From Chloroflexota bacterium (GTDB taxonomy: Bacteria; Chloroflexota; Dehalococcoidia; Dehalococcoidales; UBA2162), in the NCBI GenBank assembly GCA_016199495.1, contig JACQGQ010000090.1, positions 1-41,244 of the forward strand: 41,244 nucleotides of DNA, in the 5' to 3' direction. Position numbers and translations under genes: made by a program. Shown here piece after piece: positions 1-41,244 of the stretch (positions are counted from its first letter, which is position 1; every line of letters begins with the position of its first letter). The notes under the pieces are model-generated. The model worked only from the letters and a program-made list of their open reading frames with translations, did no database searches and was not told the origin of the DNA.

Positions 1-226
1 ACAACTTGAGTGTTCCTCGTCCCACTTTTTTGAAGCCAATCACCCAGGGTATTACCCTGCCACAACACTCTTTCACGCCCTCAAGTTGACTCGCTCTTCT
101 TCAGAGGTCACAAATTACTATATTGTTACCTTAAGCCTTATCTCAGTGTTCCCAGAGAGGTAATTCGTTCAAACCTCGACAATATCTACCGCGTGAAGAG
201 ATACTCCGTCGGCCGAGTTTTTCTAT
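1..226. other. non-coding leader with inverted repeats upstream of the PII-nirA unit
   Basis: I see no convincing gene here; the long open frames are shadows. Visible structure: CAGGGT and ACCCTG form a perfect hairpin at 46-60 with a 3-base loop, and CAACTTGAG at 2-10 is the exact reverse complement of CTCAAGTTG at 80-88, so the first 88 bases could fold into a larger RNA structure. It could be the tail and terminator region of a gene lying before the window, or the start of a long leader. No uridine run follows the small hairpin, so a simple intrinsic terminator is not supported. Confidence 0.35.
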
Positions 227-310
227 GTTACTGCAGCTTAGATTCAACTGGCCAGTCCTGTAACACAATCTTAACATTAATGAAACACCACCGACACATT
301 TTTTAATTAT
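227..310 (+). promoter_or_regulatory. GlnR-like 11-base-periodic box and promoter of the PII-nirA unit
   Basis: Four five-base half-sites lie exactly 11 bases apart: GTAAC at 260, TTAAC at 271, GAAAC at 282 and GACAC at 293, each separated by six bases. A further GTTAC at 227 is in the same phase (33 bases upstream). The pattern matches the actinobacterial GlnR box as I know it (GTnAC, six bases, GAAAC, repeated). A possible promoter overlaps the downstream half-sites: ATGAAA at 280-285, 17 bases, TTAATT at 303-308. The same layout recurs upstream of the glutamate synthase operon and of the amt unit in this window. Binding by the regulator at 23313 is inference. Confidence 0.6.
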
Positions 311-352
311 TCTGGATATATCAAGCGGAGGGCACTTACTGAGGATATTCAA

Positions 353-679
353 ATGAAGGAGATAATTGCCATTATCAGGCCGGAGAAGCATCTCCCGACC
401 ATCGAGGCCGTGATGGAGCTTGGAATAGAAGAGATTATGCAGCAGCGGGTGCTGGGACGAGGACAGCAAGCTGGGCTGCGTTACCTGAGACCGGTAGCAG
501 GACAGCAGTCCGAGGCTATTGTCCAGTTCTTACCTAAGCGGATGCTCACCTGGCTCGTCCCGGAAGAAAAAGTGGCTACTTTAGTAGAGGCTATCATTCG
601 TACTAACGGTACTTCCTCTTATGGCGACGGCAAAATTTTCGTTTGCCAACTGGACGGTGTAGATGGAAATGTGGAATAA
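353..679 (+). CDS. PII-family nitrogen regulatory protein, NifI2-like
   Basis: Small PII-family signal protein of 108 residues, a normal length. It opens with the family start MKEIIAIIRPEK, contains VLGRGQQAGL before the T-loop, FLPKRMLTWLVP after it, and ends with GDGKIFVC. The FLPKRML stretch is characteristic of NifI2, which with NifI1 inhibits nitrogenase in methanogens and some bacteria by sensing 2-oxoglutarate. Here the neighbour is a nitrite reductase, not nitrogenase, and the reading frames overlap by 17 bases, so tight co-expression is expected. A GAGGA ribosome site precedes the ATG. A NifI1-like partner lies just after the reductase. A role in controlling the reductase or its transporter is inference. 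Confidence 0.85.
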   Translation: MKEIIAIIRPEKHLPTIEAVMELGIEEIMQQRVLGRGQQAGLRYLRPVAGQQSEAIVQFLPKRMLTWLVPEEKVATLVEAIIRTNGTSSYGDGKIFVCQLDGVDGNVE

Positions 680-2249
680 CCCGATTGAAACATATAAGAA
701 AGAAAAAGACGGGCTGGACATTATCCAGGACATCGGGGAACTGGCGGTGCATCATGGCGGCTGGGAAACCCTTGACCCGGGTGATAGGGAGAGGCTCAAG
801 TGGATAGGCACATTCTTCTGTGAACCTACCCCGGGACAATTCATGATGCGTATCCGTATCACTAATGGCCAGGCCTCGGCAGCCCAACTCCACCTGCTCG
901 CCGCCCTATCCCGCCAGCTCGGCAATGGCATATTGGACATTACCACCCGCCAGCAGATAGAGTTACGCGCTGTTAAGATGCGGGGCGTATCTGAGATATT
1001 GGAGGCACTGCGAGAAGTCAATCTGACCAGTCTGCAGACTGGTCAGGACAATGTGAGAAATATTATCTGTTGCCCTTTGGCAGGCCTTTCCGACAAGGAG
1101 TTATTTGACGCCTCACCGGTAGGCGCCGAATTCACGCGTATCTTCCTTGGTAACAGAGCCTTCTCAAACTTGCCCCGTAAGTTTAACGTGGCCATTACCG
1201 GCTGCACCGAGAACTGTATCCATGCGGAGACTCAAGACTTGGCCATGACGCCGGCGCTAAGAGAAACCGATGGCACTCCGGGATTCAATGTGGCGGTGGG
1301 AGGCAAGATGGGTTCCGGCGGAATGAAAATAGCGCAATCGCTGGATGTTTTTGTGGAGCCCCAAGAAGCCGCCCGACTGGCTACCGAGGTGGTCGCACTC
1401 TTCCGTGATGAAGGTTTTCGCGACCAGCGCACACGGAGCCGTCTGTTCTTTCTCATCGAAGAATGGGGAATCGAGCGCTTTAGAGATGTTTTACAAGAAC
1501 GTTACGGTCGGGTTTTCGAAAAGGCTCAGCGAGACACCCGATTCCCGGGCAGAGCAGACCATCTGGGCATTCACCCCCAGAAGCAATCCGGAATGGTCTC
1601 CGTAGGCCTTTGCGTTCCAGCCGGACGTCTCTCCTGCAAACAAGTTGATGAACTGGCATATCTGGCGGAAGGCTATAGCAGCGGTCACCTGAGACTTACC
1701 ACCGACCAGAACGTGATACTGGTCAACGTGCCGGAAGTAAGACTTTCCTGGCTTCTCTCCGAACCCATCCTCCACCACTTCTCCCCTAACCCGCATCCCT
1801 TTCTGAGAGGACTGGTCACCTGCACGGGTACAGATTACTGCAAGCTGGCGCAAATCGAAACTAAAGACATCGGCCTGCGTTTGGCCGAGGAAATGTCCAG
1901 GCGGTTTCCCCTCGCTCCACCAGTTACCATGCACTGGTCAGGGTGCTCTGCGGGTTGCGGTAATCACCAGGCGGCCGATATTGGTTTCCAGGGCGTAAAA
2001 ACCCGGCTAAACGAAGAGGTTACGGAAGCAGTCAGCATCTTCGTCGGAGGCCGGAGCGGTATTGACCCTAAACCCGGTGAACGAATTGTGGAACTCTTGC
2101 CGGTGTCCCAGCTAAACGAAGTTGTTCCCTCGGTTCTGGAGAACCTGGATGTCTTGTATCGGGTCAGACGGCCACGTGTCGGAGAAAAGCGTGTCTTAAT
2201 GGTCCCCGTGTTTTCGGCGTCGATCCGCACTGAGGACTCAATAAATTGA
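663..2249 (+). CDS. nirA: ferredoxin-type nitrite (or sulfite) reductase, siroheme [4Fe-4S] enzyme
   Basis: Full-length 528-residue NirA/SiR-family enzyme that would reduce nitrite to ammonium (six electrons) in the cytoplasm. It shows the duplicated ferredoxin-like half-domains (about 55-120 and 310-375) and two catalytic halves. The siroheme/[4Fe-4S] ligands are visible as C387-x5-C393 and C428-x3-C432, followed by the GNHQAADIGFQG-type motif. The first half has RKFNVAITGCTENCIHAET near 172-190. The TTDQNVILVNVP stretch and the nitrogen-regulator neighbours favour nitrite over sulfite, but the sequence alone does not exclude sulfite reductase. The gene overlaps the PII gene before it (17 bases) and the PII gene after it (4 bases), and a GlnR-like box precedes the unit. 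Confidence 0.88.
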   Translation: MEMWNNPIETYKKEKDGLDIIQDIGELAVHHGGWETLDPGDRERLKWIGTFFCEPTPGQFMMRIRITNGQASAAQLHLLAALSRQLGNGILDITTRQQIELRAVKMRGVSEILEALREVNLTSLQTGQDNVRNIICCPLAGLSDKELFDASPVGAEFTRIFLGNRAFSNLPRKFNVAITGCTENCIHAETQDLAMTPALRETDGTPGFNVAVGGKMGSGGMKIAQSLDVFVEPQEAARLATEVVALFRDEGFRDQRTRSRLFFLIEEWGIERFRDVLQERYGRVFEKAQRDTRFPGRADHLGIHPQKQSGMVSVGLCVPAGRLSCKQVDELAYLAEGYSSGHLRLTTDQNVILVNVPEVRLSWLLSEPILHHFSPNPHPFLRGLVTCTGTDYCKLAQIETKDIGLRLAEEMSRRFPLAPPVTMHWSGCSAGCGNHQAADIGFQGVKTRLNEEVTEAVSIFVGGRSGIDPKPGERIVELLPVSQLNEVVPSVLENLDVLYRVRRPRVGEKRVLMVPVFSASIRTEDSIN

Positions 2250-2563
2250 AAATGATTCGAGCCATAATCAGACCGGAGAAAGAGTCGGTGGTTACTACTG
2301 CCCTGGCGAAGGTCGGCTTCCCAGCTTTAACCAAGTGGGAAGTGATAGGGCGCGGCAAACAGCAGGGTATTCAATTGGGAAACCAGGTCTACGAAGGACT
2401 CGCCAAGTGCCTCTTAATGGTAGTCGTCCATGATGACAGGATGGAGGAAGCTATGCGGACTATTGAAAAATCCGCTTTCAGCGGCAATCCCGGAGACGGC
2501 AAGATATTTGTGACACAGGTTGAGAAAGTTTACACAGTACGTACCGGAAAGGCGGAGCTTTAG
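2246..2563 (+). CDS. PII-family nitrogen regulatory protein, NifI1-like
   Basis: PII protein of 105 residues. Starting at TTG 2246 gives MKMIRAIIRPEK, the usual NifI1 opening, and places a GAGGA ribosome site nine bases upstream; ATG 2252 is the alternative. VIGRGKQQG precedes the T-loop, and NPGDGKIFV with VYTVRTGKAEL closes the protein, again like NifI1. It overlaps the end of nirA by four bases, indicating translational coupling. With the NifI2-like gene at 353 it forms a split pair around the reductase, which is unusual because NifI1 and NifI2 normally lie side by side between nifH and nifD. No nitrogenase gene is visible in the window. Confidence 0.85.
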   Translation: MKMIRAIIRPEKESVVTTALAKVGFPALTKWEVIGRGKQQGIQLGNQVYEGLAKCLLMVVVHDDRMEEAMRTIEKSAFSGNPGDGKIFVTQVEKVYTVRTGKAEL

Positions 2564-2600
2564 CCGACTCCCGGCTGAGGTATGAGCAGAAGGAGCTGAT

Positions 2601-2771
2601 GTGAGACAAGAATTACATTCTTACGCGCCTCTGGTAGAAACGATTACTGAGGCAAGCCATGCTGCCGAGACAAAAAGCCAGTTGAACTTTGGGCAGGGAA
2701 TGGCTTTAGGGGTCGTCGCTGCGGCTTATTTAGCCTTAGCCACAACGCTGGCATTCGCCATGGTGGCATAG
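2601..2771 (+). pseudogene. 5' fragment of a formate/nitrite transporter (FocA/NirC family), truncated
   Basis: An open frame of 56 codons starts at GTG 2601 with a good AAGGAG site five bases ahead. The product begins MRQELHSYAPLVETITEA and continues into a hydrophobic helix rich in Ala, Leu and Gly (ALGVVAAAYLALATTLAFAM). This resembles the cytoplasmic lead-in and first membrane helix of FNT-family channels, which run to about 270 residues. The frame stops where the oppositely oriented transketolase remnant begins, so I read it as a transporter cut off at about 2745. A nitrite channel next to nirA would make sense. The family call rests on a short stretch; a small membrane protein is the alternative. 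Confidence 0.5.
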
Positions 2772-3041
2772 AGAACAGGGCAGATATGTCCATTTATGTC
2801 CATTAGAGAGAAGCAGGTAATCCCTGCGGCTCCAGGTCGGATTATGGGAGTCGTGTCTCATTATATTAAAATAGAGTACAGTGAAGATGTCGGCCATCCC
2901 GAGCGGTCCCGCCGAATGCCCTGAACCGGCTTCTGTCAGAGATTTAATGATGTCTTGCCTTATTTTGTTTGCGATTAATTGTAGTTTCTTTATCTCGGTA
3001 ACTTTTTCCAAATCGCAGCCTCTTAGAATTAATTTAACCAA
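2742..3041 (-). pseudogene. tkt: transketolase N-terminal fragment, frameshifted and truncated
   Basis: The minus-strand frame encodes the start of the transketolase thiamine-binding half: KKLQLIANKIRQDIIKS, then EAGSGHSAGPLGMADI, LYFNIMRHD and RDYLLLSNGH. After SNGH the frame goes wrong; removing one copy of a 10-base tandem duplication (2785-2804) restores ICPVLYATMANAS, the expected continuation. Shortly afterwards, at about 2745, similarity ends and the plus-strand transporter fragment begins. So the gene has both a frameshift and a lost 3' end. The start at TTG 3041 is uncertain. Transketolase would have been the last enzyme of the sugar-phosphate block on this strand. Confidence 0.75.
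2785..2804. repeat. 10-base tandem duplication causing a frameshift
   Basis: TATGTCCATT occurs twice in direct tandem (2785-2794 and 2795-2804). On the minus strand the duplication falls just after the conserved SNGH of the transketolase fragment and shifts the frame; deleting one copy restores the family sequence. It could be a real mutation in a decayed gene or an assembly artefact next to a junction. Confidence 0.85.
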
Positions 3042-3273
3042 TATGAGCAGTTAATTATAACTGATTACCGTTTTCAAAGGTCTGAATCGCTTAACTCATG
3101 CTCACATAGTACTACTTATACCCCCTATTCTCAAGCAATATGTTATTAGATAATCGTCCGGTATGATCCTCAGATTAAACTGGAGGTTGACGGTTTCATG
3201 AATGCTTTCATCATTGGTTGAGACCGCATTAGATTCAGCAATATCAATTAATAGTGACGCACCTTGTGTTACC

Positions 3274-3750
3274 TCATTTGTGAGCTACCAGCCTGCTAAA
3301 CTCGGATAGAGCTTTCATCTGTCCTCGTGTTAAATGAATCATCCTCTTGTCTCGCACTCTTTTAATGGCGCTGCGCGGCCCCAACCCTTCAAGAATGAAG
3401 TAAGCGGCAACCAGCGTCGGACCTCTTTGGTGCCCTCTTTTGCAGTGCACATATACCTTGATATTGTTGTCGACCAAGTCCTTGATTGTTCTTGCGCCAA
3501 CGAGAAGTTGTTGTTGACTCGGGGGCTGCTTATCCACCACCGGCAGCCATAAAAAGAAATCCACGCCAAACGGAGTATCCAGGTGCTCATGTTCCAATGA
3601 AATATCTGCCATGACCCCCGCCTTTAGCAAAGATTCCTCGAAATGGGCCCGGCAGCACTGGTTTGTCCCCAGATATATATGTTCCGTTATCAGGTTATAC
3701 TCAAGGGTAATTCGTCTCGGGTGTGGGGGATAAGCGCTCTTCCTAGCCAT
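3274..3750 (-). CDS. dual-specificity protein phosphatase-like protein
   Basis: A 158-residue protein with the Cys-dependent phosphatase signature HC-x5-R: His102, nucleophile Cys103 and Arg109 in VHCKRGHQRG. Asp73 in the LPVVDKQPPS stretch is placed to be the general acid. The fold, a single small DSP domain with no membrane segment, fits a cytoplasmic phosphatase acting on phosphoprotein, a sugar phosphate or another phosphoester; the substrate cannot be read from the sequence. A strong AGGAGG site precedes the ATG. It sits between the 6-phosphogluconate dehydrogenase gene and the transketolase remnant on the same strand, so it may act within carbohydrate metabolism, but that is inference from position. 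Confidence 0.82.
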   Translation of the reverse strand: MARKSAYPPHPRRITLEYNLITEHIYLGTNQCCRAHFEESLLKAGVMADISLEHEHLDTPFGVDFFLWLPVVDKQPPSQQQLLVGARTIKDLVDNNIKVYVHCKRGHQRGPTLVAAYFILEGLGPRSAIKRVRDKRMIHLTRGQMKALSEFSRLVAHK

Positions 3751-3883
3751 ATAAACCTCCTACTGGTTGATTAATCTGTGTCAGCTACATTTGGTAAGAG
3801 AATAACGCCCCCAAAAGAATTAGGCATTCCCAACTACACAGCCTCATCTTTTTTCTTCATATCTTCTCTTCACTTTAAGAGTG

Positions 3884-4792
3884 TTATTCGTTTTTCCTAA
3901 CCGTATGTCCTCCGAATTGCTGCCTTAAAGCAGCCAGCAGTTTAGCTCCGAATGGCTGCTCCTGCCGTGACCTGAACCGCATCTGGAGCGCCTGGGTGAT
4001 AACCGGCAGAGGTATACCAAGTTCTATTGATTCCTCCACCGTCCAGCGCCCTTCACCGGAATCTTCGACATATGACAGGATGCCCTCTAATGCCGGGTCA
4101 TCCTTCAATGCCGCCACCGTCAGTTCAAGTAACCACGAGCGAATGACACTGCCATAACGCCAGATTTCAGCTATCTGGTGCAGGTCAAGGTTGAATTCAC
4201 TCTTTGCCTGCATTAACTCAAACCCCTCTGCGTAGGCTTGCATCAGCCCGTATTCGATGCCATTGTGGACCATCTTAACAAAGTGCCCAGCTCCGCTGGG
4301 ACCCACATGCCCATACCCGTGCTCGGGCGATGGAGCCAGTGTCTGGAAGATTGGCTCAAGATGGCGGAATGCCCCAATGTCACCCCCCACCATCAGGCAG
4401 TAGCCCTCTTTGAGCCCCCATATCCCGCCGCTGACACCGGCGTCCAGCATACTTACTCCCTTTTGAGACAAAGCCGCCGCTCGCCGCACAGTGTCTTTGT
4501 AATAGGAGTTGCCGCCATCAATTACGATGTCACCTGAAGATAATTCTTGTGCCAGGTCATTGATAGCACGCTCAGTGGCATCACCTGCTGGCACCATGAC
4601 CCAGACACAGCGGGGTCTAGCCAGTTTCCCCGTAAGGTCGGCTATGGAGTCCGTGCCCACCGCCCCGCTCTGCGCCGTAGATTCCACCACCTCTCTTGAA
4701 ATGTCATAGACCAGCACGCGATGGCCCCTATGGATAAGGCGCACAGTCATGCCGGACCCCATACGGCCCAGGCCAATCATGCCTATTTCCAT
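3884..4792 (-). CDS. gnd: 6-phosphogluconate dehydrogenase, decarboxylating (short GndA type)
   Basis: Oxidises 6-phosphogluconate to ribulose 5-phosphate and CO2. The product starts MEIGMIGLGRMGSGM, a Rossmann dinucleotide site, and shows VIDGGNSYYKDT, DAGVSGGIWGLKEGYCLMVGG and the catalytic GAGHFVKMVHNGIEYG motif. I chose the start at 4792 (302 residues) because a GGAG site lies about ten bases ahead and the conserved fold begins there; the frame stays open to 4843 and would add 17 unconserved residues. The length fits the short, often NAD-linked class, about 300 residues, not the 470-residue enterobacterial class. It lies 64 bases after the fused tal-pgi gene, probably in one operon. Confidence 0.92.
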   Translation of the reverse strand: MEIGMIGLGRMGSGMTVRLIHRGHRVLVYDISREVVESTAQSGAVGTDSIADLTGKLARPRCVWVMVPAGDATERAINDLAQELSSGDIVIDGGNSYYKDTVRRAAALSQKGVSMLDAGVSGGIWGLKEGYCLMVGGDIGAFRHLEPIFQTLAPSPEHGYGHVGPSGAGHFVKMVHNGIEYGLMQAYAEGFELMQAKSEFNLDLHQIAEIWRYGSVIRSWLLELTVAALKDDPALEGILSYVEDSGEGRWTVEESIELGIPLPVITQALQMRFRSRQEQPFGAKLLAALRQQFGGHTVRKNE

Positions 4793-4856
4793 ACCTGACA
4801 CTCTCCTTTCCCCTTCGCTGGCTTCATGCGAGTCATCTCCCAAGGCTAATGACGCA

Positions 4857-7592
4857 CTATGTTAGTTCATTGATAAGCCCTGAAATATCACCGACGCTAC
4901 ATCGGCTGAAGTGTACCCTAATCACGCGCTGCCCCCGAGATTGCAATGCTTGGAAATCACCCATAGCCTGCGCATCGGCTACTACTCCGAAGGTATAAGG
5001 CTTTCCGGGTATGAGAATGTCCTCTTCATGGCCAGCAGTAATCTGGAGAAATAAGCCAGTCTTGGGCCCGCCTTTATGCAACTGCCCGGTAGAATGCAAA
5101 AAACGGGGGCCATACCCCAGTGTAGTAGCAATGCAATAACGCTCCATTACTTTTCGGCGGAGTTCGCCGAAAGCCTGATCCCTCTCAGAGGACTGGCAGA
5201 CGTAGGCCATAATGCTAAGATATCTGCCTTCTTGTGCCTCAGCGAGCAGCTCTTTTATAGACCCAGTGGTCTCCATCTGCGGGTGCTGTCCTGAGGACAA
5301 GTACTCCTGTAATATGCGCTGAGTGGCGTCCTTTGCACTCTGGACGTCGGGCTGATTGAAGGGATGAATGCCCAGAACCGCACCAGCCACCGCTGTGGCG
5401 AACTCCCAGCGGAAGAACTCGCCGCCCAGGTCATACTTATCCCGCATCTCCAAAGTTATCACCGGTTGCCCCGAGGATTTTAGCTTTTCGACGGCTTTAT
5501 CTGCATCCGAGTTATCATCTTCCTTAAGGCGCAGGTAGATGAATAATCGGTCGCTGCCGTAACAGGACGAGTCCAGCAGAGGCTCACCCACTATGGGTAT
5601 AATACCCTTCCCCTCTTTGCCGGTACTCTCAGCTAGGAGCTGCTCCACCCAGATCCCGAAGCTGGCGACGGCCGATGACGTGATGAGGGTCAGCTTGTCC
5701 CGTCCCTTGAGAGCCATAGCGCCGATGCACGCTCCCAGCCAAGCAGCATCGTTATCGTGAACGGGCACACAGGACAAGGTGCTCTCTTTCATGCAATCCG
5801 CCCGGTCCAGCAGAGCGGCAATGTCAGCCCCTATGGCCGCTGCTGGTACCATGCCAAATCCAGATAAGACAGAGTAACGGCCGCCGATGTCAGGGGGATT
5901 GAGGAACAGGTTGCCAAAACCGGCTTTCTCCGCCAGGACGGCAAGAGGTGACCCGGGGTCAGTAATGGCAACGAAGTTCTCTCCCACCTTATCTTTGCTT
6001 AGTGCCGACTCCACCAGGTTCCTGAAGAAATCAAAAATAGACAGAGGTTCTATGGTGGTACCTGACTTGGAGGAAAGGATGAGCAGAGTATCCAGGGGTT
6101 CGATGGCATCCGTTACCTCACCTATCCGGACCGGAACGATGCAGGACCCAGCTTCCAGTACCGTAAGCTTGGGGAACCCGGGAGCGCTGCCCAGAGTCTG
6201 GCTCAGCACCTCGGGGCCAAGGCTGCTCCCGCCCATGCCCAGCAGCAGCACATTTTGGAAACCAGCTTCCCTTACCTCTTTAGCAAAGAGCTGCAAAGAA
6301 GGCACCATCTCCTGCATCTGGTCTATAACCGTAAGCCACCCCAGGCGGTCGGTTATCTCTGCGGGGTCATCCTTCCAGACAGTATGGTCCTTTCCCCATA
6401 TCCTCTTCACCACCTCCCGGCGGGAAAGTTCCTCCAGCGCAGCTTCCACATCAGAAATATACTCCCCGATGTCAACACCAGGATGGATATGCTCCTTTGT
6501 CAGGAGCCGCCTTTTCTTTTCCTCTATGCCCGCTAGAAGCTTGTCAAAGGAATCGGCAAAGGCTTTGACGCCGTCCCTTTGCAACTGCTCTGTGATGTCA
6601 TCCAGATTCACTCCAAGCCCCTTCAGGCTAGATAGAACTTCCTCTGCCTCCTCCAGTCCTTCGTCCAGAGTCCGGCGTACCCGGCCGTGGTCAAGAAAGG
6701 CTTCCAGAGTCTCTAATGGCAGGGTATTGACGGTATCCGGCCCGATAAGTTCGTCCACATAGAGGACATCAGAGTAGGCTGGATTCTTGGTGCCGGTGCT
6801 GCCCCAAAGGACGCGCTGGACTCGGGCGCCACGCTGTCGCTGAGCAGCGAATTCCTCGCCGTGAAATAACCGACTGAAGCGACGATAGACGAGTTTGGAA
6901 TTGGCAATAGCAACCTTTCCCCGCAGGGCTAAGGCCTCTTCTGTGCCGATTTTTTCCAGCTCCCTGTCCACGTAGGTGTCAACCCGGCTGACGAAGAAGG
7001 AAGCTACCGAAGCCACCCCCTGTGGATTTGAACTCCGCCTTATGCCCCGGATATAAGCTTGGGCAACATCCTCATAATGCTTCAGGGAAAACATCAGGGT
7101 TACATTAATGTTAAGCCCTTCGGCAATCAATTTCTCTACGGCAGGTATACCCTCTGGAGTGGCCGAGATTTTTATCATTACATTGGGACGGTCGACCAGC
7201 TGCCACAGGCGCCTCGCCTCGGCAATAGTGCCCTCGGTGTCATAGGAAAGCTGCGCCGGCGGCTCCAGACTGACCAGTCCATCAGCGCCATCAGCCTGCT
7301 CATAAAGAGGGCGCAATACGTCCGTTGCCAACCGGATATCTTTTACCACCAGGCGGTCATAGAGAGTTCTGGTATCAATATCAGGGTCAGAGTTAAGAAT
7401 ATCCCGTATGGCTTCATCGTAATCAGCGCCCGAAGTTATTGCTTTATGAAAGATGGTGGGATTACTGGTCATGCCGCAGACTCCTTCTTCGACCAGTTTC
7501 TTGAGTTGACCACTGGCAATCAGTCCCCGGCTAATGAAATCAAGCCATATCGATTGTCTCAGACGTCGGGCTTCCTGGATACGGTTTGTCAT
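4857..7592 (-). CDS. tal-pgi: bifunctional transaldolase / glucose-6-phosphate isomerase
   Basis: A 911-residue fusion of two sugar-phosphate enzymes. Residues about 1-370 are transaldolase: SIWLDFISR, MTSNPTIFHKA and the Schiff-base lysine in NVMIKISATPEGI. Residues about 430-911 are phosphoglucose isomerase: LLGMGGSSLGPEVL, the phosphate-binding SSKSGTTIEPLS and a C-terminal segment with LGYGPRFLHSTGQLHKGGP. Fused Tal-Pgi proteins are known in several phyla, including Chloroflexota and cyanobacteria. The gene overlaps rpiB by four bases (ATGA), so the two are translationally coupled. It links fructose 6-phosphate, erythrose 4-phosphate and glucose 6-phosphate interconversion. No internal stop or frameshift is visible. 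Confidence 0.95.
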   Translation of the reverse strand: MTNRIQEARRLRQSIWLDFISRGLIASGQLKKLVEEGVCGMTSNPTIFHKAITSGADYDEAIRDILNSDPDIDTRTLYDRLVVKDIRLATDVLRPLYEQADGADGLVSLEPPAQLSYDTEGTIAEARRLWQLVDRPNVMIKISATPEGIPAVEKLIAEGLNINVTLMFSLKHYEDVAQAYIRGIRRSSNPQGVASVASFFVSRVDTYVDRELEKIGTEEALALRGKVAIANSKLVYRRFSRLFHGEEFAAQRQRGARVQRVLWGSTGTKNPAYSDVLYVDELIGPDTVNTLPLETLEAFLDHGRVRRTLDEGLEEAEEVLSSLKGLGVNLDDITEQLQRDGVKAFADSFDKLLAGIEEKKRRLLTKEHIHPGVDIGEYISDVEAALEELSRREVVKRIWGKDHTVWKDDPAEITDRLGWLTVIDQMQEMVPSLQLFAKEVREAGFQNVLLLGMGGSSLGPEVLSQTLGSAPGFPKLTVLEAGSCIVPVRIGEVTDAIEPLDTLLILSSKSGTTIEPLSIFDFFRNLVESALSKDKVGENFVAITDPGSPLAVLAEKAGFGNLFLNPPDIGGRYSVLSGFGMVPAAAIGADIAALLDRADCMKESTLSCVPVHDNDAAWLGACIGAMALKGRDKLTLITSSAVASFGIWVEQLLAESTGKEGKGIIPIVGEPLLDSSCYGSDRLFIYLRLKEDDNSDADKAVEKLKSSGQPVITLEMRDKYDLGGEFFRWEFATAVAGAVLGIHPFNQPDVQSAKDATQRILQEYLSSGQHPQMETTGSIKELLAEAQEGRYLSIMAYVCQSSERDQAFGELRRKVMERYCIATTLGYGPRFLHSTGQLHKGGPKTGLFLQITAGHEEDILIPGKPYTFGVVADAQAMGDFQALQSRGQRVIRVHFSRCSVGDISGLINELT

Positions 7593-8080
7593 TTGATTCC
7601 TCCTTCATCACCCTCTTTGTTTCCCTGTAAAGCTCCGCGCTCAAGATTCAGGAGCTTGGCTATGCGGCGACGATGTCGCTCCTCGCCGGAGAAGCTGGCT
7701 TCAAGGAAGGCCACTACCAACTCTACGACTAGCTCAAAACCGATAACGCGTGCTCCCAGGCAGAGCACATTCATGTCATCATGCTCAACGCCCTGATGCG
7801 CTGAATAGGTATCGTGACAAAGGCAGGCACGAATGCCGGGTACTTTGTTAGCAGCTACGCAGGCGCCTACGCCGCTGCCACATACCAGCACTCCTCGTTC
7901 AACTTTCCCTGAGATGACCGCCCGGGAAACATTCTCCGCAAAATCGGGATAGTCATCATCGGCGTCAAACCGATGCGCTCCCAGGTCTAATATGTCATAC
8001 CTGGCACCCAGGCAAGCAATCAACTCATTTTTCAGGGAAAAACCACCGTGGTCGGCCCCTATCGCTACACGCAGTTTCAT
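7589..8080 (-). CDS. rpiB: ribose-5-phosphate isomerase B
   Basis: Interconverts ribulose 5-phosphate and ribose 5-phosphate. The 163-residue protein begins MKLRVAIGADHGGFSLKNEL and has the catalytic GVLVCGSGVGACVAANKVPGIRA region with the RpiB cysteine, then HDDMNVLCLGARVIG. I chose the ATG at 8080 because GGAG lies about six bases ahead; a GTG at 8104 would add eight residues. The gene overlaps tal-pgi by four bases. It supplies the product of the downstream 6-phosphogluconate dehydrogenase with an outlet to ribose 5-phosphate. Confidence 0.93.
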   Translation of the reverse strand: MKLRVAIGADHGGFSLKNELIACLGARYDILDLGAHRFDADDDYPDFAENVSRAVISGKVERGVLVCGSGVGACVAANKVPGIRACLCHDTYSAHQGVEHDDMNVLCLGARVIGFELVVELVVAFLEASFSGEERHRRRIAKLLNLERGALQGNKEGDEGGIK

Positions 8081-8168
8081 ATCTTTCTCCTCTGCAGCAG
8101 CCACTGCTTATCCACTATATGGTGGGCAGTTACGCCCAGCTCCTCATGCTCGGCTCCCTCTTGTTCTG

Positions 8169-8849
8169 CTATAAAGTGTCACCTGGCTGGGTTTCAGACG
8201 ATGGTATCAGTCTGAGAATAGCACGAGCAGGAGCTCCATCTCCTTGAACCAATCTCAGTGGTAGACATACCAGATAATACCTGCCTGGGACCACAAGAGA
8301 CAAATCAAGCCCCTCGATAATCCATACTCCCCCGGAGAGAAGTATTCTATGTACGTCAGTACCACCGTGTCTGTAGCTCCCAACAGATAAGTAATCGACA
8401 CCGACTACTCTCACCCTCCGATCTACCAGAAACCGGGCGGCATCATCTGAGATGAACACAAAATCCTCAATAAATTGATTCGTCTGCCAGACATGTAGAG
8501 AGTTTCGCGTCTTGAACAAAATGCGCTCACCGCGACGAATACGATGCCGCATAAGCTCGTCAGGTTTAATCGAATTAGCATCTATAATTTCAATAACCCG
8601 TGCCCTGCCGACGATATGCTCTAACGGCACCTCATCGACACCACTACTATTTTGAATAAAGTGAAGCGGGGCATCCACATGCGTTCCCGAATGAGCCCCC
8701 ATCGAAATCACCGAGAGGTTTGCCGTATCTCCCTGTTCCATATTCTTGACCCGGTTAATGTTAACCGGGGGGTCGCTAGGCCAGTGTATCATTCCGTCTC
8801 TCAGCGGAACGGTGATGTCAATCCAGTTTGCCCCGGACCTACCTGTCAT
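8169..8849 (-). CDS. cyclase-family metal-dependent hydrolase (kynurenine formamidase-like fold)
   Basis: A 226-residue protein of the cyclase family, recognised by HSGTHVDAPLHF, the HxGTHxDxPxHF metal-binding motif, in the first third, preceded by WIDITVPLRDGMIHWP. Members hydrolyse amides, lactones or related bonds with Zn or Mn; the exact substrate is not readable. It lies between a glucose dehydrogenase-like gene and rpiB on the same strand, so action on a sugar-acid lactone is an attractive guess but only a guess. The Trp and His residues of true kynurenine formamidases cannot be checked without an alignment. Confidence 0.8.
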   Translation of the reverse strand: MTGRSGANWIDITVPLRDGMIHWPSDPPVNINRVKNMEQGDTANLSVISMGAHSGTHVDAPLHFIQNSSGVDEVPLEHIVGRARVIEIIDANSIKPDELMRHRIRRGERILFKTRNSLHVWQTNQFIEDFVFISDDAARFLVDRRVRVVGVDYLSVGSYRHGGTDVHRILLSGGVWIIEGLDLSLVVPGRYYLVCLPLRLVQGDGAPARAILRLIPSSETQPGDTL

Positions 8850-8916
8850 CTTAAAACTCCTTCGTTGATGTGTTACCTAGTTGCCGGACATGCCTAGATG
8901 TCATATCAAAGACAGC

Positions 8917-10056
8917 CTAGCTCCATGCTTCTACCTCAATCACTGTCTTAACATGCTCTGGACCGCGGGGCTCGAATACCTTTTCGTACTCTTCCAGGCG
9001 GTAGCGATGAGTGAGCATTGCCTGCAACACCCCGTTAAAACGGGAATCAACCTCTCCCATATCTCTCAGAGCCATCTCAAAATGACTACGATTAGAATTA
9101 ACGCTACCCACCAGTACCTGGTTCTGACGCACCAGTTGGCGCACCAATTGAGCGGCATCAACCTGCATAATGAGGTCTCCTCTCGGTATACCGGTCATTA
9201 CGTAGATGCTGCTGCGGCGCATGCAATTGATTAGCTCCAGAGCAGTATCGGCAGCCCCAGATGCCTCAAATATTATGTCCAGATTACCGGCTGCGCAGTA
9301 ACGCTCCACCAGCTCTTTTGGCTCAACATTGCTATTATTAATATAATTAGCGCCCATCTGCTTTACCAGGTGTGCCTTGGGACTATCTTCGGATACTAAG
9401 TTGGAGGTAAATGTATTTACACCGGCCAGTCTGAGTAATGCGGTAGCCAAAAGACCAAGAGGACCGGCACCAACGACCAGGGCTGATTTGCACCCACCCC
9501 AGTTCTCGGAGAAGAAGCTATGCTCCGGGTGAACGCAGGTCCAGGGAAAACGGGACTGGATAGTTCTTATCTGTTCTATACCTTTTTCCACGATACTCAG
9601 CGGTTCGGTAAGCACCGCCAGCTTGACCAGGTGAGGCGGCACCTTGACTATATACTGTTCCTGGTCAACCACGAACTGGGTCAGGAAACCGTCCAGCTTG
9701 TGGATACCCCTCTCGGTAAACAAGCCAGTCATGCACATGTCGCTCTGGTTATGCAGGCATGGCTGACACTGTCCGCAGCCCCGGCGCACTGTCATGGTCA
9801 CAGCATCGCCAGGGACAAGCGATTTTACTCCACTTCCTACCTCTTCCACTATACCCACCATTTCATGCCCCAGTGCTATCTCATTTTGACCATCGGCAAT
9901 GTCCTGTAAATTGTAGCGGAGTATGTTAAAATCGGTACCATCCGGGCTCACCTCTTTTACTTTTATCAGTACATCATCGGGTCGTTTTATCTCAGGCATT
10001 GGCAACTCAAAGGCATGCACGCCAGGTTGACCACGTATCATCCCAACAGCTAACAT
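8917..10056 (-). CDS. zinc-dependent medium-chain dehydrogenase, glucose 1-dehydrogenase-like
   Basis: A 379-residue MDR-family enzyme. It has the catalytic-zinc region SPDGTDFNILRY and GHEMVGIVEEVGSGV, the structural-zinc cysteines in CGQCQPCLHNQSDMC, and a Rossmann site VVGAGPLGLLA. The replacement of the usual Cys at the catalytic zinc by Asp in the DGTD motif is the pattern of archaeal glucose dehydrogenases, which oxidise glucose or galactose to the lactone with NAD(P). The ribosome site AAGGAGG stands close before the start. It opens the run gdh, cyclase, rpiB, tal-pgi, gnd. Another polyol or sugar substrate is possible. Confidence 0.82.
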   Translation of the reverse strand: MLAVGMIRGQPGVHAFELPMPEIKRPDDVLIKVKEVSPDGTDFNILRYNLQDIADGQNEIALGHEMVGIVEEVGSGVKSLVPGDAVTMTVRRGCGQCQPCLHNQSDMCMTGLFTERGIHKLDGFLTQFVVDQEQYIVKVPPHLVKLAVLTEPLSIVEKGIEQIRTIQSRFPWTCVHPEHSFFSENWGGCKSALVVGAGPLGLLATALLRLAGVNTFTSNLVSEDSPKAHLVKQMGANYINNSNVEPKELVERYCAAGNLDIIFEASGAADTALELINCMRRSSIYVMTGIPRGDLIMQVDAAQLVRQLVRQNQVLVGSVNSNRSHFEMALRDMGEVDSRFNGVLQAMLTHRYRLEEYEKVFEPRGPEHVKTVIEVEAWS

Positions 10057-10279
10057 TCCAAATTCCTCCTTCTCTAGTTAAGTTTATATCATATTACCCC
10101 AATATCATGCCAGTGTTTTGGCGCCTAGCCTATGGGTTTATATTCAGATTTGTTCATCTGGTTATTTGACCTTCTTCATAGAGAATAGAGAACGGCGAGA
10201 ACGGACCAATTATGACAAGCATTGGGTCAATATCGATTCTTTTCATTGTCTCTTCTTGTTGCCTTCATTAGCATCGTAA

Positions 10280-11377
10280 CTAATCGAAATGGTAGGCATT
10301 CCGAGCATATTGGGCAACCATGCGTGTGACATTGAAGAAAGAGCCATTCACGGCTATGGTCGAGCGCATAATTGTAGCATAGGCATCAGGTTTCTTGTAA
10401 AAGAGAGGCAGAACTACATTTTCCAACTTTTCATAAAGAGAAACGGCTTCCACCGTAGTATTGCTCTCGCCCTGCCAATCCTCACCAATTGACCAGCCAG
10501 TTACACCTTCAAGGTGTCCCTCAATCCACCATCCGTCGAGCACACTAAGGCTAGGCACCCCATTTAGTGCTGCCTTCATACCGCTTGTTCCGGAGGCCTT
10601 CTGGGGCTTCTGGGGTGTATTCAGCCAGAGGTCAACGCCGGCACAGAGGTACTTAGCCACGGCTATATCGTATTCCTCGAGATATACTGTCGGGATCGTG
10701 TCCGCTACGGGGGTGGCCGCTTCAAAGACGCGGCGGATGAGGGTCTTTCCACCTTCATCTTGAGGATGAGCTTTTCCCCCATAGATTAACTGCAGAGGGC
10801 CAATTTCGCGTGCTATCCTTTTAAGACGCACCAAGTCAGATAGTAACAGGTCCGCTCTTTTGTACGGTGTAGCGCGGCGGGCGAATCCAATGGTCATCAC
10901 ATCGGGAGACAAACGGACGCCAGTCCGCCGCTCTACCTCAGTCAACAATTCTTTCTTTGCCTCAGCATGGGCCCGCCGAATTTCATCCAGTGGGATGCTT
11001 ATCGCATACCGCTGGTAGAGGTTGTCCCGATACCATTCAGGAAGGTATTTATCATAGAGCCGATGGAAAGGCGCTGATGTCCAGGTGGTCGCATGCACAC
11101 CGTTGGTAATGGAGTTGATGGGATAGCTAGGAAACATGGTCTGAGAAATTTCCTCATGGCGCATGGAGACTCCGTTGATGTAACGGGAAAAGAAGAGCGC
11201 CGTGTGCGTCATATTGAGAACTCCCGGCGTACAGCATCTGATGGCTTCAACGGCAGCAGTATATTCTTCTCCTAGGACCTGCCGCACAAGTTCCAGGGGG
11301 AACTGGTCGTGTCCGGCCGGCACAGGCGTGTGTGTGGTGAACACGCATTGGTGGCGAACGGCTTCCCTATCCGAGTT
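10280..11377 (-). pseudogene. glgP: alpha-glucan (glycogen/maltodextrin) phosphorylase, C-terminal part only
   Basis: The minus-strand frame encodes the C-terminal half of a phosphorylase: EAVRHQCVFTTHTPVPAGHD, SITNGVHATTW, TIGFARRATPYKRADLL, IYGGKAHPQDEGGK, and the pyridoxal-phosphate region NTPQKPQKASGTSGMKAALNG. The bacterial form is about 700-850 residues; here the first 400 or so are absent. Similarity stops at about 11375, exactly where the serine recombinase similarity starts on the other strand. The open frame continues to 11407 through foreign sequence, with no credible start. So this is a 5'-truncated remnant at a rearrangement or assembly junction, and it cannot make an active enzyme as it stands. 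Confidence 0.88.
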
Positions 11378-12812
11378 TGTCAGCGGCAGAAGTGTGGAAA
11401 AACGCACTCAATTCCAGCAGATCATTGAGGATGCCCGATTGGACAGGTTTGACGTGCTACTGGTTGACCATACTTCACGTTTTGGCCGCAATCAGGCGGA
11501 ATGTATCAGGTACAAAGAAGAACTAAAGCTTTTAGGTAAAACTGTAGTCTTCGTAAGCCAGGGGATTATCTCAGGCAGTGACCGCGATTTTCTTTCTGAA
11601 CGGATCAATGAGACCATGGATGAAGGCTATAGCCGCAATCTATCTCGATATATAACAGAAGGACTGGTACGCAAAGCGGAAAGCGGGTTACATGTTGGTC
11701 CGTCCCCATTGGGTTTTAAGAGCGAGTTAAAAGCAGGTACACGTGAGCATAAAGTGCCGGATCCTGCCACGATACCGATCTTATTCATGGCATTGAAAGA
11801 ATATGCTACCGGAGATTATTCCTATAGAGAGGTGGCAAATCATCTAAATGCCGATGGTTACAGAACACAAAACGGCAGATTCTTTACCGGATACAATCTC
11901 CGGGATATTCTTAGTAATCGGTTTTACGAAGGCAAAGTAGTCTATCACCAAGGGCTTCCTGATGAACAGATAATCAATGGTTCCCATAAGGTGCCCGAAG
12001 ATGTCCATCAGTTATGGCTGCGGTGTCAGATAATCAAAAAGGAACGAACCAATCAGACCACAGGCCGTCCGCGAAGGGAAAATCATGACTACCCTTTCTC
12101 TCATGTTTTGAAATGTCATCATTGCGGCAATTCCTACCATGGCGAGGCTGTGTATTACAAAGATACCACAAAATTACGATTAATTCATGAGCGCCACTCA
12201 CATGGGAAACAGTGCAATATAATGCCGAAGTCACGGTCTGTAGATTCCTTGAACCGAGAATTTGCGGAACGAGTTCTGGCATATGTTAATCTGGATAAAG
12301 GGTGGAAGACCAGGGTTATGGCAGTTATCTTGAATGGTGGTGTCACTGAGAACAAAGCTAATCAGGATCAAGCCAACAGGTTAAGCAAAGTTCTGGAAAA
12401 TTTACGTAAACAGCATTTATGGGGTGATATTTCCGACGGTGACTACAGGCGCGAAAAGGCCGACCTGGAACGTCAGATCAAGACTCTTACTCCTGATACT
12501 ACGCCTATCGAAATGCCTAACATGGAGAGAGCCGCCCAATTACTAAATGAAATGCCAGCTCTTTGGCAACATCCTGGAGTGACGAACAAGCAAAGAGAGT
12601 CTTTGGTGCAAGAAGTTTTTAACAAAATAAGCATCGACGGAGATGCTCTGGTTACTGTTGAACCAAAGCCGGAATACGCTCCCTTGTTTGCAGAAATGCT
12701 GACGCACACCTTAAATGGTTATCGTGAGTTCGATTCTCCCCCGCCTCCACCAAACCCAACACACGTCCTGAGGAATCCAGGGCGTTTTCGTTTTCCTGGG
12801 GGTCAAAGATAA
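11376..12812 (+). pseudogene. large serine recombinase, N-terminally truncated
   Basis: Recognisable recombinase sequence begins at FVSGRSVEKRTQFQQIIEDA and continues through FDVLLVDHTSRFGRNQAE, the recombinase domain around GLHVGPSPLGFKS and LNADGYRTQNGRFFTGYNLRDIL, a zinc beta-ribbon (CHHC, then a later H and C) and a coiled-coil segment near 12360-12490. The usual first 40 or so residues with the catalytic serine are missing. The frame stays open back to 11202, but that part is only the antisense of the phosphorylase gene. Such enzymes integrate genomic islands and phages. In Dehalococcoides, serine recombinases are linked to islands at the tmRNA gene. This copy is probably inactive unless the junction is an assembly error. 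Confidence 0.82.
12726..12752 (+). other. tmRNA/tRNA 3'-end-like sequence, candidate attachment site
   Basis: Inside the 3' end of the recombinase frame lies a T-loop TTCGATT at 12729-12735 with the partial stem GTGAG/CTCCC, then CGCCTCCACCA ending at 12752. This is what the last bases of a tmRNA or tRNA with encoded CCA look like, with one extra C in the acceptor arm. No tRNA body precedes it. Islands that integrate at ssrA duplicate its 3' end, so this could be the distal att copy of an island whose recombinase reads across it. It is also within a Pro-rich codon run, so chance similarity is possible. Confidence 0.45.
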
Positions 12813-12941
12813 TTACTCCAGATTCTGGCTTTCGTTTGTCGCAAAACCATAAGAGCGGAGCGGCAATGACAGAAGGCTGAACGAGCCAGGAACCATGCCC
12901 CCAATACTAGAGAGGTAATGATGGTAACTGTTCCCGGGGGC

Positions 12942-15398
12942 TTAATCGAGATATTCAAATATTTTTACGGCCGGCACTGTCCCCGCATCTGGCACTGTCA
13001 ATGTGTCATCGGAGCCATAAATCAGCTTGTAGTTTTCCAGCGCTTCTAGCGGTACCGGGCTGATAAAGGGGTTAGTACCGACTATTTGATGATTGCCTGA
13101 CTCCTGGTTTGAGAGGTAGGCTTCGGCCTCTTCGTAACTGGGGAACGTCTGAGAATCAGTAACTATCTTAATAGGCTCACCTCCCTGGGTCGTTCTTTCC
13201 TCGTAGGAAATTACCAGTGTGCCTTCTGGGGTTACCGCTTTGCCGTCAAAGTTATAGAGCCTGGTAGATAATGAACGGTAATATCCCGGGTAGATAAAGG
13301 ACTTGGCTACCAGACGATTTTCCTCCGGCACCAATAAAACCTCAAAAAATTCAGTCTGCTCCTTGCCTGCCCACACGGTAATTGCCCAGAATTTGCTGAC
13401 AGCTGTCTCGGAGTCAATAATTATGTATGGTGAGTCCAATTCCCCTATTATTACTTTGGCTGACTTTTCATCCTGGGAGGTAAAGAAGGAAGCTACTGGG
13501 ATTATACCCTTGGGGTCTTGACTGGGATTTGCCACCGGTATACGGTGGGCAACACGGGTAATCCAGTAGCCATAATCCCACCAGGCGACCACGCCATAGG
13601 CAGATTCGGGATATTTATGCTTTGCTGCCAGTTGAGAATAGAAATCCGGGTCGCCAGAAGGGTTGGGGACACTTCTCTCCAGCCAGTCCCGGGAACGATA
13701 ATTATGACTTGCCTCTAGCTGATAATAAAAATCAGGATTGTCAAAGGGCTCAGGAGTATTTTCCTTCATCCAAGAGAGAGCACTAAGCCAGGCATCACTG
13801 GGAGCAAAGCGTGCTCGACGGGCAGTTTCAATTGCCGGTTGAATATTCCAGAAGAAGATGACAAAAAAGAGGATGAGCACTTCTAAAACGGCCACTGTCC
13901 GGCTGAGGGTGATATCGAAGCCGCTCTTTTTCGGGCTGGCTCTTCTCCCGGCCGCTTTTCTGGGTGTTTCTACAATTTTGGCGGTTAATTCTTTGAAACC
14001 AACCAGACTGAGGACTTGCCATGACAGATAACCAATGAGCAGAGCCACATTGACGGCCAGATAGTAGGCGAAGCGGCGCTGCCCCAGAGTAGCTGCCACT
14101 ATTACCAGGCTCCACACCACCACGAGGGTTTTTTCGGTACTACCTTGCTTGATAACAAGGTAGATTAGAATGCCGAGGGCGATAAAACTGAGGAAAAATG
14201 TTGTCGTCATGAACGAGAGGATGTTTCTAAAAGTTAAGCCGGTTACCTTAGGGTCGTGGGGTAATAAACCCGGGAAATTCCCCGAGGCAACCGCGAATGA
14301 GAGGTTGCCTTGCGGGAAGAGGAAGGGTTGCGTCTCGATAGTAGTTAGGGAGGCGCCTGTCGGCCTGAAGATGCTGAATAGACTTAGCATCGAACTTAAG
14401 AGAGTCGGGCTGACCAGGTAAAATAATCCCAGCCCGGCGATGCCCAATCCAACCAGTGTCAATGGATAATAGGCTGGCTTGATTTTCTTCTTCGTCATCA
14501 GCCGGGAAATGGCGCTCAATGAGGCCAGTGTCAGTAAAGCGGTAATCAGCGAAATTGAGTAAATTCTGCCGGCGGAAATTAGTAATGAAAAAATCAGGGT
14601 AATCGAGAAGAGGCTAACGCCAACCAGGCATAAATAGTCGGTAGATTTTCCCTTCAGGTGGTCGATGATGAACTGGATGACAAAGTAGACAAAGATGATG
14701 AAGATAAAAAGAAGGGCTCCCAGAAAAGTGAAGATGTAGACCCCCAGAAAAATGGCGGCAAGCAGGCTGTAAATAACAGGCTTGAGGCTCGTTGTCCAAT
14801 CCCGCCGCTTGAGGTGGCCGAAGGTTAATTGTCTTTGACTCGCCGTCTTAATGGCTAGAATCAGGAAGAGGATGGCCACGGTGGTGAACAATGTCTCGGC
14901 GACATGATGGTCGGTAAAGCCGAGTATTGACCGTCCCAGGAATTCGCCGGGGAGCAGAGCTATCAGACCAGCGGCCAGCACCCCGGCCCAGCGGCCAAAT
15001 AGCTCTCTGCCGATGAAATAAACAGGGATAACGGTCAGGGCACCCAGAACAGCCGGGAAGTAAGCACCGACGACATCGATGGTATGCTCGGTTGGCGCAC
15101 CCCAGCCAATCACCCAGATAATGCTGGCCAGGAGCCAATCGAAGAAGCGAATGTTACCTGGTCCGCCACCGTCAGGGTAAATGGAATAGGGGTCAAAGCT
15201 AGAGAGGTGAGGGAAATTATGGACGAGGTTGTCAACCAGGCGCATATGATAGTAAGCATCGTTGCTGGTAAACTTTATCCAGTCACTGCCGAAGACCCTG
15301 TCATAGGGGAAGTAGGTTCGAAGGAATAGGGCAATACCGAAGAACAGAGCTACTATTATGCCCATAATGAGCTTTGAGCGTACCTGGCTAGAATTCAT
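12942..15398 (-). CDS. STT3/AglB/PglB-family oligosaccharyltransferase
   Basis: An 818-residue membrane protein. The N-terminal half has a dozen or so hydrophobic helices; the C-terminal half is soluble. Family marks: the first metal-binding motif around SNDAYYHMR (Asp47), the second acidic motif FTDHHVAE (Asp163) and the signature WWDYG at 606-610. Such enzymes move a lipid-linked glycan to Asn in N-x-S/T sites on the outer face of the membrane. AGGAG precedes the ATG by eight bases. It stands alone: no glycan-assembly genes flank it. Its closest look is archaeal-type AglB rather than epsilonproteobacterial PglB, judged only from motif wording. About 110-130 bases downstream and 290 upstream hold no gene. 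Confidence 0.9.
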   Translation of the reverse strand: MNSSQVRSKLIMGIIVALFFGIALFLRTYFPYDRVFGSDWIKFTSNDAYYHMRLVDNLVHNFPHLSSFDPYSIYPDGGGPGNIRFFDWLLASIIWVIGWGAPTEHTIDVVGAYFPAVLGALTVIPVYFIGRELFGRWAGVLAAGLIALLPGEFLGRSILGFTDHHVAETLFTTVAILFLILAIKTASQRQLTFGHLKRRDWTTSLKPVIYSLLAAIFLGVYIFTFLGALLFIFIIFVYFVIQFIIDHLKGKSTDYLCLVGVSLFSITLIFSLLISAGRIYSISLITALLTLASLSAISRLMTKKKIKPAYYPLTLVGLGIAGLGLFYLVSPTLLSSMLSLFSIFRPTGASLTTIETQPFLFPQGNLSFAVASGNFPGLLPHDPKVTGLTFRNILSFMTTTFFLSFIALGILIYLVIKQGSTEKTLVVVWSLVIVAATLGQRRFAYYLAVNVALLIGYLSWQVLSLVGFKELTAKIVETPRKAAGRRASPKKSGFDITLSRTVAVLEVLILFFVIFFWNIQPAIETARRARFAPSDAWLSALSWMKENTPEPFDNPDFYYQLEASHNYRSRDWLERSVPNPSGDPDFYSQLAAKHKYPESAYGVVAWWDYGYWITRVAHRIPVANPSQDPKGIIPVASFFTSQDEKSAKVIIGELDSPYIIIDSETAVSKFWAITVWAGKEQTEFFEVLLVPEENRLVAKSFIYPGYYRSLSTRLYNFDGKAVTPEGTLVISYEERTTQGGEPIKIVTDSQTFPSYEEAEAYLSNQESGNHQIVGTNPFISPVPLEALENYKLIYGSDDTLTVPDAGTVPAVKIFEYLD

Positions 15399-15651
15399 TT
15401 CTCTTGCTCCTGACTCGGGGAGGACGGCAATGTCTTGTATTTGCCTGGTAAGTATTATAACCTAGGTTACCAAGCTAAAACAAGCAGTGCTGGCATATTG
15501 GAAGATGATACTCTCCAGACGCGGTATGAAACTGATTGCTAGCCTTAACTTGATTTGTGATAAAATGTTCGCTGGTCACTACTTTTCAGTGGGCCTTGCC
15601 AGAACCGGCCAATCCACCTAAATTGCTGGCTACTATTTGGCGATTAATTGT

Positions 15652-15672
15652 ATTATAATATTATATTATAAT
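15652..15672. promoter_or_regulatory. perfect AT-only palindrome just upstream of the DinB-family gene
   Basis: Two 10-base arms, ATTATAATAT and its exact reverse complement, flank a single T. Each arm contains TATAAT, so the element could be a -10 region readable in both directions or an operator. It ends 19 bases before the ATG at 15692. No good -35 hexamer is visible at the right distance. The rest of 15399-15691 shows no gene. Confidence 0.4.
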
Positions 15673-15691
15673 AGGGGAAAGGGGGGTAACA

Positions 15692-16216
15692 ATGGATTGG
15701 AGGGTTTTGTTGACAGATGGTTATGGGCGTACCCTGGAGGTGTTGGCGAGAGTCCTTAAGGGGCTGACGCTGGATGATTTGAAGTGGCAGCCCAGTGCCG
15801 ATACCAATAGCATTGGCTGGTTAACCTGGCATCTAACACGTATTCAGGATGACCACATCGCTTCTCTCATGGGAGAGGAACAGCTATGGATTAAAGCTGG
15901 ATGGTATGCTAAATTCAACCGTCCCCCCGACGTTAAAGACCTTGGTTTTGGTAACACTCCAGAGCAAGTGGCCGCTTTTGCAGCAGACGGCGAGACCTTG
16001 CTTGCCTACCATCGGGCAGTGCTGGCACGGTCGAAGGACTATTTTCTCACCTTGTCAGATAGTGACCTTGACCGGGAGCTTGATGAGCCACGCTACCAGC
16101 CACTACCAACAGTCGGTGTGCGCCTCATCAGTATCTTAGCCGATAATCTACAACACGCCGGGCAAGCCGCCTATGTACGTGGTCTGCTTCAAGGTAGAGG
16201 CTGGCAAAGATACTAA
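15692..16216 (+). CDS. DinB-superfamily protein (DUF664 / thiol-transferase-like four-helix bundle)
   Basis: A 174-residue helical protein of the DinB/YfiT superfamily. The metal-binding histidines are in place: WHLTRIQDDH around residues 49-58 and LQHAGQAAYVRGLL near the C-terminus, the HAGQ being typical. Members bind Ni or Zn and include thiol S-transferases and stress proteins of unknown function. A strong purine-rich ribosome site (AAGGGGGG) precedes the ATG. It is divergent from the STT3 gene with an AT-only palindrome between them and appears to be a single-gene unit. Substrate unknown. Confidence 0.8.
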   Translation: MDWRVLLTDGYGRTLEVLARVLKGLTLDDLKWQPSADTNSIGWLTWHLTRIQDDHIASLMGEEQLWIKAGWYAKFNRPPDVKDLGFGNTPEQVAAFAADGETLLAYHRAVLARSKDYFLTLSDSDLDRELDEPRYQPLPTVGVRLISILADNLQHAGQAAYVRGLLQGRGWQRY

Positions 16217-16546
16217 GGTGTAAGAGGCCAGGGAAGATGCGTGCGTTTTAGTACAATAATCTTCACATTGATAAAGACAATGCGGCTAATATGGACGGTA
16301 TTTTTTCCGCTAATTACCATCTTTCAGGACTATGATAAAAAGTGCGAAGGTAAACCGCACCGGGGGTAATAGACGGCGTAAGCTACTAACTCGCACACTC
16401 TATGCTGAATTGCTTAGTATTGTCACAATCCTACCAAATTTCCCGGAAAGGGTAACTGGATATTGACATATTAGTCAAGCTATGGTAATGTGGTGTGTGG
16501 CAACCTACTACCGCCCACCACCAGGTAAAAAGGATGGTTCGAACAG
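16217..16546 (+). promoter_or_regulatory. regulatory region of the glutamate synthase operon with GlnR-like box and promoter
   Basis: No gene is seen here. Four half-sites lie exactly 11 bases apart: GTAAC at 16452, TTGAC at 16463, GTCAA at 16474 and GTAAT at 16485. The second is also part of a full -35 hexamer TTGACA (16463-16468), followed by 17 bases and TAATGT (16486-16491), so regulator and polymerase would contact the same stretch. TTGAC and GTCAA also make an inverted repeat with a six-base centre. A short palindrome TTTCCCGGAAA lies at 16439-16449. The arrangement matches the boxes at 260 and 24006. Confidence 0.6.
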
Positions 16547-16990
16547 ATGAAGAGGATATATATTAAAGAGCAGGCTTGTATTGCCTGTCACCTCTGTGAG
16601 GTGCATTGCCAGCGGCAACATTCGCAGTCAAAAGACTTCATCAAGGCATTCAAAAGAGAATCGCCCCGCCCTTTACCCAGAGTGCGTGTCGAGGAAAAAG
16701 GGGCGCTGTCTTTCTCGGTACGTTGTCAGCAGTGTGAAGACGCTCCCTGTGCTCAAGCCTGCCTGACCGGAGCTATTACCCGTGACCCTATTAGTGGGGC
16801 GGTTACCGTCGATGAAGAGAAGTGCGTTGGTTGTTGGACCTGCCTGCTGGTTTGTCCCTTCGCGGCTATAAGGCAGGATGCCGAACAGGGCAAGACAGTT
16901 AGATGTGACCTGTGCCAGGGAGCCGATATGCCGGTATGCGTTGTTAATTGCCCTAATGAGGCACTGATATACACGGAGGTCGACATTTGA
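16547..16990 (+). CDS. four-cluster [4Fe-4S] ferredoxin (HycB/CooF/DmsB-like electron-transfer protein)
   Basis: A 147-residue protein with sixteen cysteines in four groups: CIACHLCEVHC, CQQCEDAPCAQAC, CVGCWTCLLVC and CDLCQGADMPVCVVNC, enough for four [4Fe-4S] clusters. No signal peptide is visible, so it is cytoplasmic. It opens the operon that contains the flavin oxidoreductase and all three glutamate synthase domains as separate genes, so it probably carries electrons to the FMN subunit. An AAGGA site lies about 12 bases ahead of the ATG. It overlaps hisH by one base in the sequence TGATG. Confidence 0.9.
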   Translation: MKRIYIKEQACIACHLCEVHCQRQHSQSKDFIKAFKRESPRPLPRVRVEEKGALSFSVRCQQCEDAPCAQACLTGAITRDPISGAVTVDEEKCVGCWTCLLVCPFAAIRQDAEQGKTVRCDLCQGADMPVCVVNCPNEALIYTEVDI

Positions 16991-17646
16991 TGCCAAAAAT
17001 GTTGAAGGACGGGCATAAAGTGATTACCATAATTGACTATGGTGCCGGCAATCTGCGCAGCGTGGTTAATGCCGTCACCAAGTTGGGTTTCCAGCCGAAG
17101 ATAACCAATAATCCCGATGATGTCTCCAGCGCCCGGGCGCTTATTCTGCCCGGGGTTGGGGCGGCGGCTGATGCCATGGCCAGTTTGAAGAAATTAGGTT
17201 TGGTCAGCCCGATTCGCCGCTTCATCGCTGAGGATAGGCCCTTCTTCGGTATCTGTCTCGGGCTGCAGATTCTTTTTAGCGGCACGGAAGAAGGCGGCTG
17301 GCACGAGTGCCTTGATATTATCCCCGGGCGGGTGCGTAAGCTTCCCGCGGGGCTAAAGATTCCGCACATGGGGTGGAATCAGGTCAGGCAAAAAATTTCT
17401 CATCCGCTTTTCGATGGGGTGCCGAATGAAGCTAACTTCTACTTTGTGCACAGCTATTACGCCGAGCCGGATGATAAGTCGCTGGTGGTCGGAGAGACCG
17501 AATATGGTGTTTCGATATGTAGCGTCATTGCCAGGGGTAACCTGGTAGGGACTCAGTTTCATCCGGAAAGGAGCGGTGAGATTGGACTTAAAATCTATGA
17601 TAATTTTATGAAATTCGCCCTGACAGCCAGGCTAAGTAGTCTGTAA
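16990..17646 (+). CDS. hisH: imidazole glycerol phosphate synthase, glutaminase subunit
   Basis: Class I glutamine amidotransferase that feeds ammonia to HisF in histidine synthesis. Motifs: ITIIDYGAGNLRSV near the N-terminus, LPGVGAAADAM, the nucleophile elbow GICLGLQILF, and the catalytic His and Glu in GTQFHPERSGEIG. I chose ATG 16990, with GGAGG ten bases ahead; TTG 16987 is also in frame. The protein extends about eight residues before the usual HisH start. It sits between a ferredoxin and a flavoenzyme in a glutamate synthase operon, with hisF two genes later and no other his gene nearby. It otherwise looks like a normal HisH. Confidence 0.92.
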   Translation: MPKMLKDGHKVITIIDYGAGNLRSVVNAVTKLGFQPKITNNPDDVSSARALILPGVGAAADAMASLKKLGLVSPIRRFIAEDRPFFGICLGLQILFSGTEEGGWHECLDIIPGRVRKLPAGLKIPHMGWNQVRQKISHPLFDGVPNEANFYFVHSYYAEPDDKSLVVGETEYGVSICSVIARGNLVGTQFHPERSGEIGLKIYDNFMKFALTARLSSL

Positions 17647-17667
17647 GTAAATTTTGATAGGAAGACA

Positions 17668-19017
17668 ATGGCAAAGGCAGAGAGGACAAAATATCTGATT
17701 ATCGGGAACTCGGCCGGGGGTATCGGGGCGGCCGAAGCTATCCGCCAGGTGGATGAAGTCGGCACTATGACCATAGTCTCCGATGAACCTTATCCGGCTT
17801 ACTCCAGGCCACTTATCTCGGAGTATCTGGCCGAAAAGCGCCCCCTGGAGAGGATGCTGTTTCGTCCGTCTGATTTCTACGAGAAGCACAACATCCAGGC
17901 TATCCTTGGCCGCAAAGCGGAGCAGCTTAATAGCGATGAACATACCATTAAGCTGGATGACGGCAGAAAAATAATCTGGGAGAGGTTACTGCTGGCTACG
18001 GGCGGTGTACCTATCGTTCCCGGGATAGAGGGTATCGGACTGAAAGGAGTCTTTACCTTTACCAAGCTTGATGACGCCAAGGCAATCGATGAGTTCTTGA
18101 ATCAGCATCAGGCAAGAAAGGTGAGGGGCGTGGTCATCGGTGGCGGTCTCATCGGGGTCAGTGTTACCGAAGCGCTGAGAAAGCGGGAGATTGATATTAC
18201 CATTGTCGAAATGAGGGAACGGCTTTTAAATACCATCCTTGATGAAGAAACGTCGGCTCTGGAGGCAGAAACCCTGAGGCGGGGTGGGGTTGAAATCATA
18301 ACCGGGCATACGGTGGCTAAGGTCAGTAGCTATTTAGATGGTGAAGCTAGCGGCGTGACTCTGGATGATGGTCGCTCGCTACCCTGTGAGATGGTGATAG
18401 TAGCTATCGGCGTCCGGCCGCGCACTGAGTTTGTGTCTGATACTAAGATAAAGGTTAACCGTGGCATAATGGTCGACCGCTATATGGCGACATCCAGCCC
18501 TGATGTCTACGCCTGCGGTGACGTAGCTGAGGCTTATGACTTTGTCTACGGGGAGAACCGGCTCACTCCTATCTGGCCCAATGCCTACATTGGGGGCAGG
18601 GTTGCCGGATTCAATATGGCGGCTATCCCAACTGAATATCGGGGCGGGACGGCGATGAACTCACTAAAGTATTTCGGGTTAGACGTTGTCTCGGCAGGAA
18701 TGGTGATGCCACCTGACGCTAGCTATGAGGTAATCAGGGCAAAGTACGGCCAGGCTTGCAAGAAGGTTATTCTGAAGGATGGACTGATAATGGGTATGGT
18801 CTTCAGCGGTGACATCGAGAAGTCGGGCATCGTTTATAATTTGATGAAGGATAGGGTGAAAGTCGGAGCTTTCCAGCAAGCTCTGGTCGCTGAAGATTTC
18901 GGTCTGGTCTCTTTGCCTGAAGAAATCTGGCGACCACACTTGGAAATACCGTCGGCTATCGCAGACACCTCGGTAATTTCTATGGAACAGGCTGAGGAAG
19001 TAATCGCGGGAGAGTAG
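17668..19017 (+). CDS. FAD/NAD(P)-dependent pyridine nucleotide-disulfide oxidoreductase family protein
   Basis: A 449-residue flavoprotein with the FAD site LIIGNSAGGIGAAEAIR at the N-terminus, LLLATGGVPIVPG, a second dinucleotide site GVVIGGGLIGVSVTEALRKR for NAD(P)H near residues 150-170, and the C-terminal FAD motif VYACGDVAEAYD. It resembles the N-terminal part of NADH nitrite reductase (NirB), rubredoxin reductase and NADH oxidase, without the CxxxxC redox pair of disulfide reductases. In this operon it most likely takes electrons from NAD(P)H and hands them, through the four-cluster ferredoxin, to the glutamate synthase FMN subunit; that is inference from order. Confidence 0.87.
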   Translation: MAKAERTKYLIIGNSAGGIGAAEAIRQVDEVGTMTIVSDEPYPAYSRPLISEYLAEKRPLERMLFRPSDFYEKHNIQAILGRKAEQLNSDEHTIKLDDGRKIIWERLLLATGGVPIVPGIEGIGLKGVFTFTKLDDAKAIDEFLNQHQARKVRGVVIGGGLIGVSVTEALRKREIDITIVEMRERLLNTILDEETSALEAETLRRGGVEIITGHTVAKVSSYLDGEASGVTLDDGRSLPCEMVIVAIGVRPRTEFVSDTKIKVNRGIMVDRYMATSSPDVYACGDVAEAYDFVYGENRLTPIWPNAYIGGRVAGFNMAAIPTEYRGGTAMNSLKYFGLDVVSAGMVMPPDASYEVIRAKYGQACKKVILKDGLIMGMVFSGDIEKSGIVYNLMKDRVKVGAFQQALVAEDFGLVSLPEEIWRPHLEIPSAIADTSVISMEQAEEVIAGE

Positions 19018-19042
19018 GGACTTTTATTACAGGAATGTAAGT

Positions 19043-20188
19043 ATGAAAGATATTCGACAGATTAATAATCCTTACAACGATGATAAGGTAATTGATGCCT
19101 GTTCCATATTCGGGATGATGGATACTACGGGCGGGAGATTTTCCGGAGAAGCTATCATACGGGCTATTGCCAATATGCATGTGCGGGGGAATGGTTTGGG
19201 CGGTGGATTCGCTATCTACGGACTATATCCTGAGTATGCCGACCTCTACGCCTTGCACATAATGTATCTCAGCCGGCAGGGACAACAGGAGACGGAGGCA
19301 TTTCTCAGAGACCGGTTTTACCTGGTCCTTGATGAGGAAGTGCCGACCCGACCGACACCGGCAATTGTCAATCCGCCGCTGGTATGGCGTTACTTCGTCA
19401 GGGTAGACCAACACAAGCCGGCGAATCAATCGGAAGACGACTACGTTGTCAATAGGGTGATGGAGATAAATACCAGGTTAAGTGACAGCTTTGTCTTTTC
19501 CAGTGGTAAGGATATGGGGGTATTCAAAGGAGTGGGTTATCCCGAGGAGATAGCCGAATACTTTGGGCTGGAAGAATATGAGGGTTACCTGTGGACGGCC
19601 CATGGGCGGTTTCCGACCAATACCCCTGGCTGGTGGGGTGGAGCGCACCCGTTCAGTATTCTGGACTGGACGGTGGTTCATAATGGTGAGATTTCATCCT
19701 ATGGCATAAATCGGCGTTATCTGGAGCAGTTCGGCTATCAGTGTACCATGCAGACGGACACCGAGGTGATAGCTTATGCCGTTGACCTGCTGATACGAAA
19801 ACACAACCTGTCGATAGAGATAGCCGCTAATATCTTGGCTCCCCCCTTCTGGGCTGAGATTGAGCGCCGTCCGCCAGAGGAACAGAAACTACTGCGTACC
19901 CTGCGCCAGACATACGGCAGTCTGCTCTTAAACGGACCGTTTACGATAATTATCGCCCATCGTGGCGAGATGATTGGGCTTACCGACCGCATTAGATTGC
20001 GCCCGCTTACTGTTGGGGTAAAGGGTGATATGCTCTACCTTTCGTCTGAGGAATCGGCTATCCGTCTGGTCTGTCCCGAGCTGGATAGAGCCTGGAGTCC
20101 AATGGGCGGCGAACCCATCGTGGGCATCCTCGGGCAACCGTTTGAGCCACGGCGAACCATCCGGGAGATGATAGTAGATGCTAACTAA
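19043..20188 (+). CDS. glutamate synthase glutaminase domain protein (class II amidotransferase)
   Basis: A 381-residue stand-alone version of the N-terminal domain of glutamate synthase, releasing ammonia from glutamine. Class II enzymes need an N-terminal cysteine; here Cys20 in [11 protein letters not shown] is the candidate, so removal of a 19-residue propeptide would be needed. The [18 protein letters not shown] and [17 protein letters not shown] motifs that bind glutamine are present, followed by [13 protein letters not shown]. It overlaps hisF by 11 bases. The FMN and GXGXG domains are encoded further on in the same operon, as in archaeal and Dehalococcoides-type split enzymes. Confidence 0.9.
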
Positions 20189-20954
20189 ACGGATTATCCC
20201 TTGCCTTGATGTCAAAGGCGGGCGAGTGGTCAAGGGTGTTAAGTTCCGTGACCATCGGGATGCCGGCGACCCCGTGGAGCTGGCCGCCTTTTACAACGAG
20301 CAGGGTGCCGACGAGCTTGTCTTCTACGACATCACCGCTTCCAGCGATGAGCGAGGGATAATGCAGGCCGTGGTGGAGCGCACCGCTAACCAGGTGTTCA
20401 TTCCTTTAACCGTGGGTGGCGGGTTGCGTAGCGTGGAGGACATCCGGCGGATGCTGGAAGCGGGCGCCGATAAAGTCTCTATCAACACGGCGGCGGTTCT
20501 TGACCCGAGCTTCATTACCAGGGCAGCCGAGCGCTTCGGCAGCCAGTGTATTGTTCTGGGTATGGACGCCAAGTGTATCCCCGGGGTATATCCACCCCGT
20601 TGGGAGGTGTTCACCCATACTGGTGCCGATGGCGGACGGGCGGCCGGTCTCGATGCGGTGGCCTGGGCGCTTCAGGCGGTTGAGCTGGGGGTGGGCGAGA
20701 TAGTAGTTAATAGTATCGACGCCGACGGTACTCAGGCTGGTTACGACCTGGAGCTGCTGCGGGCGATATCCGGGGCAGTCACCGTACCCGTGGTTGCCAG
20801 CGGTGGTGCCGGTACGCCGGAAGACCTGTATCAAGCCCTGGTCTCCGGTAAAGCCGACGCTGTCCTGGCGGCCAGTATATTTCATTACGGGACCTATTCT
20901 ATCAGCGAAACCAAAGAGTACCTGGTAAAACAGGGAATACCGATAAGAATCTAG
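20178..20954 (+). CDS. hisF: imidazole glycerol phosphate synthase, cyclase subunit
   Basis: A 258-residue TIM barrel that makes imidazole glycerol phosphate and AICAR. The two catalytic aspartates are in [18 protein letters not shown] (Asp11) and VLGMDAK (about Asp132). [32 protein letters not shown] and [11 protein letters not shown] give the phosphate-binding loops. The overlap with the preceding glutaminase gene shows coupling inside the glutamate synthase operon. HisH, its normal partner, is two genes upstream. Residues look canonical, so this is expected to be a working histidine enzyme, not a divergent paralogue. Confidence 0.94.
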
Positions 20955-20966
20955 CGGGGTAAGGAT

Positions 20967-22469
20967 ATGAAAACATATATACCGAATAAATTTATCGTGG
21001 AGCGAGACCCTGAGCGCTGTATCCGGTGTCAGGTCTGCGTGAACCAGTGCTCTTTCGATAGCCATTACTATGATGCTGAGGATGACGAGGTACGCAGTCG
21101 TGAAGAGAACTGCGTTGGCTGTCATCGTTGTGTCCTTTTCTGCCCCACCGGGGCATTAACCATCAGGCGAAGTCCCCTGGACTATCGAGAAAACTATAAC
21201 TGGAGTTCTGAGGTGATTGAGGATATCATCAAGCAGGCGGAGACGGGCGGGATGCTGCTTACCGGGATGGGTAACGATAAGAGCCAGCGTATCTATTGGG
21301 ACCATCTGCTCCTCAATGCCAGCCAGGTGACCAATCCATCCATTGACCCGCTGCGCGAACCAATGGAGCTTATCACCTATCTGGGGCGCAAACCTGATTG
21401 TGTCGAAGTCGACCTCCGCTGCGTTCTGGGGACTGAGCTGGCTCCCCAGGTCAAGTTGGATGTCCCGGTGATGTTTGCCGCCATGTCCTACGGAGCGGTA
21501 AGCCTTAATGTCCAGGAATCTCTGGCACGGGCGGCGACAGAGATAGGTACCCTGTGGAATACAGGCGAGGGAGGACTGCATCCTTCATTATATAAATATG
21601 GCAACAATACTATTGTCCAGGTAGCCTCCGGGCGTTTCGGCGTGGACGCTGAATATATGGATGCCGGTAGGGTGGTAGAGATTAAGATTGGCCAGGGAGC
21701 TAAGCCTGGTATCGGCGGGCATCTTCCCGGAGAGAAGGTTAGTGCCGATGTCTCCAGGACCCGGATGATTCCCCAGGGGACCGATGCCCTGTCGCCGGCA
21801 CCCCAGCATGACATTTACTCCATTGAGGACCTGTCACAGCTTATTTACGCCTTAAAGGAGGCAACCAACTATACCAAGCCGATATCGGTAAAAATAGCGG
21901 CTGTGCATAATGCCGCGGCTATTGGCAGCGGTATGGTACGGGCTGGCGCCGATATCATTGTTCTCGATGGGCTGCGGGGGGCGACCGGGGCGGCGCCTAA
22001 AATTATTCGTGACAACGTCGGCATCCCTATTGAGATGGCGCTGGCTTCGTTAGATACCCGATTAAGGCAAGAGGGTATCCGTAATCTCGCCTCAATCGTG
22101 GTCTCGGGTGGGATAAGAAATAGTGGTGATGTCGCTAAGGCAATTGCCCTTGGTGCTGACGCCGTGTATATCGGCACGGCGGCTCTAATCGCCTTGGGTT
22201 GTACTGTCTGTCAGCAGTGCCATACCGGCAAGTGCGCCTGGGGTATCTGTACTACGGACCTGGCCCTGACCAAGAGAGTCAACCCTGACATCGGTGCCCG
22301 CAGGCTGGCAAACCTCCTGCGCGGCTGGAGCCTGGAACTCAAGGATATACTGGGTGGCATGGGTATTAATGCCCTGGAAAGCCTGCGGGGTAATCGTTTA
22401 CACTTGAGGGGTGTCGGCCTTACCGATACTGAACTCGGAATCCTGGGGGTAAGGATGGTAGGAGACTGA
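20967..22469 (+). CDS. glutamate synthase FMN-binding subunit with N-terminal ferredoxin domain (archaeal type)
   Basis: A 500-residue synthase core. Residues about 10-70 hold two [4Fe-4S] motifs (CIRCQVCVNQC and CVGCHRCVLFC). The FMN barrel follows, with VMFAAMSYGAVSLNVQESLARAA, NTGEGGLHP, the KIGQGAKPGIGGHLPGEKV loop, PISVKIAAVHN and VLDGLRGATGAAP. The 3Fe-4S cysteines are in the LGCTVCQQCHTGKCAWGIC segment. It converts 2-oxoglutarate plus ammonia to glutamate using reduced carriers. Separate genes supply the glutaminase (19043) and GXGXG domain (22471, starting two bases after this stop), which together replace the single-chain bacterial GltB. Confidence 0.93.
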   Translation: MKTYIPNKFIVERDPERCIRCQVCVNQCSFDSHYYDAEDDEVRSREENCVGCHRCVLFCPTGALTIRRSPLDYRENYNWSSEVIEDIIKQAETGGMLLTGMGNDKSQRIYWDHLLLNASQVTNPSIDPLREPMELITYLGRKPDCVEVDLRCVLGTELAPQVKLDVPVMFAAMSYGAVSLNVQESLARAATEIGTLWNTGEGGLHPSLYKYGNNTIVQVASGRFGVDAEYMDAGRVVEIKIGQGAKPGIGGHLPGEKVSADVSRTRMIPQGTDALSPAPQHDIYSIEDLSQLIYALKEATNYTKPISVKIAAVHNAAAIGSGMVRAGADIIVLDGLRGATGAAPKIIRDNVGIPIEMALASLDTRLRQEGIRNLASIVVSGGIRNSGDVAKAIALGADAVYIGTAALIALGCTVCQQCHTGKCAWGICTTDLALTKRVNPDIGARRLANLLRGWSLELKDILGGMGINALESLRGNRLHLRGVGLTDTELGILGVRMVGD

Positions 22470-22470
22470 A

Positions 22471-23232
22471 ATGGCAAAAAGCGGGGGTAATTCAGTAGTC
22501 AAGATTAATGCCAGCGGCGTTTTTTATCGGGAGCTGAATGCTAGACTGAGAGATATCGCTTCCAATGACGCTCAGAGGGTTGAGCTTCACAATGTCTGCG
22601 GTCAGCGATATATCGGTACTGACCTGGACAAGCCGATAGAAATTGAGATTTTCGGCACTCCGGGTAATGACCTGGGAGCCTTCATGGACGGCTCGAGAGT
22701 TATTGTCCACGGTAATGCTCAGGATGGCTGCGGTAATACCATGAATGAGGGGGAGATAATTGTTCACGGCCATGCCGGGGATATTATTGGTTTGTCAGCC
22801 CGGGGAGGTAAAATCTTCATCCGTGATGATGTCGGCTACCGGGCCGGCATCCATATGAAGGAGTACGGAGACAAGAAACCGGTGCTGGTTATCGGCGGCA
22901 CGGCCCAGGATTTTCTCGGGGAATATATGGCCGGTGGTATCCTGATTCTGCTGGGTTTGAATCTCAGCGCAGGCGAACATCACCAAGCGAAATATATCGG
23001 CACCGGCATGCACGGCGGTGTCATTTACTTGAGGGGAAGTGTCGAGGATTATCAATTAGGTCAGGAAGTAGGTATCGCTGACCTGGAAGAGAAGGACTAT
23101 CAGATTGTTCGGAAACTGGTTGGTGAATTCGCTGCTCACTTTGACTACGAACCGGCAACGATTTTAGAGGGCAAGTTTATCAAGCTCTACCCCCGCTGGC
23201 TGCGACCTTATGGGAGATTATATGCCTATTGA
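22471..23232 (+). CDS. glutamate synthase GXGXG-domain subunit
   Basis: A 253-residue right-handed beta-helix domain matching the C-terminal alpha-subunit region of glutamate synthase. The repeated glycine pattern is clear: VHGNAQDGCGNTMNEGEIIVHGHAGDIIG, then ARGGKIFIRDDVGYRAGIHM, and YMAGGILILLGLN. It is structural, bridging the glutaminase and FMN parts. The gene follows its partner with only one base between stop and start. It is the last synthase gene; the regulator at 23313 is 80 bases on. Confidence 0.92.
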   Translation: MAKSGGNSVVKINASGVFYRELNARLRDIASNDAQRVELHNVCGQRYIGTDLDKPIEIEIFGTPGNDLGAFMDGSRVIVHGNAQDGCGNTMNEGEIIVHGHAGDIIGLSARGGKIFIRDDVGYRAGIHMKEYGDKKPVLVIGGTAQDFLGEYMAGGILILLGLNLSAGEHHQAKYIGTGMHGGVIYLRGSVEDYQLGQEVGIADLEEKDYQIVRKLVGEFAAHFDYEPATILEGKFIKLYPRWLRPYGRLYAY

Positions 23233-23312
23233 GCGGGGGAGGAGGGGTATAGGCTAAGTGGTGTCAGCGACTTTGAGGAGCTAAGAAGCTTCTGGGGTTT
23301 ACGAATAATTAG

Positions 23313-23999
23313 GTGGACAGAGCCTTGTTCAATATATTCGTAATAGCTAAGGAAGACAAGACAATAACAGAACTGCGTTCGGAGCTTATTCAAAACGGCT
23401 TTGCCTGCTCGATTGTTTCTGACGAAAACGAGGCAATTGAGGAGATTGCCGAGCACTCCCCCGATTTAGTGCTGGTGGCAATGGACGGGTACTCGACTAA
23501 TTCCGGAATAAGGGAGTTGTGCCAGAGGATAAAGCTAGCCAGGCAGTTGCCTATTATTGCCCTGGTCGCTAGGGAGGCACTCGACAGCCTTGGTATTGAC
23601 CCGAGTATCGATGATTTTGTTATCAAGCCATATGACGTCAGGGAATTAGTATTAAGAGCAAAACGCCTGCTACCTGGGACCAGTAGTAGTGACAATAGTG
23701 AGCAAATTAGATGCGGCGACCTGGTAATAGACCTGGCTAAATGCGAGGTAAGTTTAGCCGGCGAGGTGGTACTATTGGCCTTTAGAGAGTATGAGTTGCT
23801 CAAGTTCCTGGCGAGTAATGGCGGCCGTGTCTTCACTCGTGAAGCTCTACTCAATAAAGTCTGGGGTTATGATTACTATGGTGGGGATAGGACAGTAGAT
23901 GTCCATATCAGAAGACTGAGGAGTAAGCTGGAGGACGCAACTCATACCTTCATTGAGACGGTAAGGAATATCGGTTATAGGTTCAGGGGAAGCAACTAG
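23313..23999 (+). CDS. atypical OmpR/PhoB-family response regulator, GlnR-like, lacking the phospho-acceptor
   Basis: A 228-residue regulator with a receiver domain (about 5-115) and a C-terminal winged helix (about 135-228; LLAFREYELLKFLASNGGRVFTREALLNKVWG, then DVHIRRLRSKLE and VRNIGYRF). The receiver has lost its phosphorylation site: Ala56 stands where Asp is expected after PDLVLV, the N-terminal acidic pair is replaced by Ala-Lys in VIAKED, and the Thr of the switch is Val; the Lys of VIKPYD remains. No histidine kinase is adjacent. Actinobacterial GlnR is a similar orphan that controls glutamine synthetase, ammonium transport and nitrite reductase. The start could be GTG 23313 or TTG 23325, the latter with AGGTGG eight bases ahead. 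Confidence 0.88.
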   Translation: MDRALFNIFVIAKEDKTITELRSELIQNGFACSIVSDENEAIEEIAEHSPDLVLVAMDGYSTNSGIRELCQRIKLARQLPIIALVAREALDSLGIDPSIDDFVIKPYDVRELVLRAKRLLPGTSSSDNSEQIRCGDLVIDLAKCEVSLAGEVVLLAFREYELLKFLASNGGRVFTREALLNKVWGYDYYGGDRTVDVHIRRLRSKLEDATHTFIETVRNIGYRFRGSN

Positions 24000-24005
24000 C
24001 TTGGT

Positions 24006-24046
24006 GTAACACAGATTTAACCTGGTGGTAATATGTTGGAAACAAT
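24006..24046 (+). promoter_or_regulatory. GlnR-like 11-base-periodic box upstream of the small ORF/amt unit
   Basis: GTAAC at 24006, TTAAC at 24017, GTAAT at 24028 and GAAAC at 24039 are each separated by exactly six bases. This is the closest of the three boxes to the actinobacterial GlnR consensus, since GTnAC- and GAAAC-type elements stand at alternate positions. TTAACC could serve as a -35 with AACAAT (24041-24046) as a weak -10. It lies six bases after the regulator gene's stop codon and 42 bases before the small ORF. Confidence 0.6.
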
Positions 24047-24087
24047 GAAGGGCTAGGATGGATATAAATAGTATCGGAGGTATATTA

Positions 24088-24210
24088 ATGCCAGTAGAAG
24101 CAATCCTAGCCGCCGTATCCTTTATCGGCCTTTTCACCGCCTGGGTAATTATACCCAGCTACTTGCGGAAGCGCCATGTTGCCAGCGAAGAAGACGATAC
24201 CTTCAAATAG
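24088..24210 (+). CDS. 40-residue single-span membrane peptide upstream of amt
   Basis: ATG 24088 follows a strong GGAGG site at a spacing of eight bases. The product starts MPVEAILAAVSFIGLFTAWV, has one hydrophobic helix (about residues 3-24), a basic stretch SYLRKRH that would stay inside, and an acidic tail EEDD. It sits between the GlnR-like box and the ammonium transporter gene and would be the first cistron of that unit. I do not recognise a family. It could be a small accessory subunit or regulator of Amt, or a leader peptide. Confidence 0.65.
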   Translation: MPVEAILAAVSFIGLFTAWVIIPSYLRKRHVASEEDDTFK

Positions 24211-24231
24211 TGGGCAATAACTGAGTTATCT

Positions 24232-24259
24232 CAGCCGAAGCAAGTGATAGTCACGGCTG
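24232..24259 (+). promoter_or_regulatory. stem-loop between the small ORF and amt
   Basis: CAGCCG (24232-24237) pairs with CGGCTG (24254-24259), and inside it GTGA pairs with TCAC around a three-base loop. No uridine run follows, so it is not a plain terminator. It may protect or separate the amt message from the small ORF message. Confidence 0.35.
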
Positions 24260-24302
24260 CAGTCTGGCTAGATTTAATTAGATTTAAAAGGAGCTTTTGG
24301 TT

Positions 24303-25760
24303 ATGCAACATCGTCAATTATCGGGCGTCAAGGAGTCGCCCGAACCTATTTTGTTACGAACGCCGCTACTCAAGCGGCGTTGGTTTATTGCCCTGACCCT
24401 GCTGGTCATTCTGGGCGTAGCCTTCTTTGGTGTGCCAGCCATCGTGCATGCCGCCGACCCTACTGGTGGGGACACGCTGCAGGATAATCCTGATGCTGCA
24501 GTTAATATGGCCTGGACATTAGTAGCCGGTTTCTTGGTCTGGTTCATGCAACTCGGTTTTGCCTTTCTGGGAGGTGGTCTAATTCGCTCCAAGAACCAGA
24601 CTAACTACTGGACGAAGAGCTTTATGGACTTCTGTATCGCCTCGCTCGGTTTCTGGGCTTTCGGTTTTGCCCTGATGTTCGGCGGCTCAAAACTGTTTCC
24701 CGGTCTGGAGGCTGGTAATGCTCTTATCGGCTATTCCGGCTTCTTCCTGAGCGGCGCCAGCTACGATGTCTCCACTATAATGATGTGGTTCTTCCAGATG
24801 GTCTTTGCCGCCACTGCCTGTACCATTGTGGCTGGCGCTGTGGCTGAGAGGATGAAGATAACCGCCTATCTGGCTTACAGCTTTATCATTGGTGCCTTAA
24901 TCTACCCCATTTATGGCAAATGGGTCTGGGGGGGAGGCTGGCTGAGCACACTGAACATTCTTGGTACTACTGGCGTCCGAGATTTCGCTGGCTCTGGTGT
25001 CGTCCACATGGTCGGTGGACTGGCCGCTCTGGTCGGTGCCGCCATGGTTGGCGCCAGGATTGGCAAATTTAATAGGGATGGCACTCCAAACGCAATCAGG
25101 GGTCATAACCTGCCTTTTGTCGTTATCGGCACCTTTATTCTCTTCTTCGGCTGGTTCGGCTTCAACGCTGGTAGTACCCTGGCGGCGACCGATTTGCGTA
25201 TCTCGGTTATTGTCGTCAATACCTTCCTGGCGGGGGTTACCGGAGCGGTGGTCGCTCTCTACTGGGTACTTGCCCGTACGGGAAAGGCTGATATTATTGC
25301 TGCCTGTAATGGCTGTCTGGCCGGGTTGGTGGCGATTACCGCGCCTTGCGCTTTCGTCGCTCCCTGGGCGGCGGTAGTCATCGGCGCTATCGCTGCTCCA
25401 GTAATGATGGCTACGGCCTGGTTTGTGGAGCGGAAGCTCAAAGTGGATGATGCGGTTGGGGCCGTCGCGGTTCATCTCGGTGGCGGTATTTGGGGGCTTT
25501 TGGCGGTGGGCATCTTCGCTGATGGCACTTACCTTGGTGTCAAGGGTCTAATCGTCGGTGAGGTAGGACAGCTTATCCTCCAGATTATTGATATCGCTGT
25601 AGTACTGGTCTGGGTTTCGGTTACTGCTTTCCTCACCTTTTACCTCGTTAAGAAGACAATCGGTCTACGTGCCAGCCGTGAAGAGGAGCTACAGGGTCTG
25701 GATATTCCCGAGCACGGCATAGAGGCTTATCCGGCTGATTCCGTTCCGGCTTCAAACTAA
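24303..25760 (+). CDS. amt: ammonium transporter, Amt/MEP family, with signal peptide
   Basis: A 485-residue channel for ammonium uptake. Residues about 1-50 look like a basic leader and signal peptide (KRRWFIALTLLVILGVAFFG ending in VHAAD). The Amt core follows from AVNMAWTLVAGFLVWFMQLGFAFL with eleven predicted helices, DFAGSGVVHMVGGLAALVGA with the first pore His, FGWFGFNAGS and VAVHLGGGIWGLLAVG with the second. ATG 24303 is nine bases after AAAAGGAG; the in-frame TTG 24297 is too close to that site. No PII gene is adjacent, unlike the common glnK-amtB pair; PII genes are at 353 and 2246. Control by the GlnR-like box is likely. Confidence 0.94.
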   Translation: MQHRQLSGVKESPEPILLRTPLLKRRWFIALTLLVILGVAFFGVPAIVHAADPTGGDTLQDNPDAAVNMAWTLVAGFLVWFMQLGFAFLGGGLIRSKNQTNYWTKSFMDFCIASLGFWAFGFALMFGGSKLFPGLEAGNALIGYSGFFLSGASYDVSTIMMWFFQMVFAATACTIVAGAVAERMKITAYLAYSFIIGALIYPIYGKWVWGGGWLSTLNILGTTGVRDFAGSGVVHMVGGLAALVGAAMVGARIGKFNRDGTPNAIRGHNLPFVVIGTFILFFGWFGFNAGSTLAATDLRISVIVVNTFLAGVTGAVVALYWVLARTGKADIIAACNGCLAGLVAITAPCAFVAPWAAVVIGAIAAPVMMATAWFVERKLKVDDAVGAVAVHLGGGIWGLLAVGIFADGTYLGVKGLIVGEVGQLILQIIDIAVVLVWVSVTAFLTFYLVKKTIGLRASREEELQGLDIPEHGIEAYPADSVPASN

Positions 25761-25858
25761 TCGTTGAAATATCATTTGCTCTAAAACCGGCGGGAAGGCG
25801 AAAAAGCAATCTAAAAAAAGGGAAACGAAAATAAGAGTAAGGAGAAATTAAAAGTAAT

Positions 25859-27292
25859 ATGAAGCCCGAAGAAGTTTTGAAGTTTGTTAAAGATAACGAT
25901 ATTAAAATCGTGGACCTTAAGTTCAATGACCTGCCGGGACTGTGGCAACACTTCTCCATACCCGCTACGGAACTCGCTGACATCGATGACCCGACGCGAG
26001 GTATATGGGTAGACGGCATCGGTTTTGATGGCTCCAGTATCCGTGGTTTCAAGAAAATCCAGGAAAGTGACATGATACTTGTGCCCGACCCGGCAACAGC
26101 GGTCATTGACCCCATCTGCCAGGTTCCTACCTTGAGTATAATCTGTGATGTCTACGACCCGCTGACCAAGGAGCCCTACTCGCGCGACCCCAGATACATT
26201 GCCAAAAAGGCAGAGAAACATTTGAAATCAACGAGGCTTGCTGATGTTAGCTATTGGGGTCCGGAAATGGAATTCTTTATTTTCGATAATGTCCGATTTG
26301 AACAGAACCAGCGCTCCGGTTTTTATTATATTGACTCCAATGAGGCTGACTGGAACACAGGCAGAGAAGAGAATCCCAACCTGGGCTATAAGGTAAGATT
26401 CAAGGAAGGCTATTTTCCGGTACCACCTCATGATTCTCTCCAGGATATAAGATCAGAGATAATCCTGACCATGATTAAAACTGGCATCCACATTGAAGTC
26501 CATCACCATGAAGTGGCTACCGCCGGGCAGTGTGAAATCGATATGAGGTTTGATAGCCTGACACGAATGGGTGATAAGATGATGTGGTATAAATACATCG
26601 TCAAAAACATCGCCCGTAAACATAACAAGGTGGCGACCTTCATGCCTAAACCCATCTTTGGCGACAATGGTTCCGGAATGCATGTCCATCAGAGTTTATT
26701 TAAAGGCGACAAAAATGTCTTCTTTGACCCCAAGGGCTACGCTTTAATCAGTCAGACCGCCAAATACTATATTGGCGGCTTGCTGAAACATGCTTACTCT
26801 CTAGCAGCTCTGGTCTCGCCAACCACTAATTCCTACCGACGGCTGGTGCCCGGCTATGAGGCTCCGGTAAATCTCATCTACTCGGCTCGCAACCGCAGCG
26901 CCTGTGTCCGCATTCCAGTTTACACCGATAACCCGCGCACCAAGAGAATTGAATATCGACCGCCTGACAATACTGCCAACGGCTATCTGGCTCTGTCGGC
27001 CATGCTGATGGCCGGGCTTGACGGCATTGAGAAGAAAATCGACCCGGGGGAACCTCTGGATAAGGATTCCTACCATCTCACTCAAGAGGAAGCCGCCAGA
27101 ATACAAACGGTGCCGTCATCACTGGAGGAAGCTTTGCGTGCTCTGGAAGAGGACCATGACTACCTGCTCAAAGGTAATGTCTTTACTCCTGATGTCATTG
27201 AGACCTGGCTCGAGTATAAGAGAAGTCAGGAACTCGATGCCGTAAGGCTCAGACCCCATCCTTACGAGTTCTATCTCTACTTTGACATTTGA
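25859..27292 (+). CDS. glnA: glutamine synthetase type I (477 residues)
   Basis: Makes glutamine from glutamate, ammonia and ATP. The beta-Grasp N-terminus has [14 protein letters not shown] and [18 protein letters not shown]; the catalytic part has [44 protein letters not shown] and the metal ligand region [15 protein letters not shown] Tyr stands in [11 protein letters not shown] at the position of the adenylylated Tyr of GSI-beta, so adenylylation is possible in principle. It follows amt by 98 bases with no clear promoter, suggesting read-through. A second, shorter synthetase follows. The ribosome site GGAG lies 14 bases ahead, rather far. Confidence 0.95.
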
Positions 27293-27316
27293 CGGAAGTA
27301 GAAGCTAGCCAGCCAA

Positions 27317-27345
27317 CTGACTTTGCGCCTGATTTGTGCTATAAT
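27317..27345 (+). promoter_or_regulatory. promoter of the second glutamine synthetase gene
   Basis: CTGACT (27317-27322), 17 bases, then a perfect TATAAT (27340-27345), 33 bases before the start codon. No GlnR-like 11-base series is visible here, so this copy may be under different control. Confidence 0.65.
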
Positions 27346-27378
27346 GACAGCCAGTTATTCTACGGATGAGGAGGATTA

Positions 27379-28722
27379 ATGGCTGTCAAAGGAAAGGCTG
27401 AGTCTCGAGAATATGTCCTCAAGATGGCCAAGGAGCACGATGTCAAATTCATTCGGCTGTGGTTCACCGATATCCTGGGGATGCTGAAGAGCTTTGCCAT
27501 CACTGCCGAAGAGCTGGAGGGAGCCCTGGAGGATGGGATGGGCTTTGATGGCTCCTCAATTGAAGGCTTCGCCCGTATTGACGAAAGTGATATGGTGGCG
27601 ATGCCTGACCCCGATACCTTCCGATTGCTGCCCTGGCGGCCGCGCGAGCATCATGCTGTCGCTCGAATGTTCTGTGATGTCTTGAAACCCGGTGGTGAGC
27701 CTTTCAAGGGTGACCCCAGGTATGTCCTCAAGCAGAACCTGAAACGGGCCGCCGACTTGGGCTACACTTACTATGTGGGACCTGAACTGGAGTACTTTTA
27801 CTTTAAGGATTCCAGCGGCACCGAGGGGCTGGATGTGGGGGGCTATTTTGACATGACTCCACTGGATTTGGCGACCGACCTGAGAAGGGATACCGTTCTT
27901 ACCCTGGAAGAAATGGGCATCCCTGTAGAGTATTCTCACCATGAGGTGGCCGCCAGCCAGCACGAGATAGATATGAGGTACACCGATGCCCTGACCATGG
28001 CTGATAGCGTGATGACCTATCGCCTGGTGGTGAAGCAAATCGCCATGCAGCATGGGGTCTATGCCACCTTTATGCCCAAGCCGGTTTTTGGTATCAATGG
28101 CAGCGGGATGCATGTTCACCAGTCGCTCTTTAGGGGTAACCGGAACGCTTTTTTTGATAAGGACGATGACTATTATCTCTCGAAGACAGCCAAGAGTTAT
28201 ATCGCCGGACTGCTCAAACATGCTCCTGAAATCACGTGCGTCACCAGCCAGTGGGTGAATTCCTACAAACGACTGGTTCCCGGTTACGAAGCACCGGTCT
28301 ATCTCTCCTGGGCGCGACGTAACCGCTCTGACCTGATTCGGGTCCCCGAATACCGACCTGGCAGGGAAAATGCTACCAGAATAGAGTTCAGGTCTCCTGA
28401 CCCGGCCTGTAATCCCTACCTTACCTTCAGTGTTATGCTGGCGGCTGGTCTTGAAGGGATTGAAAAAGGCTACGAGCCACCTGCGCCGGTGGAAGAAAAT
28501 GTTTACGAGATGACCGAGGCTCAGAGAAAGAAAAGGGGAATAAAGACCTTACCCGCCAGTCTCTGGGAGGCTATCCAGCTTACCGAAAAAAGTGAGGTAG
28601 TGCGTAGAGCCCTGGGTGAACATATTTTTAATGCTTTTATTGAGAACAAGAAAATCGAGTGGGACCACTACCGCACTCAAGTGACTGACTACGAGCTTAA
28701 AAGATACTTGCCGATATTGTAA
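27379..28722 (+). CDS. glnA: glutamine synthetase type I (447 residues, GSI-alpha-like)
   Basis: Second synthetase, 447 residues, near the length of the GSI-alpha class. Motifs: [73 protein letters not shown] and EFRSPDPACNPYL. The region ENVYEMTEAQRKKRGI is typical of alpha enzymes, which are usually not adenylylated but feedback-inhibited. AGGAGG lies just ahead of the ATG, and a separate promoter stands at 27317. Two adjacent but different synthetases suggest division between conditions or metabolites. Confidence 0.95.
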   Translation: MAVKGKAESREYVLKMAKEHDVKFIRLWFTDILGMLKSFAITAEELEGALEDGMGFDGSSIEGFARIDESDMVAMPDPDTFRLLPWRPREHHAVARMFCDVLKPGGEPFKGDPRYVLKQNLKRAADLGYTYYVGPELEYFYFKDSSGTEGLDVGGYFDMTPLDLATDLRRDTVLTLEEMGIPVEYSHHEVAASQHEIDMRYTDALTMADSVMTYRLVVKQIAMQHGVYATFMPKPVFGINGSGMHVHQSLFRGNRNAFFDKDDDYYLSKTAKSYIAGLLKHAPEITCVTSQWVNSYKRLVPGYEAPVYLSWARRNRSDLIRVPEYRPGRENATRIEFRSPDPACNPYLTFSVMLAAGLEGIEKGYEPPAPVEENVYEMTEAQRKKRGIKTLPASLWEAIQLTEKSEVVRRALGEHIFNAFIENKKIEWDHYRTQVTDYELKRYLPIL

Positions 28723-28788
28723 GTCACATCTAGCTAAGTTTGGGCGAGACTGATATAATAAGGGTAATCATCTCGAGGAGGGCTTAGC

Positions 28789-30522
28789 GTGCAACGGCTA
28801 CGGGTCGGTATGGCGCAGATTAACACTACCGTGGGTGACTTCACCGGTAACCGGCGCAAGATTCTGGGCGCTATCGCTGAAGCCCGCTCCCTGGGGGTTG
28901 ACCTGCTCACTTTCCCCGAACTTGCCATCTGCGGCTATCCACCGGAGGACCTCCTCTTCAAGCCGCAATTCATCAAGGAAAACCTGCTCTCCCTGGAAAA
29001 GGTAGTTAAGGACTCCTCGGGACTTACCATCGTGGTTGGTTTTGTTGATGCCAAAGAAGACATCTATAACGCTGCCGCCATAATCCATGATGGTAAGCTT
29101 ATTGACGTCTATCACAAAATGTACCTGCCTAACTACGGCGTCTTCGATGAGAACCGTTACTTCCGTGCCGGCAACGGCTGCCCGGTGTATAGCATCGCTG
29201 GAGTTGGCGTCGGCGTCAACATCTGTGAAGATATCTGGTACGAGGCCGGACCAGCTACTGCCCAGGCCTCTGCCGGGGCTGAGGTTATCGTTAATATCAG
29301 TGCTTCGCCCTACCACTCTGGCCGGGGCAGTTTCCGGGAGAGAATGCTGGCGACACGTGCCTCGGACAACGTGGCTATCTTCGTTTACAACAACCTGGTG
29401 GGTGGACAGGACGAACTGGTCTTTGACGGCAATAGTATGGTGCTGGATGAGAAGGGGCGGTTACTAGCCAGGGGCAAACAGTTTGCCGAAGACCTGGTAG
29501 TGACTGACCTTGATGTTGAGTCTGTCTTTCGGGCGCGTCTTCATGACTCCAGGTGGAGAAAAGGGGTACCGCTTCTGCAGGAGCAACCGTGGCATGAGAG
29601 GAAATTGGTGGTCTGTGCCGCGCCCTCGGCTAGCCTGAAACCGCCGTTACCGCCCCGGGAACTCCAGGTGAACACTTTTCCTGGAGAGGTCTATGATGCT
29701 CTGGTGCTGGGTACGCACGACTATATTCTCAAGAATGGTTTTGAGAAGGTGGTAATCGGCCTTTCCGGAGGAGTAGATTCTGCCCTGGTAGCGACTATTG
29801 CCGTTGATGCCCTGGGTAGTTCCAACGTGGTCGGCGTGACCATGCCATCAAGATACTCTTCTCCCGGCAGTATATCAGATTCCAAGCGGCTCGCTCAAAA
29901 CCTGAGTATCCGGCTGATAACTATCCCGATTGAGCCGGCTTTTCAAGCCTACCTGGATATGCTGTCCCCGGTTTTTAAAGGGGCTAAACCCAATGTAACC
30001 GAGGAAAACCTCCAGGCCCGTGTTAGAGGCAACCTCCTGATGGCACTATCAAACAAGTTCGGCTGGCTGGTACTGACCACCGGTAATAAAAGCGAAATGG
30101 CTACCGGCTACGCCACATTATATGGCGATATGGCGGGCGGCTTTGCTGTGATTAAGGATGTGCCCAAGACTATGGTCTATCAGTTGGTTGGATACCGAAA
30201 CGCACTGGCTGGGTCAGCCGTCATACCGTCCAGTATCATCGACAAACCGCCCTCGGCGGAACTAAAGCCGGAACAAAAGGATATTGATACTTTGCCTCCC
30301 TACGAACTGCTCGACCCGGTACTGACGGCTTATGTTGAGGAAGATAAAAGTGTCGAGCAGATTATTGCCATGGGGATTGATGAAAAGGTGGTTAAGCGGG
30401 CAGCTCGATTAGTCGATTCCAGCGAGTATAAGCGCCGCCAGGCGCCGCCAGGGGTGAAGATAACCCCCAGAGCCTTCGGCCGGGATAGAAGACTGCCAAT
30501 TAGCAATAGGTTCAAGGGGTGA
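28789..30522 (+). CDS. nadE: glutamine-dependent NAD+ synthetase
   Basis: A 577-residue two-domain enzyme. The N-terminal nitrilase-type glutaminase (about 1-270) has LTFPELAICGYPPEDLL (Glu), KMYLPNYGVFDE (Lys) and VNICEDIW (Cys). The synthetase domain (about 290-577) has the ATP P-loop VIGLSGGVDSALVATIA, TTGNKSEMATGYATLYGDMAGG and the C-terminal PITPRAFGRDRRLPISN-like end. It amidates deamido-NAD. The start is GTG 28789 with GAGGAGGG seven bases ahead; a TATAAT at 28754-28759 suggests a promoter, though the -35 is poor. NadA is at 39100 in the same window. Confidence 0.95.
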   Translation: MQRLRVGMAQINTTVGDFTGNRRKILGAIAEARSLGVDLLTFPELAICGYPPEDLLFKPQFIKENLLSLEKVVKDSSGLTIVVGFVDAKEDIYNAAAIIHDGKLIDVYHKMYLPNYGVFDENRYFRAGNGCPVYSIAGVGVGVNICEDIWYEAGPATAQASAGAEVIVNISASPYHSGRGSFRERMLATRASDNVAIFVYNNLVGGQDELVFDGNSMVLDEKGRLLARGKQFAEDLVVTDLDVESVFRARLHDSRWRKGVPLLQEQPWHERKLVVCAAPSASLKPPLPPRELQVNTFPGEVYDALVLGTHDYILKNGFEKVVIGLSGGVDSALVATIAVDALGSSNVVGVTMPSRYSSPGSISDSKRLAQNLSIRLITIPIEPAFQAYLDMLSPVFKGAKPNVTEENLQARVRGNLLMALSNKFGWLVLTTGNKSEMATGYATLYGDMAGGFAVIKDVPKTMVYQLVGYRNALAGSAVIPSSIIDKPPSAELKPEQKDIDTLPPYELLDPVLTAYVEEDKSVEQIIAMGIDEKVVKRAARLVDSSEYKRRQAPPGVKITPRAFGRDRRLPISNRFKG

Positions 30523-30527
30523 CAAAC

Positions 30528-30552
30528 GAAGCTCAATAAGCTATTCAGCTTC
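30528..30552 (+). promoter_or_regulatory. inverted repeat upstream of the NrpR-like gene
   Basis: GAAGCT and AGCTTC enclose AATA and TATT, separated by a single mismatch, with a short AGC centre. The hairpin lies six bases after the nadE stop and 30 bases before the regulator's ATG. No uridine run follows. It could be an operator for self-control of the NrpR-like protein, or a weak terminator for nadE. Confidence 0.4.
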
Positions 30553-30582
30553 TGAGGTGGAGTTTGATGTGGGGGTGGTATA

Positions 30583-31632
30583 ATGACCACAAGCCCTGCT
30601 AGAGAGTTGAGAGAAGCTCGTATGGTCAGAGGCGTCAGTTCCGAGACAGAAAGGAAGATAATATCTATTCTCAAGGTTTTGAGCGAGTCCTCTGAACCCC
30701 TGGGGTCAATTACAATTGCCCGGGAACTTGAGCGCCACGGGATTTTTTTGAGCGAGCGAGCGGTACGATATTACCTGAAAATAACCGATGAACGGGGTCA
30801 TACTCAGCCGTTAGGTCGTGATGGCCGGATGCTTACCCCACGAGGGCTGGAGGAGCTTAAGATGGCGCTGGCTCCGGAGCAAGTCGGTTTTATCCTGGAG
30901 AAGCTCGAACTCCTTGCCTTCCATACCACTTTTGACCCGCGGAAACGTAGCGGCCGTCTTCCGATAAATACCTCACTCATTGGTAAGGATGATTTTAAGA
31001 AAGCACTGGCCGCCATGGCAGTGGTATTTAAAGCTGGAATTTGTATCAGCGAACTGGTGGCTATCGCCTCTGAAGGAGAAAAACTTGGTTCGGTAATTAT
31101 CCCGTCCGGGAAAATTGGTTTGGCTACGGTTTGTAGCGTAGTTATCAACGGGGTACTGCTTAAGGCTGGTATTCCGATAGAGTCCAGGTTCGGAGGGGTG
31201 CTCGAAGTTAGAGATTCAAAACCAAAGCGCTTTGTGGCGATAATTAACTACGCCGGTACATCCCTTGACCCTTCGGAGCAATATATTCGCGCCAGGATGA
31301 CCAGTGTCAGCCAGGCGGCCACAACTGGTAATGGCAAGATACTGGCTAATTTCCGTGAAATACCAGCTCCCTCAAGGGCAATTGTTGATGAGAAAATTAC
31401 GATGCTCAAAGAGGCTGGTATTGGTGGAGTTTATGTCTTAGGTAATACCAGTGAGCCAATTTGCCAGATTACGGTAGGTCTTAATCGGGTTGGCACTGTT
31501 TTACTGGGCGGGCTGAACCCGATAGCCGCCGCAGTTGAGGCCGGGATTGAGGTTGAAAACATAGCCGAGAGTGGACTGATTGATTTTGAGCAACTGGGCA
31601 GCTTCTGGCAGCTCTCGTGCCTGGCCTCATAA
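30583..31632 (+). CDS. nrpR: NrpR-like transcriptional regulator (winged helix plus one NrpR/DUF128 domain)
   Basis: A 349-residue protein. Residues about 20-85 form a winged helix (TERKIISILKVLSESSEPLGSITIARELERHG, then LSERAVRYYLKITDERG). The rest is a single NrpR domain, with ESRFGGVLEV, IINYAGTSLDP and NRVGTVLLGGLNPIAAAVEAGI. In methanogens NrpR represses nif and glnA when 2-oxoglutarate is low, binding GGAA/TTCC-type palindromes. Its presence near glutamine synthetases and amt fits a nitrogen role. Many archaeal NrpR proteins have two NrpR domains; this one has one. I found no clear GGAA-TTCC operator. The start codon is part of TATAATG, after a G-rich ribosome site. Confidence 0.85.
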   Translation: MTTSPARELREARMVRGVSSETERKIISILKVLSESSEPLGSITIARELERHGIFLSERAVRYYLKITDERGHTQPLGRDGRMLTPRGLEELKMALAPEQVGFILEKLELLAFHTTFDPRKRSGRLPINTSLIGKDDFKKALAAMAVVFKAGICISELVAIASEGEKLGSVIIPSGKIGLATVCSVVINGVLLKAGIPIESRFGGVLEVRDSKPKRFVAIINYAGTSLDPSEQYIRARMTSVSQAATTGNGKILANFREIPAPSRAIVDEKITMLKEAGIGGVYVLGNTSEPICQITVGLNRVGTVLLGGLNPIAAAVEAGIEVENIAESGLIDFEQLGSFWQLSCLAS

Positions 31633-31668
31633 ACAGGTTTCATCTTTTAAGCAGGAGGGACGAATAAT

Positions 31669-32583
31669 ATGCCCCACGTTTCGGAAGTGGCTGACGGTAT
31701 TTACCAGATTGAAATCGATGAGGCAAAGACTTCTGGGACAGCGGAACCGCTCCGATGTAGTACGGTCTACTTAATTGTTGCCGATGGACAAACAGCTCTG
31801 ATTGAGACCGGGCCGGCTGTCGTCGCTCCGGTTGTCCTTGGCACCATCCGCCGACTTGGCCATGACCCGTCCCGGCTCTCTTACATCCTCCTTACCCATA
31901 TCCATCTCGACCATGCCGGAGGGGCCGGCACGTTGGCACATCAGTGTCCGCAGTTACAGGTACTCGTTCACCAGCGAGGCGCAAGGCATCTAGTTGAGCC
32001 TTCGCGGCTCATTGAGGGGACGCGCCAGGCCTTCGGTGAGAGATTCGAAGATGAATACGGTCCTATCGTGCCGGTACCTGAGGGGCAGGTTCGTGCTGTT
32101 GATGACGGAGAGGTCATTCCGCTGGGTGAAAGGGAGCTGAGGATTATTTATGCCCCGGGGCACGCTCCCCACCACATGTGTATCTATGATACGAAGAGTC
32201 AGGGAATTTTTAGCGGTGACGCCCTGGGCACCCCCCCGATAGAAAGTAACATTGTGCTGACGGTTGCCGGCTTCGACCTCGATTCTGCCCTTGAGTCAAT
32301 CGATAAATTGAGCCAGCTTAATCCAAAAGTCGTATTTTTCTCTCACGGTGGGGTAAGTCGGGAAACAGCCAGGCTTATGCAATCGCTCCGAGCCAATACC
32401 AAGGCCTACGGAGACATCATCCTGGGAGCACTGAAGGTCGGGGAGGGGAAAGAGCAAATGGCGCGAAGGTTGGGGGCTTACCATAGCAAGCTCATCCCGG
32501 GCGAGTATCACCTAGAGGAGCACCGCTTCGAGCATATTATCCCCTGGTATGTAGCTCACTTTAAGCGAAAGGGTGTCGCTTAG
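31669..32583 (+). CDS. metallo-beta-lactamase-fold hydrolase
   Basis: A 304-residue MBL-fold protein with the zinc motif THIHLDHAGG near residue 77, IYAPGHAPHHMCIYD with the third His, GIFSGDALG with the bridging Asp, and VVFFSHGG near the C-terminus. It resembles the glyoxalase II-like group of single-domain hydrolases. The extended C-terminal helical part is rich in Arg and His. It follows the NrpR-like gene by 36 bases with an AGGAGGG site ahead, so it may be co-transcribed. Substrate unknown; no sign of a secretion signal. Confidence 0.87.
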   Translation: MPHVSEVADGIYQIEIDEAKTSGTAEPLRCSTVYLIVADGQTALIETGPAVVAPVVLGTIRRLGHDPSRLSYILLTHIHLDHAGGAGTLAHQCPQLQVLVHQRGARHLVEPSRLIEGTRQAFGERFEDEYGPIVPVPEGQVRAVDDGEVIPLGERELRIIYAPGHAPHHMCIYDTKSQGIFSGDALGTPPIESNIVLTVAGFDLDSALESIDKLSQLNPKVVFFSHGGVSRETARLMQSLRANTKAYGDIILGALKVGEGKEQMARRLGAYHSKLIPGEYHLEEHRFEHIIPWYVAHFKRKGVA

Positions 32584-32758
32584 CCAGTTTTACCGAGGTT
32601 CGTTCTGTCATCCCTCTGAACTAGATGACATAAAGTTTAAACCCGGCAGTCTGGATGAGGATGTTGAGACAAGAATAAGGGGCATGATAGTACGGGGTTA
32701 TCCCGGTATCCCCTGGCCTGTCCACATCAGGCTTACTCTTGATATTATCGTGGTATGG

Positions 32759-35182
32759 CTAAGCGGCTCTCTTCCTGAAGAGGAAGAAAAGGAGCAATGC
32801 CACTGTTATTACCCCGCCGATAACCCCGCCAACGAGGCGCCAGTTGATTCCTGGCTTGACGGCGGCGGCTGGCGCGGCTGCTGGCGGTGATACTGGTAGT
32901 GGCGGCTTGATTGTCCTGATTACATTGAAGCTCCCGAGAAGACGGTCGAACCTGACTTCATAACTACCTTCAGTATCTCGAGTAACCGTGAATGACACTG
33001 GTTTTGTCTCACCGGCTCTCAAGTAGATATTCTGTCCGGCTTCTACGGTACTATTAATCCACAGGGTAGCAACATATGTCCCGGCAGCGTCGGAGAGATT
33101 GGTAACGTAAGTTTTGATGGTGACCTCCTGACCGGTCTCGACCTCGGTTGAATCGATGACAAGGTTAGTCGCCTTGAATTTTGTCACCGGGATAAGCTGG
33201 CTACCGAATATGGCATACTTTGAGAAGCTGGTAATGACAGCGGTGTAGTAGAGATATGAATCATCCTCTTTTACTTTCTTAGTGGGCAGGGGGGTCCATC
33301 GCTTGAGCTTAGGGTCATATTTGTTCAAAACCACCGACCACTGGTGTGCCGAGTTTTGCTCAAGCCATTCCCTTGCTACTTTGAAGGCAATGTGCCCCAG
33401 CGCGATATCCTCAGGCGCAATTTCCTTAAAGCTGATGTCGAAGTAAGCCATGACAACCTGCTCTGCCGGCAGAGCGACGGCTATTCCTCGTGGCTGTTTC
33501 TCGAATACTTCAATAATAGTTTCGATATCCTTGAGTGCTCGTTTGGTCTTTATCATGAGCTTATCTATCGGTGTCGGGGTTGCCACGACTACCACCCACT
33601 CTCCAGCCCAGGTTTCAGTTGCCAGGTATCTAGCCTCACGGGGTGTGGCCTGGATTACAATCGGTGCTGTCGCCTCGGCTGGTGGCTCAGGAGGCGCCTC
33701 CCTTACCAGTTGCTCAGTGGGCACATTGGGTAGTGACTCGAAGAGCACCTGTGGTTCGATTGAATACAGCTTCTCCGTAGATAACTCAGGCAACCTCCGG
33801 GTTAAGGATGTTTCACTCATAGCCGGTATTAGACTGGTTAGCTTGTCAGTGGTTAATTTCTCCATAACGTCGACTGACTTCTCAACAGTCACCGCTTCGA
33901 TGATATTAGCCGCCTTCTCGGCAGCGACCGCTTCGATGACATTAACCGCCTTCTCAGTACTTATCGCTTCTGTGATAGCGGCTGCCTTTTCGGCAGTGAC
34001 CGCTGCGATGATAGCGGCTGCCTTTTCGGCACTTATCGCTTCGGTGATAGCGACCGCCTTTTCGGCAGTGACCGCTTCGATGATAGCGACCGCCTTCTCG
34101 GCAGCGACCGCTTCGATGATAGCGACCGCCTTCTCGGCACTGACCACTTCGATGATAGCGGTTGCCTTCTCGATGTCTATCATTGCGATGATAGCGACTG
34201 CCTTTTCGGCGCTGACCGCTTCGATGATAGCGGTTGCCTTCTCGATGTCTATCCTTGCGATGATAGCGACCGCTTTCTCGGCACTGACCGTTTCGATAAT
34301 GTCGGCGGCCTTCTCGGCACCGACCGCTGCGATAATATCGGCTGCCTTCTTAATACCCATCGCTTCGATAATAGCGGCCGCCTTCTCGGCAGTCACCGCG
34401 GCGATGATGGCGGCTACCTTCTCAGTACTCACCAATTCGATAATATCGACGGCTTGCTCGGCAGGCATGGCGGCGATAATAGCGGCGGCCTTCCCGGCAG
34501 TCATTGCTGCGACAATATCGGCCGCTTTCTTAATATCCATCCTTGCGATAATAACGGCTGCCTTCTCAGCCGCCATCGCTTCGGCGATATCGGCCGCCTT
34601 CTCAATGATTATCGTTTCGATAATGGCTGACAAAGAATTAGCCTCCTCAGGCAGGTCAGTGCTGGTCCTGGTGATAGAAAAGGCTCCCAGGGAAACGGCT
34701 GATACTATTTTGATATTAACCATTCTCCCCGAAATGAGAGCTCCAGGTATGATTTCGGGCAAGTCACGAATTAGTAAACTGGTGGATTGGGATTGGTAAC
34801 CAATTGGGGTAATCCATGTAGCTTTGGTCTCAATAATATTGCCATATTCTTTGCCTTCAATAGTTACCTGGTGCTTCATGGCTGGGAGGTAGAGCGGAAC
34901 GAAACTGTGATTAGTGAAAGTTATCACACCCTCAACAGTCAGCCCTTTCACCATGCTGGCGGCAGCACTGAGCAAGTCTCCCCGGAAGACATCAAAGATG
35001 ACACTGGCAACGGAAGCATCACTAACTTCAATCTTAGGATAGTATTCTTGCCCGTCGAAGCTGACTTCCAGTTGGCTATAACCATAGGTCGCAGCCGCGA
35101 CGATGACTCCAGTCAATAATATGAAAAACATTAAAATAGCTGAGATAAGGCAGCCTGCATTTTGTAGGAAACGCATATTCAT
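32759..35182 (-). CDS. membrane-anchored surface protein with a 12-residue tandem repeat domain
   Basis: An 807-residue protein I cannot name. Layout: an N-terminal membrane/signal segment (about 12-33), a beta-rich region (34-190), about 21 near-perfect 12-residue helical repeats (194-445), a Pro-rich link, a domain at about 520-650 ending YYTAVITSFSKYAIFGS that resembles the PGF-pre-PGF domain of archaeal surface proteins, a CARDB-like beta domain (about 655-750, KATNLVIDSTEVETGQEVTI), a Pro/Ala stretch, and a C-terminal membrane helix followed by FRKRAA. So most of it should lie outside the cell. The repeats resemble the MgtE N-terminal helical repeats in wording. ATG 35182 is preceded by a good minus-strand promoter. 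Confidence 0.85.
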   Translation of the reverse strand: MNMRFLQNAGCLISAILMFFILLTGVIVAAATYGYSQLEVSFDGQEYYPKIEVSDASVASVIFDVFRGDLLSAAASMVKGLTVEGVITFTNHSFVPLYLPAMKHQVTIEGKEYGNIIETKATWITPIGYQSQSTSLLIRDLPEIIPGALISGRMVNIKIVSAVSLGAFSITRTSTDLPEEANSLSAIIETIIIEKAADIAEAMAAEKAAVIIARMDIKKAADIVAAMTAGKAAAIIAAMPAEQAVDIIELVSTEKVAAIIAAVTAEKAAAIIEAMGIKKAADIIAAVGAEKAADIIETVSAEKAVAIIARIDIEKATAIIEAVSAEKAVAIIAMIDIEKATAIIEVVSAEKAVAIIEAVAAEKAVAIIEAVTAEKAVAITEAISAEKAAAIIAAVTAEKAAAITEAISTEKAVNVIEAVAAEKAANIIEAVTVEKSVDVMEKLTTDKLTSLIPAMSETSLTRRLPELSTEKLYSIEPQVLFESLPNVPTEQLVREAPPEPPAEATAPIVIQATPREARYLATETWAGEWVVVVATPTPIDKLMIKTKRALKDIETIIEVFEKQPRGIAVALPAEQVVMAYFDISFKEIAPEDIALGHIAFKVAREWLEQNSAHQWSVVLNKYDPKLKRWTPLPTKKVKEDDSYLYYTAVITSFSKYAIFGSQLIPVTKFKATNLVIDSTEVETGQEVTIKTYVTNLSDAAGTYVATLWINSTVEAGQNIYLRAGETKPVSFTVTRDTEGSYEVRFDRLLGSFNVIRTIKPPLPVSPPAAAPAAAVKPGINWRLVGGVIGGVITVALLLFFLFRKRAA
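33848..34603 (-). repeat. about 21 tandem 36-base repeats encoding EKAxAIIEAVxA units
   Basis: The unit is 12 residues with the pattern E-K-A-x-x-I-I-x-x-h-x-x (h hydrophobic). Commonest forms are EKAVAIIEAVTA and EKAAAIIAAVTA; variants have KKAAD or EKATA. A 22nd degenerate unit follows (DKLTSLIPAMSE). Heptad-breaking 12-residue spacing suggests short paired helices forming a superhelix. At the DNA level neighbouring units are close enough to recombine, so copy number may vary and assembly may collapse them. The opposite strand is also open for 449 codons, an artefact of the repeat. Confidence 0.92.
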
Positions 35183-35285
35183 CTCTATTTATTAGAAAGC
35201 CCGATAGCTACCATCCTTGCCGGCGAGACATCTTCTTAACCCGGTGTTCTTGACAAACAGTCGTGCTCATAGTCTCTAGATTTAT

Positions 35286-35313
35286 AGTATACACCGCCTG
35301 AGAGTTAAGTTAA
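35286..35313 (-). promoter_or_regulatory. promoter of the repeat surface protein gene
   Basis: Reading the minus strand: TTAACT (35313-35308), 16 bases, TATACT (35291-35286). Transcription would begin about 95 bases before the ATG at 35182. The stretch 35183-35505 between divergent genes holds this promoter and the one for thi4, and I see no gene in it. Confidence 0.5.
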
Positions 35314-35443
35314 ACCTTGCCTGGCTGAAACGATAAGCGGGCGATATAAAAAACAGTCTGGGGAATGTAATTGACCTGCCCTTGAGAAGTGACTGCCGGT
35401 GTCTGTTTTCACAGGGTCATTTTTGCCGGGTATGTCACTCCCT

Positions 35444-35472
35444 TTGAAAAACCGCTGAGGAAGTGCTAAAAT
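35444..35472 (+). promoter_or_regulatory. promoter of the thi4-mnmA-nadA gene run
   Basis: TTGAAA (35444-35449), exactly 17 bases, TAAAAT (35467-35472), 33 bases before the TTG start of thi4. The leader is too short for a thiamine pyrophosphate riboswitch. Confidence 0.65.
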
Positions 35473-35505
35473 CAGCTATATAATTAAATCTAAAGGGAGG
35501 CAAAA

Positions 35506-36285
35506 TTGGAAAAATTCACTCCGGTAGGGGAAAAAGATGTCACCCGGGCGATAGTTACTGAGTTTGCCCGGCAGTTTGAAGAATATGTGGAAAGCGATTG
35601 TGTCATTATTGGCGGTGGTCCCAGTGGGCTCATGGCCGGGCGTAACTTAGCCAGGGCTGGTAAGAAGGTGCTGATTGTCGAACGGAATAATTATATCGGC
35701 GGTGGCTTCTGGATTGGGGGTTACCTGATGAATAAGGTAACGGTGAGGCACCCCGGAGAGAGGGTTTTAGCTGAGCTTGGTATTCCGTATAAAGCGGTTG
35801 CCGAGGGTTTACTGGTGGCTGATGGACCCCACGCCTGCTCAAAACTTATTGCTTCCGCCTGTGATGCCGGGGTTAAGTTTGCCAATATGACAGTCTTCGA
35901 GGATTTAGTCTTGAGAGAAGACGGGCGAGTGTGTGGTGCCGTAATCAACTGGACACCTGTCTCAGCCTTGCCCAGGGAGATAACCTGCGTTGACCCGGTA
36001 GCCATCGAATCGAAAGTAGTGCTCGATGCTACCGGGCACGATGCCCAGGTAGTGAAGAAACTGGAAGAAAGAGGGCTGATTAAGACCAAAGGTTTTGGCG
36101 CCATGTGGGTGGAGAGGTCGGAGGACCTGATTCTGGAGCATACCGGTGAGGTTCATCCCGGCTTAATTGTCGCCGGCATGGCGGTATCAACCGTCTATGG
36201 ATTACCGCGCATGGGGCCAACATTTGGCGGGATGCTTCTCTCCGGAGAAATTGCCGCTGAAATTATTTTGGAGAAATTGAAATAG
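35506..36285 (+). CDS. thi4: Thi4-family adenosine thiazole synthase with an active-site Cys
   Basis: A 259-residue flavin-fold protein of the Thi4/ribose-1,5-bisphosphate isomerase-like family that builds the thiazole part of thiamine from NAD and glycine. Motifs: [61 protein letters not shown] and [11 protein letters not shown]. Cys161, just before VDPVAIESK, stands where eukaryotic Thi4 has the sulfur-donor Cys and sulfide-using archaeal enzymes have His. TTG 35506 is used, with GGGAGG five bases ahead. It leads a run with mnmA, fdhD and nadA. The chemistry (self-sacrificing or sulfide-using) needs testing. Confidence 0.88.
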
Positions 36286-36300
36286 GTGCCTGGGAGAATA

Positions 36301-37080
36301 ATGAAGGTTTTTCTCTACGACGAGGGCGTCGGGGAAGAACTAAACATCGAGGAGATTGCCCGATATCTGAGACAGAAGCTAGGGAAAGCTGAGATTGAGC
36401 TGAGAGGAAATCTCTTTAGTTTCAATCTTTCCCGGGGTAGGGCCGAAGATTATGCTGGAAAAATCGCCAGCAGCAAAATTCCGGAGGTCGGTCGAGAGAT
36501 AGTGGCCGGGCAGGAACTCCTCTACGGTGAGATAGAATATGAAAAAAGGCGAATCTCAGGCAAGACAAGGGCTTTCGGCATCCTCTACGATGGGTTTCAT
36601 CTGCAGCGGGTATTTCGCCAGATGATACCAGGAGAGGAGCTCCGGCTTGACTTTGCTCACATCATCTTTACCAATCGCCTGCTGGCTACCTGGGATGACA
36701 GCAATAAAAAATATCACCTGAGAACCAGTATCTACGGTATTCCTTCCCTTGTCTCAACGACAGGACTCGTCGAGGCACCGGCAAAACCGAGGGACTATTA
36801 CCTTATTAAGCAACAATACGAGAGCTTGGGCAAGGATTTAACCGAGCTTAAAGACAGATTTAAGGGGAGCTTTATTGATTATGAAGATAAGCGCCTCACC
36901 GAGGTTGCCAAGGGGTATGCCATGCAGGCGGTTTTCTATTCTTTAACCGGTAACCCCTTTTGTCAAGATAAAGGCTGCCGCCTGTACAACGCTCACTGGC
37001 AAGAGGAACTTATCTTTGCCCAGTTGGAGAGCGACTACGAGTTTTGCCCGCGACATTCCAGGCTTTTGGAGAAAGCTTGA
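36301..37080 (+). CDS. conserved-looking protein of unknown function with C-terminal Cys motifs
   Basis: A 259-residue soluble protein. I do not recognise it with confidence; it resembles a group of archaeal proteins loosely described as putative metallopeptidases (the DUF6775 type), but no HExxH motif is present. Visible: an N-terminal alpha/beta part (MKVFLYDEGVGEELNIEEIARYL), a middle segment with AHIIFTNRLLATWDD and YHLRTSIYGIPSL, and a Cys-bearing end, FCQDKGCRLYNAHWQEEL, then FCPRHSRLL, which could bind a metal. ATG 36301 has GGGAG five bases ahead; GTG 36286 would add five residues. It lies 15 bases after thi4 and 42 before mnmA, so probably in one operon. Confidence 0.75.
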   Translation: MKVFLYDEGVGEELNIEEIARYLRQKLGKAEIELRGNLFSFNLSRGRAEDYAGKIASSKIPEVGREIVAGQELLYGEIEYEKRRISGKTRAFGILYDGFHLQRVFRQMIPGEELRLDFAHIIFTNRLLATWDDSNKKYHLRTSIYGIPSLVSTTGLVEAPAKPRDYYLIKQQYESLGKDLTELKDRFKGSFIDYEDKRLTEVAKGYAMQAVFYSLTGNPFCQDKGCRLYNAHWQEELIFAQLESDYEFCPRHSRLLEKA

Positions 37081-37122
37081 CATGGCCGGCTTTTTACAGC
37101 GCTCTGGGGGAATATAAAAGTT

Positions 37123-38229
37123 ATGCCTACTAAAAAGGATAGGGTAAAAGTAGTGGTCGCCATGAGTGGCGGGGTGGATTCATCCGTGGCTGCGGCTCTC
37201 CTTAAAGAGCAGGGTTACCAGGTCAGCGGGGTAACCATGAAAATATGGGATGGGGCAGCCTGTCTTGAAGAGGGGAGGCGCCATGGCTGCTACGGGCCCG
37301 GTGAGGCAACCGATATCGAAGACGCCCGAGAGGTTGCCCGAACTTTGGGCATCGATTTCCATGTTTTTGACCTGAGGCAAGAATACAAAACTGAGGTCCT
37401 GGATTACTTGTGCCGTGAGTATCTGTCAGGCAGAACTCCTAATCCCTGTCTCAGGTGTAACCATAAGATTAAATTTGCTGCCTTGCTCGAAAAGGTTCAA
37501 GATAATGGAATCGAGTTTGACTATTTTGCCAGCGGCCATTATGCCCGGGTAGAATATGATGAAAGCAAAGACCGCTATCTGCTGAAAAAGGCGAGGGACT
37601 TGAGTAAAGACCAGTCCTATTTTATTTCATCTTTGTCCCAGGCTCAGCTTAGCCGTGCCCTCTTTCCTCTCGGTGACTATACCAAGGAAGAGGTCAGAAA
37701 GATGGCTGCCGATTTCAGGTTGGGGGTCGACCACAAACCGGAGAGCCAGGATTTTATTAGCGGTGGTTATTCTTTGTTTGTGGAAACAGCCTCGCCGGGA
37801 GCAATACTGGATAAGGAGGGGAATATCCTGGGGGAGCACCGGGGAATCCCGTCTTATACTATCGGGCAACGTAAGCGCTTGGGCATCTCAGCCAGAGAGC
37901 CGCTCTACGTTACTGCTATCGACCTGGAGGAAAATGCTATCATTGTCGGCCGCAGAGAAGAGTTGTATCAGGACGAGTTTATCGCCTCAAGACTAAACTG
38001 GATAGCCATCGAAAAATTAGAACGACCGACTGAGGTTAAAGCCAGGATAAGGTACCGTCACCGGGAGGCCGAAGCCACGGTAACACCCCGGGGTGATGAT
38101 AAAATCCAGGTAAAGTTCGGGGAGCCACAAATGGCAATCACTCCCGGGCAGGCGGTCGTCTTTTACTGTGGAGATATGGTAGTCGGTGGGGGAACAATCG
38201 AGACCATCGGGAAGGAACGATATGGCTAA
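37123..38229 (+). CDS. mnmA: tRNA-specific 2-thiouridylase, variant without the usual second Cys
   Basis: A 368-residue PP-loop enzyme that thiolates U34 of tRNA. Seen: VVVAMSGGVDSSVAAALLKEQGY (ATP), TPNPCLRCNHKIKF with C109 and C112, FASGHYARV, KDQSYFISSL and YTIGQRKRLGI. In E. coli the second catalytic Cys (C199) lies in a GICFIG-type motif after the ESTG/DSTG stretch; here the aligned part reads ESQDFISGGY (207-216) with no Cys. Extra cysteines occur at C47 and C56 in a GCYGPGEATDIEDAR segment. This is a known-looking subfamily but a departure from the textbook pair, and a CxxC-bound [4Fe-4S] mode is possible. Confidence 0.9.
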   Translation: MPTKKDRVKVVVAMSGGVDSSVAAALLKEQGYQVSGVTMKIWDGAACLEEGRRHGCYGPGEATDIEDAREVARTLGIDFHVFDLRQEYKTEVLDYLCREYLSGRTPNPCLRCNHKIKFAALLEKVQDNGIEFDYFASGHYARVEYDESKDRYLLKKARDLSKDQSYFISSLSQAQLSRALFPLGDYTKEEVRKMAADFRLGVDHKPESQDFISGGYSLFVETASPGAILDKEGNILGEHRGIPSYTIGQRKRLGISAREPLYVTAIDLEENAIIVGRREELYQDEFIASRLNWIAIEKLERPTEVKARIRYRHREAEATVTPRGDDKIQVKFGEPQMAITPGQAVVFYCGDMVVGGGTIETIGKERYG

Positions 38230-38326
38230 AATAATCGCCGTCTTTACAGTCGATACGAAGGAGGGAATCCGTGACGGGCTTCTCCCGGCGGGAGATAAGC
38301 AACGGATAGGCAGAGATGGAAAATAA
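38222..38326 (+). CDS. possible 34-residue ORF bridging mnmA and fdhD
   Basis: ATG 38222 overlaps the mnmA stop and has AAGGA five bases ahead. The product, beginning MAKIIAVFTVDTKEGIRDGL, ends inside the fdhD start region, overlapping it by 11 bases. It could couple translation of mnmA and fdhD or be a remnant. No family recognised, and its short length gives weak support. Confidence 0.3.
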   Translation: MAKIIAVFTVDTKEGIRDGLLPAGDKQRIGRDGK

Positions 38327-39113
38327 TGAGGTAGCGAAGATTCCGGTATGGCGACTTATCGGGGAAAGCGGCCGTAAAATCGAGGATGTAGTTGCCAGAG
38401 AATCTCCCCTGACCATCTTCTTGAATAACCAGGAGCTAGTAACGCTGCTCTGCTCCCCTAAAGATTTAGGCTATTTAGCTATCGGCTTTCTTTTCTCCGA
38501 GGGGTTAGTTGGCAGCAAAGCTGAAATTAAGAAGGTAATGGTTGACCAGCCGAGAGGTGTCGCCCGAGTAGAAACCGAAGGGGCTGATGCCCTGGCTGAT
38601 GAGCTTGTCTTCAAGCGCTTTATCACCTCGGGCTGCGGCCGGGGGGCATCTTTCTATAGTGCCGCTGATGTGCAAAACCAGGTGAGAGTAGAATCTCAAA
38701 CGCAAATATCAACTGAGCAGGTGCACACACTAATGAAGGAGTTCATCAGGCACTCGGAGGTGTTTAAGACAACGGGTGGCGTTCACAGTGCCGCCCTGTG
38801 TGATACTAAGAGCATCCTCGTCTTCAACGAGGACATCGGCCGGCATAATGCCATTGACAAAATCTTTGGCGAATGCCTACTGGAGGCTATACCAACAGAT
38901 GGGCGGCTGATAATTACCAGCGGCCGAATCTCCTCGGAGATATTACTCAAGGTCGCCAAGAGAAACTTGCCGATACTTATTTCCAAGTCGGCGCCGACTG
39001 ACCTGGGAGTGAAGTTAGCCGATGATTTAGGTATAACCCTGCTCGGCTTCGTCCGGGGAAAAAGGATAAACGTTTATACCAATGACTGGAGGATAGTTAA
39101 TGATGGCCGATAG
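38316..39113 (+). CDS. fdhD: formate dehydrogenase accessory sulfurtransferase FdhD
   Basis: A 265-residue FdhD, which passes sulfur from a cysteine desulfurase to the molybdenum cofactor of formate dehydrogenase. Motifs: LGYLAIGFLFSEGLV, FITSGCGRGASFYSA, TGGVHSAALC, FNEDIGRHNAIDKIFG, LIITSGRISSEILLKVA and LISKSAPTDLGVKLA. The E. coli CxxC (C121/C124) is represented by Cys107 only; Gly110 replaces the second Cys. No formate dehydrogenase gene is visible in the window. It overlaps nadA by about 11 bases, so the run is translationally coupled. Its ribosome site is weak. Confidence 0.92.
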   Translation: MENNEVAKIPVWRLIGESGRKIEDVVARESPLTIFLNNQELVTLLCSPKDLGYLAIGFLFSEGLVGSKAEIKKVMVDQPRGVARVETEGADALADELVFKRFITSGCGRGASFYSAADVQNQVRVESQTQISTEQVHTLMKEFIRHSEVFKTTGGVHSAALCDTKSILVFNEDIGRHNAIDKIFGECLLEAIPTDGRLIITSGRISSEILLKVAKRNLPILISKSAPTDLGVKLADDLGITLLGFVRGKRINVYTNDWRIVNDGR

Positions 39114-40020
39114 TGATGCCGAGCTAAAAGAGGAAATCATAAGGCTCAAGGAAAAAAGAAATGCTATTATTCTGGTACATAACTATCAACTGGGTGAGGT
39201 TCAGGATATGGCTGACTTTATCGGGGATTCCCTGGAGCTGAGCCAGAAGGCCGCCGGGACTAAGGCTGATGTTATCGTTTTCTGTGGTGTCCACTTTATG
39301 GCAGAAACAGCCTCCATCATCTGTCCAGACAAGAAGGTCTTGCTGCCGGATATGCATGCCGGCTGCCCGATGGCTAATATGATTACTGTCTCAGGCTTAA
39401 GAGAGAAAAAGAAGGAGCATCCCGGGGCTAAGGTAGTCTGTTATGTTAATACTACGGCTGCGGTCAAAGCGGAGTCTGATATTTGCTGCACCTCGGCTAA
39501 CGGGGTCAGGATTGTTGAGCAGATACCGCTAAATGAGGAAATTATCTTTGTTCCTGACCAGTATCTGGGTGGTCATATCGCCGCTAAAACCGGGCGTAAA
39601 ATGATTCTCTGGCCCGGCTATTGCCCTACCCATATCAGGATACGACCACAGGATATTGCCCGACAAAAAGCCGAACATCCGCAAGCTAAGGTCGTCGCCC
39701 ACCCGGAATGCCGCCCCGAGGTGACTGCCCTGGCTGACGAAGTGCTGAGCACGGGAGGCATGATTAGATTTTCCCGTGAAACTGAAGCAGAAGAGATAAT
39801 TATCGGCACGGAGATTGGGATAATATACCGGCTGAGGAAGGAAAATCCGGGAAAAAGATTCTTCCCGGCTTCTGAGCAAGCGGTCTGCCCCAGAATGAAG
39901 CTAATTACCCTGGAGAGTATCCGCTGGTCTTTGCAGGAGATGGCTCCTGAGGTGAAGGTTCCAGAAAGGATTCGTCTCAAGGCAAAAATTGCTGTGGATA
40001 AAATGCTCGAGGTTGGCTGA
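39103..40020 (+). CDS. nadA: quinolinate synthase
   Basis: A 305-residue NadA that condenses iminoaspartate and dihydroxyacetone phosphate to quinolinate, the NAD precursor. The three [4Fe-4S] cysteines are in DMHAGCPMANM, WPGYCPTHIRI and EQAVCPRMKLITL; substrate motifs LVHNYQLGEVQDMADFIGDSLELS and VVAHPECRPEV are present. ATG 39103 is preferred over ATG 39100 on size only. Its usual partners nadB and nadC are not in the window; nadE is at 28789. Last protein gene before the rRNA. Confidence 0.95.
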   Translation: MADSDAELKEEIIRLKEKRNAIILVHNYQLGEVQDMADFIGDSLELSQKAAGTKADVIVFCGVHFMAETASIICPDKKVLLPDMHAGCPMANMITVSGLREKKKEHPGAKVVCYVNTTAAVKAESDICCTSANGVRIVEQIPLNEEIIFVPDQYLGGHIAAKTGRKMILWPGYCPTHIRIRPQDIARQKAEHPQAKVVAHPECRPEVTALADEVLSTGGMIRFSRETEAEEIIIGTEIGIIYRLRKENPGKRFFPASEQAVCPRMKLITLESIRWSLQEMAPEVKVPERIRLKAKIAVDKMLEVG

Positions 40021-40084
40021 GAGGCGGCGCCGGGGCAACCATACCACCATTTCCGCCAACTTTTATTATTGCTGGTGCGCCGTC

Positions 40085-40113
40085 TTGACAAGGTTCTAGG
40101 AATATGTTAGAGT
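40085..40113 (+). promoter_or_regulatory. strong promoter-like sequence ahead of the 23S gene
   Basis: A consensus TTGACA (40085-40090), 17 bases, then TAGAGT (40108-40113). It lies about 160 bases before the mature 23S start, a usual distance for an rRNA promoter. Confidence 0.6.
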
Positions 40114-40191
40114 TACTGTGAGGTTTTGAGGTTACTATTGATGAAGATGGTGGATACATAAGGTAAAGGACTGGTGGTTGATAGCCAAGCT

Positions 40192-40228
40192 GGCGGCTTG
40201 GTGATGACTCACCGAGCCGCCGTTTTAT
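40192..40228 (+). terminator. strong hairpin with U-rich tail between the promoter and 23S
   Basis: GGCGGCTTGGTGA (40192-40204) pairs over 13 bases, with one T-G wobble, with 40209-40221; the loop is four bases and GTTTTATTG follows. By form this is an intrinsic terminator. It would stop read-through from nadA, yet it also lies downstream of the promoter at 40085, so either antitermination occurs or another promoter closer to the 23S start is used. Confidence 0.7.
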
Positions 40229-40276
40229 TGTCGTACTTTAACAATTGAATAATGGACTGATATCAAATCTGAAGCA

Positions 40277-41244
<968 letters not shown>

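Follow-up and report, generated by a model that had tools for sequence, protein, structure and literature searches.

A ferredoxin-nitrite reductase gene (nirA) is bracketed by two PII genes, a NifI2-like gene upstream (I2) and a NifI1-like gene downstream (I1), in 17 species of Dehalococcoidia/SAR202. We propose that assimilatory nitrite reduction is now under the control of this NifI1,2-type PII pair, re-used to act directly at NirA, and we would give this reading a probability of about 0.55. NifI1 and NifI2 are described as a nitrogenase-specific PII pair that switches nitrogenase on and off, with the nif gene order nifH-nifI1-nifI2-nifD in methanogens, Dehalococcoidia and Nitratidesulfovibrio. 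The nifI1 and nifI2 genes have been stated to be always inside the nitrogenase operon (PMC8395244).

The window, meaning the whole 41,244-nt stretch of DNA that was analysed, is an entire contig and leaves 352 nt readable upstream of I2. The triad and the sequence directly preceding it were mapped as follows:

340..352, + strand: AGGA-type ribosome-binding sequence directly 5' of I2, reading CTGAGGATATTCAAATG
353..679, + strand: I2, NifI2-like PII protein of 108 aa (Pfam P-II), first gene of the operon
663..2249, + strand: NirA, ferredoxin-nitrite reductase (sirohaem/4Fe-4S) of 528 aa (Pfam NIR_SIR)
2246..2563, + strand: I1, NifI1-like PII protein of 105 aa (Pfam P-II), TTG start

According to the ORF coordinates, I2 and NirA overlap by 17 nt and NirA and I1 by 4 nt. 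The preliminary description, in which the PII pair was split around nirA with overlapping frames on both sides, was exact in its coordinates. A similar ribosome-binding sequence lies 5' of I2 in locus L043, the closest relative of the window. Just past I1, at 2601-2771, there is a 56-aa ORF with a hydrophobic stretch and no Pfam match, which is a possible extra member of the operon. Elsewhere in the window, a serine-recombinase-like ORF (11202-12812, + strand) runs into a glycogen-phosphorylase-like ORF (10280-11407, - strand) at the latter's end, which suggests that a mobile element was inserted there.

The 17 species, which were gathered from a contig scan, a survey of the class and extended loci, span at least nine families, and the same triad is present in the window genome's own family (G011) and in another genome of the same order (G014). 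Eight of them have the bare triad. Scanning genome contigs with a two-row NirA alignment gave 11 Chloroflexota loci; NirA is preceded by I2 and followed by I1 in every one, and most have two additional genes between I2 and NirA. When 393 species of the class were surveyed, NirA was found at E<=1e-60 in 44 genomes; the top-scoring NirA (895-989 bits) occurred in 11 genomes, which were exactly those with the I1/I2 bracket, and a PII gene within 1.5 kb was found at none of the 19 inspected lower-scoring, out-of-clade NirA loci. The bracketed NirA proteins formed one clade in the tree, and the pairwise distances of I1, I2 and NirA were correlated (Mantel r 0.76-0.82, p 0.0001). The genes flanking the module mostly differ between loci. 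Between the window and L043, dN/dS was 0.18 for I2, 0.16 for NirA and 0.20 for I1, i.e., all three genes are under purifying selection. The exclusivity of the bracket, the correlated distances, the differing flanks and the low dN/dS together supported that the three genes are maintained and inherited as a unit. With the same arrangement in 17 species and a significant distance correlation, the bracket is not a chance association, and the order noticed in the window proved to be a conserved one.

Two genomes, G263 and G222, carry a second NirA. That of G263, considered as a counter-example, turned out to be an I2-NirA copy in which NirA is interrupted by an IS3-type transposase gene (L174:5242-6675); near that of G222 there is no PII gene. 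The NirA search of viral contigs gave no matches, and the survey outside Chloroflexota consisted of one pattern scan and a plasmid collection.

The best PDB matches of NirA were plant nitrite reductases (435 bits, vs. 127 bits or less for ferredoxin sulfite reductase). Residues R63, R132, K173-x-N175 and C387/C393/C428/C432, which make up the NiR-type active site and the C-x5-C / C-x3-C cluster ligands, were all invariant. A sulfite reductase was ruled out by these active-site residues and the structure scores. NirA scored 508 bits against NCBIfam PRK09566, under the cut-off of 594, but its active site is kept, which is compatible with a divergent relative of ferredoxin-nitrite reductase. The CxxxC motif in the N-terminal half of NirA was discarded as a mark of the module, being present in all NirA of the class that were compared. 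The NirA of G178, a bare-triad genome, has one in-frame TGA (L110 / G178:C52:22503-24047), which may reflect a pseudogene, a sequencing error or recoding.

The kinship of the two PII proteins was investigated in trees whose references were the NifI pairs of seven Chloroflexota nif operons (nifH-I1-I2 order confirmed at each), one Nitratidesulfovibrio nif operon, the 9p1x chains and 22 GlnB/GlnK proteins (115 columns). The best solved relatives of I2 and I1 were 9p1x_G (E 3.6e-17) and 9p1x_H (E 3.2e-27), respectively, two different PII chains of one entry, which their lengths and places in the tree led us to treat as NifI2 and NifI1. All 17 NirA-linked I1 proteins were nested in the NifI1 clade (100/99), with NifI1 proteins from other Chloroflexota as their nearest neighbours (92/79 in one tree, 90/82 in another), and uniting I1 with GlnB/GlnK was rejected (AU p 0.0036). 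By its sequence, I1 is a member of the NifI1 clade, and the earlier assignment of the third gene as NifI1-like, not an ordinary GlnK, was supported. The 17 NirA-linked I2 proteins formed their own clade (100/98), and a 97/92 branch (115 columns) set them together with NifI2 apart from GlnB/GlnK and I1. In addition, an I2 alignment profile scored NifI2 (9p1x_G) 30 bits above any other PII in the PDB. Uniting I2 with GlnB/GlnK was not rejected (AU p 0.11), and the single-chain I2 model, of moderate quality (pLDDT 72, T-loop unresolved), resembled PII folds at large and did not discriminate between NifI2 and GlnK. I2 most likely groups with NifI2, this being the weaker of the two placements: the earlier NifI2-like label for the first gene agrees with the branch and the best profile match, while the AU test does not by itself reject GlnK.

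Q39 and K58 of PII proteins position Mg-ATP and 2-oxoglutarate. In I1, both residues and the GDG C-loop are invariant (17/17), so that 2-oxoglutarate sensing by I1 appears plausible. Y51 is absent from I1 (17/17). I1 also has an invariant W31 (17/17), a position occupied by M, I, L or V in nif-linked NifI1. Every I2 keeps K58 and GDG, and 15 of the 17 keep Q39, the other two having E. The C-terminal arginines R101/R103 coordinate nucleotide in PII (PMC8395244). R101 is missing from all 17 I2 proteins and R103 from 16, whereas both are present in the eight nif-linked NifI2 compared (8/8). Given this loss and the two Q39-to-E replacements, the response to nucleotide and 2-oxoglutarate may differ from that of NifI1,2, and 2-oxoglutarate sensing may be altered in I2.

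The preliminary description had seen no nif gene around the triad. In agreement with this, a nif operon was not found in the window's genome either (81% complete): no nifDK-family gene was detected and the PF00142 matches were weak (28-30 bits). More generally, nifDK or intact nifH was found in none of 11 out of the 12 module genomes searched. The sole exception, G178, has NifH-like and nitrogenase-like proteins that are distant (44-46% to NifH), and the four PII genes of this genome are on contigs other than those that carry them. As the 12 genomes are 81-96% complete, the absence of nifDK is strong, not absolute.

A trace of nif was present in L043. There, positions 5457-5615 hold an internally deleted nifH, in which NifH residues 1-42 are joined to the last nine, with its own start and ribosome-binding sequence and ending ~75 nt before I2. 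Over the 42 aa it is 93-95% identical to Dehalococcoidales NifH. This relic, which is absent from the window, shows that the L043 locus was at one point connected with a nif operon. Its nearest match is Dehalococcoidales NifH, whereas I1 is closest to NifI1 proteins from other Chloroflexota, so the relic does not necessarily go back to the time when the pair arose.

The conserved order and the presence of a NarK-family transporter and a molybdoenzyme in nine of the operons make control of nitrite reduction or nitrite entry by the pair a well-motivated proposal. As the sole enzyme common to all 17 clusters, NirA would be the most economical target; that the minimal unit in 17/17 is I2-NirA-I1, the other two genes being missing in eight, likewise counts for NirA. 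In some species the true target could instead be NarK, the molybdoenzyme or the ammonium transporter Amt, which is a neighbour in L043. Under direct control of NirA, I1 and I2 would be produced together with NirA from a single operon and would presumably form a mixed PII oligomer, as in nitrogenase regulation. We infer that at low 2-oxoglutarate, a nitrogen-replete state, the T-loops would bind NirA, most simply by docking over its ferredoxin electron-delivery site, and nitrite reduction would stop. High 2-oxoglutarate with Mg-ATP would free NirA. NifI1,2 blocks the NifH (electron-donor) site on NifDK, with reversal by 2-oxoglutarate, Mg and ATP (PMC9765008), and NirP1 binds cyanobacterial ferredoxin-nitrite reductase and was modelled to compete with ferredoxin (PMC10907346). 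In view of these two precedents, blocked electron delivery to NirA would be the best explanation.

The pair could instead block the entry of nitrate/nitrite through NarK, with NirA merely sharing the operon. GlnK blocks AmtB by direct binding. In nine species (L044, L045, L046, L047, L050, L051, L052, L053 and L095), a 215-aa SUOX-type molybdoenzyme (MoOx, PF00174) and NarK are found between I2 and NirA, MoOx sitting between I2 and NarK, so NarK is inside the bracket in 9/17 species. PII was also seen to interact with NrtC/NrtD in Synechocystis (PMC6603209). However, the bracket around NirA is kept in the eight clusters that have no NarK, including the window, and in the five of 12 module genomes where no NarK was found anywhere at E<=1e-20, and we regard control at NarK as unlikely. 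MoOx is conserved, with an invariant Cys in PLVCQIFNW, and may be an assimilatory nitrate reductase, from a family unusual for this role. Its location inside the bracket in nine species, and the many partners known for PII proteins, would be compatible with a pair that controls MoOx, transcription or another partner, not NirA. As MoOx is missing from eight clusters and L116 has a MoOx-NirA pair without PII, we find such a target improbable. It could also be argued that the pair is the leftover of a decayed nif operon, flanking nirA by accident and with no present role, as the deleted nifH directly upstream of I2 in L043 would suggest. Against this stand the same order in 17 species and at least nine families, in mostly different neighbourhoods, the dN/dS of 0.16-0.20 with the correlated distances, and the discordance between a Dehalococcoidales-like relic and an I1 nearer to other Chloroflexota; we consider this reading very improbable.

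In the window organism, the pair might serve as the general PII, acting on Amt and glutamine synthetase, with its position at nirA only coupling its expression to nitrite use. The relevant genes of the window are:

23313..23999, + strand: response regulator of the OmpR type, lying 5' of Amt and glnA
24297..25760, + strand: Amt ammonium transporter (PF00909, 413 bits), the only Amt found in the window genome

These belong to a row of genes at 22471-28722, consisting of a glutamate-synthase-like domain protein, the OmpR-type regulator, Amt and two glutamine synthetases, with no GlnK. No GlnK was found beside this Amt and no PII matches elsewhere in the contig. Amt is a possible alternative target of the pair. 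The sole further P-II match in the window genome was a weak PII-like protein (28.8 bits) in another operon (L058:4508-6275, G000:C24), which adjoins two related membrane proteins. An OmpR-type regulator is likewise upstream of I2 in L043, L044 and L045, the L045 protein having a PF00486 winged-helix. In L043, Amt (L043:8266-9777) is directly downstream of I1, so that the PII pair, nirA and Amt are in one cluster. The missing GlnK, the weak second PII match and the L043 cluster all favour a general role. On the other hand, the window genome is 81% complete, and 11 of the 12 module genomes, the L043 genome among them, have at least one PII besides I1/I2, mostly beside Amt; I1 and I2 are thus usually additional to GlnK and not the general PII. 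When compared with GlnK, I1 was outside the GlnB/GlnK clade and placed with NifI, as I2 most likely is, both have no Tyr51, and 22 kb separate them from the Amt gene in the window. A general PII function in this organism therefore seems to us quite unlikely, and direct control of NirA remains our preferred reading.

The preliminary description had presented such a re-use as one not known to be described. No report of a NifI-nirA link was found in the open-access literature searched. Bracketing nirA in a conserved, co-inherited module of mostly non-diazotrophs, the pair would show that a NifI-type regulator can change targets. The module is also relevant to how SAR202 and other uncultured Dehalococcoidia obtain and use nitrogen, and the three co-encoded proteins would offer a small soluble system for testing direct PII control of nitrite assimilation.

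The pair resembles nif NifI1/NifI2 in that I1 belongs to the NifI1 clade, I2 is most likely a NifI2, the PII core and most ligand residues are kept, and both probably act as a pair. Unlike nif NifI1/NifI2, I1 and I2 are separated by nirA, I2 comes before I1, there is no nif operon, I1 has the invariant W31 and I2 has lost the C-terminal R101/R103. The cyanobacterial NirP1 parallels our proposal as a small protein with direct binding to ferredoxin-nitrite reductase, whose ferredoxin site it was modelled to cover; NirP1 is controlled through NtcA and inorganic carbon supply and was not presented as a PII protein (PMC10907346), whereas I1 and I2 are PII proteins. GlnK-AmtB and the cyanobacterial PII-NrtC/NrtD also have PII controlling nitrogen entry by direct binding, but their targets are membrane transporters and GlnK belongs to a different clade.

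A further comparison is provided by an Enterococcus raffinosus plasmid (NZ_CP081847.1; L186:3501-4193, L187), where a PII pair heads an operon whose other genes encode an ABC transporter, urea carboxylase and allophanate hydrolase. Its first PII falls in the NifI1 clade, and the second is long-branched and of uncertain placement. It is tempting, though somewhat short of even odds, to view NifI1,2-type pairs as a portable 2-oxoglutarate-responsive off-switch that moved out of the nitrogenase operon and became attached to other nitrogen-acquiring enzymes, here to NirA through blocked donor docking and perhaps separately to the Enterococcus urea carboxylase. The plasmid pair is like the module in combining a NifI1-clade protein with a second PII on a non-nif nitrogen-acquisition operon, and differs in that the substrate is urea, not nitrite, and the PII genes are adjacent, not split; if confirmed, it would add a second case in which a pair of this kind serves outside nif.
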